Positions 1 through 64,000 of a stretch of 64,000 nt of DNA are shown in pieces. The notes beneath the pieces are model-generated. The model had not been told where the DNA came from, did no database searches, and was given only the letters and a program-made list of their open reading frames with translations. The translations under genes were made by a program, and so were the position numbers. The stretch is from Phycisphaerae bacterium RAS1 (GTDB taxonomy: Bacteria > Planctomycetota > Phycisphaerae > UBA1845 > Fen-1342). The stretch lies in the NCBI GenBank assembly GCA_007859745.1, contig SMLU01000001.1, positions 1,426,001 through 1,490,000 of the forward strand, in the 5' to 3' direction. The stretch's first letter is position 1; every line of letters begins with the position of its first letter.

Positions 1-1084
1 GAGCGCCGACGAGCTGGCCGCCAACCAGTCGCAGATCGACAACATTCTGCAGTCGGTCGACCGCATCGTCGGCACGACCGAGTTCAACGGCAAGAAGCTG
101 CTGGACGGCTCGCAGCGGGTCAACAGCTCCGGCGTGGACAACTCCGAAATCTCGGACGTCCGCATCTTCAGCCGCGACAGCAGCTCGTCGAGCACGACCG
201 TGACGGTCGACGTCACCACCGCCGCCACGCAGGCCTCGCTGGCCAGCTACGCGACGACTTCGGCGGCCAGCGACACGAGCATCTCGGTTCAGGGCAAGCT
301 GGGCAGCGCCGTGATCGAGATCACCGCGGGCGAGAATCTCTCGTCGGTTGCGGCGAAGATCAACGCCGCCACCGCTCAGACCGGCGTCACGGCCTCGGCC
401 ACGGCGGCCAGCCTGTCGCTCAACAGCCAGACCTACGGCACCAGTGCGTTCGTCCGCGTGAGCGTGATCAGCGGCGACACCACGAACTACACGAATAACA
501 ACGACTCGGGTAGCAACGCCGTCGCCACCGTGAACGGCCAGCAGGCCGCGGTCGACGGCCTGAACGTCAACTACAGCGCCAACGGCCTGAGCCTGACCTT
601 CAACCTGACCGAGACGTTCAACCAGGCGACCGGATCGTCGTCGTTCACCGTCAGCGACGGCGGCGCGACATTCCAGCTCGGCACGGATGCGTCCACCCGC
701 GCCACCATCGGCATCGACAGCCTGTACACCCAGCAGCTCGGCTCCGCCTCGCTGGGCTACCTGTCGTCGCTCAAGAGCGGCGGCGCCAACAGCCTGCTCT
801 CCAACCCGAGCCAGGCCGCGACGATCGCCGCCGAAGCCTCGGCCCAGATCGCCAAATCTCAAGGCCGGGTCGGTGGATTCCAGAAGTTCCAGGTGCAGTC
901 GGCCCTGAAGACGCTCGAAGCGTCGAAGGAAGGTCTCGCGACCGCCCGCAGCGTCATCGCGGACACCGACTTCGCCGCCGAATCGGCCGAGTTGAACCGT
1001 CAGAACGTGCTCCTGCAGTCAGCGCTGGGCCTCTTGGGCCTGGCGAATCAGCAGAGCTCGCAGGTGCTCTCGCTGCTGCGGTAA
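1..1084 (+). CDS. Flagellin, 3' part (gene starts before the window)
   Basis: Structural protein of the flagellar filament. The reading frame is already open at base 2 and runs to TAA at 1082-1084, so the 5' end lies outside the window. The first visible residues (ELAANQSQIDNILQ, then TTEFNGKKLLDG) match the end of the conserved N-terminal flagellin helix region. The C-terminus (FAAESAELNRQNVLLQ, ending NQQSSQVLSLLR) is the usual D0/D1 coiled-coil end. The Ser/Thr/Ala-rich middle is the variable surface-exposed part. A GTG at 134 opens the frame formally but sits inside the conserved core and is not the start. A strong terminator follows at once. Identification is secure; which flagellin paralogue it is cannot be told. 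Confidence 0.93.
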   Translation, partial: SADELAANQSQIDNILQSVDRIVGTTEFNGKKLLDGSQRVNSSGVDNSEISDVRIFSRDSSSSSTTVTVDVTTAATQASLASYATTSAASDTSISVQGKLGSAVIEITAGENLSSVAAKINAATAQTGVTASATAASLSLNSQTYGTSAFVRVSVISGDTTNYTNNNDSGSNAVATVNGQQAAVDGLNVNYSANGLSLTFNLTETFNQATGSSSFTVSDGGATFQLGTDASTRATIGIDSLYTQQLGSASLGYLSSLKSGGANSLLSNPSQAATIAAEASAQIAKSQGRVGGFQKFQVQSALKTLEASKEGLATARSVIADTDFAAESAELNRQNVLLQSALGLLGLANQQSSQVLSLLR

Positions 1085-1119
1085 TCCGCAGCCAGCGGCC
1101 TGATCCTTCGCTCATCGCA

Positions 1120-1162
1120 GGAGCCGGGCGGTCCGAAAGGGCCGTCCGGCTCCATTTTTTTT
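1120..1162 (+). terminator. Rho-independent terminator of the flagellin gene
   Basis: A 14-bp GC-rich stem (two G-U pairs) with a short loop around GAAAGG is followed by a run of eight T. It starts about 35 bases after the flagellin stop codon. It is the clearest intrinsic terminator in the window. Confidence 0.9.
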
Positions 1163-1212
1163 CTGCCGCCGACTCGCCGTCACCTCATGCCCGTCGCCGC
1201 ATCCAAGCTAAT

Positions 1213-1299
1213 GATCCGAGCCGCGACCGTAAGGAAGCGTCTGCATCGCAGGCTCCGTCGTGCCGCAGGAACCGCTCCCTTACGGTCGCGGCTCGGATC
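1213..1299. repeat. Palindromic repeat family F, copy 1
   Basis: Inverted repeat with 27-base arms at 1213-1239 and 1273-1299 (left arm begins GATCCGAGCCGCGACCGTAA). The same sequence recurs at 39411-39476 and 53854-53918. The element would fold into a long hairpin between the flagellin terminator and the start of the next gene. Confidence 0.85.
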
Positions 1300-1384
1300 A
1301 CCCGAAAACGCCAGCCGGGGCGTTACGCCGTCGCCTATCGTGGTGGATGGCGTCCCGCATTCAAACAGCCAACGAGGGAGCGAC

Positions 1385-3097
1385 ATGGCTCGAACCTTCT
1401 TATTGCGCGCGGCGTCGTGCGGCTTGATGGCGGCGGCGGCCGGAATCGCGGCGGCACAGGTCGTGATCGGCGGAATCAGCTTCGCTGATCGGGCCGCCCA
1501 AGGCGATATCACGCTGGGCGTTTTCGACGGCGGGATCGCCGTCATCAATCTCGATGCCGACGGCTTCCCCGACGTGGTCATCGGTGATCGCTCCACGCGC
1601 AACGACCGGCTGTTGCACAACGAGCCCGACCCCGACAACCCAGGGCAGCGCATCTTCGTCGACGCGACCGCCGGAAGCGGCCTGAACGACGCCGACGGCC
1701 TGGCCCGCGAAGGCGACGGCGTTATCGTTTTCGACTATGACAATGACGGCGACGACGACATTTTCTTCACCGGCGTGCAGGCCTCGCCGCTCTCCTCCGG
1801 CCTCTTGTATCGCAACGACGGCGGAACCTTCGTCAATGTCTCCGTGGCGGCGGGCGTTCGCATCGCCGACTTCCGGGCGCACGCCGCGGCCGTCGGCGAT
1901 TATGACCTCGACGGCGACAACGACCTCATGCTGGGCGGTCCGAACAGCGTCCCACTGCGATTGCTGCGGAACAACGGCGACGGCACGTTTTCATCGGCCC
2001 AGGGTCTGATCCCGCCGCTCGGCACGCCTAACGCGCTCTATTCGGGCCTGTGGATGGACTATGACTCGGACGGCTGGCTGGATTTCGTGGCGCTGATGAA
2101 CCAGACCACCAGCGCCCTGCTGCACAATGTCTCCGACGGCGCCGGCGGCCGCACGTTTGTCAACGTCGCTCCCGACATCGGCTTCACCAATCTGGGGTCG
2201 GCCCCGATGGGCCTGGCGGCCGGCGACTACGACGGCGACGGCGACTTCGACATCGCCCTCAGCAACGCATCGACCGGCTCCTACTACCGCAACGACGGCG
2301 GCGTCTTCACGCGACTGGAGCTGGTGACGTCCGTCTGGGGTTGGGGAACCAACTGGATCGACGTGGACAACGATGGCGACGTCGATCTCTACATGGCCGG
2401 CAGCTATCCGTTTGTGAATGAAGACCGGCTGTTCCGCAACGATGGCGGCGGCGTGTTTGCCGACATTCACTCGGCGCTCAACACGCAACCCTATGAGAGC
2501 CGCTTTTCCGTCCGCGTCGATTTCAATAATGACGGCCGCGACGACGTGCTGGTCAACAACCCCGGCCCGCCGGTGCACTTCGCCAGCGTCTACGAGAACG
2601 TCAGCTCGACACCGGGGCATTGGCTGAAGGTGCGGCTTGTGGGCGATGGGCTGCGCGTCAATCCAGAGGCCGCCGGTGCGGTCATCCGGCTCACCGCGGG
2701 CGGAGTGGAGCAGGTGCGGCTGGTCGCCGACGGCAGCAGCACCACCGCGACCGAGGACCTGCGGCAGCATTTCGGCCTCGGCGCCGCGACGGCCGTCGAC
2801 CAGATTGAAGTGCTCTGGCCGCGCTCCGGGCCGCTGGCGTCGCGGACGGAAGTTTTTGAAGGGCCGCTGGCGGCTGATCAGATCATCACGCTCTCGCCGC
2901 AGGTCCTCGTGGGCGACATGAACTGCGACGGAGCGGTCAATGTGCTCGACATCAATCCGTTCGTGCTGGCGATCGGCGATGTGGCGGCGTACGCGGCGGC
3001 CTATCCGGATTGCGCGCGGGAGAATGCCGACATCGATGATGATGGGCAGGTGAATGTACTGGATATCAACGCGTTCGTGGCGCTGCTGGGCGGGTAA
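1385..3097 (+). CDS. Secreted FG-GAP/VCBS repeat protein with ASPIC/UnbV domain and C-terminal dockerin
   Basis: Exported protein of unknown substrate. The ATG at 1385 is chosen because a purine-rich AGGGAG site precedes it and it opens a clean signal peptide (MARTFLLRAASCGL, cleavage probably after AAAQ); the frame is open further upstream but there runs through repeat F. The body carries repeated Asp-rich calcium-type loops (DYDNDGDDD, DYDGDGDFD, DVDNDGDVD) typical of FG-GAP/VCBS beta-propeller blades. It is followed by an ASPIC/UnbV domain (from HWLKVRLVGDG to a VDQIEVLWP stretch). The C-terminus has two dockerin-like calcium repeats (GDMNCDGAVNVLDINPF and DIDDDGQVNVLDINAF). Planctomycetes carry many such dockerin-tailed secreted proteins; the cohesin-type partner is not in the window. 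Confidence 0.88.
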   Translation: MARTFLLRAASCGLMAAAAGIAAAQVVIGGISFADRAAQGDITLGVFDGGIAVINLDADGFPDVVIGDRSTRNDRLLHNEPDPDNPGQRIFVDATAGSGLNDADGLAREGDGVIVFDYDNDGDDDIFFTGVQASPLSSGLLYRNDGGTFVNVSVAAGVRIADFRAHAAAVGDYDLDGDNDLMLGGPNSVPLRLLRNNGDGTFSSAQGLIPPLGTPNALYSGLWMDYDSDGWLDFVALMNQTTSALLHNVSDGAGGRTFVNVAPDIGFTNLGSAPMGLAAGDYDGDGDFDIALSNASTGSYYRNDGGVFTRLELVTSVWGWGTNWIDVDNDGDVDLYMAGSYPFVNEDRLFRNDGGGVFADIHSALNTQPYESRFSVRVDFNNDGRDDVLVNNPGPPVHFASVYENVSSTPGHWLKVRLVGDGLRVNPEAAGAVIRLTAGGVEQVRLVADGSSTTATEDLRQHFGLGAATAVDQIEVLWPRSGPLASRTEVFEGPLAADQIITLSPQVLVGDMNCDGAVNVLDINPFVLAIGDVAAYAAAYPDCARENADIDDDGQVNVLDINAFVALLGG

Positions 3098-3134
3098 TGC
3101 TCGGCACGCGGCGCGAGAGAGCCTGTGACAACTT

Positions 3135-3218
3135 GGGGGGGACGGGCGTCTCGCCCGTCCCCTCGGCCTTTAGGAACGGGCGCGTTGCGGCGTGACGGGC
3201 GAGACGCCCGTCCCACCC
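3135..3218. repeat. Palindromic repeat family A, copy 1, spanning the pfaC stop
   Basis: Inverted arms of the type GACGGGCGTCTCGCCCGTCC and its complement with a central spacer. Translated on the minus strand the inner arm gives EGGTGVSPV, the C-terminal tail of PfaC; the pfaC stop codon (3170-3172) lies inside the repeat. Other copies are at 15111-15236, 19812-19875, 24438-24501 and 48558-48671. Confidence 0.9.
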
Positions 3219-6200
3219 TCGTGCGGCTTGAGCCGGATGCCGAAGTCCTTCATTTCATAGATGTGGAGCCCATCCACCTTGAGGAATCCGTCGGCGAGCA
3301 CGAACGGTGCGGGGCCGTCTTCGATGTGCGTGATGAGCGCTTCGACTTCGACCTTCTTGTTACGCGGAATCACCTGTCCGCGATAGGTCCATTCGTGCGG
3401 CCGGCCCTCGAGCATCGTCGAAAAGCAATGCGTGGCCTCCAGCCGCGGCCAGCGGCGGCGGGCGTAGACCTTCAGGAGCTGGAGGAACGATTCCAGTCCG
3501 AGTGAGCCGGGACAGACGGGGTCCTGATAGAAGTGCGCGGCAAAGAACCACTCCGTCGGGTCGACCGCTTTCTCGCCCCGCACCCAGCCCAGCCCGCGCG
3601 GTCCGCCGCCGAGCGATACGTCGACTGAGTCCACCATCCGCAGCGCCGCGGCCGGCAGCGCCAGGGGACAATGCGCGTAGCGCGTCCCTTCCGCGGGCGT
3701 CAACGGAGGCTCGTCCGGGAGCAGCAGCCGGTCTGCCGCGCGCTGATCTGCCGCCGTGAGCGACAGCGCCCGCTCCGCCGCGCCGCGAACGCCGACCTGC
3801 TGGGCCAGGGCCGCATCGGAGAAGAAGCCGAAATAGGTGTCGCCCGCGTACGCGACTTGTCCGCCGCTTCGCACTTCGAAATCGAATTTCTCGATGATCA
3901 TGCCGCCGGCGACGGAGACATCGGTGATGCGGATGCGCGTGGTCAGCGTGCCGGCGTCGGGGCCGAGCGGCTGATGCAGAATGGCCTTCCCACCAAGATT
4001 GCGAAAACGCAAGTCTTCGTCGCTCTTGAGCGCCGAGCCGAGATAAGCCGCCAGCCAACCGCACGGCTGCAGCGCGATTTCAAGCAGGATGCAGAAGGGA
4101 ATGTCGGCCTGGCGGTTGGCGGCGAAATACCACGCATCCGGCGGCAGGTCGTATTGCGCCTCGATCCAGCCGCCGGCTTTCAGGTTCCATGGCTCCGCGG
4201 CGATCTCGGTCACGCGATCCATCAGCATGTAGGGCGGACCAGGCAGCCGGGCGATGCGGCGCTGCTCATCGAAGACGCGATAGGGCTCGCCGAAGGCGTC
4301 GGACGGTTTGCCGACGGCGAAGGCGAGGATGCGGTCGCGGTCGAACACCGCGGGCTTTGTCTGCGGTATGGGCTTCCAGCCTGTTTCGCCCGGAACGCGA
4401 CCTTCCTGATCCGATTTCTCTGGGACCGGTCGCTCGCCGGCCTGCCGCCAGAGCGCCGCCAGCGAGTCGCGCGTCGCCCCGGTCATCCGCAGCGACATGT
4501 CCGTGAACTGCACGATCCGCAGCCCATCCGCATACATGAACGCATCGGCGACAACGCCTGGCTCGGGGCCGCACCGGATGCGCTTGACGTGCACCTCGTA
4601 GATCACGACGCGCGTTTTCGGCGTCACCGGCCCGCGGCACTTCAGCGCACAGGGCGTCTCCAGCAGCGGCTCAAACCCGACCTCGCGCTCCTCTCCCACC
4701 CAGCCCATGCGCAGCAGCAGCACGCGCAGCGTGTGCTCGCAGCACTGGTACATCAGCGTGCCGGGCATGACCATGTCGTCGACAAAGTGGCAGGTCAAAA
4801 ACCAGTCGTCCGCGCGAATGTCCGCCTCGCCTCGGATCACGCCGCGGCGGTAGCGCCCGCCGGCGGGATCGAGCTCGACCACGCGGTGCAGCAGGCGCAT
4901 CTTCCCGCCGGGGATGCGAAGCGGCGATTCGAGATCCAGGTTGGCGAACTGCGGTCCAAAGCAGCCAACCAGGTCGCCGGCGCGGAGGCGATCAAGCTGC
5001 GTCGCGCTGAACGCGCAGCGCTCGATGGGGATCATCGCCGCGGCGGCGACGCTGTCGTCCGGACCGGGCGCGGCGGGGGCTTCCTCGGCGGAGCTGAGCA
5101 GAATGCCGCGCGACTCGGCGATTTCCTCGTCCGTGAAGAAGCCGGCGCAGCCGCTGCGCATGGTCAGCAGCGGGACGCCCGCGATCGTGGCGTCGAAGCG
5201 AAAGAAGAACAGCCAGGCGTCGCCTTGACGAACGAAGCGGTCGATGGTGATGTCGTAGCGGATCGTCTCGCCCGGTCGCGGCAGCTCGCGATGGAAGCGA
5301 ATCTGGGCGTCGAGCAGGCGGTAGGCCCGCGCGCCCTTTACCGCCAGGTCGATGCCGAGATAGGAGCAGAGGAACAGGTCCGCCTGCCCGGCTTCGACCG
5401 CGATGCACACGGGCGTGCGGCCGTGATCCAGGTACCACGCGCCGTCGCGCACGTCATGCTCGGTGGCGATCGTTCCGTGCGAGAGCGAGGCCGGCTCGCC
5501 GCTGAGATCCACGATGCGATGCACCAGCATCAGCGGCTCGTCCGGCAGGCGGACTCGCTTCTGGTACGAATCGACCGGGGCGAAACGCGGACCGAGAACG
5601 CGCGCGATCGAGCCGACGGCGAACTCCATGCAGGCGTCGGAATCGAATACCGGCGGGCGCGGGGCGCCTTCAGCGGCTGCCGTTGCCTCGCCGCGCGTGG
5701 CCGCGGCGCCGATGCCGCCGCCGGCGACCGCTGTTCCAATTCCACCGCCGGCTGCCGCGAGTCGGGCCGCCAGCCCGGCCGACTCGGCCAGCGTGGCTGT
5801 CGCCGTCTGCGAGAAACGAAGAAACGCATCGTGCGCGGCGGCCTGGGCTGAGCCGGCCCGCGCGACATCACGTGCGAGCTGAGCGCTCGCCACGCCGTGT
5901 ATTTCGTAAGCTGTGGTATCGGCTTCCAGCCGGTGCTTCACTGCGTCCGTCGTCGGGCGCAGAGGTCCGACGCTACGGGCGGGCACGCGCAGCGCTGGCG
6001 CTTCGCTCTTCGCAACCAACCCTGCCGTGCGCGGCTCGGCGGCCGGCGGAAACCGCTCCAGCACGCCGTCCTCAACCAACGCGCGCAGCAACCGCCGCAC
6101 GGCGTCCGCTTCGTTCTCGCCGCCGCCGCTCGCCGAACGAGCGGTGTGCGGCTTTCCGGCCAGGATCTTGGCGATCATCCGCGAGCACGACGCGCCCGGC

Positions 6201-9200
6201 CCGATCTCGACGAAATGCCGAACGCCGTCGGCGTACGCTTGCTCGATGATGCGGCGGAAATCGAAGCCGTGCAGGGCCTGGGCGGTGATCGACTCGGCCG
6301 CCGACTCACGCGTGACCTCGTACGCCTCGGCGCGGGCCGCGCTGTAGAAACGCACGCCCGCGGGTGGCCGCGTCATCAGCAGGTGGAGCTCGCGATAGGC
6401 GGCCTCGACCTCGGCGACAATCGGACAATGCACGCTCGACGCGCCGGCGATCGCGTGCGCATGGCAACCCAGCTCCAGGACGACGGCATCGACAGCCGTG
6501 CGCTGTCCGCCGATGACGCATTCATCGTCGGCGTTGATGATGAGCAGGTAGGCGCGCTCGCGGCCGCGCAGCGCCCGCCGCACCTCGTGCGGTCCGCGGT
6601 TCACGACCACGACGCGCCAATCGGGCCGCTCGCCGGCCGCCAGCCGCCACGTTCGCCGGGCTGCATCGCACGCGCCGGCCAGTTCGCTGCGAAACAGCGG
6701 CGAGCGTTGCATTCGCCGGTACATGTCGTCGCGGTCCGGCCAGGCCCGCAGGGCGAAGAGGCCCGTCGTTTCGCCCAGGCTGTATCCGATCACGGCCGCC
6801 GGCTCGAGGCCGAAGCTGCGGAGCAGGTCGCTCATCACGACGCCGTAGGAGACTTGCGCCATGATGAGATCGGCGGTGCTGTCTTCCATGCGGCGCAGCG
6901 CGTCGGCTTCCCACCCTGCCGTCCAGTCGCTGCGCCGCGGCCAGGCCAGTTGCGGGGCAAGCTGCGAGCCGGCGTGCAGCGACTCTTCGTGCAGCCGGTC
7001 GACCACGTGCGGCCAGGTGCAGCCGATTTCGCGGCCCATGCCGACGAAGTGATTTCCCGAGCCGGGGAAGACGAAGGCGACGTCGCGGGCGCCTCGCCCG
7101 CCTTCCTGTGGGGGACGTCGCCCCGTCGCGTGGCGCGACTGGACCGCGTCCGGCAGACTGCCGGCGGTGGGAATCGCGCAAGACTCTTCGAGAATAACGA
7201 ATGAGGCGCCCCCGTCGATCGTGGTCGACAAAACACCCGCCCGTCGCAGGCCGGCGGCGCGGTCGTGTGCCCAGTATTGCGGCACGAGCGGAGCGTGAAA
7301 CAGACCCTGGTCCCACGCGCCGGCCCATCCGTTCGCATCGTAGCTGCCGGGCAGCCGCCGCTCGCGCAGCGCCGTCACCGCCATGAAGAGCGACGCGGCG
7401 CCGCCGGCCGCTCCCAGCCCGCCGAATCGGGCCGCACCGCGTCCGATTGCAGTCGTCTGATTTTCGGTCGGAGCGGCGGATCGCGCAGCGGCGATGCAGC
7501 GCTGCACCGCGGCGCCGGTCGAATCGTCGCACGAATCCACTTCGATCAATCCCAATTCGGCCGCGTCAACCGCCGCATCACCGCACGCCCGGCGAATCGC
7601 CGACTCGATCGCATCCGCGTCGCCGGGCGTCAGTGAGGCGCCGCACGCGAACCCGGCGCCGTCAATCAGGGCATGAATGCGGTCGCCGTCGCGCTGCGCA
7701 TCGCCCTGGCGCTTCAGGACGAACGCGAACGCCGCGTCGCCGGGTGCGTCACCAGCGCCGAGCGCCGCTCGTGCCGCACGCGTCCGCACGTCGCCGGCGA
7801 AGTCGACCGCCCCGACCAGCGCCCGGTCAATTTCCCCGGTCCGCAGCGCCCGCAGCGCAATCTCCAGCGCCCGCGGCCCCGACGCCTCCGCCGCCGAAAC
7901 GGCAAAACTCGGCCCGCCCAGGCCGAATTCGCGGGCGATGCGGCTGGCGACCACGCTGCCGAGCGAGCCCAGCACACGCGCGGCATTCAGGGCCGGCCCG
8001 CACGCGTCGCGCTCTTCCCGCGGCCGCGTCCAGCGCAGGTGATAGTTCGATGTATTCGGATCCAGCGCGATGCCGATCAGCACGGCCGCCCGCGGATCAG
8101 GCCGCGGCCCCCCGCCGGCGTCCTGCAGCGCATCCGCCGCGACCTGAAGCATCAGCAGTTGCTGCGGCAACAGCTCCGGAATTTCGGCGGGCGGGAGCCG
8201 GAAGCGGCCCAACGGGACCTTGAGCTCGCCAATCGTCGTCGATGAGAGCGACTCGCGTTCGAACATCACTCGCTCAATCAGCGCGCCATCGGCCGCCCCG
8301 ATCCGCCCCGCCATCCCGACGATCGCAATCGCGTCTGTAGCCCGGCCGCCCTCGGCCGTGGTAGCCCGGCCGCCCCCGGCCGGACCGGCGGCGCTCAGCG
8401 CTTCGCCACTCGCAAACTCCTCAATCAGCACGTGCGCATTGATCCCGCCGAAACCAAAGGCGCTCACCGCCGCCCGCCGCGGCGTCTGCTCGCTTCGCCG
8501 CGGCCACTCGGCCGTCGCCGTCTGCACGCGGAACGGACTGCCTCCCGGCTCCGCGCCCGGCGGCGACTGATCGTAATTCAGCGACGGCGGCAACTTTGCC
8601 GCCTTCATCGCCCAAAGCACCTTGATCAGGCCCGCGGCGCCGGCCGCCGTCAGCAGGTGCCCGACCATCGACTTCACCGAGCCAATCGGACATCCGCCGG
8701 TGCGAAAGCCGTCGCGCGGCCAGAGCGTCCGCAGGCTCTGCAACTCGACGGCGTCGCCCAGCGGTGTGCCCGTGCCGTGGCATTCGATCAGATCAACATC
8801 CGTCGGCGACCAGCCCGCCTGTTCATACGCCGCCCGCATCGCCCGCAGTTGCCCCTCTGAGTCAGCGGCGAGCAGGCTTCCGGCCATGTCGTTTGAGAGG
8901 CCGATTCCGCGGATCACGCCGTAGATGCGATCGCCGGCTTTCAGGGCGTCGTCGAGCCGCTTGAGCATCAGCACGCCGGCGCCCTCGCCGACGATCAGTC
9001 CGTCGGCCGCGGCGTCGAACGGGCGGCAGACGCCGCTGCGCGAAAGCGCCTGCAGGACGTGAAAGCCCATCTGCGTGTAGAGGCATTCAGGCCGCGACAC
9101 ACCGCCGGCGAGCATGACGTCGGCCCGGCCGCTCTGAAGCTCGTCCTGCGCGAGTTTCAGCGCGTAGAGGCTGGATGCGCAAGCCGCGTCCAGCGTGAAG

Positions 9201-9844
9201 CTGCCGCCGCGAAGGCCGAGCGCGGCCGCGAGCAGTGCCGCGGGGAGCGAGACGACCTGCGTGTTCCACGCGGGCGATGCCGTCGCGACGACATTTTGTC
9301 CATCCGAACCCGCCGAGCGACAACCCGTCGCTTGGCGCGACGGGTTCGGACAGAGCGCGACTGCGGGCCAGAGGTCCGCACTCCCCCTGTTTGGCGGCAT
9401 AGCCGCGGCCGCCATTGTCACACGCCGCGACCAGGCGGACGAACCATCGGTGGGAAGCGCAATCGCGGCGAGGTAGACGCCGACGCGCGTGCGATCGACG
9501 CCGCTGGTCACGCCGTCGCGCCACGCCGCCGCGCCGGCGTGGAGCGCCAGCTTGTAAACCGGATCAAGCCCGCGGAGCGCAGCCGGATCGACATCGAGAT
9601 CCGTCAGGTCGAGATCGAAATCGTCAACGTAGCAGCCGCGGCCGTGCGGCACGCTGTCCGGCCCGCCATCCGCTCGAATCGCCGCACGCGGATCGAGAAT
9701 CCAACGTCCCGGCGGGATGTTGCGGGCCATGTCGCGGCCGGCCGCGATGTTCCGCCAGAAGGCGCCGGGGCTGAGCGCGCCGGGCATCGCCACCCCGACG
9801 CCGACGATCGCAACCGGAGTGGCGCTCACGGGACCGACCCTCAC
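3170..9844 (-). CDS. pfaC: PfaC-type polyunsaturated fatty acid/polyketide synthase subunit (KS-CLF-AT-DH-DH)
   Basis: Large iterative synthase subunit of 2224 residues. Domains in order: ketosynthase about 10-475 with intact Cys222 (DAACASS), His356 (CHGTGT) and His396 (VGHLLTAAG). Next is a second KS-fold chain-length factor, about 505-890, in which the active-site Cys is Glu653 (SAAEASG). An acyltransferase at about 920-1230 has nucleophile Ser1022 (GYSLGE). A helical Ala-rich linker leads to four hotdog folds, about 1400-2205, which form two FabA-like dehydratase pairs. The second and fourth hotdogs carry the catalytic His-Phe motifs (CHFVDDMVMPG, His1686; AHFYQDPVCPG, His2104). The GTG start overlaps the pfaA stop by 4 bases, implying coupled translation. 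No acylglycerolphosphate acyltransferase domain follows, unlike some myxobacterial Pfa3. Repeat-derived peptides occur at about 165-181, 487-503, 1300-1312, 1818-1828 and in the last 16 residues. The lipid product is not predictable from sequence. Confidence 0.93.
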   Translation of the reverse strand: MRVGPVSATPVAIVGVGVAMPGALSPGAFWRNIAAGRDMARNIPPGRWILDPRAAIRADGGPDSVPHGRGCYVDDFDLDLTDLDVDPAALRGLDPVYKLALHAGAAAWRDGVTSGVDRTRVGVYLAAIALPTDGSSAWSRRVTMAAAAMPPNRGSADLWPAVALCPNPSRQATGCRSAGSDGQNVVATASPAWNTQVVSLPAALLAAALGLRGGSFTLDAACASSLYALKLAQDELQSGRADVMLAGGVSRPECLYTQMGFHVLQALSRSGVCRPFDAAADGLIVGEGAGVLMLKRLDDALKAGDRIYGVIRGIGLSNDMAGSLLAADSEGQLRAMRAAYEQAGWSPTDVDLIECHGTGTPLGDAVELQSLRTLWPRDGFRTGGCPIGSVKSMVGHLLTAAGAAGLIKVLWAMKAAKLPPSLNYDQSPPGAEPGGSPFRVQTATAEWPRRSEQTPRRAAVSAFGFGGINAHVLIEEFASGEALSAAGPAGGGRATTAEGGRATDAIAIVGMAGRIGAADGALIERVMFERESLSSTTIGELKVPLGRFRLPPAEIPELLPQQLLMLQVAADALQDAGGGPRPDPRAAVLIGIALDPNTSNYHLRWTRPREERDACGPALNAARVLGSLGSVVASRIAREFGLGGPSFAVSAAEASGPRALEIALRALRTGEIDRALVGAVDFAGDVRTRAARAALGAGDAPGDAAFAFVLKRQGDAQRDGDRIHALIDGAGFACGASLTPGDADAIESAIRRACGDAAVDAAELGLIEVDSCDDSTGAAVQRCIAAARSAAPTENQTTAIGRGAARFGGLGAAGGAASLFMAVTALRERRLPGSYDANGWAGAWDQGLFHAPLVPQYWAHDRAAGLRRAGVLSTTIDGGASFVILEESCAIPTAGSLPDAVQSRHATGRRPPQEGGRGARDVAFVFPGSGNHFVGMGREIGCTWPHVVDRLHEESLHAGSQLAPQLAWPRRSDWTAGWEADALRRMEDSTADLIMAQVSYGVVMSDLLRSFGLEPAAVIGYSLGETTGLFALRAWPDRDDMYRRMQRSPLFRSELAGACDAARRTWRLAAGERPDWRVVVVNRGPHEVRRALRGRERAYLLIINADDECVIGGQRTAVDAVVLELGCHAHAIAGASSVHCPIVAEVEAAYRELHLLMTRPPAGVRFYSAARAEAYEVTRESAAESITAQALHGFDFRRIIEQAYADGVRHFVEIGPGASCSRMIAKILAGKPHTARSASGGGENEADAVRRLLRALVEDGVLERFPPAAEPRTAGLVAKSEAPALRVPARSVGPLRPTTDAVKHRLEADTTAYEIHGVASAQLARDVARAGSAQAAAHDAFLRFSQTATATLAESAGLAARLAAAGGGIGTAVAGGGIGAAATRGEATAAAEGAPRPPVFDSDACMEFAVGSIARVLGPRFAPVDSYQKRVRLPDEPLMLVHRIVDLSGEPASLSHGTIATEHDVRDGAWYLDHGRTPVCIAVEAGQADLFLCSYLGIDLAVKGARAYRLLDAQIRFHRELPRPGETIRYDITIDRFVRQGDAWLFFFRFDATIAGVPLLTMRSGCAGFFTDEEIAESRGILLSSAEEAPAAPGPDDSVAAAAMIPIERCAFSATQLDRLRAGDLVGCFGPQFANLDLESPLRIPGGKMRLLHRVVELDPAGGRYRRGVIRGEADIRADDWFLTCHFVDDMVMPGTLMYQCCEHTLRVLLLRMGWVGEEREVGFEPLLETPCALKCRGPVTPKTRVVIYEVHVKRIRCGPEPGVVADAFMYADGLRIVQFTDMSLRMTGATRDSLAALWRQAGERPVPEKSDQEGRVPGETGWKPIPQTKPAVFDRDRILAFAVGKPSDAFGEPYRVFDEQRRIARLPGPPYMLMDRVTEIAAEPWNLKAGGWIEAQYDLPPDAWYFAANRQADIPFCILLEIALQPCGWLAAYLGSALKSDEDLRFRNLGGKAILHQPLGPDAGTLTTRIRITDVSVAGGMIIEKFDFEVRSGGQVAYAGDTYFGFFSDAALAQQVGVRGAAERALSLTAADQRAADRLLLPDEPPLTPAEGTRYAHCPLALPAAALRMVDSVDVSLGGGPRGLGWVRGEKAVDPTEWFFAAHFYQDPVCPGSLGLESFLQLLKVYARRRWPRLEATHCFSTMLEGRPHEWTYRGQVIPRNKKVEVEALITHIEDGPAPFVLADGFLKVDGLHIYEMKDFGIRLKPHEGGTGVSPVTPQRARS
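4355..4390. repeat. Family E-related fragment inside pfaC
   Basis: The sequence GGGCTTCCAGCCTGTTTCG on the plus strand is read in pfaC as GETGWKPIPQTKP, in the linker between the second and third hotdog domains. TGWKPIP-type peptides are the translation of one arm of repeat family E. Confidence 0.6.
5915..5980. repeat. Palindromic repeat family E copy inside pfaC
   Basis: The plus strand carries ATCGGCTTCCAGCCGGTGC at about 5928-5946, followed by a CGTCGGGCGCAGAGGTCCGACG hairpin-like stretch. On the coding strand it gives KHRLEADTTAYE in the linker between the acyltransferase and the first hotdog domain, where extra sequence should be tolerated. Confidence 0.65.
8337..8386. repeat. Tandem GC-rich repeat (family D) inside pfaC
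   Basis: Two tandem copies of a unit of about 24 bases starting GTAGCCCGGCCGCC. In PfaC they encode the doubled peptides GGGRATT and EGGRATD, directly before the chain-length-factor domain. The unit is itself palindromic (CGGCCGCCCCCGGCCG). Confidence 0.75.
9303..9350. repeat. Variant of palindromic repeat family B inside the pfaC ketosynthase
   Basis: Inverted arms TCCGAACCCG and CGGGTTCGGA enclose a CCCGTCGCTTGGCGCGACGGG hairpin. The sequence differs by few bases from the intergenic family B elements. It is read in frame as CPNPSRQATGCRSAGSDG, residues about 165-181, in the variable loop ahead of the active-site Cys222. Confidence 0.8.
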
Positions 9845-12800
9845 GTCCCCGGCGTCACGCCGTGCAAGCGACCGCGGCCGCCACGCACAGTTGCGTTAAT
9901 GATCCACTCGACGCCTTCGAGCCGCGCGACGACGCGGCGGTTCGAGTCGGCGATTTCGACGTCGCCCACCAGGCTCAGCTCGTCATGGCGCTGCACGAGG
10001 AGCGCGGCGATCAGGCCGCCGTGCGGGAAGCTGTCGCAGAACTGCCGGTAACTCGTCACGCCGGCCGGCAGGCTTAGAGCGCCGGCCTGCTGATGCGTCC
10101 AGAGCAAGCCGAGCTGCAATGCCGCGTCCAGCACGAGCGGATCGGCCAGCCAGGCGCTGCGCAGCGGGCTTGCCATCCACTCGCCCGGCGGCGGTGCGGT
10201 TTGAATGACAGCCGACATGCCGTTCGGGCCGCACGCAACGACGCGCTCAACGCCCGCCAGCATCGGGCCGTGGAACAGAATGTCCCCATAGATGGCGGTG
10301 CGGTCGTGCGGGTAGACGTCGCCGAGAGCGTTCGCGTCAGTCGCGGCGGGCTGCGCGGGAAGCTCGTCGAGCAGGAGCGCCGTCGCGCTCGCATGCCGCG
10401 TACCGCCGTCGCGGCTGGTTATTTCGACGGCAACGTGGAAGCCGTCGTCGTGTCGCGCAGCGCGCGCGGCGCGCAATTCAATGTCAACCGGCGAGCCGCT
10501 CAGCCGCACGCCTTTCAACACGCGCAGGCCGCTTAGACCGGCCAATCGCAGCCCCGGATGATCGTGCAAGGCGGCGTGCGCCAGCCATTCCATCATCAGC
10601 GCGACCGGTAGCGCCGGGTGGCCGTTGATCACGTGCGAACTGAGGATCGGATGATCGTCCAGACTCAGCCGCCGGGCGAGCACAAGCGCGGTGATCGGGA
10701 AACCGGACTCCCGGGAACCGGCCTCTAGGGGGCCGGCCCCTGGGGGACCGGCCTCAGGCCGGTCTCCGCTAGCGGATTCCCCGAAAAGAGACCGGCCGGA
10801 GGCCGGTCCCCCAGCGGCCGGTCCGTTGAGCGATCCGCCGAGAACGACTTCAACCGCGCCATCGCTCGCGTGCAGTTCCGCCAGCATCGCGGCGGCGCCA
10901 GCTTCGAGTGCGATCAGCTCGACGCCGAGCTTCTCGAATTCGCGCTTCAGCGCCGGGCCGACCATGCCGCCGTCCCACGGCCCCCAGTTCAGCGAGACCA
11001 CGCGGCAACCCGGACGCCGGCGTGCCAGCCGCTGCGCGGTTTTGTTCAGCATCTCGTTGGCCATCGCGTAATCGACCTGTCCGCGGCGGCCGAAGCGGCC
11101 GCTGACGGACGAAAACAGGGCGATAAACTTCAGGTCGTCGGACGCTGTCGCGTGCAGCAGGGCCGACAGGCCGAGCACCTTGGTATCAAAGACGCGCGCG
11201 AAGGATGCGGGCGACTTGTCGGCGATGCGATGATCTTCGATCACGCCGGCGCCATGAATTAGCCCGCGGATCGGACCATGCGTACGGCGAGTCTCGTCGA
11301 TCACGCGCGCCACGGCGTCCGCACTTCGCACGTCCACCGCCCGGTACACAACCGCGGCGCCGGACTTAGCCAGGCGCGACAGGTTGCGGCGGATTTCGCG
11401 GTCGGAGATCAGCCGCTGGTAGTGCCGTTGTAACTCCGCCGGCGTGAGTGAATGGCCGTTTGAGTGCAGATTCAGGATCGCCCGCTTGAGCGAAGCTTCG
11501 TCCGACAGTCCGGCCGTCGCCGCCGGTTCCTCGGCGGGAAGCTCAGATCGGCCGAGAAGCAACAGCGTGGGCCGGTAGCGCCGCACGAGCGGCAACAAAG
11601 TTTCGGCCGTTACGCCGCGGGCGCCGCCGGTGACGACGATCACGTCGCCGGCGGACAGCGGCAAGTCGCCGGCCGGCGCTGCCGCGGCATCTGTGAGTTC
11701 CAGACCAATCCGCCCCGCGGCCGACAGGCCGACCTCAATCGGTCCATCGGAAAGCAACTCGTCCGCGATTCGTGACGCCGCGGCGGGCGCATCGCGCATC
11801 GAGCGGTCCAGGTCAATCGCGACGCAGCGAACGCCGGGCCATTCGTCGGCCGCCGTCTTCACGAGGCCTGCGGCGGCGCCGTGCGACGCGTCGATTTCCG
11901 CGTTGCCGAGACCGAAGCGACCATCCAGGCGCGAGATCGTCGCCAGGAGCCCGTCGCGACCGGCCGCCGCGATCGGCGCGGCGACAGACTTCACCGCGGC
12001 GAAGAGGCGATGCGCATCGCAATCGCCATCCGCCAGCAGCGCGATCAACCCGCACACGCCGCGGGAGGGCGGGAGCGACGCTGCGGAAGACGGTGCGACG
12101 AGACGGGTCGTTGCGCCGCGCCGCGCCAGCTCGCTCGCCAGCGCCGCGGCCAGCGGTGTGCCGTCGTCTGTGATCAAAATCTCGCCGCCGGCCGTAGGGC
12201 GAAACGCCCCGGGGCGGGCCGGCGGCAACTCGACCGCTCGAAGGACGCGCCGACGCAGGGCGGGCCGATCAGGCTCCGCTTGCAGCGCCGGCGCCGACAC
12301 AAAAGGGTCGGCGTGCGTCTCCTTCAGCTCGTCTGTGCCGGCGGCGTGGCCGTCGCCGTTGCGTCCGTTTCCGTTCTTGCCGTTGCCGGACGGTTTCGCA
12401 GCGACCGCGTCGGGCGGGCTGGTCATGTAGTCGACGATGCTCTGCAGCGTCCGCAAGCTGCCGACGTACTGCGAATTCACGCTGGCCAGGTTCGGCAGGC
12501 GGCGCTGCACGCCGGAGAGGATTTCGAGCCGCTTGATCGAATCGATCCCGAGGTCGGCTTCCATGTCCATGTTGAGCTTGAGCATTTCGGCCGGATAGCC
12601 GGTCAGCTCGGCGACGACTTCGAGCAGCACGCGGCCCGGGTCTTCGGAATCGTTCACCGCGGACGTGGGCGCAGAGGCGGCGACCGGCGCGGAAGCCGCG
12701 ACGGAAGCGTGCGGAGCGGAGATCGGCGGTGAAGCAACCTGCGGCGGGGCGTATGGGGTCGGTTGAGGCGGGGAGATGTGGCTGTGGCCGTTGCCGGAAG

Positions 12801-15800
12801 GCAAGTACGCGGGAGCCGCGGCGATGGGCACCGGCGGCTGCGTCGCCAGGCTGCGCGAGACGGGCACGGCCACCGGGGGCGGCGCCACGATCATCGGCGG
12901 TGCGGCGGGAATCAGCGCTAGCGGCGGCGCTGGTGGGATTGCGGGCAGCGCAGCCGCCGTCGTCGGGGACGTGCCGAGCGTGTGCTCGACCAGCCGCTGC
13001 TGTTGCTCGATGAGCCGCTGGAACGACTGCGCCGTTCGCTCCTGCCCCTCCAGGAAGCGCTGATGGGCGATCGCCGTCTGCTCGGCCAGAAGCTGCATGC
13101 TGCGCAACCCCTCGCGGACGACCTCGAACACGTGCGGGAGGTCTGGCGCGGGCGCCGCGGCGTAGACCGTCGGCGGCGCGTGCGCCGGCGGGCCCACGCT
13201 GGTCGTTCTTGCGGACGCGGGAACAGGTCCGTTGGAACCTGCGGCGACGTGCGGCGGCGACGTCGCGCGGACGGCGGTATGAGACATCGAGAGAACCTCT
13301 GTCTGGCTCGTTTCAACACAAACCGAATCTGAGTCGGGAGCATCGGCTTCCAGCCGGTGCGACTTCGAATCAACCTCGCACTCGACCAACGCACCGGCGG
13401 GACGCCGATGCTCCCCGTTCGTCGGCCGCGGCGAACGGTAATTGGCGCCCACCAGTTGAACCGCCATGTTCGGATCGTGCGGCGGCGGCGGGGGCTGCTC
13501 CCAGTGGTTCAGATCAACGGCGTGGCCCAGCACGGCGAAGAGCGCCACCACCCGCGCCACGTCGGCAATCGCCGACGCCCGGCCGCAGGATGCGTCCGCT
13601 GAAATCGCCTGGAACGGCTTGCCGCTCAGAATGTTGTTCACCAGCCCCGTCAGCACCGCCTTCGGCCCGACCTCGACGAACGTACGCACGCCGGAGTCGT
13701 AGAGGTGCCGAATGTCGTCCACGAACTGCACCGGCCGCGCAAGCTGGCGCGCGAGCAGATCGCGAATCGCCCCCGGTTCGCGCGGATAGACCAGCCCGCT
13801 GACATTTGACATCACCGGCAGTCGCGGCGGCTCGAACGGCAGCCGCTCCAGCGCCGCCCGGAAGCGCAGCTCGACCTCGGCCATCATGCGGCTGTGAAAC
13901 GCGGCCGACACCTTGAGCAGCCGCGCGGGCCAGCCCTTCACGTTCTTCAGCACGCGGGCGGCCCGCTCGATCTGCGCGCGGACGCCGGAGAGAATGCCTT
14001 GCGTCGGCGCGTTGCGGTTGGCTAGTTCGACGTCGAGCTTCTCCGCGACGATCGCCTTCTCGATTTCATCGAGCGGCGCCTGAACCGCCAGCATCGCCCC
14101 GTCACCGGGGGCGGCAGCCATCCATTCGCCCCGCAGCCGGGCGATTTCGTGCAGCGTGGGCTCGTCGATGACGCCGGCGGCATGCAGGGCGACCAGCTCG
14201 CCGAAGCTGTGTCCGGCCACGTGCTGCGCCCGGACGCCGAAGCGCTCCAGCACGCGCAGCATCGCGAGCGTGACCGCGCCGAGGGCGGGCTGGGCCACGT
14301 CGGTTCGCGTCAGCGCGGCTTCCTGCGCTGTGCGGGTCGCATCCTCGAACGCCGACGGCGGGAAAATGCGATCGCTGAGCCGGGCGCCGCCGATCGTCGC
14401 ATCGGCCGCGGATAGCGCGTCGTGCGCCTCAGGGAACACACAGACCACGTCCCGCCCCATGCCGACGTACTGGCTGCCCTGTCCGGGGAAGAGGAAGGCG
14501 ACTTCGCCGGGTTCCTGCGGCCCGCCGAAAAAGAGGTTGCCAAAGCTCCACGAATGCTCGACGCCGCGCCGCTCCAGCGTTTCCAACGCCTGGCGCGCCA
14601 GCAGGGCGACATCCGCGCCGCGCTCGACGACCAGCACCAGCCGGAACCCGTCGCTGCGCGAGAACGCGTGGCGCGACGCGAACGCGCGCCGTGCAATCTC
14701 ATCGGCGTCGCCCGCAGCGACGCACACCCACGCCCGCAGCTTGTCGCGCAGCGCCGCCGGGCAGTCGCCCGACAGCGCGATGATCTCAACCGATCCGTCC
14801 CACGCCGGCTCACGCGCCGGCTGCGGATATTCCTCCAGCACGGCGTGAAAATTGCTGCCGCCGAAGCCGAAGGAGCTGACGGCCGCCCGGCGCGGATGAT
14901 CCGCAGCGCTCAGCCATGGCCGCGGCTGCGTCGGCATGTAGAACGGGCTGTCGTCGACGCCGAGCTTCGGATTCGGCTGCGAGAGTTTGGTGGTCGGGGG
15001 AATGACGCGCTGCTGGAGCGCCAGCACGGCTTTGATCAGGCTTGCGGCGCCGGCGGCGGCCTTGGTGTGGCCGATCTGCGCCTTCACTGAGCCGACTGCA
15101 CACCAGGGCAGCGCGGGCGTCTGAGCCTGTGAACGTTCTCGGGGTGGAACGGGCATCTCGCCCGTTCTTGACACGGCGGGGACGGGCGAGACGCCCGTCC
15201 CACCCGAATGTTCACTAGCTCTCTCGCCCGCACTCCCCTGAAAGACCGTCTTCAGCGCGTCGAACTCGACCACGTCTCCGACGCGCGTGCCCGTGCCGTG
15301 TGCTTCAACCAACTCGATGGTCGATGGCGCCACGCCGCTGATCGTGTACGCGTCGCGCAGCGCGATCGCCTGCCCTTCCGAGCGCGGCGCGTAGATGCTC
15401 TGCGAACGGCCGTCGCTCGATGTGCCGATGCCCTTCAGCACGGCGCAGATGCGGTCGCCGTCGCGCTGCGCGTCGGCGAGCCGCTTGAGCACCAGCATCC
15501 CGACGCCCTCGCCCAACACGGTGCCGTCGGCCTCCGCGTCGAACGGCCGCGCTTCGCCGCGCTGCGAAAGCGCCTGCGTTCGCGCGAAGCACATGAACAT
15601 GAAAATGTCGTTGAACGTATCCACGCCGCCGGTGAGCACCAGGTCGCTGCGGCCGGCCTGAAGCTCCAGCACCGCCAGGTGCATCGCCGAAAGCGAGCTG
15701 GCGCAGGCCGCGTCCACGACGCAGTTCGTGCCTTTCAGATTCAGTCGATTGGCGATCCGCCCGGCCACGACGTTGCCCAAAAGGCCGGGGAACGAATTCT

Positions 15801-16344
15801 CCTGCCAGCCGACGTACGCCTGGGCAATCTCCTCGACCACGCGCTGCGCCGTCTCGGGATCGATGCCGGCGTTTTCCATCGCCCGCCGCCAGTGCGGATG
15901 GCCCAGCCGCGCCCCCAGCGGCACGACCAGCTCCATCGCACCCGTGACCCCCAGGATGACGCTGGCGCGCGTGCGGTCAAACTCGCGCTGCGCGCCGTAG
16001 CCGGCGTCCTGTAGCGCCCGGTTGCCCGTCACCAGCCCCAGAAGCTGCGCCGTGTCGGTCGCTTCCAGAATCGTCGGGGGAATGCCGTATTCGAGCGGGT
16101 CGAACGTCACCGGCGAGAGAAACCCGCCGCGAGCGCAGTAAACCATGTCCGGCTGTTTCGGGTCATCGTGCAGATAGTCCGCCGGTGACCAGTGCGTGGG
16201 CGGGATGTCGGTGATCGCGTCTTCGCCGCGCCGCAGCAGCCGCCAGTATTCCTTCAGCGACGGGGCGCCGGGGAACAGCGCCGCCATTCCGATGATGGCG
16301 ATCGGTTCACCGGCGAGCCGGGATGTCGCGTTCGCGTCGCTCAT
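9841..16344 (-). CDS. pfaA: PfaA-type polyunsaturated fatty acid/polyketide synthase subunit (KS-AT-ACP-KR-DH)
   Basis: Core chain-building subunit, 2167 residues from the ATG at 16344, which overlaps the pfaD stop as ATGA; an in-frame GTG exists at 16356. Ketosynthase about 10-505 with Cys214 (DAACASS), His349 (AHGTGT) and His426 (IGHTKAA). Acyltransferase about 612-910 with Ser713 (GHSFGE), malonyl-transferase-like. A predicted helical segment at about 1070-1125 (QQQ-rich) and a Pro/Ala linker follow. There is one acyl carrier domain, about 1235-1310, with phosphopantetheine Ser1269 (DLGIDSIKR). The ketoreductase at about 1565-1800 has TGGARGV, Ser1745/1746 and Tyr1759. A polyketide-type dehydratase, about 1890-2120, has His1904 in an HxxxGxxxxP motif and a DAALQ second motif. 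A single ACP is unusual: PUFA-making PfaA proteins known to me carry several in tandem. Palindromic-repeat sequence is read in frame at about 370-413, 977-1003 and 1840-1882. Confidence 0.94.
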   Translation of the reverse strand: MSDANATSRLAGEPIAIIGMAALFPGAPSLKEYWRLLRRGEDAITDIPPTHWSPADYLHDDPKQPDMVYCARGGFLSPVTFDPLEYGIPPTILEATDTAQLLGLVTGNRALQDAGYGAQREFDRTRASVILGVTGAMELVVPLGARLGHPHWRRAMENAGIDPETAQRVVEEIAQAYVGWQENSFPGLLGNVVAGRIANRLNLKGTNCVVDAACASSLSAMHLAVLELQAGRSDLVLTGGVDTFNDIFMFMCFARTQALSQRGEARPFDAEADGTVLGEGVGMLVLKRLADAQRDGDRICAVLKGIGTSSDGRSQSIYAPRSEGQAIALRDAYTISGVAPSTIELVEAHGTGTRVGDVVEFDALKTVFQGSAGERASEHSGGTGVSPVPAVSRTGEMPVPPRERSQAQTPALPWCAVGSVKAQIGHTKAAAGAASLIKAVLALQQRVIPPTTKLSQPNPKLGVDDSPFYMPTQPRPWLSAADHPRRAAVSSFGFGGSNFHAVLEEYPQPAREPAWDGSVEIIALSGDCPAALRDKLRAWVCVAAGDADEIARRAFASRHAFSRSDGFRLVLVVERGADVALLARQALETLERRGVEHSWSFGNLFFGGPQEPGEVAFLFPGQGSQYVGMGRDVVCVFPEAHDALSAADATIGGARLSDRIFPPSAFEDATRTAQEAALTRTDVAQPALGAVTLAMLRVLERFGVRAQHVAGHSFGELVALHAAGVIDEPTLHEIARLRGEWMAAAPGDGAMLAVQAPLDEIEKAIVAEKLDVELANRNAPTQGILSGVRAQIERAARVLKNVKGWPARLLKVSAAFHSRMMAEVELRFRAALERLPFEPPRLPVMSNVSGLVYPREPGAIRDLLARQLARPVQFVDDIRHLYDSGVRTFVEVGPKAVLTGLVNNILSGKPFQAISADASCGRASAIADVARVVALFAVLGHAVDLNHWEQPPPPPHDPNMAVQLVGANYRSPRPTNGEHRRPAGALVECEVDSKSHRLEADAPDSDSVCVETSQTEVLSMSHTAVRATSPPHVAAGSNGPVPASARTTSVGPPAHAPPTVYAAAPAPDLPHVFEVVREGLRSMQLLAEQTAIAHQRFLEGQERTAQSFQRLIEQQQRLVEHTLGTSPTTAAALPAIPPAPPLALIPAAPPMIVAPPPVAVPVSRSLATQPPVPIAAAPAYLPSGNGHSHISPPQPTPYAPPQVASPPISAPHASVAASAPVAASAPTSAVNDSEDPGRVLLEVVAELTGYPAEMLKLNMDMEADLGIDSIKRLEILSGVQRRLPNLASVNSQYVGSLRTLQSIVDYMTSPPDAVAAKPSGNGKNGNGRNGDGHAAGTDELKETHADPFVSAPALQAEPDRPALRRRVLRAVELPPARPGAFRPTAGGEILITDDGTPLAAALASELARRGATTRLVAPSSAASLPPSRGVCGLIALLADGDCDAHRLFAAVKSVAAPIAAAGRDGLLATISRLDGRFGLGNAEIDASHGAAAGLVKTAADEWPGVRCVAIDLDRSMRDAPAAASRIADELLSDGPIEVGLSAAGRIGLELTDAAAAPAGDLPLSAGDVIVVTGGARGVTAETLLPLVRRYRPTLLLLGRSELPAEEPAATAGLSDEASLKRAILNLHSNGHSLTPAELQRHYQRLISDREIRRNLSRLAKSGAAVVYRAVDVRSADAVARVIDETRRTHGPIRGLIHGAGVIEDHRIADKSPASFARVFDTKVLGLSALLHATASDDLKFIALFSSVSGRFGRRGQVDYAMANEMLNKTAQRLARRRPGCRVVSLNWGPWDGGMVGPALKREFEKLGVELIALEAGAAAMLAELHASDGAVEVVLGGSLNGPAAGGPASGRSLFGESASGDRPEAGPPGAGPLEAGSRESGFPITALVLARRLSLDDHPILSSHVINGHPALPVALMMEWLAHAALHDHPGLRLAGLSGLRVLKGVRLSGSPVDIELRAARAARHDDGFHVAVEITSRDGGTRHASATALLLDELPAQPAATDANALGDVYPHDRTAIYGDILFHGPMLAGVERVVACGPNGMSAVIQTAPPPGEWMASPLRSAWLADPLVLDAALQLGLLWTHQQAGALSLPAGVTSYRQFCDSFPHGGLIAALLVQRHDELSLVGDVEIADSNRRVVARLEGVEWIINATVRGGRGRLHGVTPGT
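10700..10825. repeat. Cluster of family C palindromes inside pfaA
   Basis: Three or more GACCGGCC-N-GGCCGGTC hairpins (for example GACCGGCCTCAGGCCGGTC) follow one another within about 125 bases. They encode the low-complexity stretch NGPAAGGPASGRS through EAGSRESGF, linking the ketoreductase to the dehydratase of PfaA. Related hairpins lie at 19690-19715, 31727-31751 and 59797-59820. Confidence 0.8.
13336..13415. repeat. Palindromic repeat family E, full copy inside pfaA
   Basis: Arms of 26 bases at 13336-13361 and 13390-13415 (GGGAGCATCGGCTTCCAGCC and near-complement). The element is read in frame as about 27 residues (GEHRRPAGAL to SHRLEADAP) in the linker between the acyltransferase and the helical region of PfaA. 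A related full element is intergenic at 44016-44077. Confidence 0.85.
15111..15236. repeat. Palindromic repeat family A, full copy inside the pfaA ketosynthase
   Basis: The core 15142-15204 matches the other family A cores. The outer arms (GCGGGCGTC with CTGTGAAC, and GTTCAC with GCCCGC) match the full-length intergenic copy at 48558-48671. The element is translated in frame as about 42 residues containing GGTGVSPVP and GEMPVPP, placed between the catalytic His349 and His426 of the ketosynthase. Confidence 0.9.
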
Positions 16345-18041
16345 GTTCCTTCGCACGCGCCGATGCGTCCTGGTTCGAGCAGCTCATCCAGGCAGCGCGG
16401 CGCGAATTGCGCCGCGGCCGGCGGCAACTCGACCCCCTGCGCCCGCAGCCACGCGGCGCGCGTCAGCGCCGCCGCGCCGATCATCAGGTTCAATCCAACC
16501 GTCACGATGTCGCGCCCTTCCGGCTTTTCAAGGGCCGATCCGCGCGCCCACTCGTTGAACGCGGCCATCGCCGGCCCGCACCACACCTGGTAATCCGCCT
16601 GGCGCGACGGCTCGCCGCTATTGGCCCATTTCGACGATTGACCGAGATACGCCCGGAAAACGAGCGCCATCCTGTGCTTCGGCTCGCGCTCGGCTCGGAT
16701 GATCTGCGACGGATCGCGCCGCTCGAAATAGGCTCGCGTCTGTTCCCAGGCCGCTTCGAGCGACGTGCGGAAGTAGTCTCGCTCCAGCGTCGCCCGCTCA
16801 TCCGCCGGCAGCGCGTCGAGCGAGTCGTACGTGCGATACAGCGCATACAGTTTGCGAGCGCGGACGCCAAAGAGCGTGCCGCGCTTCAACACCTGCACGT
16901 TTACACCCATCTCGAACATGTCCGCCGCCGGCGCCATCATCACATCCGCCTGCCCCGCCGCAGCCAGCATCCGCCGCACGGCGTCGCTCGTGCCCGCTTC
17001 GCGGCAAGACTGGTTGATCGACCCGGTCAGGATGTATGCCGCCCCCATCGCAAAGGCCGCGGCGGCGGAGGCAGGCGTCGCGATGCCGCCCGCCGCCCCG
17101 ACGCGCAGCGGCCGGTCGTAGCCAAAGCGCGCCGCCAGTTCGTCACGCAGCGCCAGCATCGTCGGCAGCAGCGTTACCAGCGGCCGATTGTCCGTGTGCC
17201 CGCCCGAGTCCGCCTCAGCCGTGAGGTCTTCGGCCATCGGGATTGTCGCCGCCAGCTCCGCCTGCAAGGCCGTCATGTCGCCGCGGCGGACCAGCTCGGC
17301 CAGCATGGCCGGCGGCGGTGGGCTGAAGAACTTCCGCGCCAGCTCGACGCGCGAGACCTTCGCCATGACGCGATTCGGTGCGACCACCCGCCCGTCGGCC
17401 GATTCGTGAATTCCGCTCACGCGATAGCGCACCAGCGGCAGCGTCAGATCGAGATACGCCGACGCGCTCACCAGCCGCACGCCGCGGCGCAGATACAACT
17501 CAACCGTCGCCGCTTCGACATCAGGCTCGGCCGGGCTGTGAATCAGATTGAATCCGTACGAACGCGAGCCGACGGCGGCCTGAACGCGATCGATCGCGCT
17601 CTCAATGCGCTCCAGGGCAAGGCCGGCGGCGCCGAAGAATCCGAGAAATCCGGCCCGCGCAGCGGCCAGGACCATCTCGACCGACGCAATGCCGTTGGCC
17701 ATTTCCCCGCAGATATATGAAAAGTCGACGCCGTGGTCGCGCCGGAACGAGGCGTCACCGAGTTGGCTCGGCCGAAGGGCCGGCGCCAGCGCCAGCAGCG
17801 CCGTTTGCTCGTCCCGCGGGCGGAGCCCCAGGGCCGCGACGCCGATGTGGGCCACGGCTGGCCCCTCCGGCGTCGAGACGACGAACAGCGGCAAACCGAC
17901 GGCGTGAACCGCGTCAGCCAGCGCCTGATCGCCCGTCGCGGGCGCTGACGTCCCGCTCCACGTTCCGATCGGCGCCGCGGCCCCGCGGCAAGGAAGTAGC
18001 GCAGGTCCGGCCGATCGCGAGCTGTACGCCTCGGTCAGCAA
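16341..18041 (-). CDS. pfaD: PfaD-type enoyl reductase of the Pfa synthase
   Basis: FMN-dependent TIM-barrel enoyl reductase of the nitronate monooxygenase/2-nitropropane dioxygenase superfamily, expected to reduce the trans-enoyl intermediates. About 566 residues, the normal PfaD length. Diagnostic stretches are FSYICGEMANGI, a GFFGAAGL loop, SADGRVVAPNRVMAKVSR, EADSGGHTDNRPLVTLLP, and GAAGGIATPASAAAAFAMGA, the phosphate-binding part. It is first in the operon and overlaps pfaA. The only start in this frame near the conserved region is TTG at 18041, with AGGA about 8 bases upstream; the extreme N-terminus is therefore uncertain. The phosphopantetheinyl transferase (PfaE) needed to activate the ACP is not in the window. 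Confidence 0.92.
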   Translation of the reverse strand: MLTEAYSSRSAGPALLPCRGAAAPIGTWSGTSAPATGDQALADAVHAVGLPLFVVSTPEGPAVAHIGVAALGLRPRDEQTALLALAPALRPSQLGDASFRRDHGVDFSYICGEMANGIASVEMVLAAARAGFLGFFGAAGLALERIESAIDRVQAAVGSRSYGFNLIHSPAEPDVEAATVELYLRRGVRLVSASAYLDLTLPLVRYRVSGIHESADGRVVAPNRVMAKVSRVELARKFFSPPPPAMLAELVRRGDMTALQAELAATIPMAEDLTAEADSGGHTDNRPLVTLLPTMLALRDELAARFGYDRPLRVGAAGGIATPASAAAAFAMGAAYILTGSINQSCREAGTSDAVRRMLAAAGQADVMMAPAADMFEMGVNVQVLKRGTLFGVRARKLYALYRTYDSLDALPADERATLERDYFRTSLEAAWEQTRAYFERRDPSQIIRAEREPKHRMALVFRAYLGQSSKWANSGEPSRQADYQVWCGPAMAAFNEWARGSALEKPEGRDIVTVGLNLMIGAAALTRAAWLRAQGVELPPAAAQFAPRCLDELLEPGRIGACEGT

Positions 18042-18450
18042 TGGCGGCGTCCTATGCCCGTACCAAGAACCGCCCGCCGTCCCACGTCCGGCAGGGAGCC
18101 AGAAACCCGACGACGTGCGCTCAGCCTGGGCACGTCAGACCGAATTCGCCGCGGCAAGCTGGGCGCGGATCGCGCCGTCGGCCCGCCGGGCAGGTTGGAG
18201 ATAGTATCCTCAGACCGGCCGCATGCCAACGCAGGCGCCGCCAGTTCGCCCGGCGAGGCCGCATCCCGACAGAGCCTGCGATCGGCGACGTCTTTCCGAA
18301 CCCGCCGCGCCAAGCGGCAGGTTGACGATCGTCAGCGATGGGCGCCCCACGGCCGCGGACGTCACCCCGCCGCTTGGCGCGGCGGGTTCGGACGGAACGC
18401 ATCCTGAGACCGGATGCACCGCCTCGATGAGGTCGCGTGCGGTTCGTGAC
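18042..18450. other. Intergenic region with pfa promoter side and a family B hairpin
   Basis: About 410 bases separate the divergent pfaD and the small gene at 18451. The region must hold the pfa operon promoter on the minus strand, but I could not pick convincing -35/-10 boxes. A family B inverted repeat occupies 18295-18392. Confidence 0.6.
18295..18392. repeat. Palindromic repeat family B, copy 1
   Basis: Arms begin TCCGAACCCGCCGCGCCAAG and end GGCGCGGCGGGTTCGGA, with a centre of about 50 bases containing GGCGCC. Each arm is itself a small hairpin (CCCGCCGC with GCGGCGGG). Further copies are at 42848-42946, 49225-49322 and 63916-64000, a half copy at 31863-31914, and a variant within pfaC. 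Confidence 0.88.
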
Positions 18451-18765
18451 ATGGATACGATTCGTGTGATGGAGAAGGCTCGCCAGCGATCGGCGCAGGA
18501 AATACAGGATGAAATCCTCCGCCGCATGACGCCGGAACAGCGCATCGACTGCGCCCTGCGCTGGACGTCCCTGACGCTTGAACTGGCGCGCAGCACGATC
18601 CGCAGCGCTCATCCCGACTGGCCGGCGGAGCACGTGGAGCGCGAGCTGGGACGCCGGATCACGGGGATCGACGTGACCAAGCTCGATTGGGCGCGGACCC
18701 GGCCGCAACGGGATCACAGCGGCGATCCGACGCGGATCGATTGCGGCGCGCCCGAGGACGGCTGA
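18451..18765 (+). CDS. Small conserved-looking protein of unknown function
   Basis: 104 residues from ATG at 18451 (a second ATG at 18469 is possible). The protein is acidic-basic and helical, with SAQEIQDEILRRMTPEQRID near the N-terminus. I do not recognise a named domain. The stop codon TGA shares its last base with the start of the following nucleotidyltransferase gene, so the two form a coupled pair. Such pairs of a short helical protein and a minimal nucleotidyltransferase recur in bacteria, sometimes as toxin-antitoxin-like units, but nothing here proves that role. Confidence 0.65.
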   Translation: MDTIRVMEKARQRSAQEIQDEILRRMTPEQRIDCALRWTSLTLELARSTIRSAHPDWPAEHVERELGRRITGIDVTKLDWARTRPQRDHSGDPTRIDCGAPEDG

Positions 18766-19147
18766 TGGTCTTGCCGGACGAAGTGGCGCGGCTGCTGAAG
18801 CCACTGGACGATTCGGGGATTCCGTACGCCGTGACCGGCAGCCTGGCGAGCAGCGCCTGGGGCCGACCGCGCGCGACCTATGACGTTGACATATTGATCG
18901 CGCTGCGAGCGGCCGACGTGGATGGACTGCTCGGGATGCTGCCCGGCCCGGATTGGTACGTTGATCGCCAGGCCGCCCTGGACGCGATTGCCGCCGCCGG
19001 CGAGTTCAATGCGATTCACGCCGCCAGCGGCAGGATGTCGTCGGGATCATCGCGGTGCAGGGACCCGCGCTGGACTGGGACTACCTGCGCGAGTGGGCGG
19101 CGCGGCTCGACGTCGACGGGCTGTTGGCCGAGTGCCGGTCGGCGTGA
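18765..19147 (+). pseudogene. Nucleotidyltransferase-fold gene with internal deletion/frameshift
   Basis: The N-terminal part from ATG at 18765 (LLKPLDDSGIPYAVTGS, SSAWGRPRATYDVDI) has the GS-x-AS and D-x-D features of a minimal nucleotidyltransferase fold. This frame continues past about 19020 as unrelated Arg/Ser-rich sequence. From 19031 another frame reads QDVVGIIAVQGPALDWDYLR and ends AECRSA at 19147, which resembles the expected C-terminal part of the same family. Between the two parts the usual middle of roughly 40-50 residues is missing, and the frame changes. I read this as an out-of-frame deletion. Alternatively the truncated first part could still be made as a short protein. Confidence 0.6.
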
Positions 19148-19148
19148 T

Positions 19149-19643
19149 TCATCGCGCCAGGGGGCCGAAGACGCTGCCTAGCCCGAGCTCTTCAAGCAGC
19201 ACGTTCTCGCGCGTGTGCATCTCGCAATACCGGCGCCGTGAATGATCGTCGTACCCCGCCAAATGTAGAATGCCATGGGTGACGTACAGGGCCAATTCGG
19301 TCCGAACGAGTTGAGCGTGCCGCGCCGGTGCGCGCTTGCTCCGGCCGAGCCCGACCTGCCGCGCTTGGGAGCGGGCGACGTCCGCGCAAACCACGATTTC
19401 CGCTTCCAGTCTCCCACACCGTGCGTCCGTTCCCAGGTCGAAGGTGAGCACGTCGGTCGCCTCGCTGATCCCCAGCGTCTCGCGGTGCAGACGGGTCATC
19501 GCGGCGGCCCCGACGACCGCGATTGAGAGCTCCCCATGGCGGAATCCCTCGGATGCCGCGACATGCCGTGCGACGCGCGACAGCAGCGCGGCGGGGCAGC
19601 GCTTTCGGCTGAGTCGCGAGGCGACGTGAATCTCAATTGGCAT
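19149..19643 (-). CDS. ybeY: Endoribonuclease YbeY (rRNA maturation factor)
   Basis: Zinc-dependent endoribonuclease of about 164 residues acting in 16S rRNA 3' maturation and ribosome quality control. The metal-binding motif is HGILHLAGYDDHSRRRYCE, with an additional Asp before the third His, so the spacing is H-x3-H-x6-H instead of the common H-x3-H-x5-H. Family features TDVLTFDLG and RLEAEIVVCADVA are present. The ATG at 19643 (MPIEIHVASRLS) is chosen because the longer frame upstream is made of repeat-derived sequence (families A and C). It lies just downstream of the minus-strand Xer gene, with repeat A copy 3 between them. Confidence 0.85.
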   Translation of the reverse strand: MPIEIHVASRLSRKRCPAALLSRVARHVAASEGFRHGELSIAVVGAAAMTRLHRETLGISEATDVLTFDLGTDARCGRLEAEIVVCADVARSQARQVGLGRSKRAPARHAQLVRTELALYVTHGILHLAGYDDHSRRRYCEMHTRENVLLEELGLGSVFGPLAR

Positions 19644-19689
19644 GGCGACGGCAGGATAACCGCCGCTTGGTGCGAGAACGAACCCCCTG

Positions 19690-19715
19690 GGGGACCGGCC
19701 GCTGGCCGGCCTGTC
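19690..19715. repeat. Family C palindrome upstream of ybeY
   Basis: GGACCGGCCGCTGGCCGGCC hairpin, the same unit as in the pfaA cluster at 10700-10825. It lies about 50 bases ahead of the ybeY start. Confidence 0.65.
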
Positions 19716-19811
19716 GTTCTCGCGCTGGATGTTGCCGTCCCCTTGCGGCCGACGGGTATTCTTTCGCGGGTCTTCGCGCATCGCAAGACACGGAGCGCTT
19801 GAGACCAAATC

Positions 19812-19875
19812 GGGTGGGACGGGCGTCTCGCCCGTCCCTGATGCGGACGGGACGGGCGAGACGCCCGCCCCACCC
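19812..19875. repeat. Palindromic repeat family A, copy 3
   Basis: Core element GGGTGGGACGGGCGTCTCGC with its near-perfect complement, intergenic between the Xer recombinase gene and ybeY. It could act as a hairpin terminator-like barrier, although no T-run follows. Confidence 0.88.
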
Positions 19876-19925
19876 AATTCACTCCCAAGGTCGAAGGGCG
19901 GACGCGACGGCGCGTTAACGGGCTG

Positions 19926-20861
19926 CTACGCGCGCGGGTGGGCCTTCTCGTAGCTTTCCTTGACCGTCTCGCCCGACAGGTGCGTGTAGATCTGCGTGGT
20001 GCTCAGGCTCTGGTGGCCGAGCATCTCCTGCACGCTGCGCAGGTCCGCCCCGCGCCGCAGCATGTGCGTGGCGAAGCTGTGCCGCAGCGTGTGCGGGCTG
20101 ACCGACAGATCCAGGCCGGCGTCGAGCAGGTACTTGTCCAGCTTGCGGCGGACGGAGCGCGTGCTGAGGCGCTGGCCGTGTTTGTTGATGAACAGCGCGT
20201 CGTTGTCAAACGACGACGAGCGCGGGTCACTGCGGCGCAGCTCCATGAAGTGGTTCAGGGCCGTCATGGCGCCGGCCCCCAGCGGCAGCATGCGCTGCTT
20301 CTTGCCCTTGCCGGGGATGCGGACGGTGCTGGCTCGGAAGTCGATGTCGGTCAGCTTGAGCGCCACCAGTTCGCTGACGCGCATGCCGGTGTTGTAGAGC
20401 ATCTCCAACATGGCCCGGTCGCGGGCGCCCAGCAGCGTGGTCGTGTCCGGGTTCGAAAGGAGTCGCTCGATTTCCGCCTCTTCCAGACACTTGGGCAGGC
20501 GCTTGTCCTGCTTGGGCGTGCGGATTGGCGCGACCGGATTGGCCTGCAAATAGCCGCGGCGGACGAGGAACTTGTAGAAGCTGCGCAGCGTGGCCAGTTT
20601 GCGGGCCACGGTCGACTTGCAGTAGTTCTTGTCGCGAAGCTGCGTCATGAAGACGCGCACCACGTCCGTATCCACGGCCAGCAGCCGGCGGTTCATGTCC
20701 TCGCCGCTGACGCCGCTCTCCTCCTGTCCAGCCGTCTTCAGCAGATACGTGCAGAACTGCTGCAGGTCGGCGGCGTAGCACTTCGAGGTGTGCGGCGAGA
20801 AGTGCCGCTCCACCCGCAGGTAGTTGATGAACTGCTGAATCAGACTTGCCTGTTCGCTCAT
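19926..20861 (-). CDS. Tyrosine recombinase of the XerC/XerD family
   Basis: Site-specific recombinase expected to resolve chromosome dimers at dif. 311 residues from ATG at 20861 (MSEQASLIQQF), the normal length. An N-terminal SAM-like core-binding domain (YLRVERHFSPHT) is followed by the catalytic domain with Arg161 (NTGMRVSE), a Lys around 185-187 (GKGKKQR), His257-x-x-Arg260 (SPHTLRHSF), His283 (LGHQSL) and Tyr292 (TTQIYTHL). All catalytic residues are present. Longer frames reach a TTG at 20954 that touches the preceding stop. XerC and XerD cannot be told apart from this copy alone, and no dif site was recognised. Confidence 0.9.
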   Translation of the reverse strand: MSEQASLIQQFINYLRVERHFSPHTSKCYAADLQQFCTYLLKTAGQEESGVSGEDMNRRLLAVDTDVVRVFMTQLRDKNYCKSTVARKLATLRSFYKFLVRRGYLQANPVAPIRTPKQDKRLPKCLEEAEIERLLSNPDTTTLLGARDRAMLEMLYNTGMRVSELVALKLTDIDFRASTVRIPGKGKKQRMLPLGAGAMTALNHFMELRRSDPRSSSFDNDALFINKHGQRLSTRSVRRKLDKYLLDAGLDLSVSPHTLRHSFATHMLRRGADLRSVQEMLGHQSLSTTQIYTHLSGETVKESYEKAHPRA

Positions 20862-20950
20862 CGCCGTGCCATCGCGCTGGGTGCCAGTGTTCACCGCTCG
20901 AACGGCGCTGTCGCCGCCGGAGTTTGAAAGCCACATGTTCTCAGGCCCTC

Positions 20951-21154
20951 TCAACCGACCGGGTCGAGTTCTTCGGATGCCTGCTGGCCGATCTGGTAGC
21001 TGAGGACGGCAGCGTCGAACCAGTCGAATTCGCTGTCCGGATCAGCGGCCATCGCGACAAACGTCGCCAACAGGTCGACCTCGCGGCCATCGCAGTAGCG
21101 GAAGACGAAGTGGTGCCCGTCTTTTTCCAGGGTGAGACAGCGTCTGGACGTCAT
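20951..21154 (-). CDS. Hypothetical 67-residue protein
   Basis: Short acidic protein MTSRRCLTLEKDGHHFVFRY to EELDPVG. ATG at 21154 has a purine-rich GACGAGAGG upstream and overlaps the stop of the lipoprotein gene by 4 bases (ATGA), which supports translation. The family is unknown to me. It sits between the lipoprotein and the Xer gene, and all three probably share a transcript. Confidence 0.7.
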   Translation of the reverse strand: MTSRRCLTLEKDGHHFVFRYCDGREVDLLATFVAMAADPDSEFDWFDAAVLSYQIGQQASEELDPVG

Positions 21155-21876
21155 CGGGACCTCTCGTCCGTCACGGCACTGCGCCGCGCGATCTCTTGCT
21201 GCGATAACATCGTCCGAATGAGGGACCAGCTTGTGAATCGCAGAAAGAGTTCCTGGGACTGAGTGAAGCGTTTCCAACCATAGGGGCTGCCGTGGCCGTC
21301 GCGCGCGTCGGCGAAGGCCTTCACTTCGGAAATCACCGCATCCGACGAGGCGTTGAAGACGCGCTGCACCTGCAGTGTCGGTGCGGCCGATAACTGGGTA
21401 TCCGCGGCGAATTCAGTCGCGAGACTCTCAGCCCACGCCGCGTCCGCGCGGTCATACCACTGCGCCACCAGACCGACCACGGGCGGGTCATACGGGGAGT
21501 ACTCCGTGACCGCGACGACCAGCGTGGCGTCGGCCGAGAACTCTCTCGCCAGATCATAGGCGTGCTGCGGCGACTCGACGCCGGACAGCCCGCGCGTCGC
21601 AAGCACCGCCAGCGTCAGGTTCACGGGAATCACGGTAAGCTCTGGGAAAGAAAGCAGTTCGGACGCAAGAATATCCGTCGCCTTGAGCGGGTCCAGATCC
21701 GGCGCACCGCTCAGGTTCAGCACGGGAGCAACCACAACGACGCGCGGCGCCGCTGGCGGAAGCTCGCATTTTCTGTCGCGGTGTGCGCACCCGGCGATGC
21801 AGCAGATCGCCATAAGTGCTGGCAGCAGCCGCCTCTGGGATTGCGGCGGGCGTGGCGACCCTCGGCGGGATTGCAC
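21151..21876 (-). CDS. Putative outer-membrane lipoprotein, LpoB/CsgG-like
   Basis: The N-terminus has a basic stretch followed by LLPALMAICCIAGC, a lipobox with Cys as the acylation site. The mature part begins an alpha/beta domain (VVVVAPVLNLSGAPDLDPLK, ELLSFPELTVIPVN, AREFSADATLVVAVTEYSPY). That pattern resembles the periplasmic nucleotide-free CsgG/LpoB/PelC-type fold, but similarity is by pattern only. The GTG at 21876 is preferred because it gives a compact signal peptide; an ATG at 21972 would add 32 residues. The function is unknown. Confidence 0.7.
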   Translation of the reverse strand: MQSRRGSPRPPQSQRRLLPALMAICCIAGCAHRDRKCELPPAAPRVVVVAPVLNLSGAPDLDPLKATDILASELLSFPELTVIPVNLTLAVLATRGLSGVESPQHAYDLAREFSADATLVVAVTEYSPYDPPVVGLVAQWYDRADAAWAESLATEFAADTQLSAAPTLQVQRVFNASSDAVISEVKAFADARDGHGSPYGWKRFTQSQELFLRFTSWSLIRTMLSQQEIARRSAVTDERSR

Positions 21877-22145
21877 GCACGCAGCCTGTACAGCACGCGG
21901 AATTCTAGGACTGCCGTGGACGGAAGTCCAGCATACTTCATGCCTTACGGGTTTTTCAGGCGGTGCGTCCATTCGGTCTTGCTCGGCTCCGCGTTGCCCG
22001 TGGGCATGCGACTCTACGACGACCCTGCGGGCGCCGGATTCAATGATGCGGTTTTTGATTTATCGGATGGAAGGATTGGCCGGACGCAGCGGAACTTTAC
22101 TCGCCGCACGGAATGCGCGTGAGCGGGGCGGAGGTTGACGGCGGC

Positions 22146-22520
22146 TCAGCGCGCGACGGCGAATTTCGCCAAGGTCCGCGTGATTTTTTCGGAGAGTGAC
22201 TCGACCGTGAACGGCTTGACCACGTAGTCGTTGACGCCGGCCTTCACAGCCTCGATCACGCGTCCCCTCTCGGCCTCGGTTGTGCACATGATGATCGGGA
22301 GCGTTTTATCTTTCTCGCGAATCTTGCGGACCAGGGTGATGCCGTCCATGTTGGGCATGTTCCAGTCGACCAGCATCAGGTCAGGCCGCTGGGCGCCGAT
22401 GGCCGCAAGGGCCTCGACGCCGTCGCCGGTCTCAACCACGTCTTCGCAGCCGAGCTGCTTCAGAACATTCTTCTGGATGCTGCGGATGGTGCGCGAGTCA
22501 TCGACCAGCAGGACTCTCAT
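22146..22520 (-). CDS. cheY: CheY-like single-domain response regulator
   Basis: 124 residues, a stand-alone receiver. Acidic pocket in VLLVDDS, phospho-acceptor Asp in LMLVDWNMPNMDG (about residue 52), Thr in MCTTEAE and Lys in YVVKPF. No output domain, so it acts by protein interaction, presumably at the flagellar switch. Its ATG shares one base with the stop of the upstream cheX-like gene (TGATG). Confidence 0.92.
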   Translation of the reverse strand: MRVLLVDDSRTIRSIQKNVLKQLGCEDVVETGDGVEALAAIGAQRPDLMLVDWNMPNMDGITLVRKIREKDKTLPIIMCTTEAERGRVIEAVKAGVNDYVVKPFTVESLSEKITRTLAKFAVAR

Positions 22521-23023
22521 CAGCGCGCTCCTGTGGTTGCCAGGGGTCGGGCGGTCGCCGGTTTTCGGATCAGCGTCATTCCGATTTCGACGTACAGCGT
22601 TCCGTACGCGGTCTGACAGGGAATGACGATCCGGGGCGGATTCCGCGAGACCGACACGGTGTGGTCTTTTCCGAGAATCACGCTCGGCAGCGAGATGCTG
22701 ATGTTCATCCCGTCGAACTCGGTCTTGGCGTTGCCGGCGACCATGTTGGCCAGTTCGCCGATCGCGTCCGAGAAGTCCGGGTTCGTCGGATCGATATTGG
22801 CGCCGGCAAACCTCTCGACCGCTCTGCAGGCGACATCGAGGCCGAAGCTCAGCACGACGCAGCCGGCAGCGTCGCCGGAAAAGCCGATCACACCCGAGAC
22901 GTCGGGCGAGAAGGTCACGTGGTCCTTGAGCATCGGCTTCCCGATGGTTACCGGCGTGTGCACCATGGTCTCGAACACACGCTTGATGGCGGAGACGAAC
23001 GGGTTGACGTACCTGACGTCCAT
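22520..23023 (-). CDS. cheX: CheX-like chemotaxis protein (CheY-P phosphatase family)
   Basis: 167 residues. The conserved E-x3-N helix is seen as DAIGELANMVAGNAKTEF; in CheX/CheC this pair hydrolyses the CheY phosphoryl group. A FSPDVSGVIGFSGDAAGCVV beta segment also fits the family. Its coupling to cheY makes a signal-termination role natural. Confidence 0.88.
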   Translation of the reverse strand: MDVRYVNPFVSAIKRVFETMVHTPVTIGKPMLKDHVTFSPDVSGVIGFSGDAAGCVVLSFGLDVACRAVERFAGANIDPTNPDFSDAIGELANMVAGNAKTEFDGMNISISLPSVILGKDHTVSVSRNPPRIVIPCQTAYGTLYVEIGMTLIRKPATARPLATTGAR

Positions 23024-23123
23024 GGGTGCTCCGCCGGTCGATGGCGCTTCGATGCAACCGTCTCTCTATCGGCGGCGGCTGTCCCGGGCTTGGATTTCGC
23101 TCGGTGGGTTCGCCAACGCGACG

Positions 23124-24419
23124 CTATCGGACCAGATGCCGAGCAGGTAGTCGTGTCAGCCATGGCGCCACGGTCACAGCGCAAACAACGACGCACACAC
23201 CGGCGGCGACAAAGGCCGCGCGGTAGCCGGCGGACACGTCGTAACCCGCCTGCACCGCCGCCCAGCAGGTCAGCCCGCCCACGATCGGTCCGCAGAAGAA
23301 GCCGAGGCTGCCGGCCGTGTTGAAGCCGGCGAACGCGGACGCGCGCTGCGCCGCCGGCGCGAGGTCGCCGCAAATCGCCAGGTTCGGCGAGAAAAGCATG
23401 GCGCTCAGCACGCCCGAACCGATCATGGCGGCCGGCAGCCACGCGGCCGGCAGAAAGCCATAGACCGCGAACATCAGGCCGAAGCCGATATTGCCGGCCA
23501 GCATGAGCCAGACGCGCCCGACGCGATCGGCCAGCCTTCCGACCGGGTAACACAGCAATGCGAAGGGAAAGAGAAACAGGGCCAGCAAACCGCCGCGCTG
23601 TCCGGGGGTCAGGGCGCAGCATTCGCCGAGGTAGAGCACGAAGCTCGAGACGATGACGCCGACGCACAGGCGATCCACGAACGCCAGCGCAAAGACCGTC
23701 GCCAATTGCGGCCGGGTGCGCAACAGGGCCAGCGCCTCCCATGTGCTGCGGCTGTGCTGCCGCGCGCGGCAACCGTGCAGCGCGGCGGCGGCCAGGACGG
23801 CGACGAGGAGCGAAATGCCGCCACCAACCTGGAAGACCAGCGACGGTTCGGATTGACCGAGCCTCCCGCCGAGCGGGGCGCCGACGGCTGTTCCGAGAAT
23901 CAGGGCCGAGCCGATCAGCCCCATGACCCTTCCGCGGCGGTGGGGGCCGCACCCGTCGGCGGCCATCGCCATAATGGTCGTCAGCGCCACGATATGCGCC
24001 CCGCCTTCAAGAAAACGCAGCGCCATCAGCAAGGCCGGGGAGTTCGCGTGCGGCATGGTCCAGAGCAGCGCCGCGTCGGCCAGGGCGGCGATCATCAGCA
24101 CTGGGCGGCGGCGCCCCAGGCGATCGGCCAGTGCGCCGCCGAGCGGAGCCAGCAGCGCGGCGCCGACCATGTTGATCGACATGAAGACGTGGGCCCAGGC
24201 GCGGGCCTGACCGAAGCGGTCCAGCACCAGCTCCTTGAGCACCGGGACGAGCATTGTCACGGGCAGCATCGTCAGGAAGAGCGCCAGAGCCAGCGTGAGA
24301 AGCGTGCGCGTCGAGGAAGGCTGTTCGGGCGGCTCGATCGCCGCGGCCGAGGCTGGAAACTCGGCCGGCGCGGCACTCGTCGGCGCGCGCGTCGGGCCTT
24401 CGCTAGTGTTGATCGTCAC
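23124..24419 (-). CDS. Major facilitator superfamily transporter
   Basis: Integral membrane protein with about twelve hydrophobic segments. The loop 2-3 signature is GALADRLGRRRPVLM and the repeat in the second half is GRLADRVGRVWLML. The substrate is unknown; the overall look is of a drug/metabolite proton antiporter. The frame is open upstream to 24503 but that part is a translation of repeat A (GGTGVSPVP). I therefore place the start at GTG 24419. Confidence 0.85.
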   Translation of the reverse strand: MTINTSEGPTRAPTSAAPAEFPASAAAIEPPEQPSSTRTLLTLALALFLTMLPVTMLVPVLKELVLDRFGQARAWAHVFMSINMVGAALLAPLGGALADRLGRRRPVLMIAALADAALLWTMPHANSPALLMALRFLEGGAHIVALTTIMAMAADGCGPHRRGRVMGLIGSALILGTAVGAPLGGRLGQSEPSLVFQVGGGISLLVAVLAAAALHGCRARQHSRSTWEALALLRTRPQLATVFALAFVDRLCVGVIVSSFVLYLGECCALTPGQRGGLLALFLFPFALLCYPVGRLADRVGRVWLMLAGNIGFGLMFAVYGFLPAAWLPAAMIGSGVLSAMLFSPNLAICGDLAPAAQRASAFAGFNTAGSLGFFCGPIVGGLTCWAAVQAGYDVSAGYRAAFVAAGVCVVVCAVTVAPWLTRLPARHLVR

Positions 24420-24437
24420 GCTGTTTGCATCTTGATT

Positions 24438-24501
24438 GGGTGGGACGGGCGTCTCGCCCGTCCTTGATGCGGCCGGGACGGGCGAGACGCCCGTCCCACC
24501 C
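24438..24501. repeat. Palindromic repeat family A, copy 4
   Basis: Near-perfect inverted repeat of GGGTGGGACGGGCGTCTCGC, intergenic between the MFS gene start and the ABM-domain gene end. The whole core is 64 bases. Confidence 0.9.
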
Positions 24502-24534
24502 ATGATGCACCATTATTGATCAGCTGCACGAGTC

Positions 24535-24873
24535 CTAGTGCGGCACCGGGCAGCGGGGCGCTGGCGCGGGCGTCTGCTCTGCGCCCGGCGCGCGGTCGTA
24601 TATCTCGTGCGTGGGGCGCGACGCCAGTATCTTCGATTTTCCCCAGTCGGTAACGGCCTTGAACTGCGCCGAGCCGGTGAATGCGTCGAACGCGGGGCGC
24701 GACGACCACTCAGACAGGATCATGTACGACGACGCCTGGGCTACGTCGCGGTACAGGCGCGTGCGGACATGCCCGTCGGTCCGGCCCATGATCTCGAGCA
24801 CTTTTGCAAAGACCGCCTCAAACTCCGTGGTTTTGTCGGCGATCACTTCGTAGTTCATGCCAACCGTCACCAT
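24535..24873 (-). CDS. Antibiotic biosynthesis monooxygenase (ABM) domain protein
   Basis: 112 residues. The ATG at 24873 follows a strong GGAGGTGA site. A small ferredoxin-like ABM fold is indicated by VGMNYEVIADKTTEFEAVFA, HVRTRLYRDVAQASSYMILSE and FDAFTGSAQFKAVTDWG. Members include heme-degrading and quinol monooxygenases as well as many of unknown substrate. The Pro/Ala-rich tail (about residues 95-112) is additional to the domain. Confidence 0.82.
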   Translation of the reverse strand: MVTVGMNYEVIADKTTEFEAVFAKVLEIMGRTDGHVRTRLYRDVAQASSYMILSEWSSRPAFDAFTGSAQFKAVTDWGKSKILASRPTHEIYDRAPGAEQTPAPAPRCPVPH

Positions 24874-24929
24874 GCCATTCACCTCCGTCGGAGCGCGACC
24901 GTCAGGGAGCGGTCTTGAGCTTTGGACAA

Positions 24930-25859
24930 TCACATCGCCGCCGACATCGCCAGTTCCTCCGCGATGCCCTCGGCGATGAGCGCATACACGCGGCTCGGAA
25001 TCACATCGACGCGCAGATGGCCGGCCAGCTCGGTCACGTCGGCCTCGATGTGCCTCAACACCGAGGACAGCGCCGACAGCGGCAGTCCGGCCTTGCCCGC
25101 GGCCCACGTGCACACGCCGCGGACGGCGGGCTTGTTCGACGACTCGCACAGCAGCCGCGCCAGCTCGGACGCGCCGTTGAGGATTCCCGCGGTGCGCGTC
25201 ACGGGAGCCGGCGTTTCCGGCAGCGCTTCGGAGTGATGATAGCGGACGGCGGTGACGATCTCGGGCGGGAGCCCCCATTTTTCCAGAGCCCAGGCGCTGA
25301 CCTCGGGGTGGGCCAGGCCGACGCTGTCGAGCTCCGTGTTCACCAGGTCTTCCGCGCGCCGCGGCGCGTAGCACTCGGCCGCCGGGTGATACGCCGGCGG
25401 CATCGCGCGCGCCAGAATCACGACTCCCACGTCGCACAGCAGCCCGGCCATGAAGGCCGCGTCGCGCTGCACGCCGGTGATCTGCTCGGCGAAGCGCGCC
25501 GCCAGCACGCCGGTCGCCAACGACCGGCGCCAGTAGTAGCTGGTGTCGATTTCACAGTGCCGACCGGTGTTGACCTGGTCGATCATGCTGCGGCCGATGA
25601 CCATCGTTCGAACACGGCGAATGCCGAGCCGCACCAGCGCGTCGTCGATGCTCGCGAGTTTCCGGCCGCCGCCCAGCAGCACGGAATTGGCCAGCCGCAG
25701 GATGTCGCTGACGACTCCGGCGTCGCTGGACAGCAGTCGCACGACATCGGACTGCTTGTAGTCCGGGTCGCGCGTGACCTGGAGCAGGCGGGCGACGATC
25801 TGGGGCGGCGAGGGAATCGTTCCCGACGATTCGATCTGCTTGATGATTTCCGGATTCAC
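24930..25859 (-). CDS. HDOD-domain protein
   Basis: 309 residues. The N-terminal half is an HDOD domain (IPSPPQIVARLLQVTRDPDY, LLSSDAGVVSDILRLANSV, ASIDDALVRLGIRRVRTMV, GLLCDVGVVILA). It is a degenerate HD fold used in sensory and cyclic-dinucleotide signalling. It is divergent from cheW, and a shared control region of about 290 bases lies between them. A role in motility signalling is inferred from context only. Confidence 0.88.
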   Translation of the reverse strand: MNPEIIKQIESSGTIPSPPQIVARLLQVTRDPDYKQSDVVRLLSSDAGVVSDILRLANSVLLGGGRKLASIDDALVRLGIRRVRTMVIGRSMIDQVNTGRHCEIDTSYYWRRSLATGVLAARFAEQITGVQRDAAFMAGLLCDVGVVILARAMPPAYHPAAECYAPRRAEDLVNTELDSVGLAHPEVSAWALEKWGLPPEIVTAVRYHHSEALPETPAPVTRTAGILNGASELARLLCESSNKPAVRGVCTWAAGKAGLPLSALSSVLRHIEADVTELAGHLRVDVIPSRVYALIAEGIAEELAMSAAM

Positions 25860-26151
25860 GCCCGTGGCTCCTGGATTGGGCGGCTGCGTCCGTTGTCAGA
25901 CGTTATCGGCACGCCTGGGCCGGCCCGCATCACGCCGTCGCTGCGAGCGCGCCATGGAGGACGCGCAAGAGACGGGGGCAGGGTTCTACCCGCATGGTGT
26001 AACAACAGAATTCATCGGACGCTCAAGCCGGCGAGTACACGAAGCGATACAACAGATGGTCCTTCCTGCTCGCAGACGCACCCTGCGCGGCATGCGCCAA
26101 ACGTCCGGCGGCGGCATGTCCCGCGCGTTGCGGCGGCGCCAGAGGAACGGC

Positions 26152-26691
26152 ATGAGCACGCTGGCGACTCCCCCACGGCCGGCAACGGCGCCCGCGGCAA
26201 CGGCCGCCGCCGTCGGCGCGTCAAACGTGACGAGAGCCTCGCTCGCAGGCATCCTGCAGATCGTGAGCTTCCGCCTTGCGACTGAGGAATACGGCGTCGA
26301 CATCCTGCGCGCTCGTGAGATCATCAAGCTGGGACAGATCACGCCCATGCCTGAGACGCCGGTTTTCATCTGCGGGCTGATGAACGTGCGCGGGCAGGTG
26401 ATTCCGATCGTGGACCTGCGGCGGCGCATCGGCCTGCCGGCGAAGGACGCGGACGAGCAAACGCGCATCATCGTGGTCGACGTGGCGGGCAAGACAATCG
26501 GCATGGTGGTGGACGCGGTGACGGACGTGCTGCGGATCGGCGCCGGCCAGATCGAGCCGCCGTTGTTGAGCCCGGCCGGGATCGAGCACGACTGCCTGCG
26601 CGGGCTGGTACGCCTCGGAAACAGACGGCTGATGCTGCTGGACGTCGATGGCGTCCTGACGTGTGAATTGGCGACAGGCTCGAGGCCATGA
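26152..26691 (+). CDS. cheW: CheW chemotaxis coupling protein
   Basis: 179 residues from ATG at 26152, preceded by AGAGGAA. An Ala/Pro-rich head of about 30 residues is followed by the CheW SH3-like domain ([60 protein letters not shown]). It bridges receptors and CheA and is first of three co-directional genes with an MCP and cheA. Confidence 0.92.
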
Positions 26692-26701
26692 GGACCGGGT
26701 G

Positions 26702-27268
26702 ATGAAAGGCAACGAACGACACCTTGCGGATACGCACCGGGTGGGAGCCATTTTGAACGACGCGGAGCCGGGCGCCGTGGGAGCGGAACGGCGGACGCGC
26801 AACCCGCTGCGGGAAGTGGCCGAGGCGGTCCACACAGCCACGGCCGAGGTCACGCGTTGCGCCGAAGAGGGCGGCGCTGCCGTCGAGAGAAGCATCGCGG
26901 CCATGAAGCTGATCGACGCGTTGGGTGAGCAGATGAGCGAGATCATCGGCGACGTCGGCGAGATCGCCAGCCAGACGAACTTGCTGGCCCTGAACGCGGC
27001 CATCGAGGCCGCCCGCGCCGGCGAGCACGGGCTGGGATTCGCCGTCGTCGCGGACGAGGTCCGCAAACTTGCGCAGCGGAACAGCCAGGCAGCCCGGGAA
27101 ATCACGCGCCTGATCAAGGCGAGCACCGGGTGCGCCAGGGAAAGCGCAGCGTTTTCCGAGCAGACCGGCCAGGCGCTCCACGAGGTCGTCCAGCGGATCG
27201 GAGCGGCGGCGAAGGGCATCGCCGAAATCGCGGGCGTCGCGCCCGCCCGTCCCGCGGAGCAGCGCTGA
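26702..27268 (+). CDS. Short soluble methyl-accepting chemotaxis signalling protein
   Basis: 188 residues from ATG 26702, just after a GAGGA site and the cheW stop. The hairpin tip of the MCP signalling domain is well conserved ([35 protein letters not shown]). There is no membrane segment, HAMP or sensory domain and only a short helical arm on each side of the tip. It may therefore be a minimal cytoplasmic receptor or an adaptor that docks CheW/CheA. The tip and operon position argue for function rather than decay. Confidence 0.85.
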
Positions 27269-27324
27269 TTTCTCCCGGCGTTCTCTTGACGAGCCGCCCA
27301 CGGCGGGATGCGCGGTCCAACGAC

Positions 27325-29634
27325 ATGAGCGAGAGCATCGAAGTCACGCCCGACCTGCTGGCCGGATTCCTCGACGAGGCGCCGGACTATCTTGGCGCCC
27401 TGGAGGAGGGTTTGCTGGCGTTCGAGGCCCGGGCGGGCGGCGGCGCGATCGCACTGCGCGACGAGGCCGACCACGAGCGGTTGAACGCGGTCTTCCGTGC
27501 GGCACACAGCCTGAAGGGCATCGCCGCCTCGCTCGGCTTCAAGCGCATCCGCGATCTCACGCACGTGATGGAATCGCTTTTTGAACAGCTCCGCGCGGGC
27601 AAGCGCGCGCCTTGCGGAAGCGAGGTCGAGGCGCTCTTCGCCGCGCTGGATACGTTGCGCGAGCTGATTGCCGAGTTGTCCGAGCCGCGCGATGCGCAGG
27701 TCTCAATCGATGACGCGCTGTCGGCGCTGAATGCAATTCTCACCACGACCCCGTCAACGCAGGACGCGACCGCCGCGGCGGACCGAGGTCGAGCGACTTC
27801 GGAACCCAGCCAGCCGCCGCCACAGGCCGAACGGCGCGGCCGGGCGATGACCGTTTGCGTGCGTTTCAAGGACCGGTTCGACGCGGCGATTGAGGCCTGC
27901 ATCCTGCACAACCGCCTGAACGACATCGGCGAGCTGGTCGGGAGTGAGCCGGACGTGAGTACGCTCGACGGCGAGGCCAGGGTTGAGCGAGTCGTGTTTC
28001 GCGTGATCACCGAGCACACCCCGGAAGAGGTGGAGGCGATCGTACGTCTCTATTCGGTTGAATCCGTGACCGTGACTCCGCCGGACGCCGTCCCGTCCGG
28101 GCAGGCGGTGATCGAGGCATCGCGCGAGTCGAACGCGACACCGCCCGCCGCCTCCACCCTCGGTTCGCCAGCCGGATTCGTTTCCGATCCGCCTCCCGTC
28201 GCGGGATCGGGCGAAGAGGGCGCGCCGCGCGCCGGCGAGACCATCCGCGTCGACCTGGAGCGGCTGGACGAGCTCATGAACCTGAGCGGCGAGCTGGTGA
28301 TCAACCAGGCCAAGGTTGACGACGTCTCGCGGCGGCTGGCCGAGCTCTCCGCGCATTCGAACATGAACCGTCTCGCGGAAGACCTGGCCGGGCGGCTGGC
28401 TAAGCTGCGCGAGCTGGTCCGCGAGCTGAGCCAGCCGGGCGACCACGGCCGCGTGATTACGGAAATGTCGAATGTGACGCTGCACTTTGCGGCCGACGTC
28501 GAAGAGGTGAAGCGGCTGGTGAAGCGCGTGCATGCCTCGCGCTCCGTCTTGAACGACCTGTCGGAGGCGGTGCACAGCCTCAACCGCATCAGCGCGGGCC
28601 TCCAGAAGCGCATCATGCAGACCCGCATGGTCGCGATCGGCCCACTCCTCCAGCGCTTCCGCCGCGTGCTGCGCGATATCGGCAAGTCCGCCGGAAAAAA
28701 GGTGGACGTGGTTCTGCACGGCGAAGCGACCGAGCTGGACAAGCGGCTGATTGACGAGCTGGTCGATCCGCTGACGCACATCGTGCGAAACAGCGTCGAC
28801 CACGGCCTGGAGAAACCGGCCGACCGCGGCCTCGCCGGAAAGGCCGAGACCGGGCACGTGACGCTGAACGCGCACCGTGATGGGCGGCACATCTGCATCG
28901 AAGTCCGCGATGACGGCCGAGGCATCGACGTCGACGCGATCAAGCGGAAGATCGTCCAGCGCGCGCTGGCCTCGCCGCAGCACGTTGAGCAGATGAGCGA
29001 CCACGAGGCGATCCAGTACGCGTTCAAGCCGGGCGTTTCCACCGCCGAGCAGGTGACCGACCTCTCCGGCCGCGGCATGGGCATGGACATCGTTCGCACT
29101 CGGGTCGAGAGCATGAGCGGCGCGGTGGATGTGCAGTCGACGCCCGGCCAGGGGACGGTCGTCACGATCCGCCTGCCGCTGACGCTGGCGATCGTCAGTG
29201 CGTTGATGGTGCGCGTGGGCAAGTGCACGTACGGGCTGCCGCTGGAGTCGGTGATCGAGGTCATCACCGTGCCGCGCGCCGGCGTGCAGCACATTGAGGG
29301 CCGGCCGGTGGTTCGCGTCCGCGGCCGCGTTGTTCCGCTGGCGCTTTTGGAATGGGCATTCACGATGAACCACGCGGAGCAGCGCACGCGCAGCCGCGAC
29401 GAGGCGGATTACACGGTGGTCGTACTGGCCAGCGGACTCGAAATGATTGGGCTGGTGGTGGACGAGGCGATCGGCCCCGAAGAACTTGTGATCAAGGACA
29501 TCGCCGCGAACTTCCGCCACGTGAACGGCATCGCCGGCGCGTCGATCATGAGCGATGGAACGGTGTCGCTGATCCTCGATGTGGCCGAACTGGCGACGGC
29601 GTTCGCCGGCGGCGGGGCGACGGACCTGTCATGA
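27325..29634 (+). CDS. cheA: Chemotaxis histidine kinase CheA
   Basis: 769 residues. HPt domain 1-110 with His61 in FRAAHSLKGIAASLG; a P2-like segment about 175-255; a dimerisation domain LDELMNLSGELVINQ; an ATPase domain with N box DPLTHIVRNSVDHGLE, G1 VRDDGRGIDVDAI and G2 GRGMGMDIVRTRVESM. The C-terminal CheW-like regulatory domain contains VRVGKCTYGLPLESVIEVIT. Complete and full length. It phosphorylates a CheY, possibly the one at 22146. Confidence 0.95.
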   Translation: MSESIEVTPDLLAGFLDEAPDYLGALEEGLLAFEARAGGGAIALRDEADHERLNAVFRAAHSLKGIAASLGFKRIRDLTHVMESLFEQLRAGKRAPCGSEVEALFAALDTLRELIAELSEPRDAQVSIDDALSALNAILTTTPSTQDATAAADRGRATSEPSQPPPQAERRGRAMTVCVRFKDRFDAAIEACILHNRLNDIGELVGSEPDVSTLDGEARVERVVFRVITEHTPEEVEAIVRLYSVESVTVTPPDAVPSGQAVIEASRESNATPPAASTLGSPAGFVSDPPPVAGSGEEGAPRAGETIRVDLERLDELMNLSGELVINQAKVDDVSRRLAELSAHSNMNRLAEDLAGRLAKLRELVRELSQPGDHGRVITEMSNVTLHFAADVEEVKRLVKRVHASRSVLNDLSEAVHSLNRISAGLQKRIMQTRMVAIGPLLQRFRRVLRDIGKSAGKKVDVVLHGEATELDKRLIDELVDPLTHIVRNSVDHGLEKPADRGLAGKAETGHVTLNAHRDGRHICIEVRDDGRGIDVDAIKRKIVQRALASPQHVEQMSDHEAIQYAFKPGVSTAEQVTDLSGRGMGMDIVRTRVESMSGAVDVQSTPGQGTVVTIRLPLTLAIVSALMVRVGKCTYGLPLESVIEVITVPRAGVQHIEGRPVVRVRGRVVPLALLEWAFTMNHAEQRTRSRDEADYTVVVLASGLEMIGLVVDEAIGPEELVIKDIAANFRHVNGIAGASIMSDGTVSLILDVAELATAFAGGGATDLS

Positions 29635-29644
29635 GGCGCGCGCG

Positions 29645-30064
29645 TCACTCTCCGACAAGCTGAACTACGACCTCTCGGCTGCGCGGCCGCGTGTCGAAGT
29701 CGATCAGGACGATCTGCTGCCAGGTCCCCAGCGTCAGCCGCCCGCCTTCGATCGGCACGACGACGGATGGGCCCAGGAGCGAGGCGCGGACGTGCGCGTG
29801 GCCGTTGTCGTCGTTCCAGGTCTCTTCGTGCTTGTAGTACTGACCCGCGGGCGCGATGCGCTCGAAGAACGCGCGCAGGTCGTGCGTCATCAGGCCCGGC
29901 TCCGCCTCGGTGGTCGTGATCGATGCGGTCGAACCGACGACGAAGACGCACGCGATGCCCTCGCGAACGCCCGATTGCAGAGCGGCCTGCTGCACGCGCG
30001 GCGTGATGTCGATGACGTCACAATCGCCGCGGGTCGAAATCGAGAGCTGTCGCGTCACGACCAC
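29645..30064 (-). CDS. YjbQ family protein (UPF0047, secondary thiamine-phosphate synthase type)
   Basis: 139 residues, the family's normal length, from GTG at 30064. Family stretches: GIACVFVVGSTASITTTE, EPGLMTHDLRAFFERIAP, NDDNGHAHVRASLLGPSVVV, RLTLGTWQQIVLIDFD. The family was assigned weak thiamine phosphate synthase activity; the true role is unsettled. It starts 8 bases after the glycosyltransferase stop, and its stop lies 10 bases from the convergent cheA stop. Confidence 0.85.
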   Translation of the reverse strand: MVVTRQLSISTRGDCDVIDITPRVQQAALQSGVREGIACVFVVGSTASITTTEAEPGLMTHDLRAFFERIAPAGQYYKHEETWNDDNGHAHVRASLLGPSVVVPIEGGRLTLGTWQQIVLIDFDTRPRSREVVVQLVGE

Positions 30065-30071
30065 GGGTGGC

Positions 30072-31604
30072 CTATCCCGCCGCGGGAGATGCGCTGCGCC
30101 CGGCGCGCCAGTGCGTCGCCAGCGTCTGCCATGCGATGTAGAAATAGCCGGAGATGAAGATCGCGACGAACGGCAGGGCGGCGGAGATGCGCTCGACCCA
30201 CTTGGGGTGAAGGAACATCGGCAGCACCCAGGCCAGCAGATAGACGCCCATGAACAGCTCGGCCCAGACCTGCCAGCCGTGCTTGCCGCGGAAGGCGCCC
30301 GCGCGCCGTTTCCACTCGCCGGATTTTCCTGCTGCGTCGCCGAACTTGGGCGTGCGGACGAACTCGCCGGTGCCGCCGAAGAAGCCCTCCAGCGCGGCAA
30401 TGGCGTTGTTGAAGGCGATGCCGATGCCGACGGCCATCAGGGCCGGCAGAAAGCGAATGGAGTCGTACCAGCTCTTGAGCTGCTCGCGCTGGCTGTAAAC
30501 GTAGAACGCGATCGCGGAGCCGAAGCCGACCACGAACAGAAACGCCTCGAAGAGCCACTGCCAGACGCTGGTCGGGCCGCTGAGGATCAGCTTGGCCCAC
30601 AGCGCCGGCCCCAGCAGCAGCGACAGCAGCACCATGAGCACGTAAACGACGCCGCTGGTGAGATGAAAGACCGCCTCGACCTTGACGCGCCAATCCGCCG
30701 CGGACGCCAGTACGCGCGGCAGAAGCTTGACGCAGGTCTGTGCGCCGCCTTTCGTCCAGCGGTGTTGTTGAGCCTTGAACGCGTTCATTTCCGGCGGCAA
30801 CTCGGCCGGCGAGGTCAGGTCGGGCAGGAAGACGAACTTCCATCCGCGAAGCTGGGCGCGGTAAGACAGATCGAGGTCTTCAGTCAGGGTGTCGTGTTGC
30901 CAGCCGCCCGCGTCTTCAATGGCGCTGCGGCGCCAGACGCCGGCGGTCCCATTGAAGCTCATGTAGCGGCCGCTGCGATTGCGGGCGGTGTGCTCGATCA
31001 TGAAGTGGCCGTCGAGCAGAATGGCCTGAGCGTTGGTCAGCACGGACGCATTGCGGTTCAGATGGTCCCAGCGCGACTGCACCATCCCGACGCGCTGGTC
31101 GCTGAAATAGTGAATCGTGCGCCGGAGAATGTCCGCCGGCGGAACGAAATCGGCGTCGAAGATCACCACAAATTCGCCCGCTGCCTGCTGCAGACCGGCC
31201 GCCAGCGCGCCCGCCTTGTAGCCGGTTCGATCCGAGCGATGCAGGTAGGAGACGTTATGGCCGGCGGCCCGCATGCGTTCGACGGCCTGCTGCGCGAGTT
31301 GGCGCGTTTCGTCGGTCGAGTCGTCGAGCACCTGAATGTCGAGCAGGTCGCGCGGATAGTCGATGCGGCAGGCCTGCTCGATGATGCGCTCCGCGACGTA
31401 GCGCTCATTGAACATGGGCAACTGGACGGTGACGCGCGGCAGCGACTCAAAGGCCCCTGCCGGCTGCGGCGCCTGCCGCCGAACGCGCAGGTAAGTCAGG
31501 ACCAGGAAATATCGGTGCAGGCCGTAGACGCAGAGGATGGCCAGAATGGAGAAATACGCCAGGACTGCGGCCCAGCAGAGCGTCTCGGCGTCCGGTAACA
31601 GCAT
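30072..31604 (-). CDS. Membrane glycosyltransferase family 2, cellulose-synthase-like
   Basis: 510 residues. An N-terminal membrane segment is followed by a cytosolic GT2 domain with the processive motifs: VQLPMFNERYVAE, QVLDDSTDET, VVIFDADFVPP, LTEDLDLSYRAQLRG and QQHRW. Four or so C-terminal membrane segments follow. It likely makes or extends a polysaccharide or glycolipid at the inner membrane. The ATG at 31604 is used; two in-frame GTG codons lie 3 and 2 codons upstream. A short inverted repeat overlaps the leader. Confidence 0.88.
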   Translation of the reverse strand: MLLPDAETLCWAAVLAYFSILAILCVYGLHRYFLVLTYLRVRRQAPQPAGAFESLPRVTVQLPMFNERYVAERIIEQACRIDYPRDLLDIQVLDDSTDETRQLAQQAVERMRAAGHNVSYLHRSDRTGYKAGALAAGLQQAAGEFVVIFDADFVPPADILRRTIHYFSDQRVGMVQSRWDHLNRNASVLTNAQAILLDGHFMIEHTARNRSGRYMSFNGTAGVWRRSAIEDAGGWQHDTLTEDLDLSYRAQLRGWKFVFLPDLTSPAELPPEMNAFKAQQHRWTKGGAQTCVKLLPRVLASAADWRVKVEAVFHLTSGVVYVLMVLLSLLLGPALWAKLILSGPTSVWQWLFEAFLFVVGFGSAIAFYVYSQREQLKSWYDSIRFLPALMAVGIGIAFNNAIAALEGFFGGTGEFVRTPKFGDAAGKSGEWKRRAGAFRGKHGWQVWAELFMGVYLLAWVLPMFLHPKWVERISAALPFVAIFISGYFYIAWQTLATHWRAGRSASPAAG

Positions 31605-31606
31605 GC

Positions 31607-31621
31607 CCACCACCGTGGTGG
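31607..31621. promoter_or_regulatory. Short inverted repeat at the glycosyltransferase start
   Basis: CCACCAC-C-GTGGTGG, 7-base arms with one central base, immediately upstream of ATG 31604 where the ribosome would bind. It could be an operator or an RNA hairpin masking the start; no ribosome site is otherwise evident. Confidence 0.35.
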
Positions 31622-31726
31622 CAACTCCACCGCCCCTGACCGCGAACCTCTACCTTAGTTCGATACCGCGCATCGTGTCAAACGACGCCGGCGTCGCAGG
31701 AGTCGACCCGTCGGCGGTGTCGACCA

Positions 31727-31751
31727 GAGACCGGCCGCAGGCCGGTCCTCC
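31727..31751. repeat. Family C palindrome
   Basis: GAGACCGGCCGCAGGCCGGTC followed by CTCC; the same unit as in pfaA and tsaB. Confidence 0.7.
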
Positions 31752-31862
31752 AAACTCAGACAAGAGATTCTAGTAATAACCGCGACTCCACGCCATGCCG
31801 CGGTCCCCTGTGGTGGCGTCGGGTTGTGACCCGAGGCTCAGGCAGGCTCGGCGGGCGTATCT

Positions 31863-31914
31863 GTCCGAACCCGCCGCGCCAAGCGGCGGGTCGACGTCCC
31901 CGGCGCGCGTGGGC
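31863..31914. repeat. Half copy of palindromic repeat family B
   Basis: The left arm (TCCGAACCCGCCGCGCCAAG and the following CGGCGGG) is followed by part of the centre; the right arm is missing. Probably a decayed or recombined element. Confidence 0.75.
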
Positions 31915-31972
31915 CAATTGTCTGCCGGCAGACCGGTCGGAGGCTGATCCCGGATTATGATCTGCCGCACCG

Positions 31973-34834
31973 ATGAACAAGTCACACGCCAGAACGTTTC
32001 TGCTGGTCGATTTCGCCCCGTTATGGCTGGCGGTGCTGCTACTCGTGGGGACGTTCTTCCTGATCTCACCGCCCCGCGGACAGACGTTTCCCGGCGCGAT
32101 TCCGTGGAGTCCGCACTCGCTGCTCCGCGTGCTGATCGACGCCATGTCGCTGGGCGGAGTCCTCTTCGGCGTCCGCGGGGCGGAGATCAAGGAGACCGTC
32201 TTTCAGCTTGCCGCGTCGTTCGGACTGATCGTGCTCTCGGGCAGGCTGCTGGTGCGCGGCGACGGCGCAGGTCTGCCGCGCGACTGGTCGCGCCATCCGG
32301 CGGCTTCGTCGCAGTGGTTCCTCGCCGCCTGGGTGGGAATCTCGCTGTGCAGCGCGAGCTGGGCTGGCGACCGATCGCTGGCCCTGACGCAGGCGGCGCT
32401 GCACGCGTTCGGCGTCGCGTGGGCGCTGTCGCTGGCCTACACCCTGCGGCGCGCGGATTTGCCGCGACTGCTCAGCGCGATCGTCCTGCTGACGTCGGTC
32501 GCGGCGGCGCTGTGCGGCTGGTATTACCACGAGCGAAATCCGCATCACCGGCCCGGCTTTCCGCTCGGAAATCCGCTGGTTCTGGCCGCGGCGATGCTCC
32601 CGGCGATGATCATCTGCATTTGCCGCATCGCGGACGCGGTCGCCGCGGCGCTGCGCGGGGATTCCGCGCCGTCGCGGCGCGCGGCCGTCGCGTCGGCCGT
32701 CGCACTTATCCCGCTAGCTTATTGCTTCGCGCTCACGTCCAGTCGCGGGGCGACGTTGGCGCTGGGTGTGTCGCTCGGTCTGCTGGTCGTGATCGTCGCG
32801 GGGCGACGGACCCGCTGGGTGATTGCCTCCGCAATGCTGCTGAATATTGCCGCCGCGGGCGTCTGGTTCATCGGCTATTCCAGCCAGGACCCGACCATGG
32901 CCCGCGGGGCGACGATTCGATTCAGGCTGTACGCCTGGCGCTACGCCGCGGAGCTGTGGCAGCAGCGACCCTGGGCCGGACACGGGGCCGGCTGCTACCC
33001 GCGGCTGGCGAGCCAGTTCGCGGCCTACGACCGGGCCGTCGATCCGGCTGCGTTCATGGGCGACGTGGTCGGCCATGCGCACAATGAGCTCTTTGAGATT
33101 TTCGCCGAGATCGGTCTTGTTGGCGGAGTGACCTGGGTCGCAGGGATGCTGGCGGCGTGTCTGGCCGCCGTGCGGCTGCGGCGACAGGCTCCGCCGCGGG
33201 AGCGCTGGGTCGTCTTGGCGCTGCTCGGCTCATTCGCGGCGCTTCTGGCCGACTCACTGACGGGCGTGAACCTGAGGTTGGGGGGCGTGCCGGCGCTGTT
33301 CTTCACGCTGCTCGGCCTGATCTGGGCTGCGGCCCGGCACGCCGCCGAAACGGATGCGAGTGCGTCGCCGGCGCTGGCTCGCGCGCCGGGCCGGAGCCCG
33401 GGCGCTTCCGCTGCGCTCATCGCGGGTGTTGTCATGGGCGCGCTGGCGGCAATGAACGCGATGGGTGTGCGGCGCGAGTACGATGCGTACGCGGCCATTC
33501 AGGCCGACGACGCGTACTCGGCCCGCCTGATCGCCGCCCGGGCCGAGTCGATGCTGCTCGATCCTCTGCGAAAGCTGGCCTGCGCCGAACTGCACGCCGA
33601 CGCCGAGCTCGGCTTGGCCCGGTTCGCCGTCGAACAGTACGCCGAGGCCGCCGCCCGGCAGACGCCCGGCGCCGCGGCGTCGGCGCCGGCTGATCTGGGC
33701 GCGCTGCGCGACTCGGCCGTCCAGCAGTGCCAGACGGCGTTCGACGCGGCGGAGGACCTGCTCCGCCGCAGCCCGGCCTTCCGCCGCGTCTCGACCAACG
33801 CGGCCCGCGCCGCCGAGTGGCTCGCGGCGCTGCTCCGCGCCGAAAACCCGCGCGGCGCCGCGGAATGGCACGACGAAGCTGAGAAGGCGTGGCGGCGGCA
33901 GCGCCTCTGGCTGAAGTATGACGCCGAGACGCTGCTGGCCCTGGCCGACTACCTGCCCACGATGGACGAACGCATCGGCGCGCTGCGCGACGCACTTCGC
34001 TCGGTGGACGCCAAGGGCGCCTGGCTTGGCGCGCTGCGATCGCTCGCGCAGCAGCCCGGCTTTCAGCAGACGCTCGAGAGCATGATGGACTACGCCGCCC
34101 CGATCGATCCGCAGTCGGAACCGAACGCCATCGTCACCTCGATGGCGCCGGAAATGCACCGGGTGGCGGCGGCTTTCGCCGGGCTTCGCGGTGATTATGT
34201 TTCCGCGGCCAGCGCCGCGGCTCGGGCGGCGGCGCTCTACGACAAGCTGCGCGTGCGCTTCCCGCTGCTGTACTCGATCGCACGCGGAGAGCAGGCCGAT
34301 TACCTGCTGGAAGGCGACTGGCGGCAGGCCGACCGCGCCGCGGAGACGCTGGAATCCGCGATCGCCGCGCTGCCGAAGATTCAGGAACAGAAGTATGAAG
34401 AGATGCTGCAGCCGTTCCGCGACCGGTTGATCCTGTGCCGCCTCGCGGCCGGTCGGGAAACCGAAGCCGCGGCGCTGCTCAAGGCAGGCGACGCCGACGC
34501 GGCCAATCAGGCTGGCGGCGACCGCCTGGCTGATGCATACGTGACGCTTGTGCGTGTCTTCATCAAGCGCCCGGTGGAGGCGCGCCCGCCCCTGAGCGAC
34601 CGGCTCGAGGCGGCCTTGCGCCTCGCGCCGTCACACCTGCATGCCTGGAGCTGGCTGGCGTGGCTTCACGCCGAGCGCGGCGACGCGCACGCCGTTAACG
34701 CGACGCTTCGTCGCGCCGCGGCGGTCGGCGTGACCTCGGCCGATCTCGCCCGCGTTCGTCGCAGTCTGGCCGAGCAGTTCCCGGCCATGCGCGAATCGCT
34801 GGTCGGCGACGGCGACGCGCCGCCGCGGCGTTGA
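31973..34834 (+). CDS. O-antigen ligase-like membrane protein with C-terminal helical repeat region
   Basis: 953 residues. The first 480 or so form about ten to twelve membrane segments with the Wzy_C/O-antigen ligase pattern, including FALTSSRGATLALGVSLGLL and the periplasmic loop RPWAGHGAGCYPRLASQF with GHAHNELFEIFAEIGLVGG. The rest is soluble, Ala/Arg/Leu-rich and helical, TPR-like. Ligases and polymerases with such C-terminal repeats are common in planctomycetes. Together with the divergent GT2 it suggests a surface polysaccharide function. Whether it ligates or polymerises cannot be told. Confidence 0.82.
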   Translation: MNKSHARTFLLVDFAPLWLAVLLLVGTFFLISPPRGQTFPGAIPWSPHSLLRVLIDAMSLGGVLFGVRGAEIKETVFQLAASFGLIVLSGRLLVRGDGAGLPRDWSRHPAASSQWFLAAWVGISLCSASWAGDRSLALTQAALHAFGVAWALSLAYTLRRADLPRLLSAIVLLTSVAAALCGWYYHERNPHHRPGFPLGNPLVLAAAMLPAMIICICRIADAVAAALRGDSAPSRRAAVASAVALIPLAYCFALTSSRGATLALGVSLGLLVVIVAGRRTRWVIASAMLLNIAAAGVWFIGYSSQDPTMARGATIRFRLYAWRYAAELWQQRPWAGHGAGCYPRLASQFAAYDRAVDPAAFMGDVVGHAHNELFEIFAEIGLVGGVTWVAGMLAACLAAVRLRRQAPPRERWVVLALLGSFAALLADSLTGVNLRLGGVPALFFTLLGLIWAAARHAAETDASASPALARAPGRSPGASAALIAGVVMGALAAMNAMGVRREYDAYAAIQADDAYSARLIAARAESMLLDPLRKLACAELHADAELGLARFAVEQYAEAAARQTPGAAASAPADLGALRDSAVQQCQTAFDAAEDLLRRSPAFRRVSTNAARAAEWLAALLRAENPRGAAEWHDEAEKAWRRQRLWLKYDAETLLALADYLPTMDERIGALRDALRSVDAKGAWLGALRSLAQQPGFQQTLESMMDYAAPIDPQSEPNAIVTSMAPEMHRVAAAFAGLRGDYVSAASAAARAAALYDKLRVRFPLLYSIARGEQADYLLEGDWRQADRAAETLESAIAALPKIQEQKYEEMLQPFRDRLILCRLAAGRETEAAALLKAGDADAANQAGGDRLADAYVTLVRVFIKRPVEARPPLSDRLEAALRLAPSHLHAWSWLAWLHAERGDAHAVNATLRRAAAVGVTSADLARVRRSLAEQFPAMRESLVGDGDAPPRR

Positions 34835-35203
34835 TCGACCCCTAGCACGATCCAAACCGCGCCGCTATACTCACTCGCGTTTGTATAACTTTGAGGCACC
34901 GACGGTTGCGATCCGGCGCCGCTTGGGCGTGTTCGGGGTCGGTTCCGGCGGCGGCAGGTGTGTTGAGCCGAGCATCATTGACCCGTATCAGCGGTGCAGA
35001 GTAATCATCAGGCCGCCCTGTCGGCGGCATTTCATATGACGGAAATCATTGCACTCTGCGGATAGCCGATGACGAACGGGCCTTTCCGGCTCAGCCACGC
35101 CGTTTCCCCTGCCCGCTGGCAAGACTGATTCGCAACCCGGTGCGGACGGCGCGCGGAGCGCGTCGTCGCGGGATTTTCTCTGGATCAAGCACCGGATGGC
35201 AAA
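34835..35203. other. Intergenic region upstream of rny, no gene seen
   Basis: Roughly 370 bases, with less extreme GC than its surroundings near 34865-34895 (CTATACTCACTCGCG, TTTGTATAACTTTG). No open frame is convincing. A foldable segment lies at 34995-35059. Confidence 0.5.
34995..35059 (+). promoter_or_regulatory. Possible structured leader upstream of rny
   Basis: GCAGAGT at 34995 pairs with ACTCTGC near 35059, and inside it GCCGCC pairs with GGCGGC around a CTGTC loop. The result is a nested stem-loop about 145 bases ahead of the RNase Y start. It may be a leader element or a small RNA; no known family is recognised. Confidence 0.3.
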
Positions 35204-36829
35204 ATGGCATCACATTTGGTTCTCGCGGCCGACTGGGGTATGGCCGCGCTGTCGCTCGTGCTCGGGGCGGCGCTGGGCGCCGCCGGACTGTGGCTGATCG
35301 CGCGGGGCCGCGCCGGTCGCCTTCTGGCCGATAAGAAGGCGGAAGGGGAACGGTCGCTGCGGGAGGCGTCGCTGCGCGCCGACGAAATCGTCAAGAACGC
35401 GGAGGTCGAGGGGCAGAAGCGCCTGCTGGAGGCGATGGAACGGTTCGAGCAGGAGACCAGCGAGACGCGGGCGGAGATCAAGACCGCTGAAAAGCGCATC
35501 GCCAACCGCGAAGACTCGCTCGACAAGAAAATGGACGTCCTGCTCACGAAGGAGCGGGCCATCGAGTCGGCCGAGTCCAAGCTGGCCGATCGCGAAAAGG
35601 TGGTGGTCGATAAGACCGCCAAGGTCGACGAGATGCTCGCCCAGCAGCGGGCCGAGCTGCTGCGCATCAGCAAGCTCACGCCCGACGACGCCAAGGCGCT
35701 GTGCCTGAAGCGGTTCGAAGCCGAGGTCGAGTCGGAAGCGGGGGAGATTTTCGACCGGCTCATCACCACCGCCGAGGAGAACGCCCGCGAGCGGGCGCGC
35801 TACATCACCATCGGCGCGATTCAGCGCTACGCGGCCGAGCATACGTGCGAGGCGGTCGTCGCGACGGTGGACGTGCCATCCGACGAGATGAAAGGCCGCG
35901 TCATCGGCCGCGAGGGGCGGAACATCCGCGCGTTTGAGAAGACGACCGGCGTCACGGTGGTGGTCGACGACACCCCCGGCATCGTCAGCATTTCCTGCTT
36001 CGACCCCGTCCGCAAGGAAATCGCGCGCATGTCGCTGGACCGGCTGATCCGCGACGGGCGCATCCACCCCACGCGGATCGAGGAGATTGTGGCCGAGGTC
36101 ACCAAGGAAATCGACAACCGCGTGGTCGAAGCCGGCCGCCAGGCGGCCCAGGAGGCGCAGGTCAACGGCGTCAACAAGAAAGTGCTGGACGTGCTGGGCC
36201 GGCTGCAATTCCGCACCAGCTACGGCCAGAACGTGCTGCGGCACAGCATCGAGGTGGCCTACCTGTGCGGACTGATGGCCAGCGAGTTGGGCCTGGACCC
36301 GGCGCTGGCGCGGCGCTGCGGCTTGCTGCATGACGTGGGCAAAGCGCTCGACCACGAAATGGAAGGCAGTCATACGAAGACCGGCTCCGAGCTGGCCCGC
36401 CGCTACAACGAGCCGCCCGCGGTCATCAACGCCATCGGCGGCCACCACGGCGACATTCCCGCGACGCATCCTTACACGCCGCTGGTCACATCGGCCGACG
36501 CCATCAGCGCCGCCCGCCCCGGCGGCCGGCGCGAGTCGCTCGAGCGCTACATCAAGCGGCTGGAGGACCTGGAGAAGATCGCGACCTCGTTCAACGGCGT
36601 GCGGCAGGCGTACGCGATCGAGGCCGGCCGCGAAATCCGCGTGATCGTGGACGCGATGCGCGTTGATGACCACTCGTCGCTGAAGCTGGCGCACGACATC
36701 GCGCGGAAGATTGAAGACGAGATGCAGACATTCCCGGGCGAGATCAAGGTGACGGTGCTGCGAGAGGTGCGGGCGACGGAATTTGCCATCAGCGGGCGGG
36801 CGCATCGGCGGGAGGAAGAACGCGTCTGA
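35204..36829 (+). CDS. rny: Ribonuclease Y
   Basis: Membrane-anchored endoribonuclease that initiates mRNA decay. 541 residues, typical length. An N-terminal membrane helix (about 11-32) is followed by a long charged coiled coil (about 40-155). A KH domain has [20 protein letters not shown]. An HD phosphohydrolase domain has [12 protein letters not shown], the metal-binding [17 protein letters not shown] and GGHHGD. The C-terminus is intact. No ribosome site is obvious upstream, and the foldable leader at 34995-35059 could bear on its expression. Confidence 0.96.
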
Positions 36830-36885
36830 AAACCCGCACTGAACTGCCGCTTTCCTCCCATCGCCGCTGCCGATAGCCTGCCGCC

Positions 36886-37692
36886 ATGCCATCCTGGTAT
36901 TCCTCCCTTTTCGGCGTTCAGAAGCCCGTGATCGGCATGCTGCATCTTCTGCCGCTGCCCGGATCGCCGGGTTTTGCGGGCGATTGGGAGGCGGTTCGCA
37001 CGCGGTTGATGGAAGACGTGCAGGCGCTGGCGAGCGGCGGCGTGCACGCCCTGATGATCGAGAACTTCGGCGATGCGCCCTTTTTTCCCCGCCGCGTGCC
37101 GCGCGCGACGGTGGCATTCATGACGGCGCTGGCCGCCGACGTGCGCCGCGCGACTACGCTGCCGCTGGGGATCAACGTGCTGCGGAATGACGGCGTGAGC
37201 GGCGTCGCGATTGCGGCCGCGGTTGGGGCGCAGTTCATTCGCGTGAATGTCCTGTGCGGGGCGCGCGTTACCGACCAGGGCGTCATCGATGGCATCGCCC
37301 ACAAGCTGCTCCGCGAGCGGGCCGCCCTCGCCGCACGCGGCGTGCGCATCTTCGCGGACGTGAGCGTGAAACACTCGGCGCCGCTCGGTTCGCCGCGCCC
37401 GATCGAGGATGAGGTGGCCGACACGCTTCATCGCGGCGGAGCGGACGCGCTGGTGGTCTCAGGCAGCGGCACCGGCCGGCCGACCGATCCGGAGCTGGTC
37501 CGTCGCGTGAAAGCGGCGGCCGGCGATGCGCCGGTGCTGGTGGGCAGCGGCGTGGACACCGAAACGCTGCCGGAGCTTGCGCCGCTCGCGGACGGGTTCA
37601 TCGTCGGCACATCGCTGAAAGTGGGCGGAAAGTCCTCTGCGCCGATCGATCCGCCGCGCGTGCGGGCGTTCATGCAAGGCTTGCGCGCCTGA
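36886..37692 (+). CDS. BtpA/SgcQ family TIM-barrel protein
   Basis: 268 residues. Family marks: [17 protein letters not shown] at the N-terminus, [48 protein letters not shown] and [16 protein letters not shown]. BtpA was described as a factor for photosystem I stability in cyanobacteria. In other bacteria the family is of unknown enzymatic role and may act on a nucleoside or sugar. It is near purE but 82 bases apart, so operon membership is possible. Confidence 0.87.
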
Positions 37693-37774
37693 AACCCGGC
37701 CGACGACGGGTGTCGCGGCCGCGGCGGACCAATTACTATCCGGCGACCGCAAGAACTTCCAGGTACCGTCAGCC

Positions 37775-38275
37775 ATGAGCCAGCAGATCGACATCGGCAT
37801 CGTCATGGGCAGCCGCAGCGATTGGGAAACGCTGCGGCACGCGGCGGAAACGCTCGACAAATTCACAGTCGCTTACGAAGTCCGCGTCGTCTCGGCACAT
37901 CGCACGCCTGACCAGCTTTTCGAATACGCTCAAACCGCCGAGCAGCGCGGGTTGGCGGTGATCATCGCGGGCGCCGGCGGCGCGGCGCATCTGCCCGGGA
38001 TGCTGGCGGCCAAGACCGCCGTGCCGGTGCTGGGCGTGCCGGTCGAGTCGCATGCGCTGAAGGGGATGGACTCGCTGCTGTCGATGGTGCAGATGCCGGC
38101 CGGCGTGCCGGTCGGGACGCTGGCGATCGGGACGGCGGGGGCGGTGAATGCGGCGCTGCTGGCGGTCGCCATCCTGTCGCATTCGCGGCCCCCGCTGCGC
38201 GAGGCGCTTCACCGCTATCGCGCCGCGCAGACGCAGCGCGTGCTGGAGCACCCCGACCCACGGGTAAACCTATGA
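37775..38275 (+). CDS. purE: N5-carboxyaminoimidazole ribonucleotide mutase PurE
   Basis: Converts N5-CAIR to CAIR in purine synthesis. 166 residues, class I. Phosphate loop [12 protein letters not shown], catalytic His in [11 protein letters not shown], and [16 protein letters not shown]. The stop overlaps the purK start (ATGA), the usual class I pairing. Confidence 0.96.
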
Positions 38276-39372
38276 AAGTCGGCGTCCTCGGCGGCGGACA
38301 GCTCGGCCGCATGCTGGCCCTGGCCGGCTACCCGCTCGGCATCCACACGCGATTTCTCGAACGTCGCTCGGATTGCCCGGCGGGCTACCTGGAAGAAGTG
38401 ACCGTCGGCGCATACGACGATCCGCAGGCGCTTGAGACCTTCGCCCAGGATATCGACGTCGCTACGTTTGAGTTTGAGAATGTGCCCGAATCGGCGGCGC
38501 GGTTTCTGAGCGGGCGCGTGCCGGTGTACCCGCCGCCGGCCAGCCTGGGCGTGACGCAGGACCGCCTGGCGGAGAAGCGGCTGTTCGAAGAGCTGGGCAT
38601 TGCAACCGCGCCGTTTCGCGCGGTCGATTCGCTCGATCAACTGCACGCCGCGCTGGACGCGCTTGGCCCGCCGGTCGTGCTCAAGCGGCGGCGCCTGGGC
38701 TATGACGGAAAGGGCCAGACGGTCATTCGCTCGGCCGACGAGATCGCGCCGGCCTGGGCGCACTTGGGTGACGCGGCCGGCGTGTTGGAGTCATTTATCG
38801 AATTCGAGCGTGAGTTGTCGCTGATCAGCGTCCGCGGCCGCGACGGCGAGATTCGTCATTATCCGCCCTGCCACAATGTGCATCGCGACGGGATTCTGAA
38901 CGTCACTATTGCGCCGGCGCTGGACCTGGACGCGACGATGGTCGCCGCGGCGGAGCAGGCGAACCGGCGGATTCTGGAGCATTTTCAGTACGTGGGTGTG
39001 CTGACGGTTGAGTATTTCGTGTCGGGCTCGGCGCTCCTGGCCAACGAGACGGCCCCGCGCGTTCATAATTCCGGCCACTGGACGATCGAAGGGGCCGACG
39101 CGAGCCAGTTTGAGAATCACCTGCGGGCAATTCTGGGCCTGCCGCTGGGCTCGACACGGGCGGTCGGATTCTGCGGGATGATCAACCTGATCGGCACGGT
39201 TCCGCCGCTGGCCGACCTGCTGCGGCTGCCGGGCGTGCACGTGCATCTGTACGGAAAAGAGCCGCGGCCGGGGCGCAAGCTGGGGCACCTGACGGTTTTC
39301 GACGCGACGCGCGAGGGGATGATGCGGCAGTTCCGCGCGCTGCGCGGCGTGGCAATGAGCATGGAGATCTGA
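38272..39372 (+). CDS. purK: N5-carboxyaminoimidazole ribonucleotide synthetase PurK
   Basis: ATP-grasp ligase making N5-CAIR from AIR, bicarbonate and ATP. 366 residues. [20 protein letters not shown] at the N-terminus, the ATP-binding loop [32 protein letters not shown], and the metal/active site [20 protein letters not shown] followed by [19 protein letters not shown]. Coupled to purE. Confidence 0.96.
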
Positions 39373-39410
39373 AACCGCGATGCGCTAGAGGTATCCCAGA
39401 CCCTCTTTTC

Positions 39411-39476
39411 GATCCGAGCCGCGCGCGTAAGCAAGCGGTTCTCAAGGCTGCGCTCCCTCACGGTCGCGGCTCGGAA
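39411..39476. repeat. Palindromic repeat family F, copy 2
   Basis: Arms GATCCGAGCCGCGCGCGTAA and TCACGGTCGCGGCTCGGA with a short centre. It lies between purK and the convergent gene at 39495, where it could serve as a bidirectional hairpin. Confidence 0.85.
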
Positions 39477-39494
39477 GGAGTTTGGGGATAGCTT

Positions 39495-39755
39495 CTAGAG
39501 AACCGGCGTGCCCCAGGCCGCGCTGTACGCTTCATCATTGATGATGGCGAAGTAGCCGTCGTCGTCGACCGAGATATCGTAGACGGCGTCCTCGACGCCG
39601 TGCGCGCTGAACCAGCTTCGCAGGGCGGCCAGGAGCGCTTCCTCACCGTCGCCGGGCGGGTCCAGGTCGAGCATGCGGACTTCGGTGTCCGCATAGCCGA
39701 AGCGCGGCACACATCGGATACTCATCGCCGCTTTTTCGATCCGGTCCCGTCGCAC
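39495..39755 (-). CDS. Hypothetical acidic protein
   Basis: 86 residues, ending DDGYFAIINDEAYSAAWGTP. GTG at 39755 is chosen because a GGAGG lies 7 bases upstream and a promoter is visible ahead of it; the frame is open from TTG 39761. No domain is recognised. Codon use and the regulatory signals argue for a real gene. Confidence 0.6.
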   Translation of the reverse strand: MRRDRIEKAAMSIRCVPRFGYADTEVRMLDLDPPGDGEEALLAALRSWFSAHGVEDAVYDISVDDDGYFAIINDEAYSAAWGTPVL

Positions 39756-39782
39756 AGCCAAGCCTCCGTATCACCTCGCTAC

Positions 39783-39812
39783 ATTATAGTTCGCCGCGGA
39801 CTGCGACACCAA
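39783..39812 (-). promoter_or_regulatory. Sigma-70-like promoter of the 39495 gene
   Basis: On the minus strand TATAAT (39788-39783) is a perfect -10, with TTGGTG (39812-39807) 18 bases upstream as a weak -35. Transcription would start about 20 bases ahead of the ribosome site. Confidence 0.5.
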
Positions 39813-39896
39813 ACAGTAGAGCGACAAACGCGCATACTTCGTACGTCGATTCGATAAACAATCCGTTGGTCTCGCCGATTCCGGGGGGTAATTCTC

Positions 39897-41027
39897 CTAA
39901 TGCCCGGGCAGGGCCGCTATCAACTGCTCGATTTCGTCAGGCGAGTTATAAAAATGCGGGCTGGCGCGTAAACGTCCGAGCCTGCTGGCGATAACGATCT
40001 TGAACTCGCTCCGCAGGTGCTTGCGCAGCGCTTGCATGTCGTGCTTGTCGGAGGAAAAGGAGACGATCCCGCTCCACTCGCTGGCCGTGCGCGGGCTGAG
40101 CACGTGCCAGCGCTTCCGCTTCAGTCCTTCAACCAACTGGTCGGTCAGGGCCTTGATCCGCACCTGAATCTGGTCGATCCCGACCTGCAGGAACAGGTCG
40201 ATCGAGGCCCCCAGCGCGCACACGCCGGCGAGGTTGTAGACCCCGCTGTCAAAGCGCCGCGCGTCGTCGTGCAGATCGATCCGCATGTCCAGCGAGTCAT
40301 AATCGTGCTTCATCGACATGTAGCCGATTTCCGGCGGCCGGATGTGCCCGATCAGCTCGCGCCGACAGTAAAAGAAGCCTGCGCCCTCGGGGCCGCAGAG
40401 CCACTTATGGCCGTCAGCGGCGAGAAAGTCGATGTTCATCGCGCGTACGTCAATGGGATGGACACCGAGGGCTTGTATTGCATCCACGAAGAGCAGAACG
40501 CCCTTTTCCTTGCAGAGCTCGCCGAGCCGGGTCAGGTCGATGCGGAACCCGTTGGCCCACTGCACCGCTGAAATCGCTACCAGCCGGGTGCGTTTGTCGA
40601 TGGCGCGGGCGATGCGGTCAAATGGAATCCGCCCGTCCTCCTCCTGCACCCGCTTCAGCGCCACGCCGCGGTGCTCCAGGTTCATCCAGGGATACACGTT
40701 GGCGGCAAACTCCATCGTGGTCGAGACGACGTTGTCGCCCGTCAGCCACTGCACGCCGTTGGCGACGTAGCAGATGCCCTCGGAGGTGTTCTTGGTGAAC
40801 GTGACCTCGCTGGGGTCGGCGTTGATCAGCCGCGCCGCCGACTGCCGCACGCGGTCGGCCGCCCGGTAGTACGCACCGCTGAGGTAGGCGGATTCGGCCA
40901 GCTCGCGCGCGTAGCCGATCATGGCCTCGGCCGCGGGGCCGGACATCGGGGCGACTGCGGCGTGGTTCTGAAAGTTGAAGTTCCGCGTAATAGGGAACTG
41001 CGGACGAACCGCTTCGAAATCGTACAT
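39897..41027 (-). CDS. Class V aminotransferase / cysteine desulfurase-like PLP enzyme
   Basis: 376 residues. PLP lysine in FLAADGHKWLCGPEGAGFFY (Lys near residue 210). Also FQNHAAVAPMSGPAAEAM, TFTKNTSEGICYVANGV, AISAVQWANGFRIDL and LLFVDAIQALGVHPIDV. Members include isopenicillin-N epimerase-like and cysteine desulfurase-like enzymes. No mobile catalytic Cys loop is obvious, so cysteine desulfurase activity is not asserted. Confidence 0.88.
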   Translation of the reverse strand: MYDFEAVRPQFPITRNFNFQNHAAVAPMSGPAAEAMIGYARELAESAYLSGAYYRAADRVRQSAARLINADPSEVTFTKNTSEGICYVANGVQWLTGDNVVSTTMEFAANVYPWMNLEHRGVALKRVQEEDGRIPFDRIARAIDKRTRLVAISAVQWANGFRIDLTRLGELCKEKGVLLFVDAIQALGVHPIDVRAMNIDFLAADGHKWLCGPEGAGFFYCRRELIGHIRPPEIGYMSMKHDYDSLDMRIDLHDDARRFDSGVYNLAGVCALGASIDLFLQVGIDQIQVRIKALTDQLVEGLKRKRWHVLSPRTASEWSGIVSFSSDKHDMQALRKHLRSEFKIVIASRLGRLRASPHFYNSPDEIEQLIAALPGH

Positions 41028-41041
41028 ATTTACTGCTCGAT

Positions 41042-41061
41042 CGGCAGGTCGTGTCCTGCCG
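41042..41061. promoter_or_regulatory. Leader hairpin of the aminotransferase gene
   Basis: CGGCAGG and CCTGCCG separated by 6 bases, 15 bases upstream of ATG 41027. A TAGAAT at 41072-41067 on the minus strand just upstream could be the -10 box, with TTGCAT about 19 bases further as a poor -35. Confidence 0.35.
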
Positions 41062-41074
41062 CTGCTATTCTACG

Positions 41075-41395
41075 CCAGCCATGCCCATGCGATGCAAGCC
41101 ATTCCAAACTTTCATTTCGCATCGCGCTCGGGCGCCTTCGCACACGCTGTGTTAGACACGCGCCGACGGACTTTGATTCCAACGCCGCCCGCGAATTCCA
41201 CTTTCCGCACGATTCTCTAACCGCCGTGTGAGTTCGCGCCATTCGATGGGGCGGCTATCATCATCGTCGAAGGCCGGCGCGTGCCGGCCTTGTGCGTCGT
41301 CGACCGGCGGGCCAGAGTCGCTCGCCGTAGTTTCTTTCGGTTATCCGACACAGCCGCCGCATCCGTTATTCCACGCAAAGACCCCCGGCCTACCC
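41075..41395. other. Intergenic region upstream of hslU, no gene seen
   Basis: About 320 bases between divergent genes. The hslU frame is open back to 41228 but lacks family similarity there. No hslV, RNA gene or repeat is recognised. The base composition is slightly lower in GC around 41085-41220. Confidence 0.5.
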
Positions 41396-42733
41396 ATGCA
41401 GGAACTTACGCCGCGACAGGTCGTTCAGGCGCTCGATAAGTACATCATCGGGCAGGAAGAGGCCAAGCGCGCCGTCGCGGTCGCCGTCCGCAACCGCTGG
41501 CGGCGGCTCCAGCTTCCGGTCGGGCTGCGCGAGGATGTGACCCCCAAGAATATCCTGATGATCGGTCCCACCGGAGTCGGAAAGACCGAGATCGCCCGCC
41601 GGCTGGCGCAGCTCATCGACGCCCCGTTCCTCAAAGTAGAGGCCACCAAGTTCACCGAGGTCGGCTACGTCGGCCGCGACGTGGACAGCATTGTCCGTGA
41701 TCTGGCGGAGCGGGCGGTCGCGATGGAGCGGCAGCTCGCCGCGCGGCAGGTCAAGGAGCGTGCCAGCCAGGCCGCGGAGGATCGGATCGTCGACCAACTC
41801 CTGCCGGGCGGCTCGCACGCGGATTCAGACGTCGAGCTGGCGGAGCGTCGCATGCGCTCACGCGAGAAGCTCCGCGCCCAGCTTGCCGCCGGCGAACTGA
41901 CGGACCAGACGATCGAGGTTTCGATCGACGAGCGCTCGGTGCCCGTGCACGTCATGACCAATATGGGGCTGGACCAGATGGGGCCGGAGTTTGAGAACCT
42001 GATGGAACGGCTGATGCCGGCCCGCTCGAAGCGGCAGCGCGTGCCCGTGCCGCAGGCGCTGGAAATCCTGACACAGCAGGAGACTGACCGGCTGATCGAC
42101 CAGGACGCCCTGCACGCCGCCGCCGTCCGCCGCTGCGAGGAGTCGGGCATCGTCTTTATCGACGAGATCGACAAGGTCTGCGGCAGCCGCATGGGGGATG
42201 GCGTGGGGCCGGAGATTTCGCGCAGCGGTGTGCAGCGCGATCTACTCCCGCTGGTCGAAGGATCGACGGTCAACACGCGCTATGGACCGGTGCGGACGGA
42301 TCATGTGCTGTTCATCGCGGCCGGTGCGTTTACGCATGTTCGTCCGGCGGACCTGATGCCGGAACTTCAGGGGCGTTTCGCGAACCGGGTGGAGCTGGGC
42401 GATCTGAGCGCCGAGGATTACTACCGCATTCTGACGGAGCCGCAAAACGCGCTGATCAAGCAGCAGATTGAGCTGCTGCGCACCGAGGGCGTCAAGCTCC
42501 AGATCACCAAGGAAGCGATTCACGAGATGGCGGAAATGGCGTTCCAAGCCAACCAGGTGCTGGAGAACATCGGCGCCCGCCGGCTGTATACGATCGTCGA
42601 GAAGGTGTTCGAGGAGATTTCCTTCAACGCCTCCGACGCGGCGAACAAGAACGTGTCGGTGGACGTGGACTACGTGCGAATCCGGCTGGCGGATGTGTTG
42701 AGCGACAAGGAACGGAGTGAGTACGAGCTGTAG
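41396..42733 (+). CDS. hslU: ATP-dependent protease ATPase subunit HslU
   Basis: AAA+ unfoldase of the HslUV protease. 445 residues from ATG 41396, the normal length; begins ELTPRQVVQALDKYIIGQEE. Walker A IGPTGVGKTEIARRLA, pore loop VEATKFTEVGYVGRDVDSI, Walker B VFIDEIDKVCG, sensor region FIAAGAFTHVRPADLMPELQ, and GARRLYTIVEKVFEEISF at the end. The I domain lies at about 100-230. HslV, usually just upstream, is not in the window. Confidence 0.95.
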   Translation: MQELTPRQVVQALDKYIIGQEEAKRAVAVAVRNRWRRLQLPVGLREDVTPKNILMIGPTGVGKTEIARRLAQLIDAPFLKVEATKFTEVGYVGRDVDSIVRDLAERAVAMERQLAARQVKERASQAAEDRIVDQLLPGGSHADSDVELAERRMRSREKLRAQLAAGELTDQTIEVSIDERSVPVHVMTNMGLDQMGPEFENLMERLMPARSKRQRVPVPQALEILTQQETDRLIDQDALHAAAVRRCEESGIVFIDEIDKVCGSRMGDGVGPEISRSGVQRDLLPLVEGSTVNTRYGPVRTDHVLFIAAGAFTHVRPADLMPELQGRFANRVELGDLSAEDYYRILTEPQNALIKQQIELLRTEGVKLQITKEAIHEMAEMAFQANQVLENIGARRLYTIVEKVFEEISFNASDAANKNVSVDVDYVRIRLADVLSDKERSEYEL

Positions 42734-42741
42734 GGCTGGGA

Positions 42742-42797
42742 CGCAGGGGCTAGGGCGCAGGGGCTAGGGCGCAGGGTGCCGGGCGCAGGGCGGGATG
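42742..42797. repeat. 14-base tandem repeat array
   Basis: About four units of CGCAGGGGCTAGGG; the first two are identical and the later ones degenerate. It begins 9 bases after the hslU stop. Confidence 0.75.
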
Positions 42798-42847
42798 GCG
42801 TGGGGCAGGGCGCTTTGGGGGTGTAGCGCGCAACAGGTGGCGATCTG

Positions 42848-42946
42848 TCCGAACCCGCCGCGCCAAGCGGCGGGGTGACGTCCGCGGCCCATGGGGCGCC
42901 GATCGCTCGCGATCGTCAACCCGCCGCTTGGCGCGGCGGGTTCGGA
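42848..42946. repeat. Palindromic repeat family B, copy 3
   Basis: Full element with both arms and a centre containing GGGGCGCCGATCGCTCGCGA, intergenic between hslU and the TIM-barrel gene. Confidence 0.88.
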
Positions 42947-43057
42947 AAGACGCCGCCAATCGCAACTCTATCGCGATGCACCGCGCGGCGCCGCGCGCCC
43001 TGCACCTCGTGTTGACGCCCGCCGCGTGCGCTCATAGATTCAGCCCCCGGTGCAACC

Positions 43058-43987
43058 GTGTCGGTTCGAATCGCAATCAACGCCGCGGCGTTTGGCGGCC
43101 AATCACTCGAGAGCGTCGTCGCAAGCGCGAAAGACGCCGGAGCGGAGGGGTTGGAACTTGCCGCGATCCACGGATCGCTTGACATCGGCTTGATGAAGGC
43201 CGTCGTGGCGGCGCCAGGCGCCGCGCGCGATGGGTTTTCGGCCGCGGGCGTCGCACCGGCTATTCTGGATACCGACCTTTCCGTCGGCGTGCTGGACGGC
43301 TCGCGCCTGGCGCACTGGCTGGCGCTCGCAGAGAAATGGATCAGGCTGGCCGGGCAGATCGGTGGAGCGACCATCCTGATGCGCGTTGACGGCGGAGGAC
43401 TGAACCGGGATGTGATTCTCCGGCAAGCGGTCGAGGCTCTGAACCGGCTGTGCGGACTGGCTGGCGAGGCGGGCGTAACGGTTCTGCTTGAAAACTCCGG
43501 AGTGGCCGCCGCCAGTCGCGAACTGTGGTTCCTCCAGGACGCGGTCGGCTCGGCGTCGCTGCGCGTCTGCTGGAACACGGCGCTCCCCCTTGCGGCGCCG
43601 CAGCCGGTGGATCCACCGACGATCGCGCTCAAGCGACTGGCGCCGTCGCTCGCCGTCGTTCGTTTGGCGCTGGAGCGCGTGGTCGCCGAAGCTGCGGGCC
43701 AGCGCCGGACGGAAGATGGCGTGTTTGAACCGGCCGTGGTCGCTGCCGACGAGATCGACATCCTGCATGTGGTCGAGCTGCTGCGTGGAATTGCGTACAG
43801 CGGGTGGATTCTGTTGTCGCCGAGCGCGCGCGAAGCCGACGCGACTCCCGCGGCCGCGCCGGCCGCCGACCTTTCTGTGGCGACGGCCTATCTTCGCGCG
43901 CAGTTTGCCAAGCCGGTTATTCAAATGACCGCGTACAAGGGCGACAAGAACGCACCGCGCTACCCGCGACCGGCGACTGCGAGCTGA
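43058..43987 (+). CDS. Sugar phosphate isomerase/epimerase-like TIM-barrel protein
   Basis: 309 residues from GTG at 43058. The pattern fits the AP endonuclease/xylose isomerase-like barrel: VASAKDAGAEGLELAAIHGS at strand 1-2, GATILMRVDGGG, and GVTVLLENSGVA with a metal-ligand type Glu. Several usual metal ligands are not obvious downstream, and a Pro/Ala-rich patch follows at about 275-290. A catalytic role is uncertain. Confidence 0.7.
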   Translation: MSVRIAINAAAFGGQSLESVVASAKDAGAEGLELAAIHGSLDIGLMKAVVAAPGAARDGFSAAGVAPAILDTDLSVGVLDGSRLAHWLALAEKWIRLAGQIGGATILMRVDGGGLNRDVILRQAVEALNRLCGLAGEAGVTVLLENSGVAAASRELWFLQDAVGSASLRVCWNTALPLAAPQPVDPPTIALKRLAPSLAVVRLALERVVAEAAGQRRTEDGVFEPAVVAADEIDILHVVELLRGIAYSGWILLSPSAREADATPAAAPAADLSVATAYLRAQFAKPVIQMTAYKGDKNAPRYPRPATAS

Positions 43988-44015
43988 GGCAGGTCCGACT
44001 GCTGGAGGACTGCGC

Positions 44016-44077
44016 GGGGCATCGGCGTCCCGTCGGTGCGAGCCTGAACACGCGCCGGCGGGACGCCGACGCTCCCC
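44016..44077. repeat. Palindromic repeat family E, intergenic copy
   Basis: Arms GGGGCATCGGCGTCCCGTCG and CGGCGGGACGCCGACGCTCC flank a 10-base centre. It is the same family as the element translated inside pfaA at 13336-13415. Confidence 0.82.
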
Positions 44078-44153
44078 GCGCGAGAAGGCACGCCCCCAGC
44101 GAGCCGCAGCGCGCACGCTATTCTTCTCTCGTTTTTCCCGCCATAATCCGGCC

Positions 44154-45446
44154 ATGGCCGCTACCGCCGAAATCTGGGACATCCGGCTGCTCGAGGACTT
44201 CAAGCGCGCTCGCGGCGTCATCAAGCTGGAGTACGAAGACTTCGTTGTCGATGAAGTGCCGCTCTATGATTTCAGCGGGCAGGGCTCGCACACCTACGTT
44301 CTTATCGAGAAGGCCGGCCTCAGCACGGTTCAGGCCATCCACGACCTCGCCTCGGCCCTGAACGTCAAGCGCCGCGACATCGGCTATGCCGGACTCAAGG
44401 ACGCCCGCGCCGTCACCCGGCAGTGGATTTCCATCGAGCACGCGCCGCCTGACCTCGTTCGAAAGCTGGACATCCCGCGCATCCGTGTACTCGAAGTGAC
44501 CTCGCACACCAACAAGCTCCGCACCGGTCACCTGGCCGGTAATCGCTTCCGCATCCGCGTCCGCCACACGGACCCCGACCGCCTGGCCGAGTTGCAGGAC
44601 GCGCTCGCCACGCTCTGCCGCCGGGGTGTACCGAACCACTTCGGTCCGCAGCGTTTCGGCGGACGCGGCGACACCTGGCTGATCGGACGCGCGCTGGTTC
44701 AGAATCAGCCGGAAGACGCCGTCGATTTAATTCTGGGCCGGCCGGGTCCGCGCGATCATGGCGACATCCTCCGCGCGCGGCGCAGTTACGACGAGGGCCG
44801 ATACCGGGACGCCGCGCGGCGCTGGCCGGGGATGTTCCGTGACGAGCGTCGAGCCCTCAAGGCGCTGGCGGAAAGCAACAACAAGCGCCGCGCGCTGGCG
44901 TCCATCGATAAGACGACGCGGCGGCTGTACGTCTCGGCCTACCAGTCCTGCCTGTTCAACCGCGTCGTCGCGATGCGGCTGGCCACCGGACTGGACCAGG
45001 TCTGGCCAGGCGACCTGGCCTGGCTGCACGGCAGCGGCGCGGTGTTTCGCGTGGAAGATGCGGCGGTCGAGCAGCCGCGGGCGGATAGCTTCGAAATCAG
45101 CCCGAGCGGCCCGCTCTTCGGATACCGCATGACGGCGCCGGGCGGGCGGGCGGGGGAGATGGAGCAGCAAATCCTGGCGGGCGAAGGCGCGACGCTGGAC
45201 TCCTTCTCGGCCGGCCCGATCGGCGCGAAGGGCGGACGCCGCCCGCTGCGCTTCGCGCCGCGCGAGGCGTCGGTGCGGCTTGCCGCGGATTCGGGCGGCC
45301 CCTATCTTGAACTGGGCTTCTTTCTTCCGCGCGGCTGCTATGCGACGGCGGTGTTGAACGAGCTGTTCGACCTGGCGCCGCAGCGCGATCGTCCGGAGGA
45401 GGAAGAGGAAGAACCGGGAACGGAGCGTGGCCAGGGGCAGGGATAG
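44154..45446 (+). CDS. truD: tRNA pseudouridine(13) synthase TruD
   Basis: 430 residues. Catalytic Asp in DIGYAGLKDARAVTRQWIS; also DFVVDEVPLYDFSGQGSHTY at the N-terminus, GNRFRIRVRH, VPNHFGPQRFGGRGDTWLIG, and the C-terminal LELGFFLPRGCYATAVLNEL. It modifies U13 of certain tRNAs. The last 25 or so residues are a Glu-rich acidic tail outside the fold. Confidence 0.95.
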   Translation: MAATAEIWDIRLLEDFKRARGVIKLEYEDFVVDEVPLYDFSGQGSHTYVLIEKAGLSTVQAIHDLASALNVKRRDIGYAGLKDARAVTRQWISIEHAPPDLVRKLDIPRIRVLEVTSHTNKLRTGHLAGNRFRIRVRHTDPDRLAELQDALATLCRRGVPNHFGPQRFGGRGDTWLIGRALVQNQPEDAVDLILGRPGPRDHGDILRARRSYDEGRYRDAARRWPGMFRDERRALKALAESNNKRRALASIDKTTRRLYVSAYQSCLFNRVVAMRLATGLDQVWPGDLAWLHGSGAVFRVEDAAVEQPRADSFEISPSGPLFGYRMTAPGGRAGEMEQQILAGEGATLDSFSAGPIGAKGGRRPLRFAPREASVRLAADSGGPYLELGFFLPRGCYATAVLNELFDLAPQRDRPEEEEEEPGTERGQGQG

Positions 45447-45530
45447 CCGGACAGCGGGACAGCGGGCGCGCTGATGATGCGCGCCGGCGCGGCGTCCCCT
45501 GGTTCCTCCTGCCGGCCTCGAGACTCAAGC

Positions 45531-46841
45531 ATGGGCGCAAACATCCTGCCTTGGGACGCCCTTCTCCAGCGCGTCCGCACGGACCAGCCGGCGCTCTACC
45601 GTTCGTGGTTCGAGGCGCTGCCGCCGGGCCAGCTCCTGAACGGGCAACTGCTTGTTCCGGTCGCGAACCCGGCCCAGGCGAGCTACCTGCGCGATTTCTG
45701 CACCGAGGCGTTCACGCAGGCCGCAATGGCGGTGAGCGGACACCTGGTCACGATTGCGTTCGTGCCGCCGGCCAATTCGCCGACGACCATCGCCACCTCG
45801 CGCAGCGGCCTGACGATCGTCCCGCTGAACCCCGACTACACGTTCGACCAGTTTGTCGTCGGACCCTCGAACCGGCTGGCGCACGCGTCGTGTCGAGCGG
45901 TCTGCAGCCAGCCCGGATCGCTCTACAACCCGCTCTTCGTCCACGGCGCGTCCGGGCTGGGGAAATCGCACCTGCTGCAGGCCATCTGCGCCGAAATGCT
46001 GCGGGCGAACCCGACCCTGCAAGTGGCCTATATTTCGTGCGAGACATTCGTAAATGACTTCGTGCGCGCCATCGAGACCGGCGGCCTGCCCACCTTCCGC
46101 GACAGCGCCCGCCACCTGGACGCGCTGGTCATCGACGACGTACAGTTCCTGGCCAACCGAGAATCAAGCCAGGAAGAGTTGTTCCACACGTTCAACACGC
46201 TGTACCAGGGCCGGCGGCAGGTCGTCTTCTCCGCCGATTCGCCGCCTTCCGAGATTCCCACGCTCGAAGACCGGCTCATCAGCCGTTTTAACTGGGGCCT
46301 CGTGGCCCAGATCGACCCGCCCACGCGCGAAACGCGCCAGGCCATTCTGCAGAAGAAGGCCCGGCTGCGCGGCTCCGAGGTTCCGCTTGAAGTGCTGGAC
46401 TACATCGCCGAGCGCGTCTCCGCCAATATACGGCTGCTCGAAGGCGCCCTGACCAAGTTGATCACTGAGTGCCAGCTTTCCGGAAAGCCGATGACGCTCG
46501 AAACCGCCCGCGAGGTCCTGCCCAGCTACGATGGTCAGAACAACCGCCCGCTGCAGCTTGGCGACATCCTGCAGGTCGTCTCGCAGCACTTCAGCATTGC
46601 GATCAAGGAACTCGTCGGCCGCCGCCGGACACGCTCGGTCAGCACGCCGCGCCAGGTGGCCATGTATCTCAGCCGCCATCTCACGCCGCTCAGTCTCGAG
46701 GAGATTGGCGCCCAATTCGGCGGCCGCGACCACTCGACGGTGCTGCACGCGGAGAAAGTAATCGATGCCGAACGTGGGACGAACTCCGAGCTGTCGGACA
46801 CTCTCGCGCTCCTGACGCGGCGTCTGTTAAATCGGAAGTAG
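45531..46841 (+). CDS. dnaA: Chromosomal replication initiator DnaA
   Basis: 436 residues from ATG 45531. Domain I about 1-75 (WFEALPPGQLLNGQLLVPV), a short linker, then AAA+ domain III from DYTFDQFVVGPSNRLAHA. Walker A VHGASGLGKSHLLQAI, Walker B LVIDDVQFLANRESSQEELF, sensor I VVFSADSPPSE. Domain IV carries the DNA-binding signature GRDHSTVLHAEKVI. No dnaN or recF follows, and no clear DnaA-box cluster is seen, so the replication origin need not be here. Confidence 0.95.
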   Translation: MGANILPWDALLQRVRTDQPALYRSWFEALPPGQLLNGQLLVPVANPAQASYLRDFCTEAFTQAAMAVSGHLVTIAFVPPANSPTTIATSRSGLTIVPLNPDYTFDQFVVGPSNRLAHASCRAVCSQPGSLYNPLFVHGASGLGKSHLLQAICAEMLRANPTLQVAYISCETFVNDFVRAIETGGLPTFRDSARHLDALVIDDVQFLANRESSQEELFHTFNTLYQGRRQVVFSADSPPSEIPTLEDRLISRFNWGLVAQIDPPTRETRQAILQKKARLRGSEVPLEVLDYIAERVSANIRLLEGALTKLITECQLSGKPMTLETAREVLPSYDGQNNRPLQLGDILQVVSQHFSIAIKELVGRRRTRSVSTPRQVAMYLSRHLTPLSLEEIGAQFGGRDHSTVLHAEKVIDAERGTNSELSDTLALLTRRLLNRK

Positions 46842-47024
46842 GTTGCTGTCAGCCGATTGTCACGAGCGGCGGCGGCGCGCGGCGTGACCGATTCCGCGAT
46901 GTTGCCGGCTCCGGTACGTGCGTTGAATGTCGCGCCCGCGTCGACGAGCTGTCGCCGAGTAAGGCCGCTGCCCGACGGTTGTTACGGGCGAGGTTTGGGT
47001 TTCGGCACAGCCGTTACACCCCAG

Positions 47025-48497
47025 ATGAGGAACTCGAAGGATTTGAATACAAACCCGCATCTACTCTACGTGCCGCGCCGAGTGTGTGGAGCGATCTCCA
47101 CGGGGCTCCTGGCGGCTCTCTCCGGCTGCCCGGCGACGACCAGCAACGAACCACACTCGCCGGCGGTCGAAATCCGTGGGGCGAGCGGCATGACGCTGCG
47201 CATCGGCGCGGCTGCACAGCCCATCACGCCGCCCGGCGTCATGGCGCTGGCCGGCGGTACGCCCTATCGATTGTCGGCGGGAGTTCACGATGACCTGTGG
47301 GCACGGGCTATCGTGGTGGACGACGGCGCCCATCGCGTCGCGCTGGTTTCGCTTGACCTGATCGGCCTGGATTACGACGACGTCGTCCGCTGCCGGGAAG
47401 ACGTCGCGGCAGTCGTCGACGTTGACTACGTGCTGATCGCATCAACGCACACGCACAGTGCACCTGACCTCATCGGTGCGTGGGCGCTGCTTCCCAACTG
47501 CGGAGATGACCCCTATCGCCAATTGGTCGGGCAGGGCGTTGCGCAGGCGGTCGCTGCGGCTGCCGCCGACCTAACCGTGGCACGGCTCGTTGTGGCTTCC
47601 GGACCGGCGGGCGATCCGCCGCTGAGCCGCGATGTGCGCCCGCCGGAAGTAATCGACGACCGGTTGACCGTCTGGCAGGCGCGCGATGCGGTCACCGACG
47701 AGGTGATCTGCACAGCGGTTCATTTTGCAGTACACCCAATTCTGGTGCCGTCGATCAGTCCGCTGGTTTCATCAGATTTTCCGCACTACCTGCGTCAGGC
47801 GGTCGAATCGGGCTGGCCGGGAGACGTGGACGCGGGAGGCAACATCGAATCGATAACGGCGCAGGGCGGTGTGTGCCTGTTCCTGAACGGCGCGCTGGCG
47901 GGACGCATCACGCCGCGCGGGACGGAGCGCGTCGCGTCTGGAGCGACGGATGACCTTGGATTTGATCGGGCGCAGGGCTTCGGCTATCGCCTGGCGCAGC
48001 GCGCACTTGCGCTGCTCGAGACGCAGGCGGAGACGGTCGACGTCACGGACGGGGTGGGAGTCTCCGCGGCGCCGATCCGTGTTCCGCTCACCAACCCGGC
48101 CCTGGCCGCGGCGGCATCGACTTGCATCATTCATCGCCCCGTGACGGATGGCAGCGTGGCTTCGGAAGTGGCGGTGGTTTCCTTCGGTCCGCTTGAGTTC
48201 TTCGCCGTCCCCGGAATGATCTTCCCGGAGCTGGTGCTCGGGCCGGTGGCGCCGGCAGCCGGCAGCGATTTCGGCGGGGCGGCGTTCGAATCCCCGACGC
48301 TTGGCACCCTGGCCCGCGGGCGTTACAGCGTGACGATCGGACTGGCAAACGACCTTTTGGGCTACATCATCCCGCGTTCTCAGTGGGACGCCGAAGCGCC
48401 GTTCATTACCAGCGAGGCCCCCTACGGCGAGGCGGTGTCGCCTGGGCCAGATACGGCTGCGGTTGTGCTTGAGGCATTCGCGGAATTGCCGAGGTAG
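47025..48497 (+). CDS. Neutral/alkaline ceramidase-like lipoprotein
   Basis: 490 residues from ATG 47025. The signal peptide has lipobox LLAALSGC. The N-terminal neutral ceramidase-type domain shows RIGAAAQPITPPGVMALAGG, GVHDDLWARAIVVDDG, VALVSLDLIGLDY and zinc-ligand type ASTHTHSAPDL. In planctomycetes this family is abundant and its substrates are mostly unknown; sphingolipid hydrolysis is not shown. Confidence 0.82.
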   Translation: MRNSKDLNTNPHLLYVPRRVCGAISTGLLAALSGCPATTSNEPHSPAVEIRGASGMTLRIGAAAQPITPPGVMALAGGTPYRLSAGVHDDLWARAIVVDDGAHRVALVSLDLIGLDYDDVVRCREDVAAVVDVDYVLIASTHTHSAPDLIGAWALLPNCGDDPYRQLVGQGVAQAVAAAAADLTVARLVVASGPAGDPPLSRDVRPPEVIDDRLTVWQARDAVTDEVICTAVHFAVHPILVPSISPLVSSDFPHYLRQAVESGWPGDVDAGGNIESITAQGGVCLFLNGALAGRITPRGTERVASGATDDLGFDRAQGFGYRLAQRALALLETQAETVDVTDGVGVSAAPIRVPLTNPALAAAASTCIIHRPVTDGSVASEVAVVSFGPLEFFAVPGMIFPELVLGPVAPAAGSDFGGAAFESPTLGTLARGRYSVTIGLANDLLGYIIPRSQWDAEAPFITSEAPYGEAVSPGPDTAAVVLEAFAELPR

Positions 48498-48557
48498 TCG
48501 GTGAGATGCGAGGCAGTCGGTGAGATGCCGGCTGACCCGGTGAAAGAAATCGGGAAG

Positions 48558-48671
48558 TGCGGGCGTCCTGTGAGTCTTTCGGGTGGAACGGGCGTCGTAC
48601 CCGTTCCTGAGACGGCGGGGACGGGCGAGACGCCCGTCCCACCCAAATGGTCACAGCCTCGACGCCCGCAC
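48558..48671. repeat. Palindromic repeat family A, full-length copy 5
   Basis: Core at 48581-48644, and outer arms GTGCGGGCGTCCTGTGA and TCACAGCCTCGACGCCCGCAC extend the palindrome to about 114 bases. It is the best intergenic match to the element inside the pfaA ketosynthase. Confidence 0.9.
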
Positions 48672-48774
48672 TCCCCACGCTCGTCCGATCAGAAGCGCGC
48701 GCGAACAGCCCTTGAATGTCGCCACGCCGCGCCGTAGCCTTGAGTTTCACGGTTCCTGGCACGGAGGCAGCCTC

Positions 48775-49197
48775 GTGGGTTACAAGATTTCGAAAGTTGA
48801 CGTATGGGTTACCGATCTCGTGAATCGTCCGGGCATGCTGGCGCGCTGCCTGGAGGCGATCAGCAACGCCGGCGGCAACCTGGAGTTTGTCGTCGCGCGG
48901 CGCGTCACGGAGCGAACGGCGCGGGCCTTCTTTGCTCCGCTCGTCGGCGCCAAGCAACAGAAAGCTGCTGCGGATGTCGGCCTGCAAAAGGCCGGCGGCA
49001 TGCACGTTTTGAGGATTGAGGGGCCGGACAAGCCGGGCCTGGGGGCGCGGATCACGCGCGCCATCGCGGCGGCGAACATCAACGGCCGCGGACTCTCGTG
49101 CGCTTCCATCGCCCGCAAGATGGTTTGCTACGTTGCGTTCGGCAGCGATGCCGACCTGAAGCACGCGGGCAAAGTCGTGAAGAAGGCGCTGGCATAG
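48775..49197 (+). CDS. Tandem ACT-domain protein
   Basis: 140 residues from GTG 48775, with GGAGG 7 bases upstream. Two ACT-like modules: KVDVWVTDLVNRPGMLARCL and HVLRIEGPDKPGLGARITRA. ACT domains bind amino acids or other small ligands and regulate enzymes; no enzyme is attached here. Confidence 0.82.
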   Translation: MGYKISKVDVWVTDLVNRPGMLARCLEAISNAGGNLEFVVARRVTERTARAFFAPLVGAKQQKAAADVGLQKAGGMHVLRIEGPDKPGLGARITRAIAAANINGRGLSCASIARKMVCYVAFGSDADLKHAGKVVKKALA

Positions 49198-49577
49198 GGT
49201 GCTGGTCAAGTGCGATCGGGTCTTTCCGAACCCGCCGCGCCAAGCGGCGGGTTGATGGTCGTGAGTGATCGGCGCCCCACTGGGCGCGGACGTCACCCCG
49301 CCGCTTGGCGCGGCGGGTTCTGACGGATCGCCACCTGAAGCCGGATGTACCCACCACTGCCGGCCGGCGCGGCGGGCTTGACGGGGGCCTCCGTAACCGG
49401 TATCGTGCCTGTATTCCTTGGGGCATTTCGACGCGATGAGCTTCTCGTCCCTCGGAGGGGAGAGAAGGTGGAGGCGGTTGCCGCCGGCGGTTGGGGCCCC
49501 GCCGAACTCGGCGCACGAGGCTGGCTGTCGGCTCGCCGCACACACGTGTGCGGAAGATCGCCGGTGGCGACCGCCGG
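49198..49577. other. Intergenic region with a family B element; remainder without recognisable gene
   Basis: About 380 bases between convergent genes. Family B occupies 49225-49322. The rest (49326-49577) shows on the minus strand a short frame PVTEAPVKPAAPAGSGGYIR that could be a gene remnant but is too short to name. Confidence 0.5.
49225..49322. repeat. Palindromic repeat family B, copy 4
   Basis: Complete element with arms TCCGAACCCGCCGCGCCAAG and GGCGCGGCGGGTTC, centre GGCGCCCCACTGGGCGCGGA. Confidence 0.88.
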
Positions 49578-50315
49578 TTACTTTCCCCCGTTTCGAACGC
49601 GAAACGCGGAGGGGCATTCCGAAGCGAGCACACAACGATCGCATGAGGGGCTGCGGGCAATGCAGACCGCTCGGCCGTGTTGAATGAGCGCGTGCGATAG
49701 AAACGTCCACGACTCGTTCGGGAACAGCGGCATCAGGTCGCGCTCGATCTTCACTGCATCCTTGTCGTCGCGGGCAGAGGTGAGCAGCTTCAGCCGCAGC
49801 GCCAGTCGCCCGACGTGGGTGTCAACCACGATCCCGGCGTTCAAGCCGTACGCCGTTCCTAGGATGCAGTTGGCGGTCTTGCGGGCGACGCCCGGCAGCG
49901 AGAGGAGGTCTTCCATGTTTGGCGGAATCTGCCCGCCGAAGCTCGAGCAAACGCGCTGCGCCATCCCCAGCAGGCTGCGCGTCTTGTTACGGAAGAACCC
50001 GGTCGACTTGATGATTGCCTCAAGCTCGGCCGGGTCGGCGGCGGCGAGGGCGTCGACCGTTGGATAGCGGCGAAAGAGCTGAGGAGTGACCTTGTTGACG
50101 CGCTCGTCGGTGCATTGAGCTGACAGGATGACGGCCACCAGCAGTTCGTAGGGGCCGGCGTGGTCGAGAGCACAGGTGGCGTCGGGATAGAGCGTGGTGA
50201 GCTTCGCGAGAATTCGCGCGGCCCGGACGTGGCGATCGGCTTGGGTCTCGCGGGAACGCGTCGCGCGCGGACGAGGCGCTGATCGTCTTGTGGCGGATCG
50301 CGAGGAACGGGGCAT
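49578..50315 (-). CDS. nth: Endonuclease III (DNA glycosylase/AP lyase)
   Basis: 245 residues. Base excision repair of oxidised pyrimidines. LVAVILSAQCTDERVNKVTP, helix-hairpin-helix LLSLPGVARKTANCIL with catalytic Lys, and VVDTHVGRLALRL with the catalytic Asp. The 4Fe-4S cluster Cys pattern is C-x6-C-x2-C-x5-C (CIARSPSCDRCVLASEC). A basic Arg/Ser-rich head of about 30 residues is additional. Confidence 0.95.
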   Translation of the reverse strand: MPRSSRSATRRSAPRPRATRSRETQADRHVRAARILAKLTTLYPDATCALDHAGPYELLVAVILSAQCTDERVNKVTPQLFRRYPTVDALAAADPAELEAIIKSTGFFRNKTRSLLGMAQRVCSSFGGQIPPNMEDLLSLPGVARKTANCILGTAYGLNAGIVVDTHVGRLALRLKLLTSARDDKDAVKIERDLMPLFPNESWTFLSHALIQHGRAVCIARSPSCDRCVLASECPSAFRVRNGGK

Positions 50316-50351
50316 GCTGGGATCTTATTCGCTACCGAGCGACCAGAACCA

Positions 50352-51287
50352 CTAGCGGCGGCGGCCCAGCAGCAGCGCTCCGCTGGCGGCCAGAAGCAGC
50401 GTGCCGGGTTCGGGGAGGTTGGTCGTGTTCGTTCGGCCGGCGTCCGCGTTGAGCGGTTCGAGCGGCTCGTTGAGCGTGACCGCCGAGAGCTGCACCGGGT
50501 TGGTGGAGATCGTCGCACCGGTGAGACCTTCGAGCGAATTTTGGCCTTCCATCAACCCGGCGACGACCGGGTCCGCGCTCATGGCGTTCTGAATCGCCTC
50601 GTTGATGCGGTCGTTGGCGGAGTTCGGCAGCAGGCCGTCGAGCGCGGCGGTGTCCACGCCGAAGTTGTTGAGCAGTCCCAGCGCCATATCCAGGAAGATG
50701 TTGCCTTCGACGGCGATCGGGCCGACGTCGAAGTTGGTGTCCTGGCGGTCCTCGAGCAGCACGCCGTCGACCGTGACGCGCGAGTTGGTGTTGTTGACGT
50801 TCATGTTCAGCCGGTAGAAGCCGAACTGGTTGATCTCGACGTTGTTGTTCATCGTCAGCACGCCCTGCACTTCGATGTTCTGGGCGCCGGTGCGGCCGCG
50901 GACAAGGTACTGCAGGTTATTGGTGGTGACGCTGCCGTTGCCGATGAAGAAGCCGCGCTTGGTGAAGCTCAGCGTTGAGGCCATCTGGCCCTGGAGCTGC
51001 ATGTCGACCGCGCCCAGGTCGAAGATTTCGGGGCGGCCCTGCGAATCAGGACCAAAGGAGCGGTTGAATTCGAGCTGGTAACCGTTTCCGAGCTGGTCCG
51101 GGATAATGCGCAGCCGGCCGGAACGCTGGCCGTTGACGCGCGTGCCGTCGCCGGTGAGCTGCAACGGCCCGCCGGTCGGCGTGGCGAGCAGGTTGAGGCC
51201 GCGGTAGAGCTCCTGAAACAGACCTGCCGACGCTGTCGACGCAGACATCAGGAGCACGGCAGCGATGGCGAAGGATGAGCGGCGCAT
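50352..51287 (-). CDS. Secreted PEP-CTERM sorted protein of unknown function
   Basis: 311 residues from ATG 51287, preceded by CGAGGTGTTGCA. Signal peptide SFAIAAVLLMSASTASA. The body is rich in Asn, Gly and beta-strand pattern. The C-terminus NLPEPGTLLLAASGALLLGRR is a PEP-CTERM sorting signal (PEP, membrane segment, basic end), processed by an exosortase that is not in the window. The body domain is unrecognised. Confidence 0.85.
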   Translation of the reverse strand: MRRSSFAIAAVLLMSASTASAGLFQELYRGLNLLATPTGGPLQLTGDGTRVNGQRSGRLRIIPDQLGNGYQLEFNRSFGPDSQGRPEIFDLGAVDMQLQGQMASTLSFTKRGFFIGNGSVTTNNLQYLVRGRTGAQNIEVQGVLTMNNNVEINQFGFYRLNMNVNNTNSRVTVDGVLLEDRQDTNFDVGPIAVEGNIFLDMALGLLNNFGVDTAALDGLLPNSANDRINEAIQNAMSADPVVAGLMEGQNSLEGLTGATISTNPVQLSAVTLNEPLEPLNADAGRTNTTNLPEPGTLLLAASGALLLGRRR

Positions 51288-51613
51288 TGCAACACCTCGG
51301 AAGCAGGTCGAACAAACCTGAGACCAGACGCCCATGATACGATACGCACACGGCGACGCCGCTGCAAGCACATCGGCGCTCGCGCCCCAGCCTTTCAATT
51401 TATCGGTAGGCCGGCAACCGCCGGTGAGTTCACGGCGGCGGCCGATGCGGCGCGAAATCTGCGCCCGGCTGCGGCGGCCGGCGACCGGTTCCGTATAATC
51501 TCGCGGCCAGGGGCCTGGTCTTGAGTGAGCCGGCGGCGCCCACTAACTATCGGCCTGTCCTACGTGGCCGTCGCCGGACAACCGGAGCGCAATTCACAGA
51601 CCGAGGTGACGCG

Positions 51614-53830
51614 GTGAGCCGAGCACTGATTCGGGCGCTGATGGTCGCAGCCGTCGCGGCGACGCTCCGCGCCCAGGGTCCGGCGTCGGCGCCCAGCAGT
51701 GCGTTGACCACGGGCGACGAGCAGCGGCTTGCCGATTTGCTGAACGTTGTGGAAGGGCCCAACTCCGCCGAAGCGCGGCGGATCGGAGCGCGCGAGTTGC
51801 TCCGGCTGGGCTGGCCTGCCGGTGTTTCGCGGCTGGCGGGGATTCTCGGATCGGGATCGGGCGCGGCGCGAGTCGCCGTCGCGGGCGCCCTGGCCGACCT
51901 GCCCGAAGCGTTTGACGAACGCTATGTCGAACCGCTGGTGACGATGCTGTCGGACGCGGATGCGGACGTGCGGCAGGCCGGTGCGGGGGCGCTTGCGGTT
52001 TCCCGCTCGCCGCACGTGATCGCGACGCTGCGGCGGGTTCTGGTGGAGCCGGCCGGGCCGCTCGCGGCGCGTCTGGCTGCGACCGAGGCGCTGGGGAGTA
52101 TGACCGATCGGGCCGCGATCGCTGCGCTCGCCGAGGCGCTGTCTGATTCTCAGCGGCCCGTCGCCACGGCCGCTGCGACAGCTATCGAGCAAGCCACCGG
52201 CATGTCCTTCGACGGCGATCCGACGTCGGCCGGCGCGTGGTGGGTGTCGGTGCGCGACCTCGCGGACGCCGAGTGGCAGCGGCAGCAGATCGAGCGATTG
52301 GCGCGGGACGGACTTGTCACGGCGCGAGAGTGCCGGGCGCTTCAGGCACGGCTGGTGCGGGCGCTGGGCGAGACTTACGCCCGCGCCGCGGATGGCGATC
52401 GGCCGGCGATGCTGGATTCATTCCTGGCTGATTCGGTCGGGGCGGTGCGGCGGCTGGGCCTGGAGTTGATTCAGGCAGCCCTGGGCGACGGGAAGCCGCC
52501 GAGCGCGGAGGCGGCGGCCGCGGTGAGGCGCCTTCTGGCTGATTCGGATCCCACGGTGCGCACGGCGGCGATCCGCACGACGGCAAATCTACGTGATGCG
52601 GCCGACGCGCCGCGGTTCGCGGCCATGCTGGCGGCGGAGAAGAACCGCGCGGCGCGCGAGGCGCTGGTGAACGGACTGGGCTATGTCGGCGGGTCGGCGG
52701 AAACCGACGTGCTTCTGCAACTGGCGCAAGTCGCGGATGATCCGTGCTGCGTCGAAGCGGTGGCGTCGCTGGGGCGGCTGGCCGAGCGGGGCGCGCTGAA
52801 TGAAGCGGCGCGCGAACGCGTGGCGGCGATGCTGCTCTCAACATTCCAGCATGACGGCGGCCGTTCGGCGGAGCTGCGGGAGCGGCTGCTCTGGGCCATG
52901 GGGTTGCTGGCTGATCCGCGGTTCGAGTCCATCTTTGTCGCCACCGTCGAGCCGCGGGAGCCGACGGCGATTCGGGTGGCGGCGGTTCGCGGTCTGGCCG
53001 GATTGAAGGACGCGCGGCTCCTGGACGTGCTGGCGACTGTGACGAGCGACAGCGATGCATCGATCCGCCGCGCGGCGATCGACGCCCTGGCCCGCAGCGG
53101 CACGAGCGAGGCGCATTTGGCCGCGCTATGGGGGCGCCTGCCGGCAGCACAGGAGGCGGACGACGCCAATCGCGAGACGGCCTGGCGCGGCGTGCTGCGA
53201 ATCCTCGCCGGCCGCACGGCGCCGGAGATCGAGGATCAGATCGGGCGGCTGCCCGACGGCGCGAAAGAGACACCACAGCGGGCGCTTGACCTGCTGGCGC
53301 TCCTGGAAAAGGCGTACGGGGAAAATCCGTCGCAGCGCGAATTGCTGGCCCGCACCCGGGAGCGCGTCGCCCATATTCGCGCGTCGCTGGGGGAGATTGA
53401 TGCGGCTGTTTCCGCGTTTATCGATGCGCTGTCGGACATGCTCGCGGCGGCGCCAGCCAAGGCGCCGCCAATCGCCATCGAATTGCTTCGATTCTCGGTG
53501 CGGAGCCGCGCGTACAGTGAACGCGTGGCGACGGCGGTCGCGACCGTCAACCCATCGCTCGACGAAGCGGCCGTGTGGAATGCGATTGAGGTTGAGATTG
53601 AGGCTCACCTGTCCGCGGGCGGCGGGGAGCGGCTGATTCCGACGATCGAAGCGCTCCGCGCAGCGCCACCGACACCGCTCAGTCCGGAATCCGCGGCCCG
53701 ACTCAACGGATGGCTGAAGCGTGCAAGAGATTCCGCGCCGCCGGCCACACAACCGGGCGCGGCATCGCAGCCGGCATCATCCCCGGCGGCCGGTCCTGAG
53801 ACGCATACAGCCCCGGACGGCGGGCGTTAG
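51614..53830 (+). CDS. Exported HEAT-repeat protein
   Basis: 738 residues from GTG 51614 with GAGGTGAC upstream. A signal-like hydrophobic segment (ALIRALMVAAVAATLRAQG) comes first. HEAT/PBS-lyase-type helical repeats follow from about 60 to 520 (ADVRQAGAGALAVSR, PTVRTAAIRTTANLRD, ASIRRAAIDALARSG). The C-terminus is a Pro/Ala low-complexity tail. It is a scaffold protein with no visible catalytic motif; partners unknown. Confidence 0.82.
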   Translation: MSRALIRALMVAAVAATLRAQGPASAPSSALTTGDEQRLADLLNVVEGPNSAEARRIGARELLRLGWPAGVSRLAGILGSGSGAARVAVAGALADLPEAFDERYVEPLVTMLSDADADVRQAGAGALAVSRSPHVIATLRRVLVEPAGPLAARLAATEALGSMTDRAAIAALAEALSDSQRPVATAAATAIEQATGMSFDGDPTSAGAWWVSVRDLADAEWQRQQIERLARDGLVTARECRALQARLVRALGETYARAADGDRPAMLDSFLADSVGAVRRLGLELIQAALGDGKPPSAEAAAAVRRLLADSDPTVRTAAIRTTANLRDAADAPRFAAMLAAEKNRAAREALVNGLGYVGGSAETDVLLQLAQVADDPCCVEAVASLGRLAERGALNEAARERVAAMLLSTFQHDGGRSAELRERLLWAMGLLADPRFESIFVATVEPREPTAIRVAAVRGLAGLKDARLLDVLATVTSDSDASIRRAAIDALARSGTSEAHLAALWGRLPAAQEADDANRETAWRGVLRILAGRTAPEIEDQIGRLPDGAKETPQRALDLLALLEKAYGENPSQRELLARTRERVAHIRASLGEIDAAVSAFIDALSDMLAAAPAKAPPIAIELLRFSVRSRAYSERVATAVATVNPSLDEAAVWNAIEVEIEAHLSAGGGERLIPTIEALRAAPPTPLSPESAARLNGWLKRARDSAPPATQPGAASQPASSPAAGPETHTAPDGGR

Positions 53831-53853
53831 GAACTACCTCGTAACCGTGGATT

Positions 53854-53918
53854 CGATCCGAGCCGCGCGCGTCAGCAAGCGGATTTCAAGGCTCCGCTCT
53901 CTCACGGTCGCGGCTCGG
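53854..53918. repeat. Palindromic repeat family F, copy 3, containing the cpxA stop
   Basis: Arms GATCCGAGCCGCGCGCGTCA and TCACGGTCGCGGCTCGG. Its right arm encodes on the minus strand the last residues of the kinase (AEPRP) and its TGA stop (53902-53904). It lies between the convergent HEAT and kinase genes. Confidence 0.87.
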
Positions 53919-55524
53919 CGAACGCTCCGGTCGGGATTCGCACCTCTACGGCCAACCCGCCTCCCGCGGCGTTTTCTGCCGACACGCTTCCGCCGTGCGA
54001 CTGCACAATGCGCTGCGTGATGGCCAGTCCCAACCCGACGCCGCCGCTGTCGCGGTCGCGGCCCTCGCTGACGCGATAGAAGGGGCGGAAGAGTTCCGCC
54101 ACGGCCTGCGCCGGCACGCCCGGTCCGCGGTCACGGACGCGGATGACGGCGCTGCCGCTCGCGGGATCGGTCGCCAGGGTCACCTCGACGGCCGAATTCT
54201 CCGCGGTGTAGCGCACCGCGTTGCGCACGATGTTCTCAATCGCGCTGTGCAGCAGGCCGGGGTCCGCCTGCACGCTGCAGGGCGAGTCGATCGTGAGCGT
54301 CACCTGTTTGCCCACGCTGCGGGCCTCGAAATCAGCGTCCTCAACGATGGCGCGGAGCAGTTCGGCCAGATCGATATCGCTTGTCTGGACGTTCATCGCG
54401 CCGTTGTCCCAGCGGGCCAGCGTCAGCACGTCGCCGATCAGCCGGTTAAGCGCATCGGACTCGCGCTCGATGCGGTCGAGGGCGTGGGCCGCGGCGCCCG
54501 TTCCCTGCTTGCGCGCGATTCCCAGGGCGACGTTCAGGCGCGCGAGCGGCGATCGCAACTCGTGCGACATGTCTCGCAGCAGCCGGCCCTGGGCGTCCAT
54601 TTCGCGTTGCAGCCGGGCCGCCATCTGGTCGAAATCGCGAGCCAGCGCGCCGATCTCGTCGCTGCGCCGGCCGATGTCAGCCGCGACGCGGACGGACAGA
54701 TCGCCGCCGGCCAGTTGCCGCACCGCCGCCTGAAGCTCGCGCACCGGCCGGCTCAGCGAGCGCGCCAGCAGGTAGCAGACGGCGCCGGACGCCGCCACCG
54801 CGAGCAGCACGACCGCGCCGACGGACGGCTGAACGAGTACGTCTCCCAGCGGCGGGATGACGGGCGGCCCGCCGATCCCCGGCGGCAGGTCAGGGCGCAG
54901 GCCGAGCGGCGGCGGATCGAGCGGACCACCGGGTGGACCGTCGCGCGGGCCTCCGCGAGGCGGGCGCGGACCTCCGGGCGGCCCACCGGGACCGCCGCGC
55001 GGTCCACCGCGCGGCGGGGGACGCAAGGGCGGCGTCTGCCCTTCCGCCACGGTGCGCAACAGCACGAGCGGTTTTCCGTCGCGCGTCGGCAACTTCGCGC
55101 CGATGAGCGTCGGCTCGCCGCTGCGCTGCACGATTTCCGCCCGGCCCGATTCGCGGATGTGCTCGACGAACGCGGCGGCGGCGGCGGGCGGGGTGTCGCC
55201 GCACAGGTCCTTGCCGTCGGCGTCGATGATGTACGAATGCGCCGCGAGCGCCACGTCCCAGCGCAGCAGGAAATCGCAGACGGCATCCGCGCCGCCACGC
55301 TCGAGGACGTCCGCCGCCCGTTCGGAGTGGATGACGGCTGCGTCGTGGGCGACGACGCGCCAGCGAGCCATCTCGATGCTTGAGCGCGAGATGAGCAGCG
55401 CCGCGGACGCCACGGCCACCCCGACAACGGCGATCGACGCGATCCAGTACCACGCGAAAATGCGCGTGAACAGACCGCGCGTCACGCGCGTCGGGCCGGG
55501 GGCGGGCGGCGTTGCGCTCGTCAT
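53902..55524 (-). CDS. CpxA-like sensor histidine kinase
   Basis: 540 residues. A membrane helix near 20-45 is followed by a periplasmic segment (about 46-230) ending in a Gly/Pro/Arg-rich tract. Then come a second membrane helix (about 231-253), a HAMP domain (RSLSRPVRELQAAVRQLAGG) and HisKA with DMSHELRSPLARLNVALGIA. The ATPase domain has SAIENIVRNAVRYT, VRDRGPGVP and GGVGLGLAI. All kinase motifs are intact. It overlaps the regulator gene by 4 bases. The end of the frame lies in repeat F copy 3. Confidence 0.9.
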   Translation of the reverse strand: MTSATPPAPGPTRVTRGLFTRIFAWYWIASIAVVGVAVASAALLISRSSIEMARWRVVAHDAAVIHSERAADVLERGGADAVCDFLLRWDVALAAHSYIIDADGKDLCGDTPPAAAAAFVEHIRESGRAEIVQRSGEPTLIGAKLPTRDGKPLVLLRTVAEGQTPPLRPPPRGGPRGGPGGPPGGPRPPRGGPRDGPPGGPLDPPPLGLRPDLPPGIGGPPVIPPLGDVLVQPSVGAVVLLAVAASGAVCYLLARSLSRPVRELQAAVRQLAGGDLSVRVAADIGRRSDEIGALARDFDQMAARLQREMDAQGRLLRDMSHELRSPLARLNVALGIARKQGTGAAAHALDRIERESDALNRLIGDVLTLARWDNGAMNVQTSDIDLAELLRAIVEDADFEARSVGKQVTLTIDSPCSVQADPGLLHSAIENIVRNAVRYTAENSAVEVTLATDPASGSAVIRVRDRGPGVPAQAVAELFRPFYRVSEGRDRDSGGVGLGLAITQRIVQSHGGSVSAENAAGGGLAVEVRIPTGAFAEPRP

Positions 55525-56246
55525 GCCGCACCGCCGCTGACGGCGTAGACATATCCCACGCCGCGCAGCGTGCGGATGCGCTCCAGATCGCCGATCTTGT
55601 GCCCGAGTTTCTTGCGCAGATTGCTGATGTGCATGTCGAGGCTGCGGTCGAACGGTTCGCCGCGGCGGCCGAGCACCGAGCGGAACAGGTCTTCGCGATT
55701 CACGACGCGCCCGGCGGCTTTCAACAGCTCTTCGAGCAGTGAAAACTCGACGCCGGTCAGCTCCACCGGCTCGCCCCCGCGGCGGACGGTGCGCGCGGCC
55801 GGGTCGAGCTCGAGGTCCCCGACGACCACTCGGGCGGCGGCCGGCGCGGGGCGCTTCACGCTGCGGCGGAGAATGGCGTGGATGCGGGCGACCAGCTCGC
55901 GCGAGTTGAAGGGCTTGGGCAGGTAGTCGTCGGCGCCCAGTTCGAGGCCGACGATGCGGTCCACGTCTTCGCCGCGCGCCGTGAGCATCAGGACGGGCAC
56001 TTGCGAGTGCGAGCGGATTTCCTTGAGCAACTGGAAGCCGTTGGTTCGCGGCAACATGACATCCAGCAACACCATGGCGAAGCGGCCGGAGACGGCCTGC
56101 CCGACGGCCTGCTGCGGCTGGCAGGTGGACGTCAGCTCGAAGCCTTCAGAGGCCAGGTAATCGGCCAGCAGTGCGCAGAGTTCGAGATCGTCATCGATCA
56201 GGAGCAGCCGGGTCGCCTCGGCGGGGTTTTGCGAAGAAAGGGCCAT
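55521..56246 (-). CDS. OmpR-family response regulator (CpxR-like)
   Basis: 241 residues. Receiver domain with LLLIDDDLELC, phospho-Asp in MVLLDVMLPRTNGFQ and Lys in DYLPKPFNSREL. Winged-helix output domain ending RSLDMHISNLRKKLG and RGVGYVYA. Divergent from the CpxP-like gene, with 229 bases between them, as in Cpx loci. Confidence 0.92.
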   Translation of the reverse strand: MALSSQNPAEATRLLLIDDDLELCALLADYLASEGFELTSTCQPQQAVGQAVSGRFAMVLLDVMLPRTNGFQLLKEIRSHSQVPVLMLTARGEDVDRIVGLELGADDYLPKPFNSRELVARIHAILRRSVKRPAPAAARVVVGDLELDPAARTVRRGGEPVELTGVEFSLLEELLKAAGRVVNREDLFRSVLGRRGEPFDRSLDMHISNLRKKLGHKIGDLERIRTLRGVGYVYAVSGGAA

Positions 56247-56475
56247 GAGGCGCCGAAACTGTTGCAGGTCCGCGTCTTGGGTTTAATCGGCATTCTAGCC
56301 GCGGGCGGCGGGTCGCGTCGCGCCCAGCCGCGCAAAGAAACGTCAAGCGGGGCTTTGCGCAGGATTGCGCGGCTGCCACGGTCCGTTGACTCGTTTTCGC
56401 AGATACTCCAGTAGAGATGAATGCGGTCGGCGCCGCGGCTTCGAGGCTCGCGGCACGGCCGCGAGGAGATCGATC

Positions 56476-57327
56476 ATGACGACCTACACAATGAGACGAC
56501 TTGTGCCGGCGGCGACGATCGCGCTGGCGGCGCTGGCGGTCTTTCCCGCGATCAGTGCGCTTGCCGCGCCCGCCGATCCGCCGGCTGCGCGTACGGCGGG
56601 AGACCGCCCGGTTCGGCAGCGCGTTCACGCGCAGGACCGGCAGGGCCTGGACGATCCGGCCGATGCGCCGCGTGGACCGCGCTTCGGGCCGGCATTTCGT
56701 GGACCGCGGCCCGGCCCGACGGCGCTGATGCTGGCGCAGCGGCTGGGGCTGAGCGTCGAGCAGCGGCAGCAGGCACGCGCGATTCAGAAAGCGGCCCGCA
56801 ACGACATTCGGGCGCTGCACGATGCGGCGATGGACGAAATTGAAACAGTGCTGACGCTGGATCAGCTCGACTCGCTGCCGGACTTCGGTCCGCCGGGTCC
56901 GCCGCCGGGAATGCCTCCGCGTGGACCTGGGATGGGTGGACGATTCGGACGAGGTCCGCGGCCCGAGAGTCCGCCGCCGTCGGATGAATCGGCCGAGGCG
57001 CGGCCATCCGGTCCGCCGCCCGGCGCCCCGCGTCCGGATGGTCCGTTCCCGCCAGGGCCGCCACCGCCGCCGGTTCTCGTCGCGGCGGAGCAACTCGAGG
57101 GCGATCTGGCGCTGAGCGACGAGCAGAAGGCGCGGCTGGAGCAGGTCGCGACGGACTTGCGCGACGCGGTTCACGCGCGGCACATGCAGGCGCGAGACGC
57201 GTTTCGAGCGCTACTCACCGCGGAGCAGGCGGCGGAACTGGATCAGATTGAAGCCGAGCATCCGCGGCCCGGCCCTGGGCCGCGCGGCGGGAAGACCGGC
57301 GTCGGCGCGGGCCCCGCGCAGAAGTAA
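56476..57327 (+). CDS. CpxP/Spy-like periplasmic protein
   Basis: 283 residues from ATG 56476 with a GAGGAGA site. Signal peptide (LVPAATIALAALAVFPAISA, cleavage near ALAAP). Several L-(T/S)-x-x-Q type motifs of the Spy/CpxP/ZraP group (LGLSVEQRQQ, LTLDQLDS, LALSDEQKARLEQ, LLTAEQAAEL). The central region is Pro/Gly-rich. It is likely a stress-induced chaperone or negative regulator of the divergent kinase. No extended regulator box could be identified in the intergenic region. Confidence 0.8.
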   Translation: MTTYTMRRLVPAATIALAALAVFPAISALAAPADPPAARTAGDRPVRQRVHAQDRQGLDDPADAPRGPRFGPAFRGPRPGPTALMLAQRLGLSVEQRQQARAIQKAARNDIRALHDAAMDEIETVLTLDQLDSLPDFGPPGPPPGMPPRGPGMGGRFGRGPRPESPPPSDESAEARPSGPPPGAPRPDGPFPPGPPPPPVLVAAEQLEGDLALSDEQKARLEQVATDLRDAVHARHMQARDAFRALLTAEQAAELDQIEAEHPRPGPGPRGGKTGVGAGPAQK

Positions 57328-57360
57328 GTAGACCGCGGCGCGCGATTCCACGCCACCATC

Positions 57361-57420
57361 AGAACGCGAAGCGCAAGCGAGCGCACGTGGCCGTGGGCGC
57401 TCGCTTGCGCTTCGCGTCCT
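57361..57420. repeat. Long hairpin repeat downstream of the CpxP-like gene
   Basis: Arms AGAACGCGAAGCGCAAGCGA plus GCGC (57361-57384) and their complement at 57397-57420, 23 of 24 bases paired with a 12-base loop. No T-run follows. It may still block transcription between genes. Confidence 0.85.
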
Positions 57421-57462
57421 GAAATCACCCATGGACGTGTGAGAATCGCCCGCGGGGAGGGG

Positions 57463-57479
57463 AGGCGCCCGTCCCACCC
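57463..57479. repeat. Remnant of repeat family A
   Basis: GAGGCGCCCGTCCCACC matches one arm of the family A core; the partner arm is absent. Confidence 0.45.
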
Positions 57480-57517
57480 GCTTGACCGCGGGGACCGGCG
57501 GTCGCGAGACTGCCCGC

Positions 57518-59098
57518 ATGCGCGCGGCGGTGATCGGGTTGCTGGTCGCGGCGACGGCGGTTGCCGGGCTCGCGTTTGCCTGGCCGCTGGTCGTGGCTGC
57601 GAGCGAGTTGTGGGCGTGTGACGACTGGTCGATCGCTGTCCCGGGGTTGCGCGGCTGGGGGCTCCTGGCACGGGGCGTCGTCGTGTCCATCGCCGCGTGC
57701 GGCGTCGCGCTCTTTCTGGGAACGATGCTGGCGGCGGGGCTGGTGTGGGGCGTTGAAGGGCGCGTGGCACGGCTAGTCGGCCTGGTCAGCCTGCTGGTGC
57801 TGCTTACGCCGCCGTATTTGTATGCATATGCGTGGAGCCTGCCGCTGCTTCCGGAGGGGATCGCGGTAGCTCCGGTCAACATGCGGTTCCCGCGCTGGTT
57901 GACGTGCGAACTGCGGGCGGTCTGGTGCCTGGGGACGTGGTGCGCGCCGATCGCGGCCGGGCTGATGGCCAGCGGATGGCGGCGGGCCGGTTTTCCGGCA
58001 TATCGAATGGCGCTGTTGGATGGCTCTGTGTGGCGCGCGGCGCTCGCGGGTTTGAAGCCGACGCGGCCGTGGGTGGTTCTGGCGGCGCTTGTGATCCTGC
58101 TGGTGTCGCTGGTCGAATTCTCGGTCTGCCACTTGTGCCAGGTGTTGACGTGGAACACGGAAGTTCTGGTGCAAACGCAGGCGCTGGAGCGCGCCGGCCG
58201 GAGCCTGCTGCTGGCCTGGCCGCTGGTCGCGATTTCATTGGGGCTCCTCGTGGCGCTCGTGGCTCGGCGGGCGATGATCGCAGAGTGGCTGGCCGACATC
58301 GCCGCCGCTCCGGCGATCGAGGGACTGGGCGACAAGCGCGTGGCGCGGTGTGCGGCGGATGGCGTGGCGCTCTGCGCGGGGGTTGTGCTGCTGCTTCCGA
58401 TCGTGATTTTCGTCGCGTCGATGCGCGACTGGACTGCGATGGGGCGCCTTTGGCGTGTGTACCCAACCGAGTGGCCCGGAAGCCTGCTTAGCGCCGGCGG
58501 CGCCACGCTGGCCAGCGGTGTGCTGGGATTGGCGACGGCATGGCTGGCGTCGATCTCGCGCGGAGGGCGAACCGCGGCGAACGCGGCCGTGACGGCGGCA
58601 ATCGCGATCGCGCTCGTCGGCGCCGCGCTGCCGCCGGCCGTGACGGGCGATCTCTTCGCGGCGGCGTACGCGCGGCTGCCGCTGATTCGCGATCAGTTCT
58701 GGATTATCTGCCTGGTTGAGACCGCGCGTTTCGCGTTCATCCCGATGATCGCTGGGGCGCTGACGGCGCGCGTGTCGGCCGCCGCGTTGCGCGAGGCCGC
58801 CGCCGTGGACGGCGCCGGACCGCCGGCGGCGTTCGCGCGGGTCGTGCTCCCGGAGGTCTGGCCGACGCTGGCGGCGGCGCTGGCGGTCGTCGGGGCGCTT
58901 TCGCTGACAGAGGTCGCCGCCTCTCAGCTTGTTGCGCCGCCGGGCTGCGGCAACCTGGCGCGGACGCTGCTGAACGCAATTCACTTTGGCCGCAACGATG
59001 ACGTCATCGCATTGGCGCTCACCGTGGTGTTGTTCTTAATTCCGCTGGCGTGGGTGGCGGGACGCACGTGGCGGCAAGGTGACAAGGCAACAAGGTGA
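57518..59098 (+). CDS. ABC transporter permease, two-lobed, FbpB/ThiP-like
   Basis: 526 residues from ATG 57518. About twelve membrane segments in two BPD-type permease halves. The second-half EAA loop is REAAAVDGAGPPAAFARVVL. Fused permeases of this kind serve iron(III), thiamine or similar uptake systems. No ATPase or binding protein is next to it, so the substrate is open. The last residues (GDKATR) lie in a short CAAGGTGACAAGG repeat. Confidence 0.82.
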   Translation: MRAAVIGLLVAATAVAGLAFAWPLVVAASELWACDDWSIAVPGLRGWGLLARGVVVSIAACGVALFLGTMLAAGLVWGVEGRVARLVGLVSLLVLLTPPYLYAYAWSLPLLPEGIAVAPVNMRFPRWLTCELRAVWCLGTWCAPIAAGLMASGWRRAGFPAYRMALLDGSVWRAALAGLKPTRPWVVLAALVILLVSLVEFSVCHLCQVLTWNTEVLVQTQALERAGRSLLLAWPLVAISLGLLVALVARRAMIAEWLADIAAAPAIEGLGDKRVARCAADGVALCAGVVLLLPIVIFVASMRDWTAMGRLWRVYPTEWPGSLLSAGGATLASGVLGLATAWLASISRGGRTAANAAVTAAIAIALVGAALPPAVTGDLFAAAYARLPLIRDQFWIICLVETARFAFIPMIAGALTARVSAAALREAAAVDGAGPPAAFARVVLPEVWPTLAAALAVVGALSLTEVAASQLVAPPGCGNLARTLLNAIHFGRNDDVIALALTVVLFLIPLAWVAGRTWRQGDKATR

Positions 59099-59104
59099 CA
59101 AAGG
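59070..59104. repeat. Short tandem repeat at the permease stop
   Basis: GGCAAGGTGACAAGGCAACAAGGTGACAAAGG contains AAGGTGACAA twice; the permease stop lies in the second unit. Confidence 0.55.
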
Positions 59105-59112
59105 GATCGAGG

Positions 59113-59197
59113 GTAGCGTCGGCCCTCTGTGGCCGACGGTTCTGTTCGGCGGAGTTTTCATACGTCGTCGGCCACAGAGGGTCGACGCTACGGTTTT
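59113..59197 (+). terminator. Long inverted repeat with T-run, probable terminator
   Basis: Arms GTAGCGTCGGCCCTCTGTGG (59113-59138) and complement (59166-59191), 26 bases each, followed by a GG and six T. It lies between the permease and tsaB. Confidence 0.65.
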
Positions 59198-59245
59198 TTC
59201 AACGGGCTGCTATCCGCGCCGCGCGTGCGCCTCTAAATTGAGCGC

Positions 59246-60022
59246 GTGAGTGCGCCCTGGCTGCTAGCCATTGAGACCTCCGTCGCCGACGGCGCCGTCG
59301 CGCTGGCCGCGGGCGCGCAGGTAATGGGTGTCGAGCGGTTGGCGATCGATCGGCGGCACGCGGCCGAGCTCTTCCCGGCGATACAGCGGATGCTGAATGC
59401 CCATCGGATTCGCGCCGGAGAGCTGGCCGTCACCGCGTTCTCAGCCGGACCGGGTAGTTTCACGGGTCTGCGGATGGCGGCGGTCACGGCGCAAATGTTG
59501 GCGGCCACGACCGGTTGCGCCGTGGTCGCCGTGCCCACCATGGAAGTCATCGCGGCCGGCGTCAGCGACGCTGCATCGCGGCGGATTGCAGTAATGCTGA
59601 CGGCCAAGCGCGGGCAGATCTTCGGGGCCGCGTATGGAATGACCCGATCCCCCAGCGGCGATTTCGACGTTACGGTCGAAGCCCCGCCCGGGCGGTTTGC
59701 GCCGGCTGACTGGCTTGCGGCGCCGCGGTCGCCGTGCCGCATCGTCGCTGATACGGCCACCGGAAACGCCGACGCCGAATCAAGAGACGCGCCGAAGACC
59801 GGCCGGGGGCCGGTCCCCCAAGCCGAGGGTGTTGAGTGGCTCATCGGTCCAGAGTACACCGCGCCGCGCGTTGAGATCGTGGCGCGGCTCGGGTGGCAGC
59901 GGTTTGTGGCGGGGCAGACGTGTCCGGATGGGCCGATCGTGCCGCTGTATCTTCGGCCGCCGGAGTGCGAAGAGGTGTATGAGCAACGTCGTGCGGCGGC
60001 GCGCGAGCGGCGCGGAGAGTGA
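59246..60022 (+). CDS. tsaB: tRNA threonylcarbamoyladenosine biosynthesis protein TsaB
   Basis: 258 residues from GTG 59246. The ASKHA-fold partner of TsaD in t6A37 formation. WLLAIETSVADGAVAL, RRHAAELFPAIQRML, and the signature FSAGPGSFTGLRMA. At residues 184-193 the peptide KTGRGPVPQAE comes from a family C palindrome. The stop overlaps the downstream GTG 60019. Confidence 0.92.
   Translation: MSAPWLLAIETSVADGAVALAAGAQVMGVERLAIDRRHAAELFPAIQRMLNAHRIRAGELAVTAFSAGPGSFTGLRMAAVTAQMLAATTGCAVVAVPTMEVIAAGVSDAASRRIAVMLTAKRGQIFGAAYGMTRSPSGDFDVTVEAPPGRFAPADWLAAPRSPCRIVADTATGNADAESRDAPKTGRGPVPQAEGVEWLIGPEYTAPRVEIVARLGWQRFVAGQTCPDGPIVPLYLRPPECEEVYEQRRAAARERRGE
59797..59820. repeat. Family C palindrome inside tsaB
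   Basis: GACCGGCCGGGGGCCGGTCC with CCCAAGCC following. It is read in frame in a region of TsaB that varies between species. Confidence 0.75.
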
Positions 60023-60024
60023 AC

Positions 60025-61275
60025 ATGGACGGCGGCGCCACGCGGATGACGGATCGCGAGCTGCTCGAGCGGCTGGTCAGCTTTGATACGACTAGTGATC
60101 GGCCGAGCGTCGCGGCAATGGACTTCCTGGCGGGGTATTTGGAGTCCGCAGGCTGCCGGGTCTGGCGGCAGACGTATGAGAGCGGGCGGAAGGTGAATTT
60201 GCTGGCGGGTCGGGGAAGTGGCCGATGGGCGATAGCTAATCGCGATTTGCAGGATGCGCCGTCGGTTTCGTTGTGCGAAGGGCTCGTGCTGTCCGGGCAT
60301 ATTGACGTTGTGCCGGCGACCGAGCCGGATTGGGGATCGAATCCGTTTCAGCTCGTCGAGCGCGATGAGCGATTCTTCGGCCGGGGAAGCGCGGACATGA
60401 AGGGGTTCGTGGCGCTGGCGGCCAACCGTCTGGCGCGCACGCGAGAAGAGGAGGCGAAGCGGCCGCTGCGGCTGCTGGTCACCAGCGACGAGGAAACCGG
60501 GGCGATCGGGGCGCGGCACTTCGCCGAGAACTGGGACGGGCACGAGCCGCTGCCACGCAGCGTGATCATTGGCGAACCGACGCAGTTGGCGCTGGTTCGC
60601 ATGCACAAGGGGCACATGAAGCTGCGCATCACCGTTACGGGCCGGGCGGCGCATAGCGGCCGGCCGCACCTGGGCGTCAGCGCGATCGAACACGCGGGCG
60701 TGGTGATTGCGGCGCTGACGGCGTTGAACGCGCGGATGCGCGCCCTGCGAACCGAAACCAGCGAGCACTTCTCGGATTGCCCGCATCCGGTGCTGAACAT
60801 CGGTACGATCGCCGGGGGCAGCGCGGTGAACATCGTGCCGGAGCGGTGCGAGCTGAACCTGGGCGTGCGGCTGCTGCCGGGGCAGCCGTCGGAGCTGGCG
60901 CTGGACCTGATCCGCGAGAGCCTGGGGAAGCTGCCGGAGGCAACGCGCGAGCGCGTGACGCTCGAAATGCTGAACGACAATCCACCGATGCTGTGCGACA
61001 AGCTGGCGACCGTGAATATCGAGCTAGCGCGGATGCTGCGGCAGTGTGCGACGGGGGCGGCGCCCTACGCCACCGACGGCGGCTGGCTTCAAAAGCTCGG
61101 GCTGGAGTGCGCGCTGCTGGGGCCGGGGAACATCGAGGACGCGCACCGGGCGAATGAGTCTATTTCGATCAGCCAGTTTGAAGCCGGAGCGCGGCGGCTG
61201 GAGGAGATTGTGCGTCGGTTTTGCGGCGAAGAAATTGAACCACGGAGTCACGGAGACACGGAGAAGACGAAATAA
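60025..61275 (+). CDS. M20 family deacetylase/peptidase, ArgE-like
   Basis: 416 residues from ATG 60025, with CGGAGAG upstream; GTG 60019 would overlap tsaB. Metal-site motifs: SGHIDVVPATEPDW with its Asp, GRGSADMKGFVALA, TSDEETGAIGARH and catalytic Glu, IGEPTQLALVRMHKGH. The closest relatives by pattern are N-acetylornithine deacetylases. The C-terminal EPRSHGDTEKTK is translated from a dispersed repeat arm. Confidence 0.87.
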   Translation: MDGGATRMTDRELLERLVSFDTTSDRPSVAAMDFLAGYLESAGCRVWRQTYESGRKVNLLAGRGSGRWAIANRDLQDAPSVSLCEGLVLSGHIDVVPATEPDWGSNPFQLVERDERFFGRGSADMKGFVALAANRLARTREEEAKRPLRLLVTSDEETGAIGARHFAENWDGHEPLPRSVIIGEPTQLALVRMHKGHMKLRITVTGRAAHSGRPHLGVSAIEHAGVVIAALTALNARMRALRTETSEHFSDCPHPVLNIGTIAGGSAVNIVPERCELNLGVRLLPGQPSELALDLIRESLGKLPEATRERVTLEMLNDNPPMLCDKLATVNIELARMLRQCATGAAPYATDGGWLQKLGLECALLGPGNIEDAHRANESISISQFEAGARRLEEIVRRFCGEEIEPRSHGDTEKTK

Positions 61276-61382
61276 CGAGACAACGGGCGCAGGGCTGCAC
61301 GTGTTGCGAGCGCCCGTTGTCAGCGAATTCCCCTGTCCCTCTGGCCCTGTATTCTCCGTGTCTCCGTGACTCCGTGGTTCCA
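61236..61382. repeat. Nested palindrome (family G) at the end of the ArgE-like gene
   Basis: Outer arms of about 30 bases, CCACGGAGTCACGGAGACAC at 61236-61265 and its complement at 61352-61382. An inner pair GACAACGGGCGC (61279-61290) and GCGCCCGTTGTC (61310-61321) is nested within. The left arm encodes the protein's C-terminal tail and its stop lies just beyond. Confidence 0.87.
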
Positions 61383-61446
61383 TTCGGTCGGACGCAGCGG
61401 CCCACCGCCACGAACGCGGCGCCTTCGGGCGGCGTAGAGACCATGC

Positions 61447-63351
61447 ATGTGCGGAATCGCCGGCATCCTGTCGCTAACGCCTGACGCGCGCGTCGAGGCC
61501 GCGGAGCTGCGCACGATGGCCGCGCAGCTCGTCCATCGCGGCCCGGACGACGAGGGTTTCTACGTTGATCCACAGGGCCGCTGCGGTCTGGCCTTTCGGC
61601 GGCTGTCGATCATCGACCTGTCCACCGGCCATCAGCCGCTCTCGAACGAGGACGGCACGCTCTGGGTCAGCTTCAACGGCGAGATATACAACTACCGCGA
61701 GCTGCGAACGGACCTGGAAGCCCGCGGTCATCATTTCGGCACGAATAGCGACACCGAGTCGATCGTCCACGCCTGCGAGGAATTCGGCCCGGGCTGTTTC
61801 GAGAAGCTGACCGGCATGTTCGCCGTGGCGCTCTGGGACGAGAAGCGCGGCGAGCTTCTGCTGGGCTGTGATCCGTTCGGCAAGAAGCCGCTGGTCTATG
61901 CCGAGTTTCAGGGCCGGCTCTACTTCGCGAGCGAGGCGAAGGCGATTCTCGCCCTGCCGGGCGTCCCGCGGCGGATCGATCCGCAATCGCTGCATCGCTA
62001 CCTGGTGTTTCAGTACGTCCCGGCGCCGCACGCGATCTACGAGGGGTTCGCGAAGCTCGAACCCGGATGCTTCCTGCGAATTCCAGCCGGACGGCCTGTC
62101 GACGTGACATCCACGCGCTACTTTGAGCTCCGCCCTGACCAGCCTGGGCGATTCACGGGTTCGCGCGAGGATGCCAAACAGCGGCTCGGCACGCTCTTGC
62201 GCGACGCGGTGGCGCGGCGGCTCATTTCCGATGTGCCGCTGGGGGCGTTTCTCTCGGGCGGCGTGGATTCATCGATCGTCGTCGGCCTGATGCGGAGGTT
62301 GGGCGTTTCGCCGCTGCGGACGTATTCGATTGGTTTTGCCGATCCGCGCTATGATGAATCCGCCGCCGCCCGGCGCGTGGCGCGCCATTTTCAGACCGAG
62401 CATCACGAGCGCATGGTGACTCCGGATATTCACAAGCTTCTTCCGCAGCTTGCGTGGCATTTTGACGAGCCTTTTGCCGACTCGTCGGCCATTCCGACCT
62501 ATTACGTCTCGCGCTGGGCGCGCGAGGGCGTCACGGTCGCGCTCACCGGCGACGGCGGCGACGAGGCGTTCGCCGGTTACGATCGCTACCGCGCGGCGGC
62601 GCTGGCCGCCCGGTTCAACGCTGTGCCGCGGGTGCTGCGGCGCGTCATTCGCGGGCTGGCGTCGGCCGTTCCGCATCGCCGGCCGAAGTCGTTTGGAAAC
62701 CGGCTCTACCGCTTCGCCGCACAGCTCGCCGTCAACGGGGCGCAGCGCTACCTGGGTTGGATCAACATCTTCCCGCTGGAATTGCTGGCGGCGCTTTACC
62801 GCGCGGAGTTCCGTGAGCGGCTGGATTTCGACGAGCCGCTGCGCTGGCTTTCGCAGCGCTTCGAGGCGATCGACGGCGGCGACGCTGAGCGGGCGAATTT
62901 CGCCGACGTACACAGTTACCTTCCGTTCGACCTGCTGACCAAGGTGGACCGAGCCTCAATGGCGCGCAGCCTGGAGTGTCGCTGCCCTCTGCTTGATCCG
63001 CAGATCATGCGCTTCGCCTGGTCGCTCCCCTACGAGTGGCGGCTTGGCCCGCGCGGCGGCAAGAGCATCCTGAAGGAGTGGGCGGCCGACCTGCTGCCGC
63101 CGGAGATTCCGCGGCGGCCCAAGATGGGTTTTGGCGTGCCGGTCGGCGACTGGTTTCGCGGCGAGCTGCAGGAAGAGCTGCGGCAGAATCTGCTGGCGCC
63201 GGACTCGCTTTGTCGCCGGTTGTTCGATCCGCCGCGGCTGGCGGCGATGGTCGAATCGCACATTTCCGGACGCGCAAATTACGAGCACCCGCTTTGGGCC
63301 TTGCTGATGCTGGAGCACTGGGGTCGGCAGTGGGGCGCTCATTTGCCGTAG
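61447..63351 (+). CDS. asnB: Asparagine synthetase (glutamine-hydrolysing)
   Basis: 634 residues. N-terminal glutaminase with nucleophile Cys2 (MCGIAGILSL), LVHRGPDDEGFY, RLSIIDLSTGHQPLSNEDGT and FNGEIYNYREL. Synthetase domain with the PP-loop GAFLSGGVDSSIVVGLM, GDGGDEAFAGYDRY and CRCPLLDPQIMRFAWSLP. Full length. In planctomycetes some AsnB copies belong to surface-polymer clusters, but no such neighbours are seen here. Confidence 0.95.
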   Translation: MCGIAGILSLTPDARVEAAELRTMAAQLVHRGPDDEGFYVDPQGRCGLAFRRLSIIDLSTGHQPLSNEDGTLWVSFNGEIYNYRELRTDLEARGHHFGTNSDTESIVHACEEFGPGCFEKLTGMFAVALWDEKRGELLLGCDPFGKKPLVYAEFQGRLYFASEAKAILALPGVPRRIDPQSLHRYLVFQYVPAPHAIYEGFAKLEPGCFLRIPAGRPVDVTSTRYFELRPDQPGRFTGSREDAKQRLGTLLRDAVARRLISDVPLGAFLSGGVDSSIVVGLMRRLGVSPLRTYSIGFADPRYDESAAARRVARHFQTEHHERMVTPDIHKLLPQLAWHFDEPFADSSAIPTYYVSRWAREGVTVALTGDGGDEAFAGYDRYRAAALAARFNAVPRVLRRVIRGLASAVPHRRPKSFGNRLYRFAAQLAVNGAQRYLGWINIFPLELLAALYRAEFRERLDFDEPLRWLSQRFEAIDGGDAERANFADVHSYLPFDLLTKVDRASMARSLECRCPLLDPQIMRFAWSLPYEWRLGPRGGKSILKEWAADLLPPEIPRRPKMGFGVPVGDWFRGELQEELRQNLLAPDSLCRRLFDPPRLAAMVESHISGRANYEHPLWALLMLEHWGRQWGAHLP

Positions 63352-63445
63352 CGCGGGCCGCGTGCTGGTGCTGAGTGCGGACTTTTGCGGCCGGCGCTGA
63401 TCGCCCGATAGTCTGGGTGGGGCTGTGTACTGATCGGGAATCGCG

Positions 63446-63889
63446 ATGTTCGTTGACCAGGCCGCGATTGATGAGCTGCTCGCTCAGGCCGCCGCCGGCG
63501 TGGGACCGGCTGCGGTCGCCGAAGCGGGGCCGGCGCGACCGCTTGAGCGGCCAAGCGCCGCTCCGGCAGCTGCGAGCGCCCGCTCCGCGCGGATGGCCGA
63601 CCCCGGTAGATCAACGACAGAACATCCTGGGAACCTGGCCCGAATTCTCCGCATCCGCGTGCCGCTGATCGCGGAACTGGCCCGGCGGAAGATCGCCATT
63701 TCGACCATCCGCGCCATGACCAACGGGTCGATCCTGGAGTTTGAGCGGGCGGTGGAAGCGCCGGTGGGCCTGTTGATCAACAACCACGCCATCGGTGAGG
63801 GGGTTGTGGTGCGCGTGGGGGAGGTATTTGGCTTGCGGATTGCGCAGATCGGCGGCGCGCGGCAGCGGATCAAGTCGATGGGGTGCTAG
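63446..63889 (+). CDS. fliN: Flagellar motor switch protein FliN
   Basis: 147 residues. N-terminal FVDQAAIDELLAQAAAG, an Ala/Pro linker, then the SpoA domain (ILRIRVPLIAELARRKIAIS, GSILEFERAVEAPVGLLINN, VVRVGEVFGLRIAQIG). It forms part of the rotor C-ring and pairs functionally with the flagellin and chemotaxis genes of the window. Confidence 0.92.
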   Translation: MFVDQAAIDELLAQAAAGVGPAAVAEAGPARPLERPSAAPAAASARSARMADPGRSTTEHPGNLARILRIRVPLIAELARRKIAISTIRAMTNGSILEFERAVEAPVGLLINNHAIGEGVVVRVGEVFGLRIAQIGGARQRIKSMGC

Positions 63890-63915
63890 CGCGCGCGAGA
63901 TGATGCGCCGATCCA

Positions 63916-64000
63916 TCCGAGCCCGCCGCGCCCAGCGGCGGGGTGACCTCCGCGGCGCGTGCGGCGCCGATCGCGAACGACCGTCACCCCGCCGCTTGGC
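63916..64000. repeat. Palindromic repeat family B, copy 5, cut by the window end
   Basis: Left arm TCCGAGCCCGCCGCGCCCAG, centre with GGCGCCGATCGCGAACGA, and the start of the right arm CACCCCGCCGCTTGGC. It continues beyond the window. Confidence 0.85.

Follow-up and report, generated by a model that had tools for sequence, protein, structure and literature searches.

We wondered how a palindrome that is dispersed over a bacterial genome came to be translated inside the catalytic domain of an enzyme, and what could have moved it there. The locus that raises this question belongs to Phycisphaerae bacterium RAS1 and lies in a stretch of 64,000 nucleotides (contig SMLU01000001.1, positions 1,426,001 to 1,490,000), which was analysed as a whole and is called the window below. 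Coordinates are window positions unless a locus name accompanies them; RAS1 is genome G000 in such names.

A dispersed palindrome in the PfaA ketosynthase

The gene concerned encodes a PfaA-like polyunsaturated fatty-acid synthase. Its relevant features are listed here, with residues, including those of the insert, counted from the ATG at 16344.

9841..16356, minus strand: PfaA-like polyunsaturated fatty-acid synthase ORF with insert, 2171 aa; Pfam KS-AT-ACP-KR-DH
15703..15705, minus strand: codon of ketosynthase catalytic Cys214 (DAACASSL motif)
15298..15300, minus strand: codon of ketosynthase catalytic His349, upstream of the insert (EAHGTGT motif)
15111..15236, minus strand: translated ketosynthase insert with inverted outer arms, approximately residues 370-412
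15067..15069, minus strand: codon of ketosynthase catalytic His426, downstream of the insert (IGHTKAAAG motif)

The domain order KS-AT-ACP-KR is present according to Pfam, every domain of the 2171-aa frame is recognisable and the ketosynthase (KS) retains Cys-His-His. An earlier reading of the locus, made without database searches (hereafter the sequence-only reading), had claimed that a palindrome at 15111-15236 is inserted in frame in this domain, between His349 and His426. Both statements held, the second under the numbering given above. The insert is in the reading frame of the minus-strand ORF and its peptide includes GGTGVSPVP and GEMPVPP. The claimed match of its core to an intergenic element at 48558-48671 held too, with 90% DNA identity over 112 aligned positions, gaps included. 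Outer arms, also part of that claim, are real in the PfaA copy (they score 19, and the 99th percentile among mismatched copies is 18). Folded as single-stranded DNA, the insert has a z of -8.2 relative to shuffles, none of 200 shuffles being as good. A dispersed palindrome thus entered a conserved catalytic domain of PfaA in frame.

The insert would form a Gly/Pro/Ser-rich loop of about 40 residues. This is inferred from sequence alone, as are production of the peptide and exposure of the loop; there is no proteomic evidence. Surface exposure, proposed by the sequence-only reading, was not shown, the structure model of the RAS1 KS (built with window sequences only) having a pLDDT of 30.5. Absence of stop codons from the element does not go beyond base-composition expectation (shuffles, P = 0.45). 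Selection of the element for being stop-free was therefore rejected, and there is no need to suppose that it was shaped for coding.

Palindromes of other families are also translated at this locus. Two lie in linkers of PfaA, at 10730-10824 and at 13330-13420; the latter includes the GGGGAGCATCGGCGTCCCGCCGGT family, with 119 exact copies in the RAS1 genome. The neighbouring PfaC-like gene carries another, of the CCCGCCGCTTGGCGCGGCGGG type, in frame in its own ketosynthase at 9309-9378.

The loop is short in orthologous ketosynthases

We compared the KS of PfaA with 28 orthologous ketosynthases from 28 related genomes of the same family and order, none of them from the same genus. Loop length was taken as the stretch from the EAHGTGT motif to the IGHTKAA motif. 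It amounts to 40-44 residues in 27 of the 28 orthologues, to 56 in the remaining one and to 77 in RAS1 PfaA, a net gain of 37 residues over the commonest orthologue length of 40. The exceptional orthologue (L052) has a loop 16 residues longer that is unrelated to the RAS1 insert. KS relatives were also sought among viral contigs for a better alignment, and none were found.

The sequence-only reading predicted that orthologues would show a gap of exactly the length of the insert, about 42 residues. The gap is present in all 28, and the exact length failed: the palindrome spans 42 codons and the net gain is 37, so the predicted addition held only in part. Because the net gain is smaller than the palindrome, some native loop residues were replaced or lost. 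The broader proposal, that a mobile palindrome had entered a catalytic domain in frame in a manner parallel to Rickettsia palindromic elements, is supported, the loop site being short in orthologues.

The insert is a REPIN of an abundant family

The REP family of the PfaA insert is designated family A. Its census in RAS1 is a sample and is incomplete. The following copies and units are located in the window.

15142..15205, minus strand: 64-bp REPIN core of the PfaA insert, two inverted REPs with a short spacer; same core, of 64 or 56 bp, in most of 34 sampled copies
15144..15166, plus strand: REP unit 1, GTGG + 8-bp stem + 3-nt loop (GTGGAACGGGCATCTCGCCCGTT)
15181..15203, minus strand: REP unit 2, inverted (GTGGGACGGGCGTCTCGCCCGTC)
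48581..48644, plus strand: intergenic family-A REPIN, the comparison copy of the sequence-only reading
19812..19875, plus strand: family-A REPIN in no confirmed gene
24438..24501, plus strand: family-A REPIN in no confirmed gene
3135..3218, minus strand: family-A REP pair over the 3' end and stop codon of the PfaC-like gene (peptide ...EGGTGVSPVTPQRARS)

REPs of family A are paired in inverted orientation, with a core mostly of 64 or 56 bp in 34 sampled copies. Most of these copies lack matching outer arms. Arms as a family-wide trait, implied by the sequence-only reading, were therefore rejected, and it is the core of 64 bp (or 56 bp) that constitutes the family unit. REPs of Stenotrophomonas maltophilia consist of GTAG, an 8-bp palindrome and a 3-nt loop (PMC8266576). 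Family-A REPs have this layout and are paired in inverted orientation, so the element is best called a REPIN. The tetranucleotide that precedes REP hairpins is most often GTAG; in family A a conserved GTGG occupies this position. The picture of an orphan palindrome is hereby corrected: the element is an inverted REP pair with a plausible transposase, described below.

Each strand of the 5.5-Mb genome carries 258 exact copies of the 19-mer core; the reversed control gives none. A 25-mer (GGGTGGGACGGGCGTCTCGCCCGTC) has 233 exact copies in RAS1, 7 in one relative, 1 in another and 0 in 98 of 100 relatives; family A is thus specific to the RAS1 genome. A further copy lies in frame in a spermidine-synthase-like gene. 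No target-site rule for family-A insertion was found.

Family-A units also occur as arrays. In an inositol monophosphatase gene (L085, 8222-8399), an in-frame REP array encodes about 60 residues shortly before the WIIDPIDGT metal-binding motif. At G000:C1:2489574-2489748 the 19-mer core is repeated in tandem with a 26-bp period, in at least 7 units.

A RAYT flanked by the same REP in the isoleucyl-tRNA synthetase gene

A Pfam search of the RAS1 genome yields 20 loci with a Y1 (HUH) transposase domain. Only one of them, L041 on contig C3, has family-A REPs within 1.5 kb. Here a RAYT lies between family-A REPs that form a 28-bp perfect inverted repeat, and the whole is in frame within the gene for isoleucyl-tRNA synthetase (IleRS). 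The stop-free frame has 1436 residues, with tRNA-synt_1 and the anticodon-binding domain recognised in its flanks. No stop codon terminates the RAYT itself, and the frame continues through the downstream REP back into the synthetase. The RAYT matches the NCBIfam REP transposase model with E 3e-20, yet this is below the cut-off of the model. No second, intact IleRS copy was found in the RAS1 genome, and the embedded gene is the sole IleRS found.

Elsewhere in RAS1, near-identical stand-alone Y1 transposase genes (L045-L047, G000:C1:2613193-2619576) are arranged in tandem, about 1.6 kb apart.

Embedded transposases in other genes and genomes

Relatives of the L041 RAYT in the same family of genomes (E < 1e-20) occur in long open frames of IleRS, PurH, RarA and GcvP. 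The IleRS-embedded RAYT occupies one site in five genera and another site in two more; an assembly chimera as origin of the RAYT-in-IleRS arrangement was rejected on this ground. The PurH-embedded RAYT occupies one loop in many genera. Less related Y1 genes of the same genomes are mostly ordinary stand-alone ORFs. In a phylogenetic tree, 18 main-clade embedded RAYTs form one supported group (95/88).

Several of these loci have peculiarities of their own. In the PurH of G019 (L128) the embedded RAYT appears frameshifted or misassembled, with PurH split in two frames, an exception to the in-frame rule. The same PurH loop holds a second, distantly related Y1 clade in three related genomes (L174, L175, L181), with one HUH histidine changed in L181. 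The valyl-tRNA synthetase (ValRS) of RAS1 (L082, G000:C4:133500-144500; 1581 aa) carries, in frame, a different Y1 transposase with many repeats encoding EPLPHGRGSE on its flanks, and the glycine dehydrogenase GcvP (L083, G000:C1:695000-705000) an in-frame RAYT flanked by repeats encoding VARPPS. More than 10 tandem copies of a REP-encoded 14-residue unit stand beside the RAYT in the IleRS of G011 (L110), and long REP-peptide arrays lie on both sides of the RAYT in the PurH of G010 (L129).

A broader set of 80 named genomic loci was fetched by the RAYT motif alone. The RAYT lies within a longer open frame in 62 of them and is free or short in 18. These are counts of loci, not of independent insertions, and in a few of the 62 the contig stops within the locus, leaving only one flank visible. 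Hosts of the 62 are distributed as follows.

ValRS: 21
PurH: 11
IleRS: 9 (with L223)
DUF1156-type methylase: 7
Ham1 (Ham1/RdgB): 6
Type ISP: 2
Another DNA methylase: 2
Remaining loci: AlaRS, HSP70, RarA and one unassigned

Host labels were assigned by motif, with examples confirmed by Pfam for ValRS, Ham1, DUF1156, AlaRS, Type ISP, HSP70 and N6/N4 methylase. Most of the named loci come from Phycisphaerae; methylase hosts are found in records labelled Deltaproteobacteria, Elusimicrobia, Chloroflexi, Bacteroidota, Solibacteraceae and others.

The alignment of 17 embedded RAYTs reveals that H75, H77, Y145 and N149, comprising the HUH motif and catalytic tyrosine, are invariant in all of them. Values of dN/dS are 0.09-0.27 for similar pairs with unsaturated dS, so that embedded RAYTs are under purifying selection (approximately 0.1-0.3). 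An AlphaFold2 model of a Ham1-RAYT fusion (mean pLDDT 72) predicts two Ham1 halves with a separate domain between them, joined by REP-encoded linkers of low confidence. Foldseek matched this chain to Ham1 (3tqu, E 1e-13) and to a RAYT bound to a REP hairpin (4er8, E 2e-8). Pfam scans of the IleRS, ValRS, GcvP, Ham1, AlaRS, HSP70 and methylase fusions found no intein family.

Possible origin of the insert

Taken as a whole, the likely account is that the PfaA insert is a REPIN whose mobiliser is most probably the IleRS-embedded RAYT. The insert, its frame, the empty orthologous sites, the copy number, the REP anatomy and the IleRS RAYT flanked by the same REP are shown. That this RAYT moves the family-A REPIN is inferred, as no transposition was seen and there are no cleavage data. 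The mobiliser would be the Y1 HUH RAYT that is encoded in the IleRS gene and bounded at its ends by inverted copies of the family-A REP. Like TnpA-REP, it would identify the single-stranded hairpin by the tetranucleotide tag, nick the strand with formation of a 5'-phosphotyrosine bond and rejoin the hairpin at another place. The REPIN, a non-autonomous pair of REP hairpins, would in this manner have inserted in the loop that leads from the helix after the HGTGT motif to the strand preceding GSVKxxIGHT. It may have been retained because it is in frame and stop-free and because the loop tolerates change of length.

In RAS1 the embedded RAYT goes together with an amplified REP family; in the two other genomes tested this pairing is not clean. 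Only 5 exact copies of the G008 IleRS REP exist in G008, clustered within about 150 bp at the IleRS locus itself, and the REP of the G011 IleRS has 20 exact copies in G011 versus 119 in RAS1. A one-to-one pairing across genomes is consequently not supported.

A bolder reading, towards which the balance tips only slightly, is that a clade of REP-associated transposases leads an intein-like life without splicing. Its members would be lodged, in frame, in those loops of essential enzymes that accept insertions (among the hosts are aminoacyl-tRNA synthetases, PurH, Ham1 and DNA methylases), be translated together with the host and kept by purifying selection, move between such genes and seed translated REPINs such as that of PfaA.

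Alternative explanations

The KS loop might have expanded natively, its likeness to the repeat being convergence in a GC-rich genome. GC-rich hairpins are indeed frequent in the window, and orthologue L052 has a different loop longer by 16 residues. However, copy number and DNA identity refute this view: the insert is 90% identical to the intergenic copy, its core has 258 genome copies against 0 reversed, and its fold z is -8.2. Native expansion is all but excluded. It is also very improbable that PfaA is a decaying gene with the insert as neutral debris. Its linkers do hold palindromes of other families, but the 2171-aa frame is open with all domains recognisable and Cys-His-His kept, and the adjoining PfaC-like gene is intact too.

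Two further alternatives concern the RAYT. REPINs could have spread via recombination, gene conversion or a different RAYT, the one in IleRS merely sitting among them. This remains possible, given the unclean REP/RAYT pairing in G008 and G011 and the tandem arrays among family-A copies; against it, the IleRS RAYT is the only one of 20 Y1 loci in RAS1 with nearby family-A REPs, and its inverted ends are perfect. Alternatively, the embedded RAYT or REP could be removed at the RNA or protein level in an intron-, bypass- or intein-like way, leaving a normal mature enzyme. In the mRNA, base pairing between the inverted repeats on either side would place the ends next to each other, and the hosts are essential enzymes, like those of many inteins. 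We nevertheless consider removal unlikely: both REPs and the entire RAYT keep the frame open, a property for which excision has no need, the fusion proteins have no intein domain in Pfam scans, and in the Ham1-RAYT model the Ham1 fold is retained while the insert is predicted to form a domain apart.

Implications and relation to known systems

RAYTs are thought to be immobile and housekeeping-like, and how they persist is an open question. Their recurrent presence in frame in essential enzymes, under purifying selection, suggests a route of persistence, namely residence in a host gene that is both indispensable and constantly expressed. Embedded RAYTs make the persistence of RAYTs directly testable. 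It may be that essential enzymes of bacteria can accommodate an entire transposase domain, and the sites concerned represent natural permissive insertion sites for protein engineering. There is also a warning, as annotation filters throw out RAYT-fusion proteins. A classification of Y1 transposases from 2018 met unexpectedly long TnpA-Y1 proteins in each subclass and excluded these, regarding them as fused genes or mistakes of annotation (PMC6006769). In contrast, the embedded RAYTs described here are in-frame insertions supported by orthologues, with the transposase intact.

Translated REPs are already known; a report from 2013 describes intragenic REPs with tRNA synthetases among the hosts (PMC3733652), and a study from 2021 states that evidence for mobility of tnpAREP is lacking (PMC8266576). 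What is new is the recurrence of in-frame RAYTs inside essential enzymes, which is apparently undescribed: no description was met in the open-access literature searched, subscription papers being outside its scope.

The RAS1 system resembles REPs, REPINs, BIMEs and REPtrons (TnpA-REP, RAYT) in several respects: its tagged hairpins are paired in inverted orientation and abundant in the genome, a RAYT has the same REP on its flanks, and this transposase has the HUH motif and tyrosine. It differs from REPtrons in the tag, GTGG instead of GTAG, and in that the likely cognate RAYT lies in frame within an essential gene, its frame running on across both REPs to the host protein. With Rickettsia palindromic elements the comparison concerns behaviour alone, both being palindromes that are read in frame as part of enzymes which survive the insertion; the phylum differs, the sequence presumably so, and in RAS1 a linked transposase family was identified. 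Like inteins with homing endonucleases, embedded RAYTs bring a mobility enzyme in frame into conserved loops of essential enzymes. Unlike in inteins, no Hint domain was found in them, and the host enzyme is expected to function without removal of the insert.
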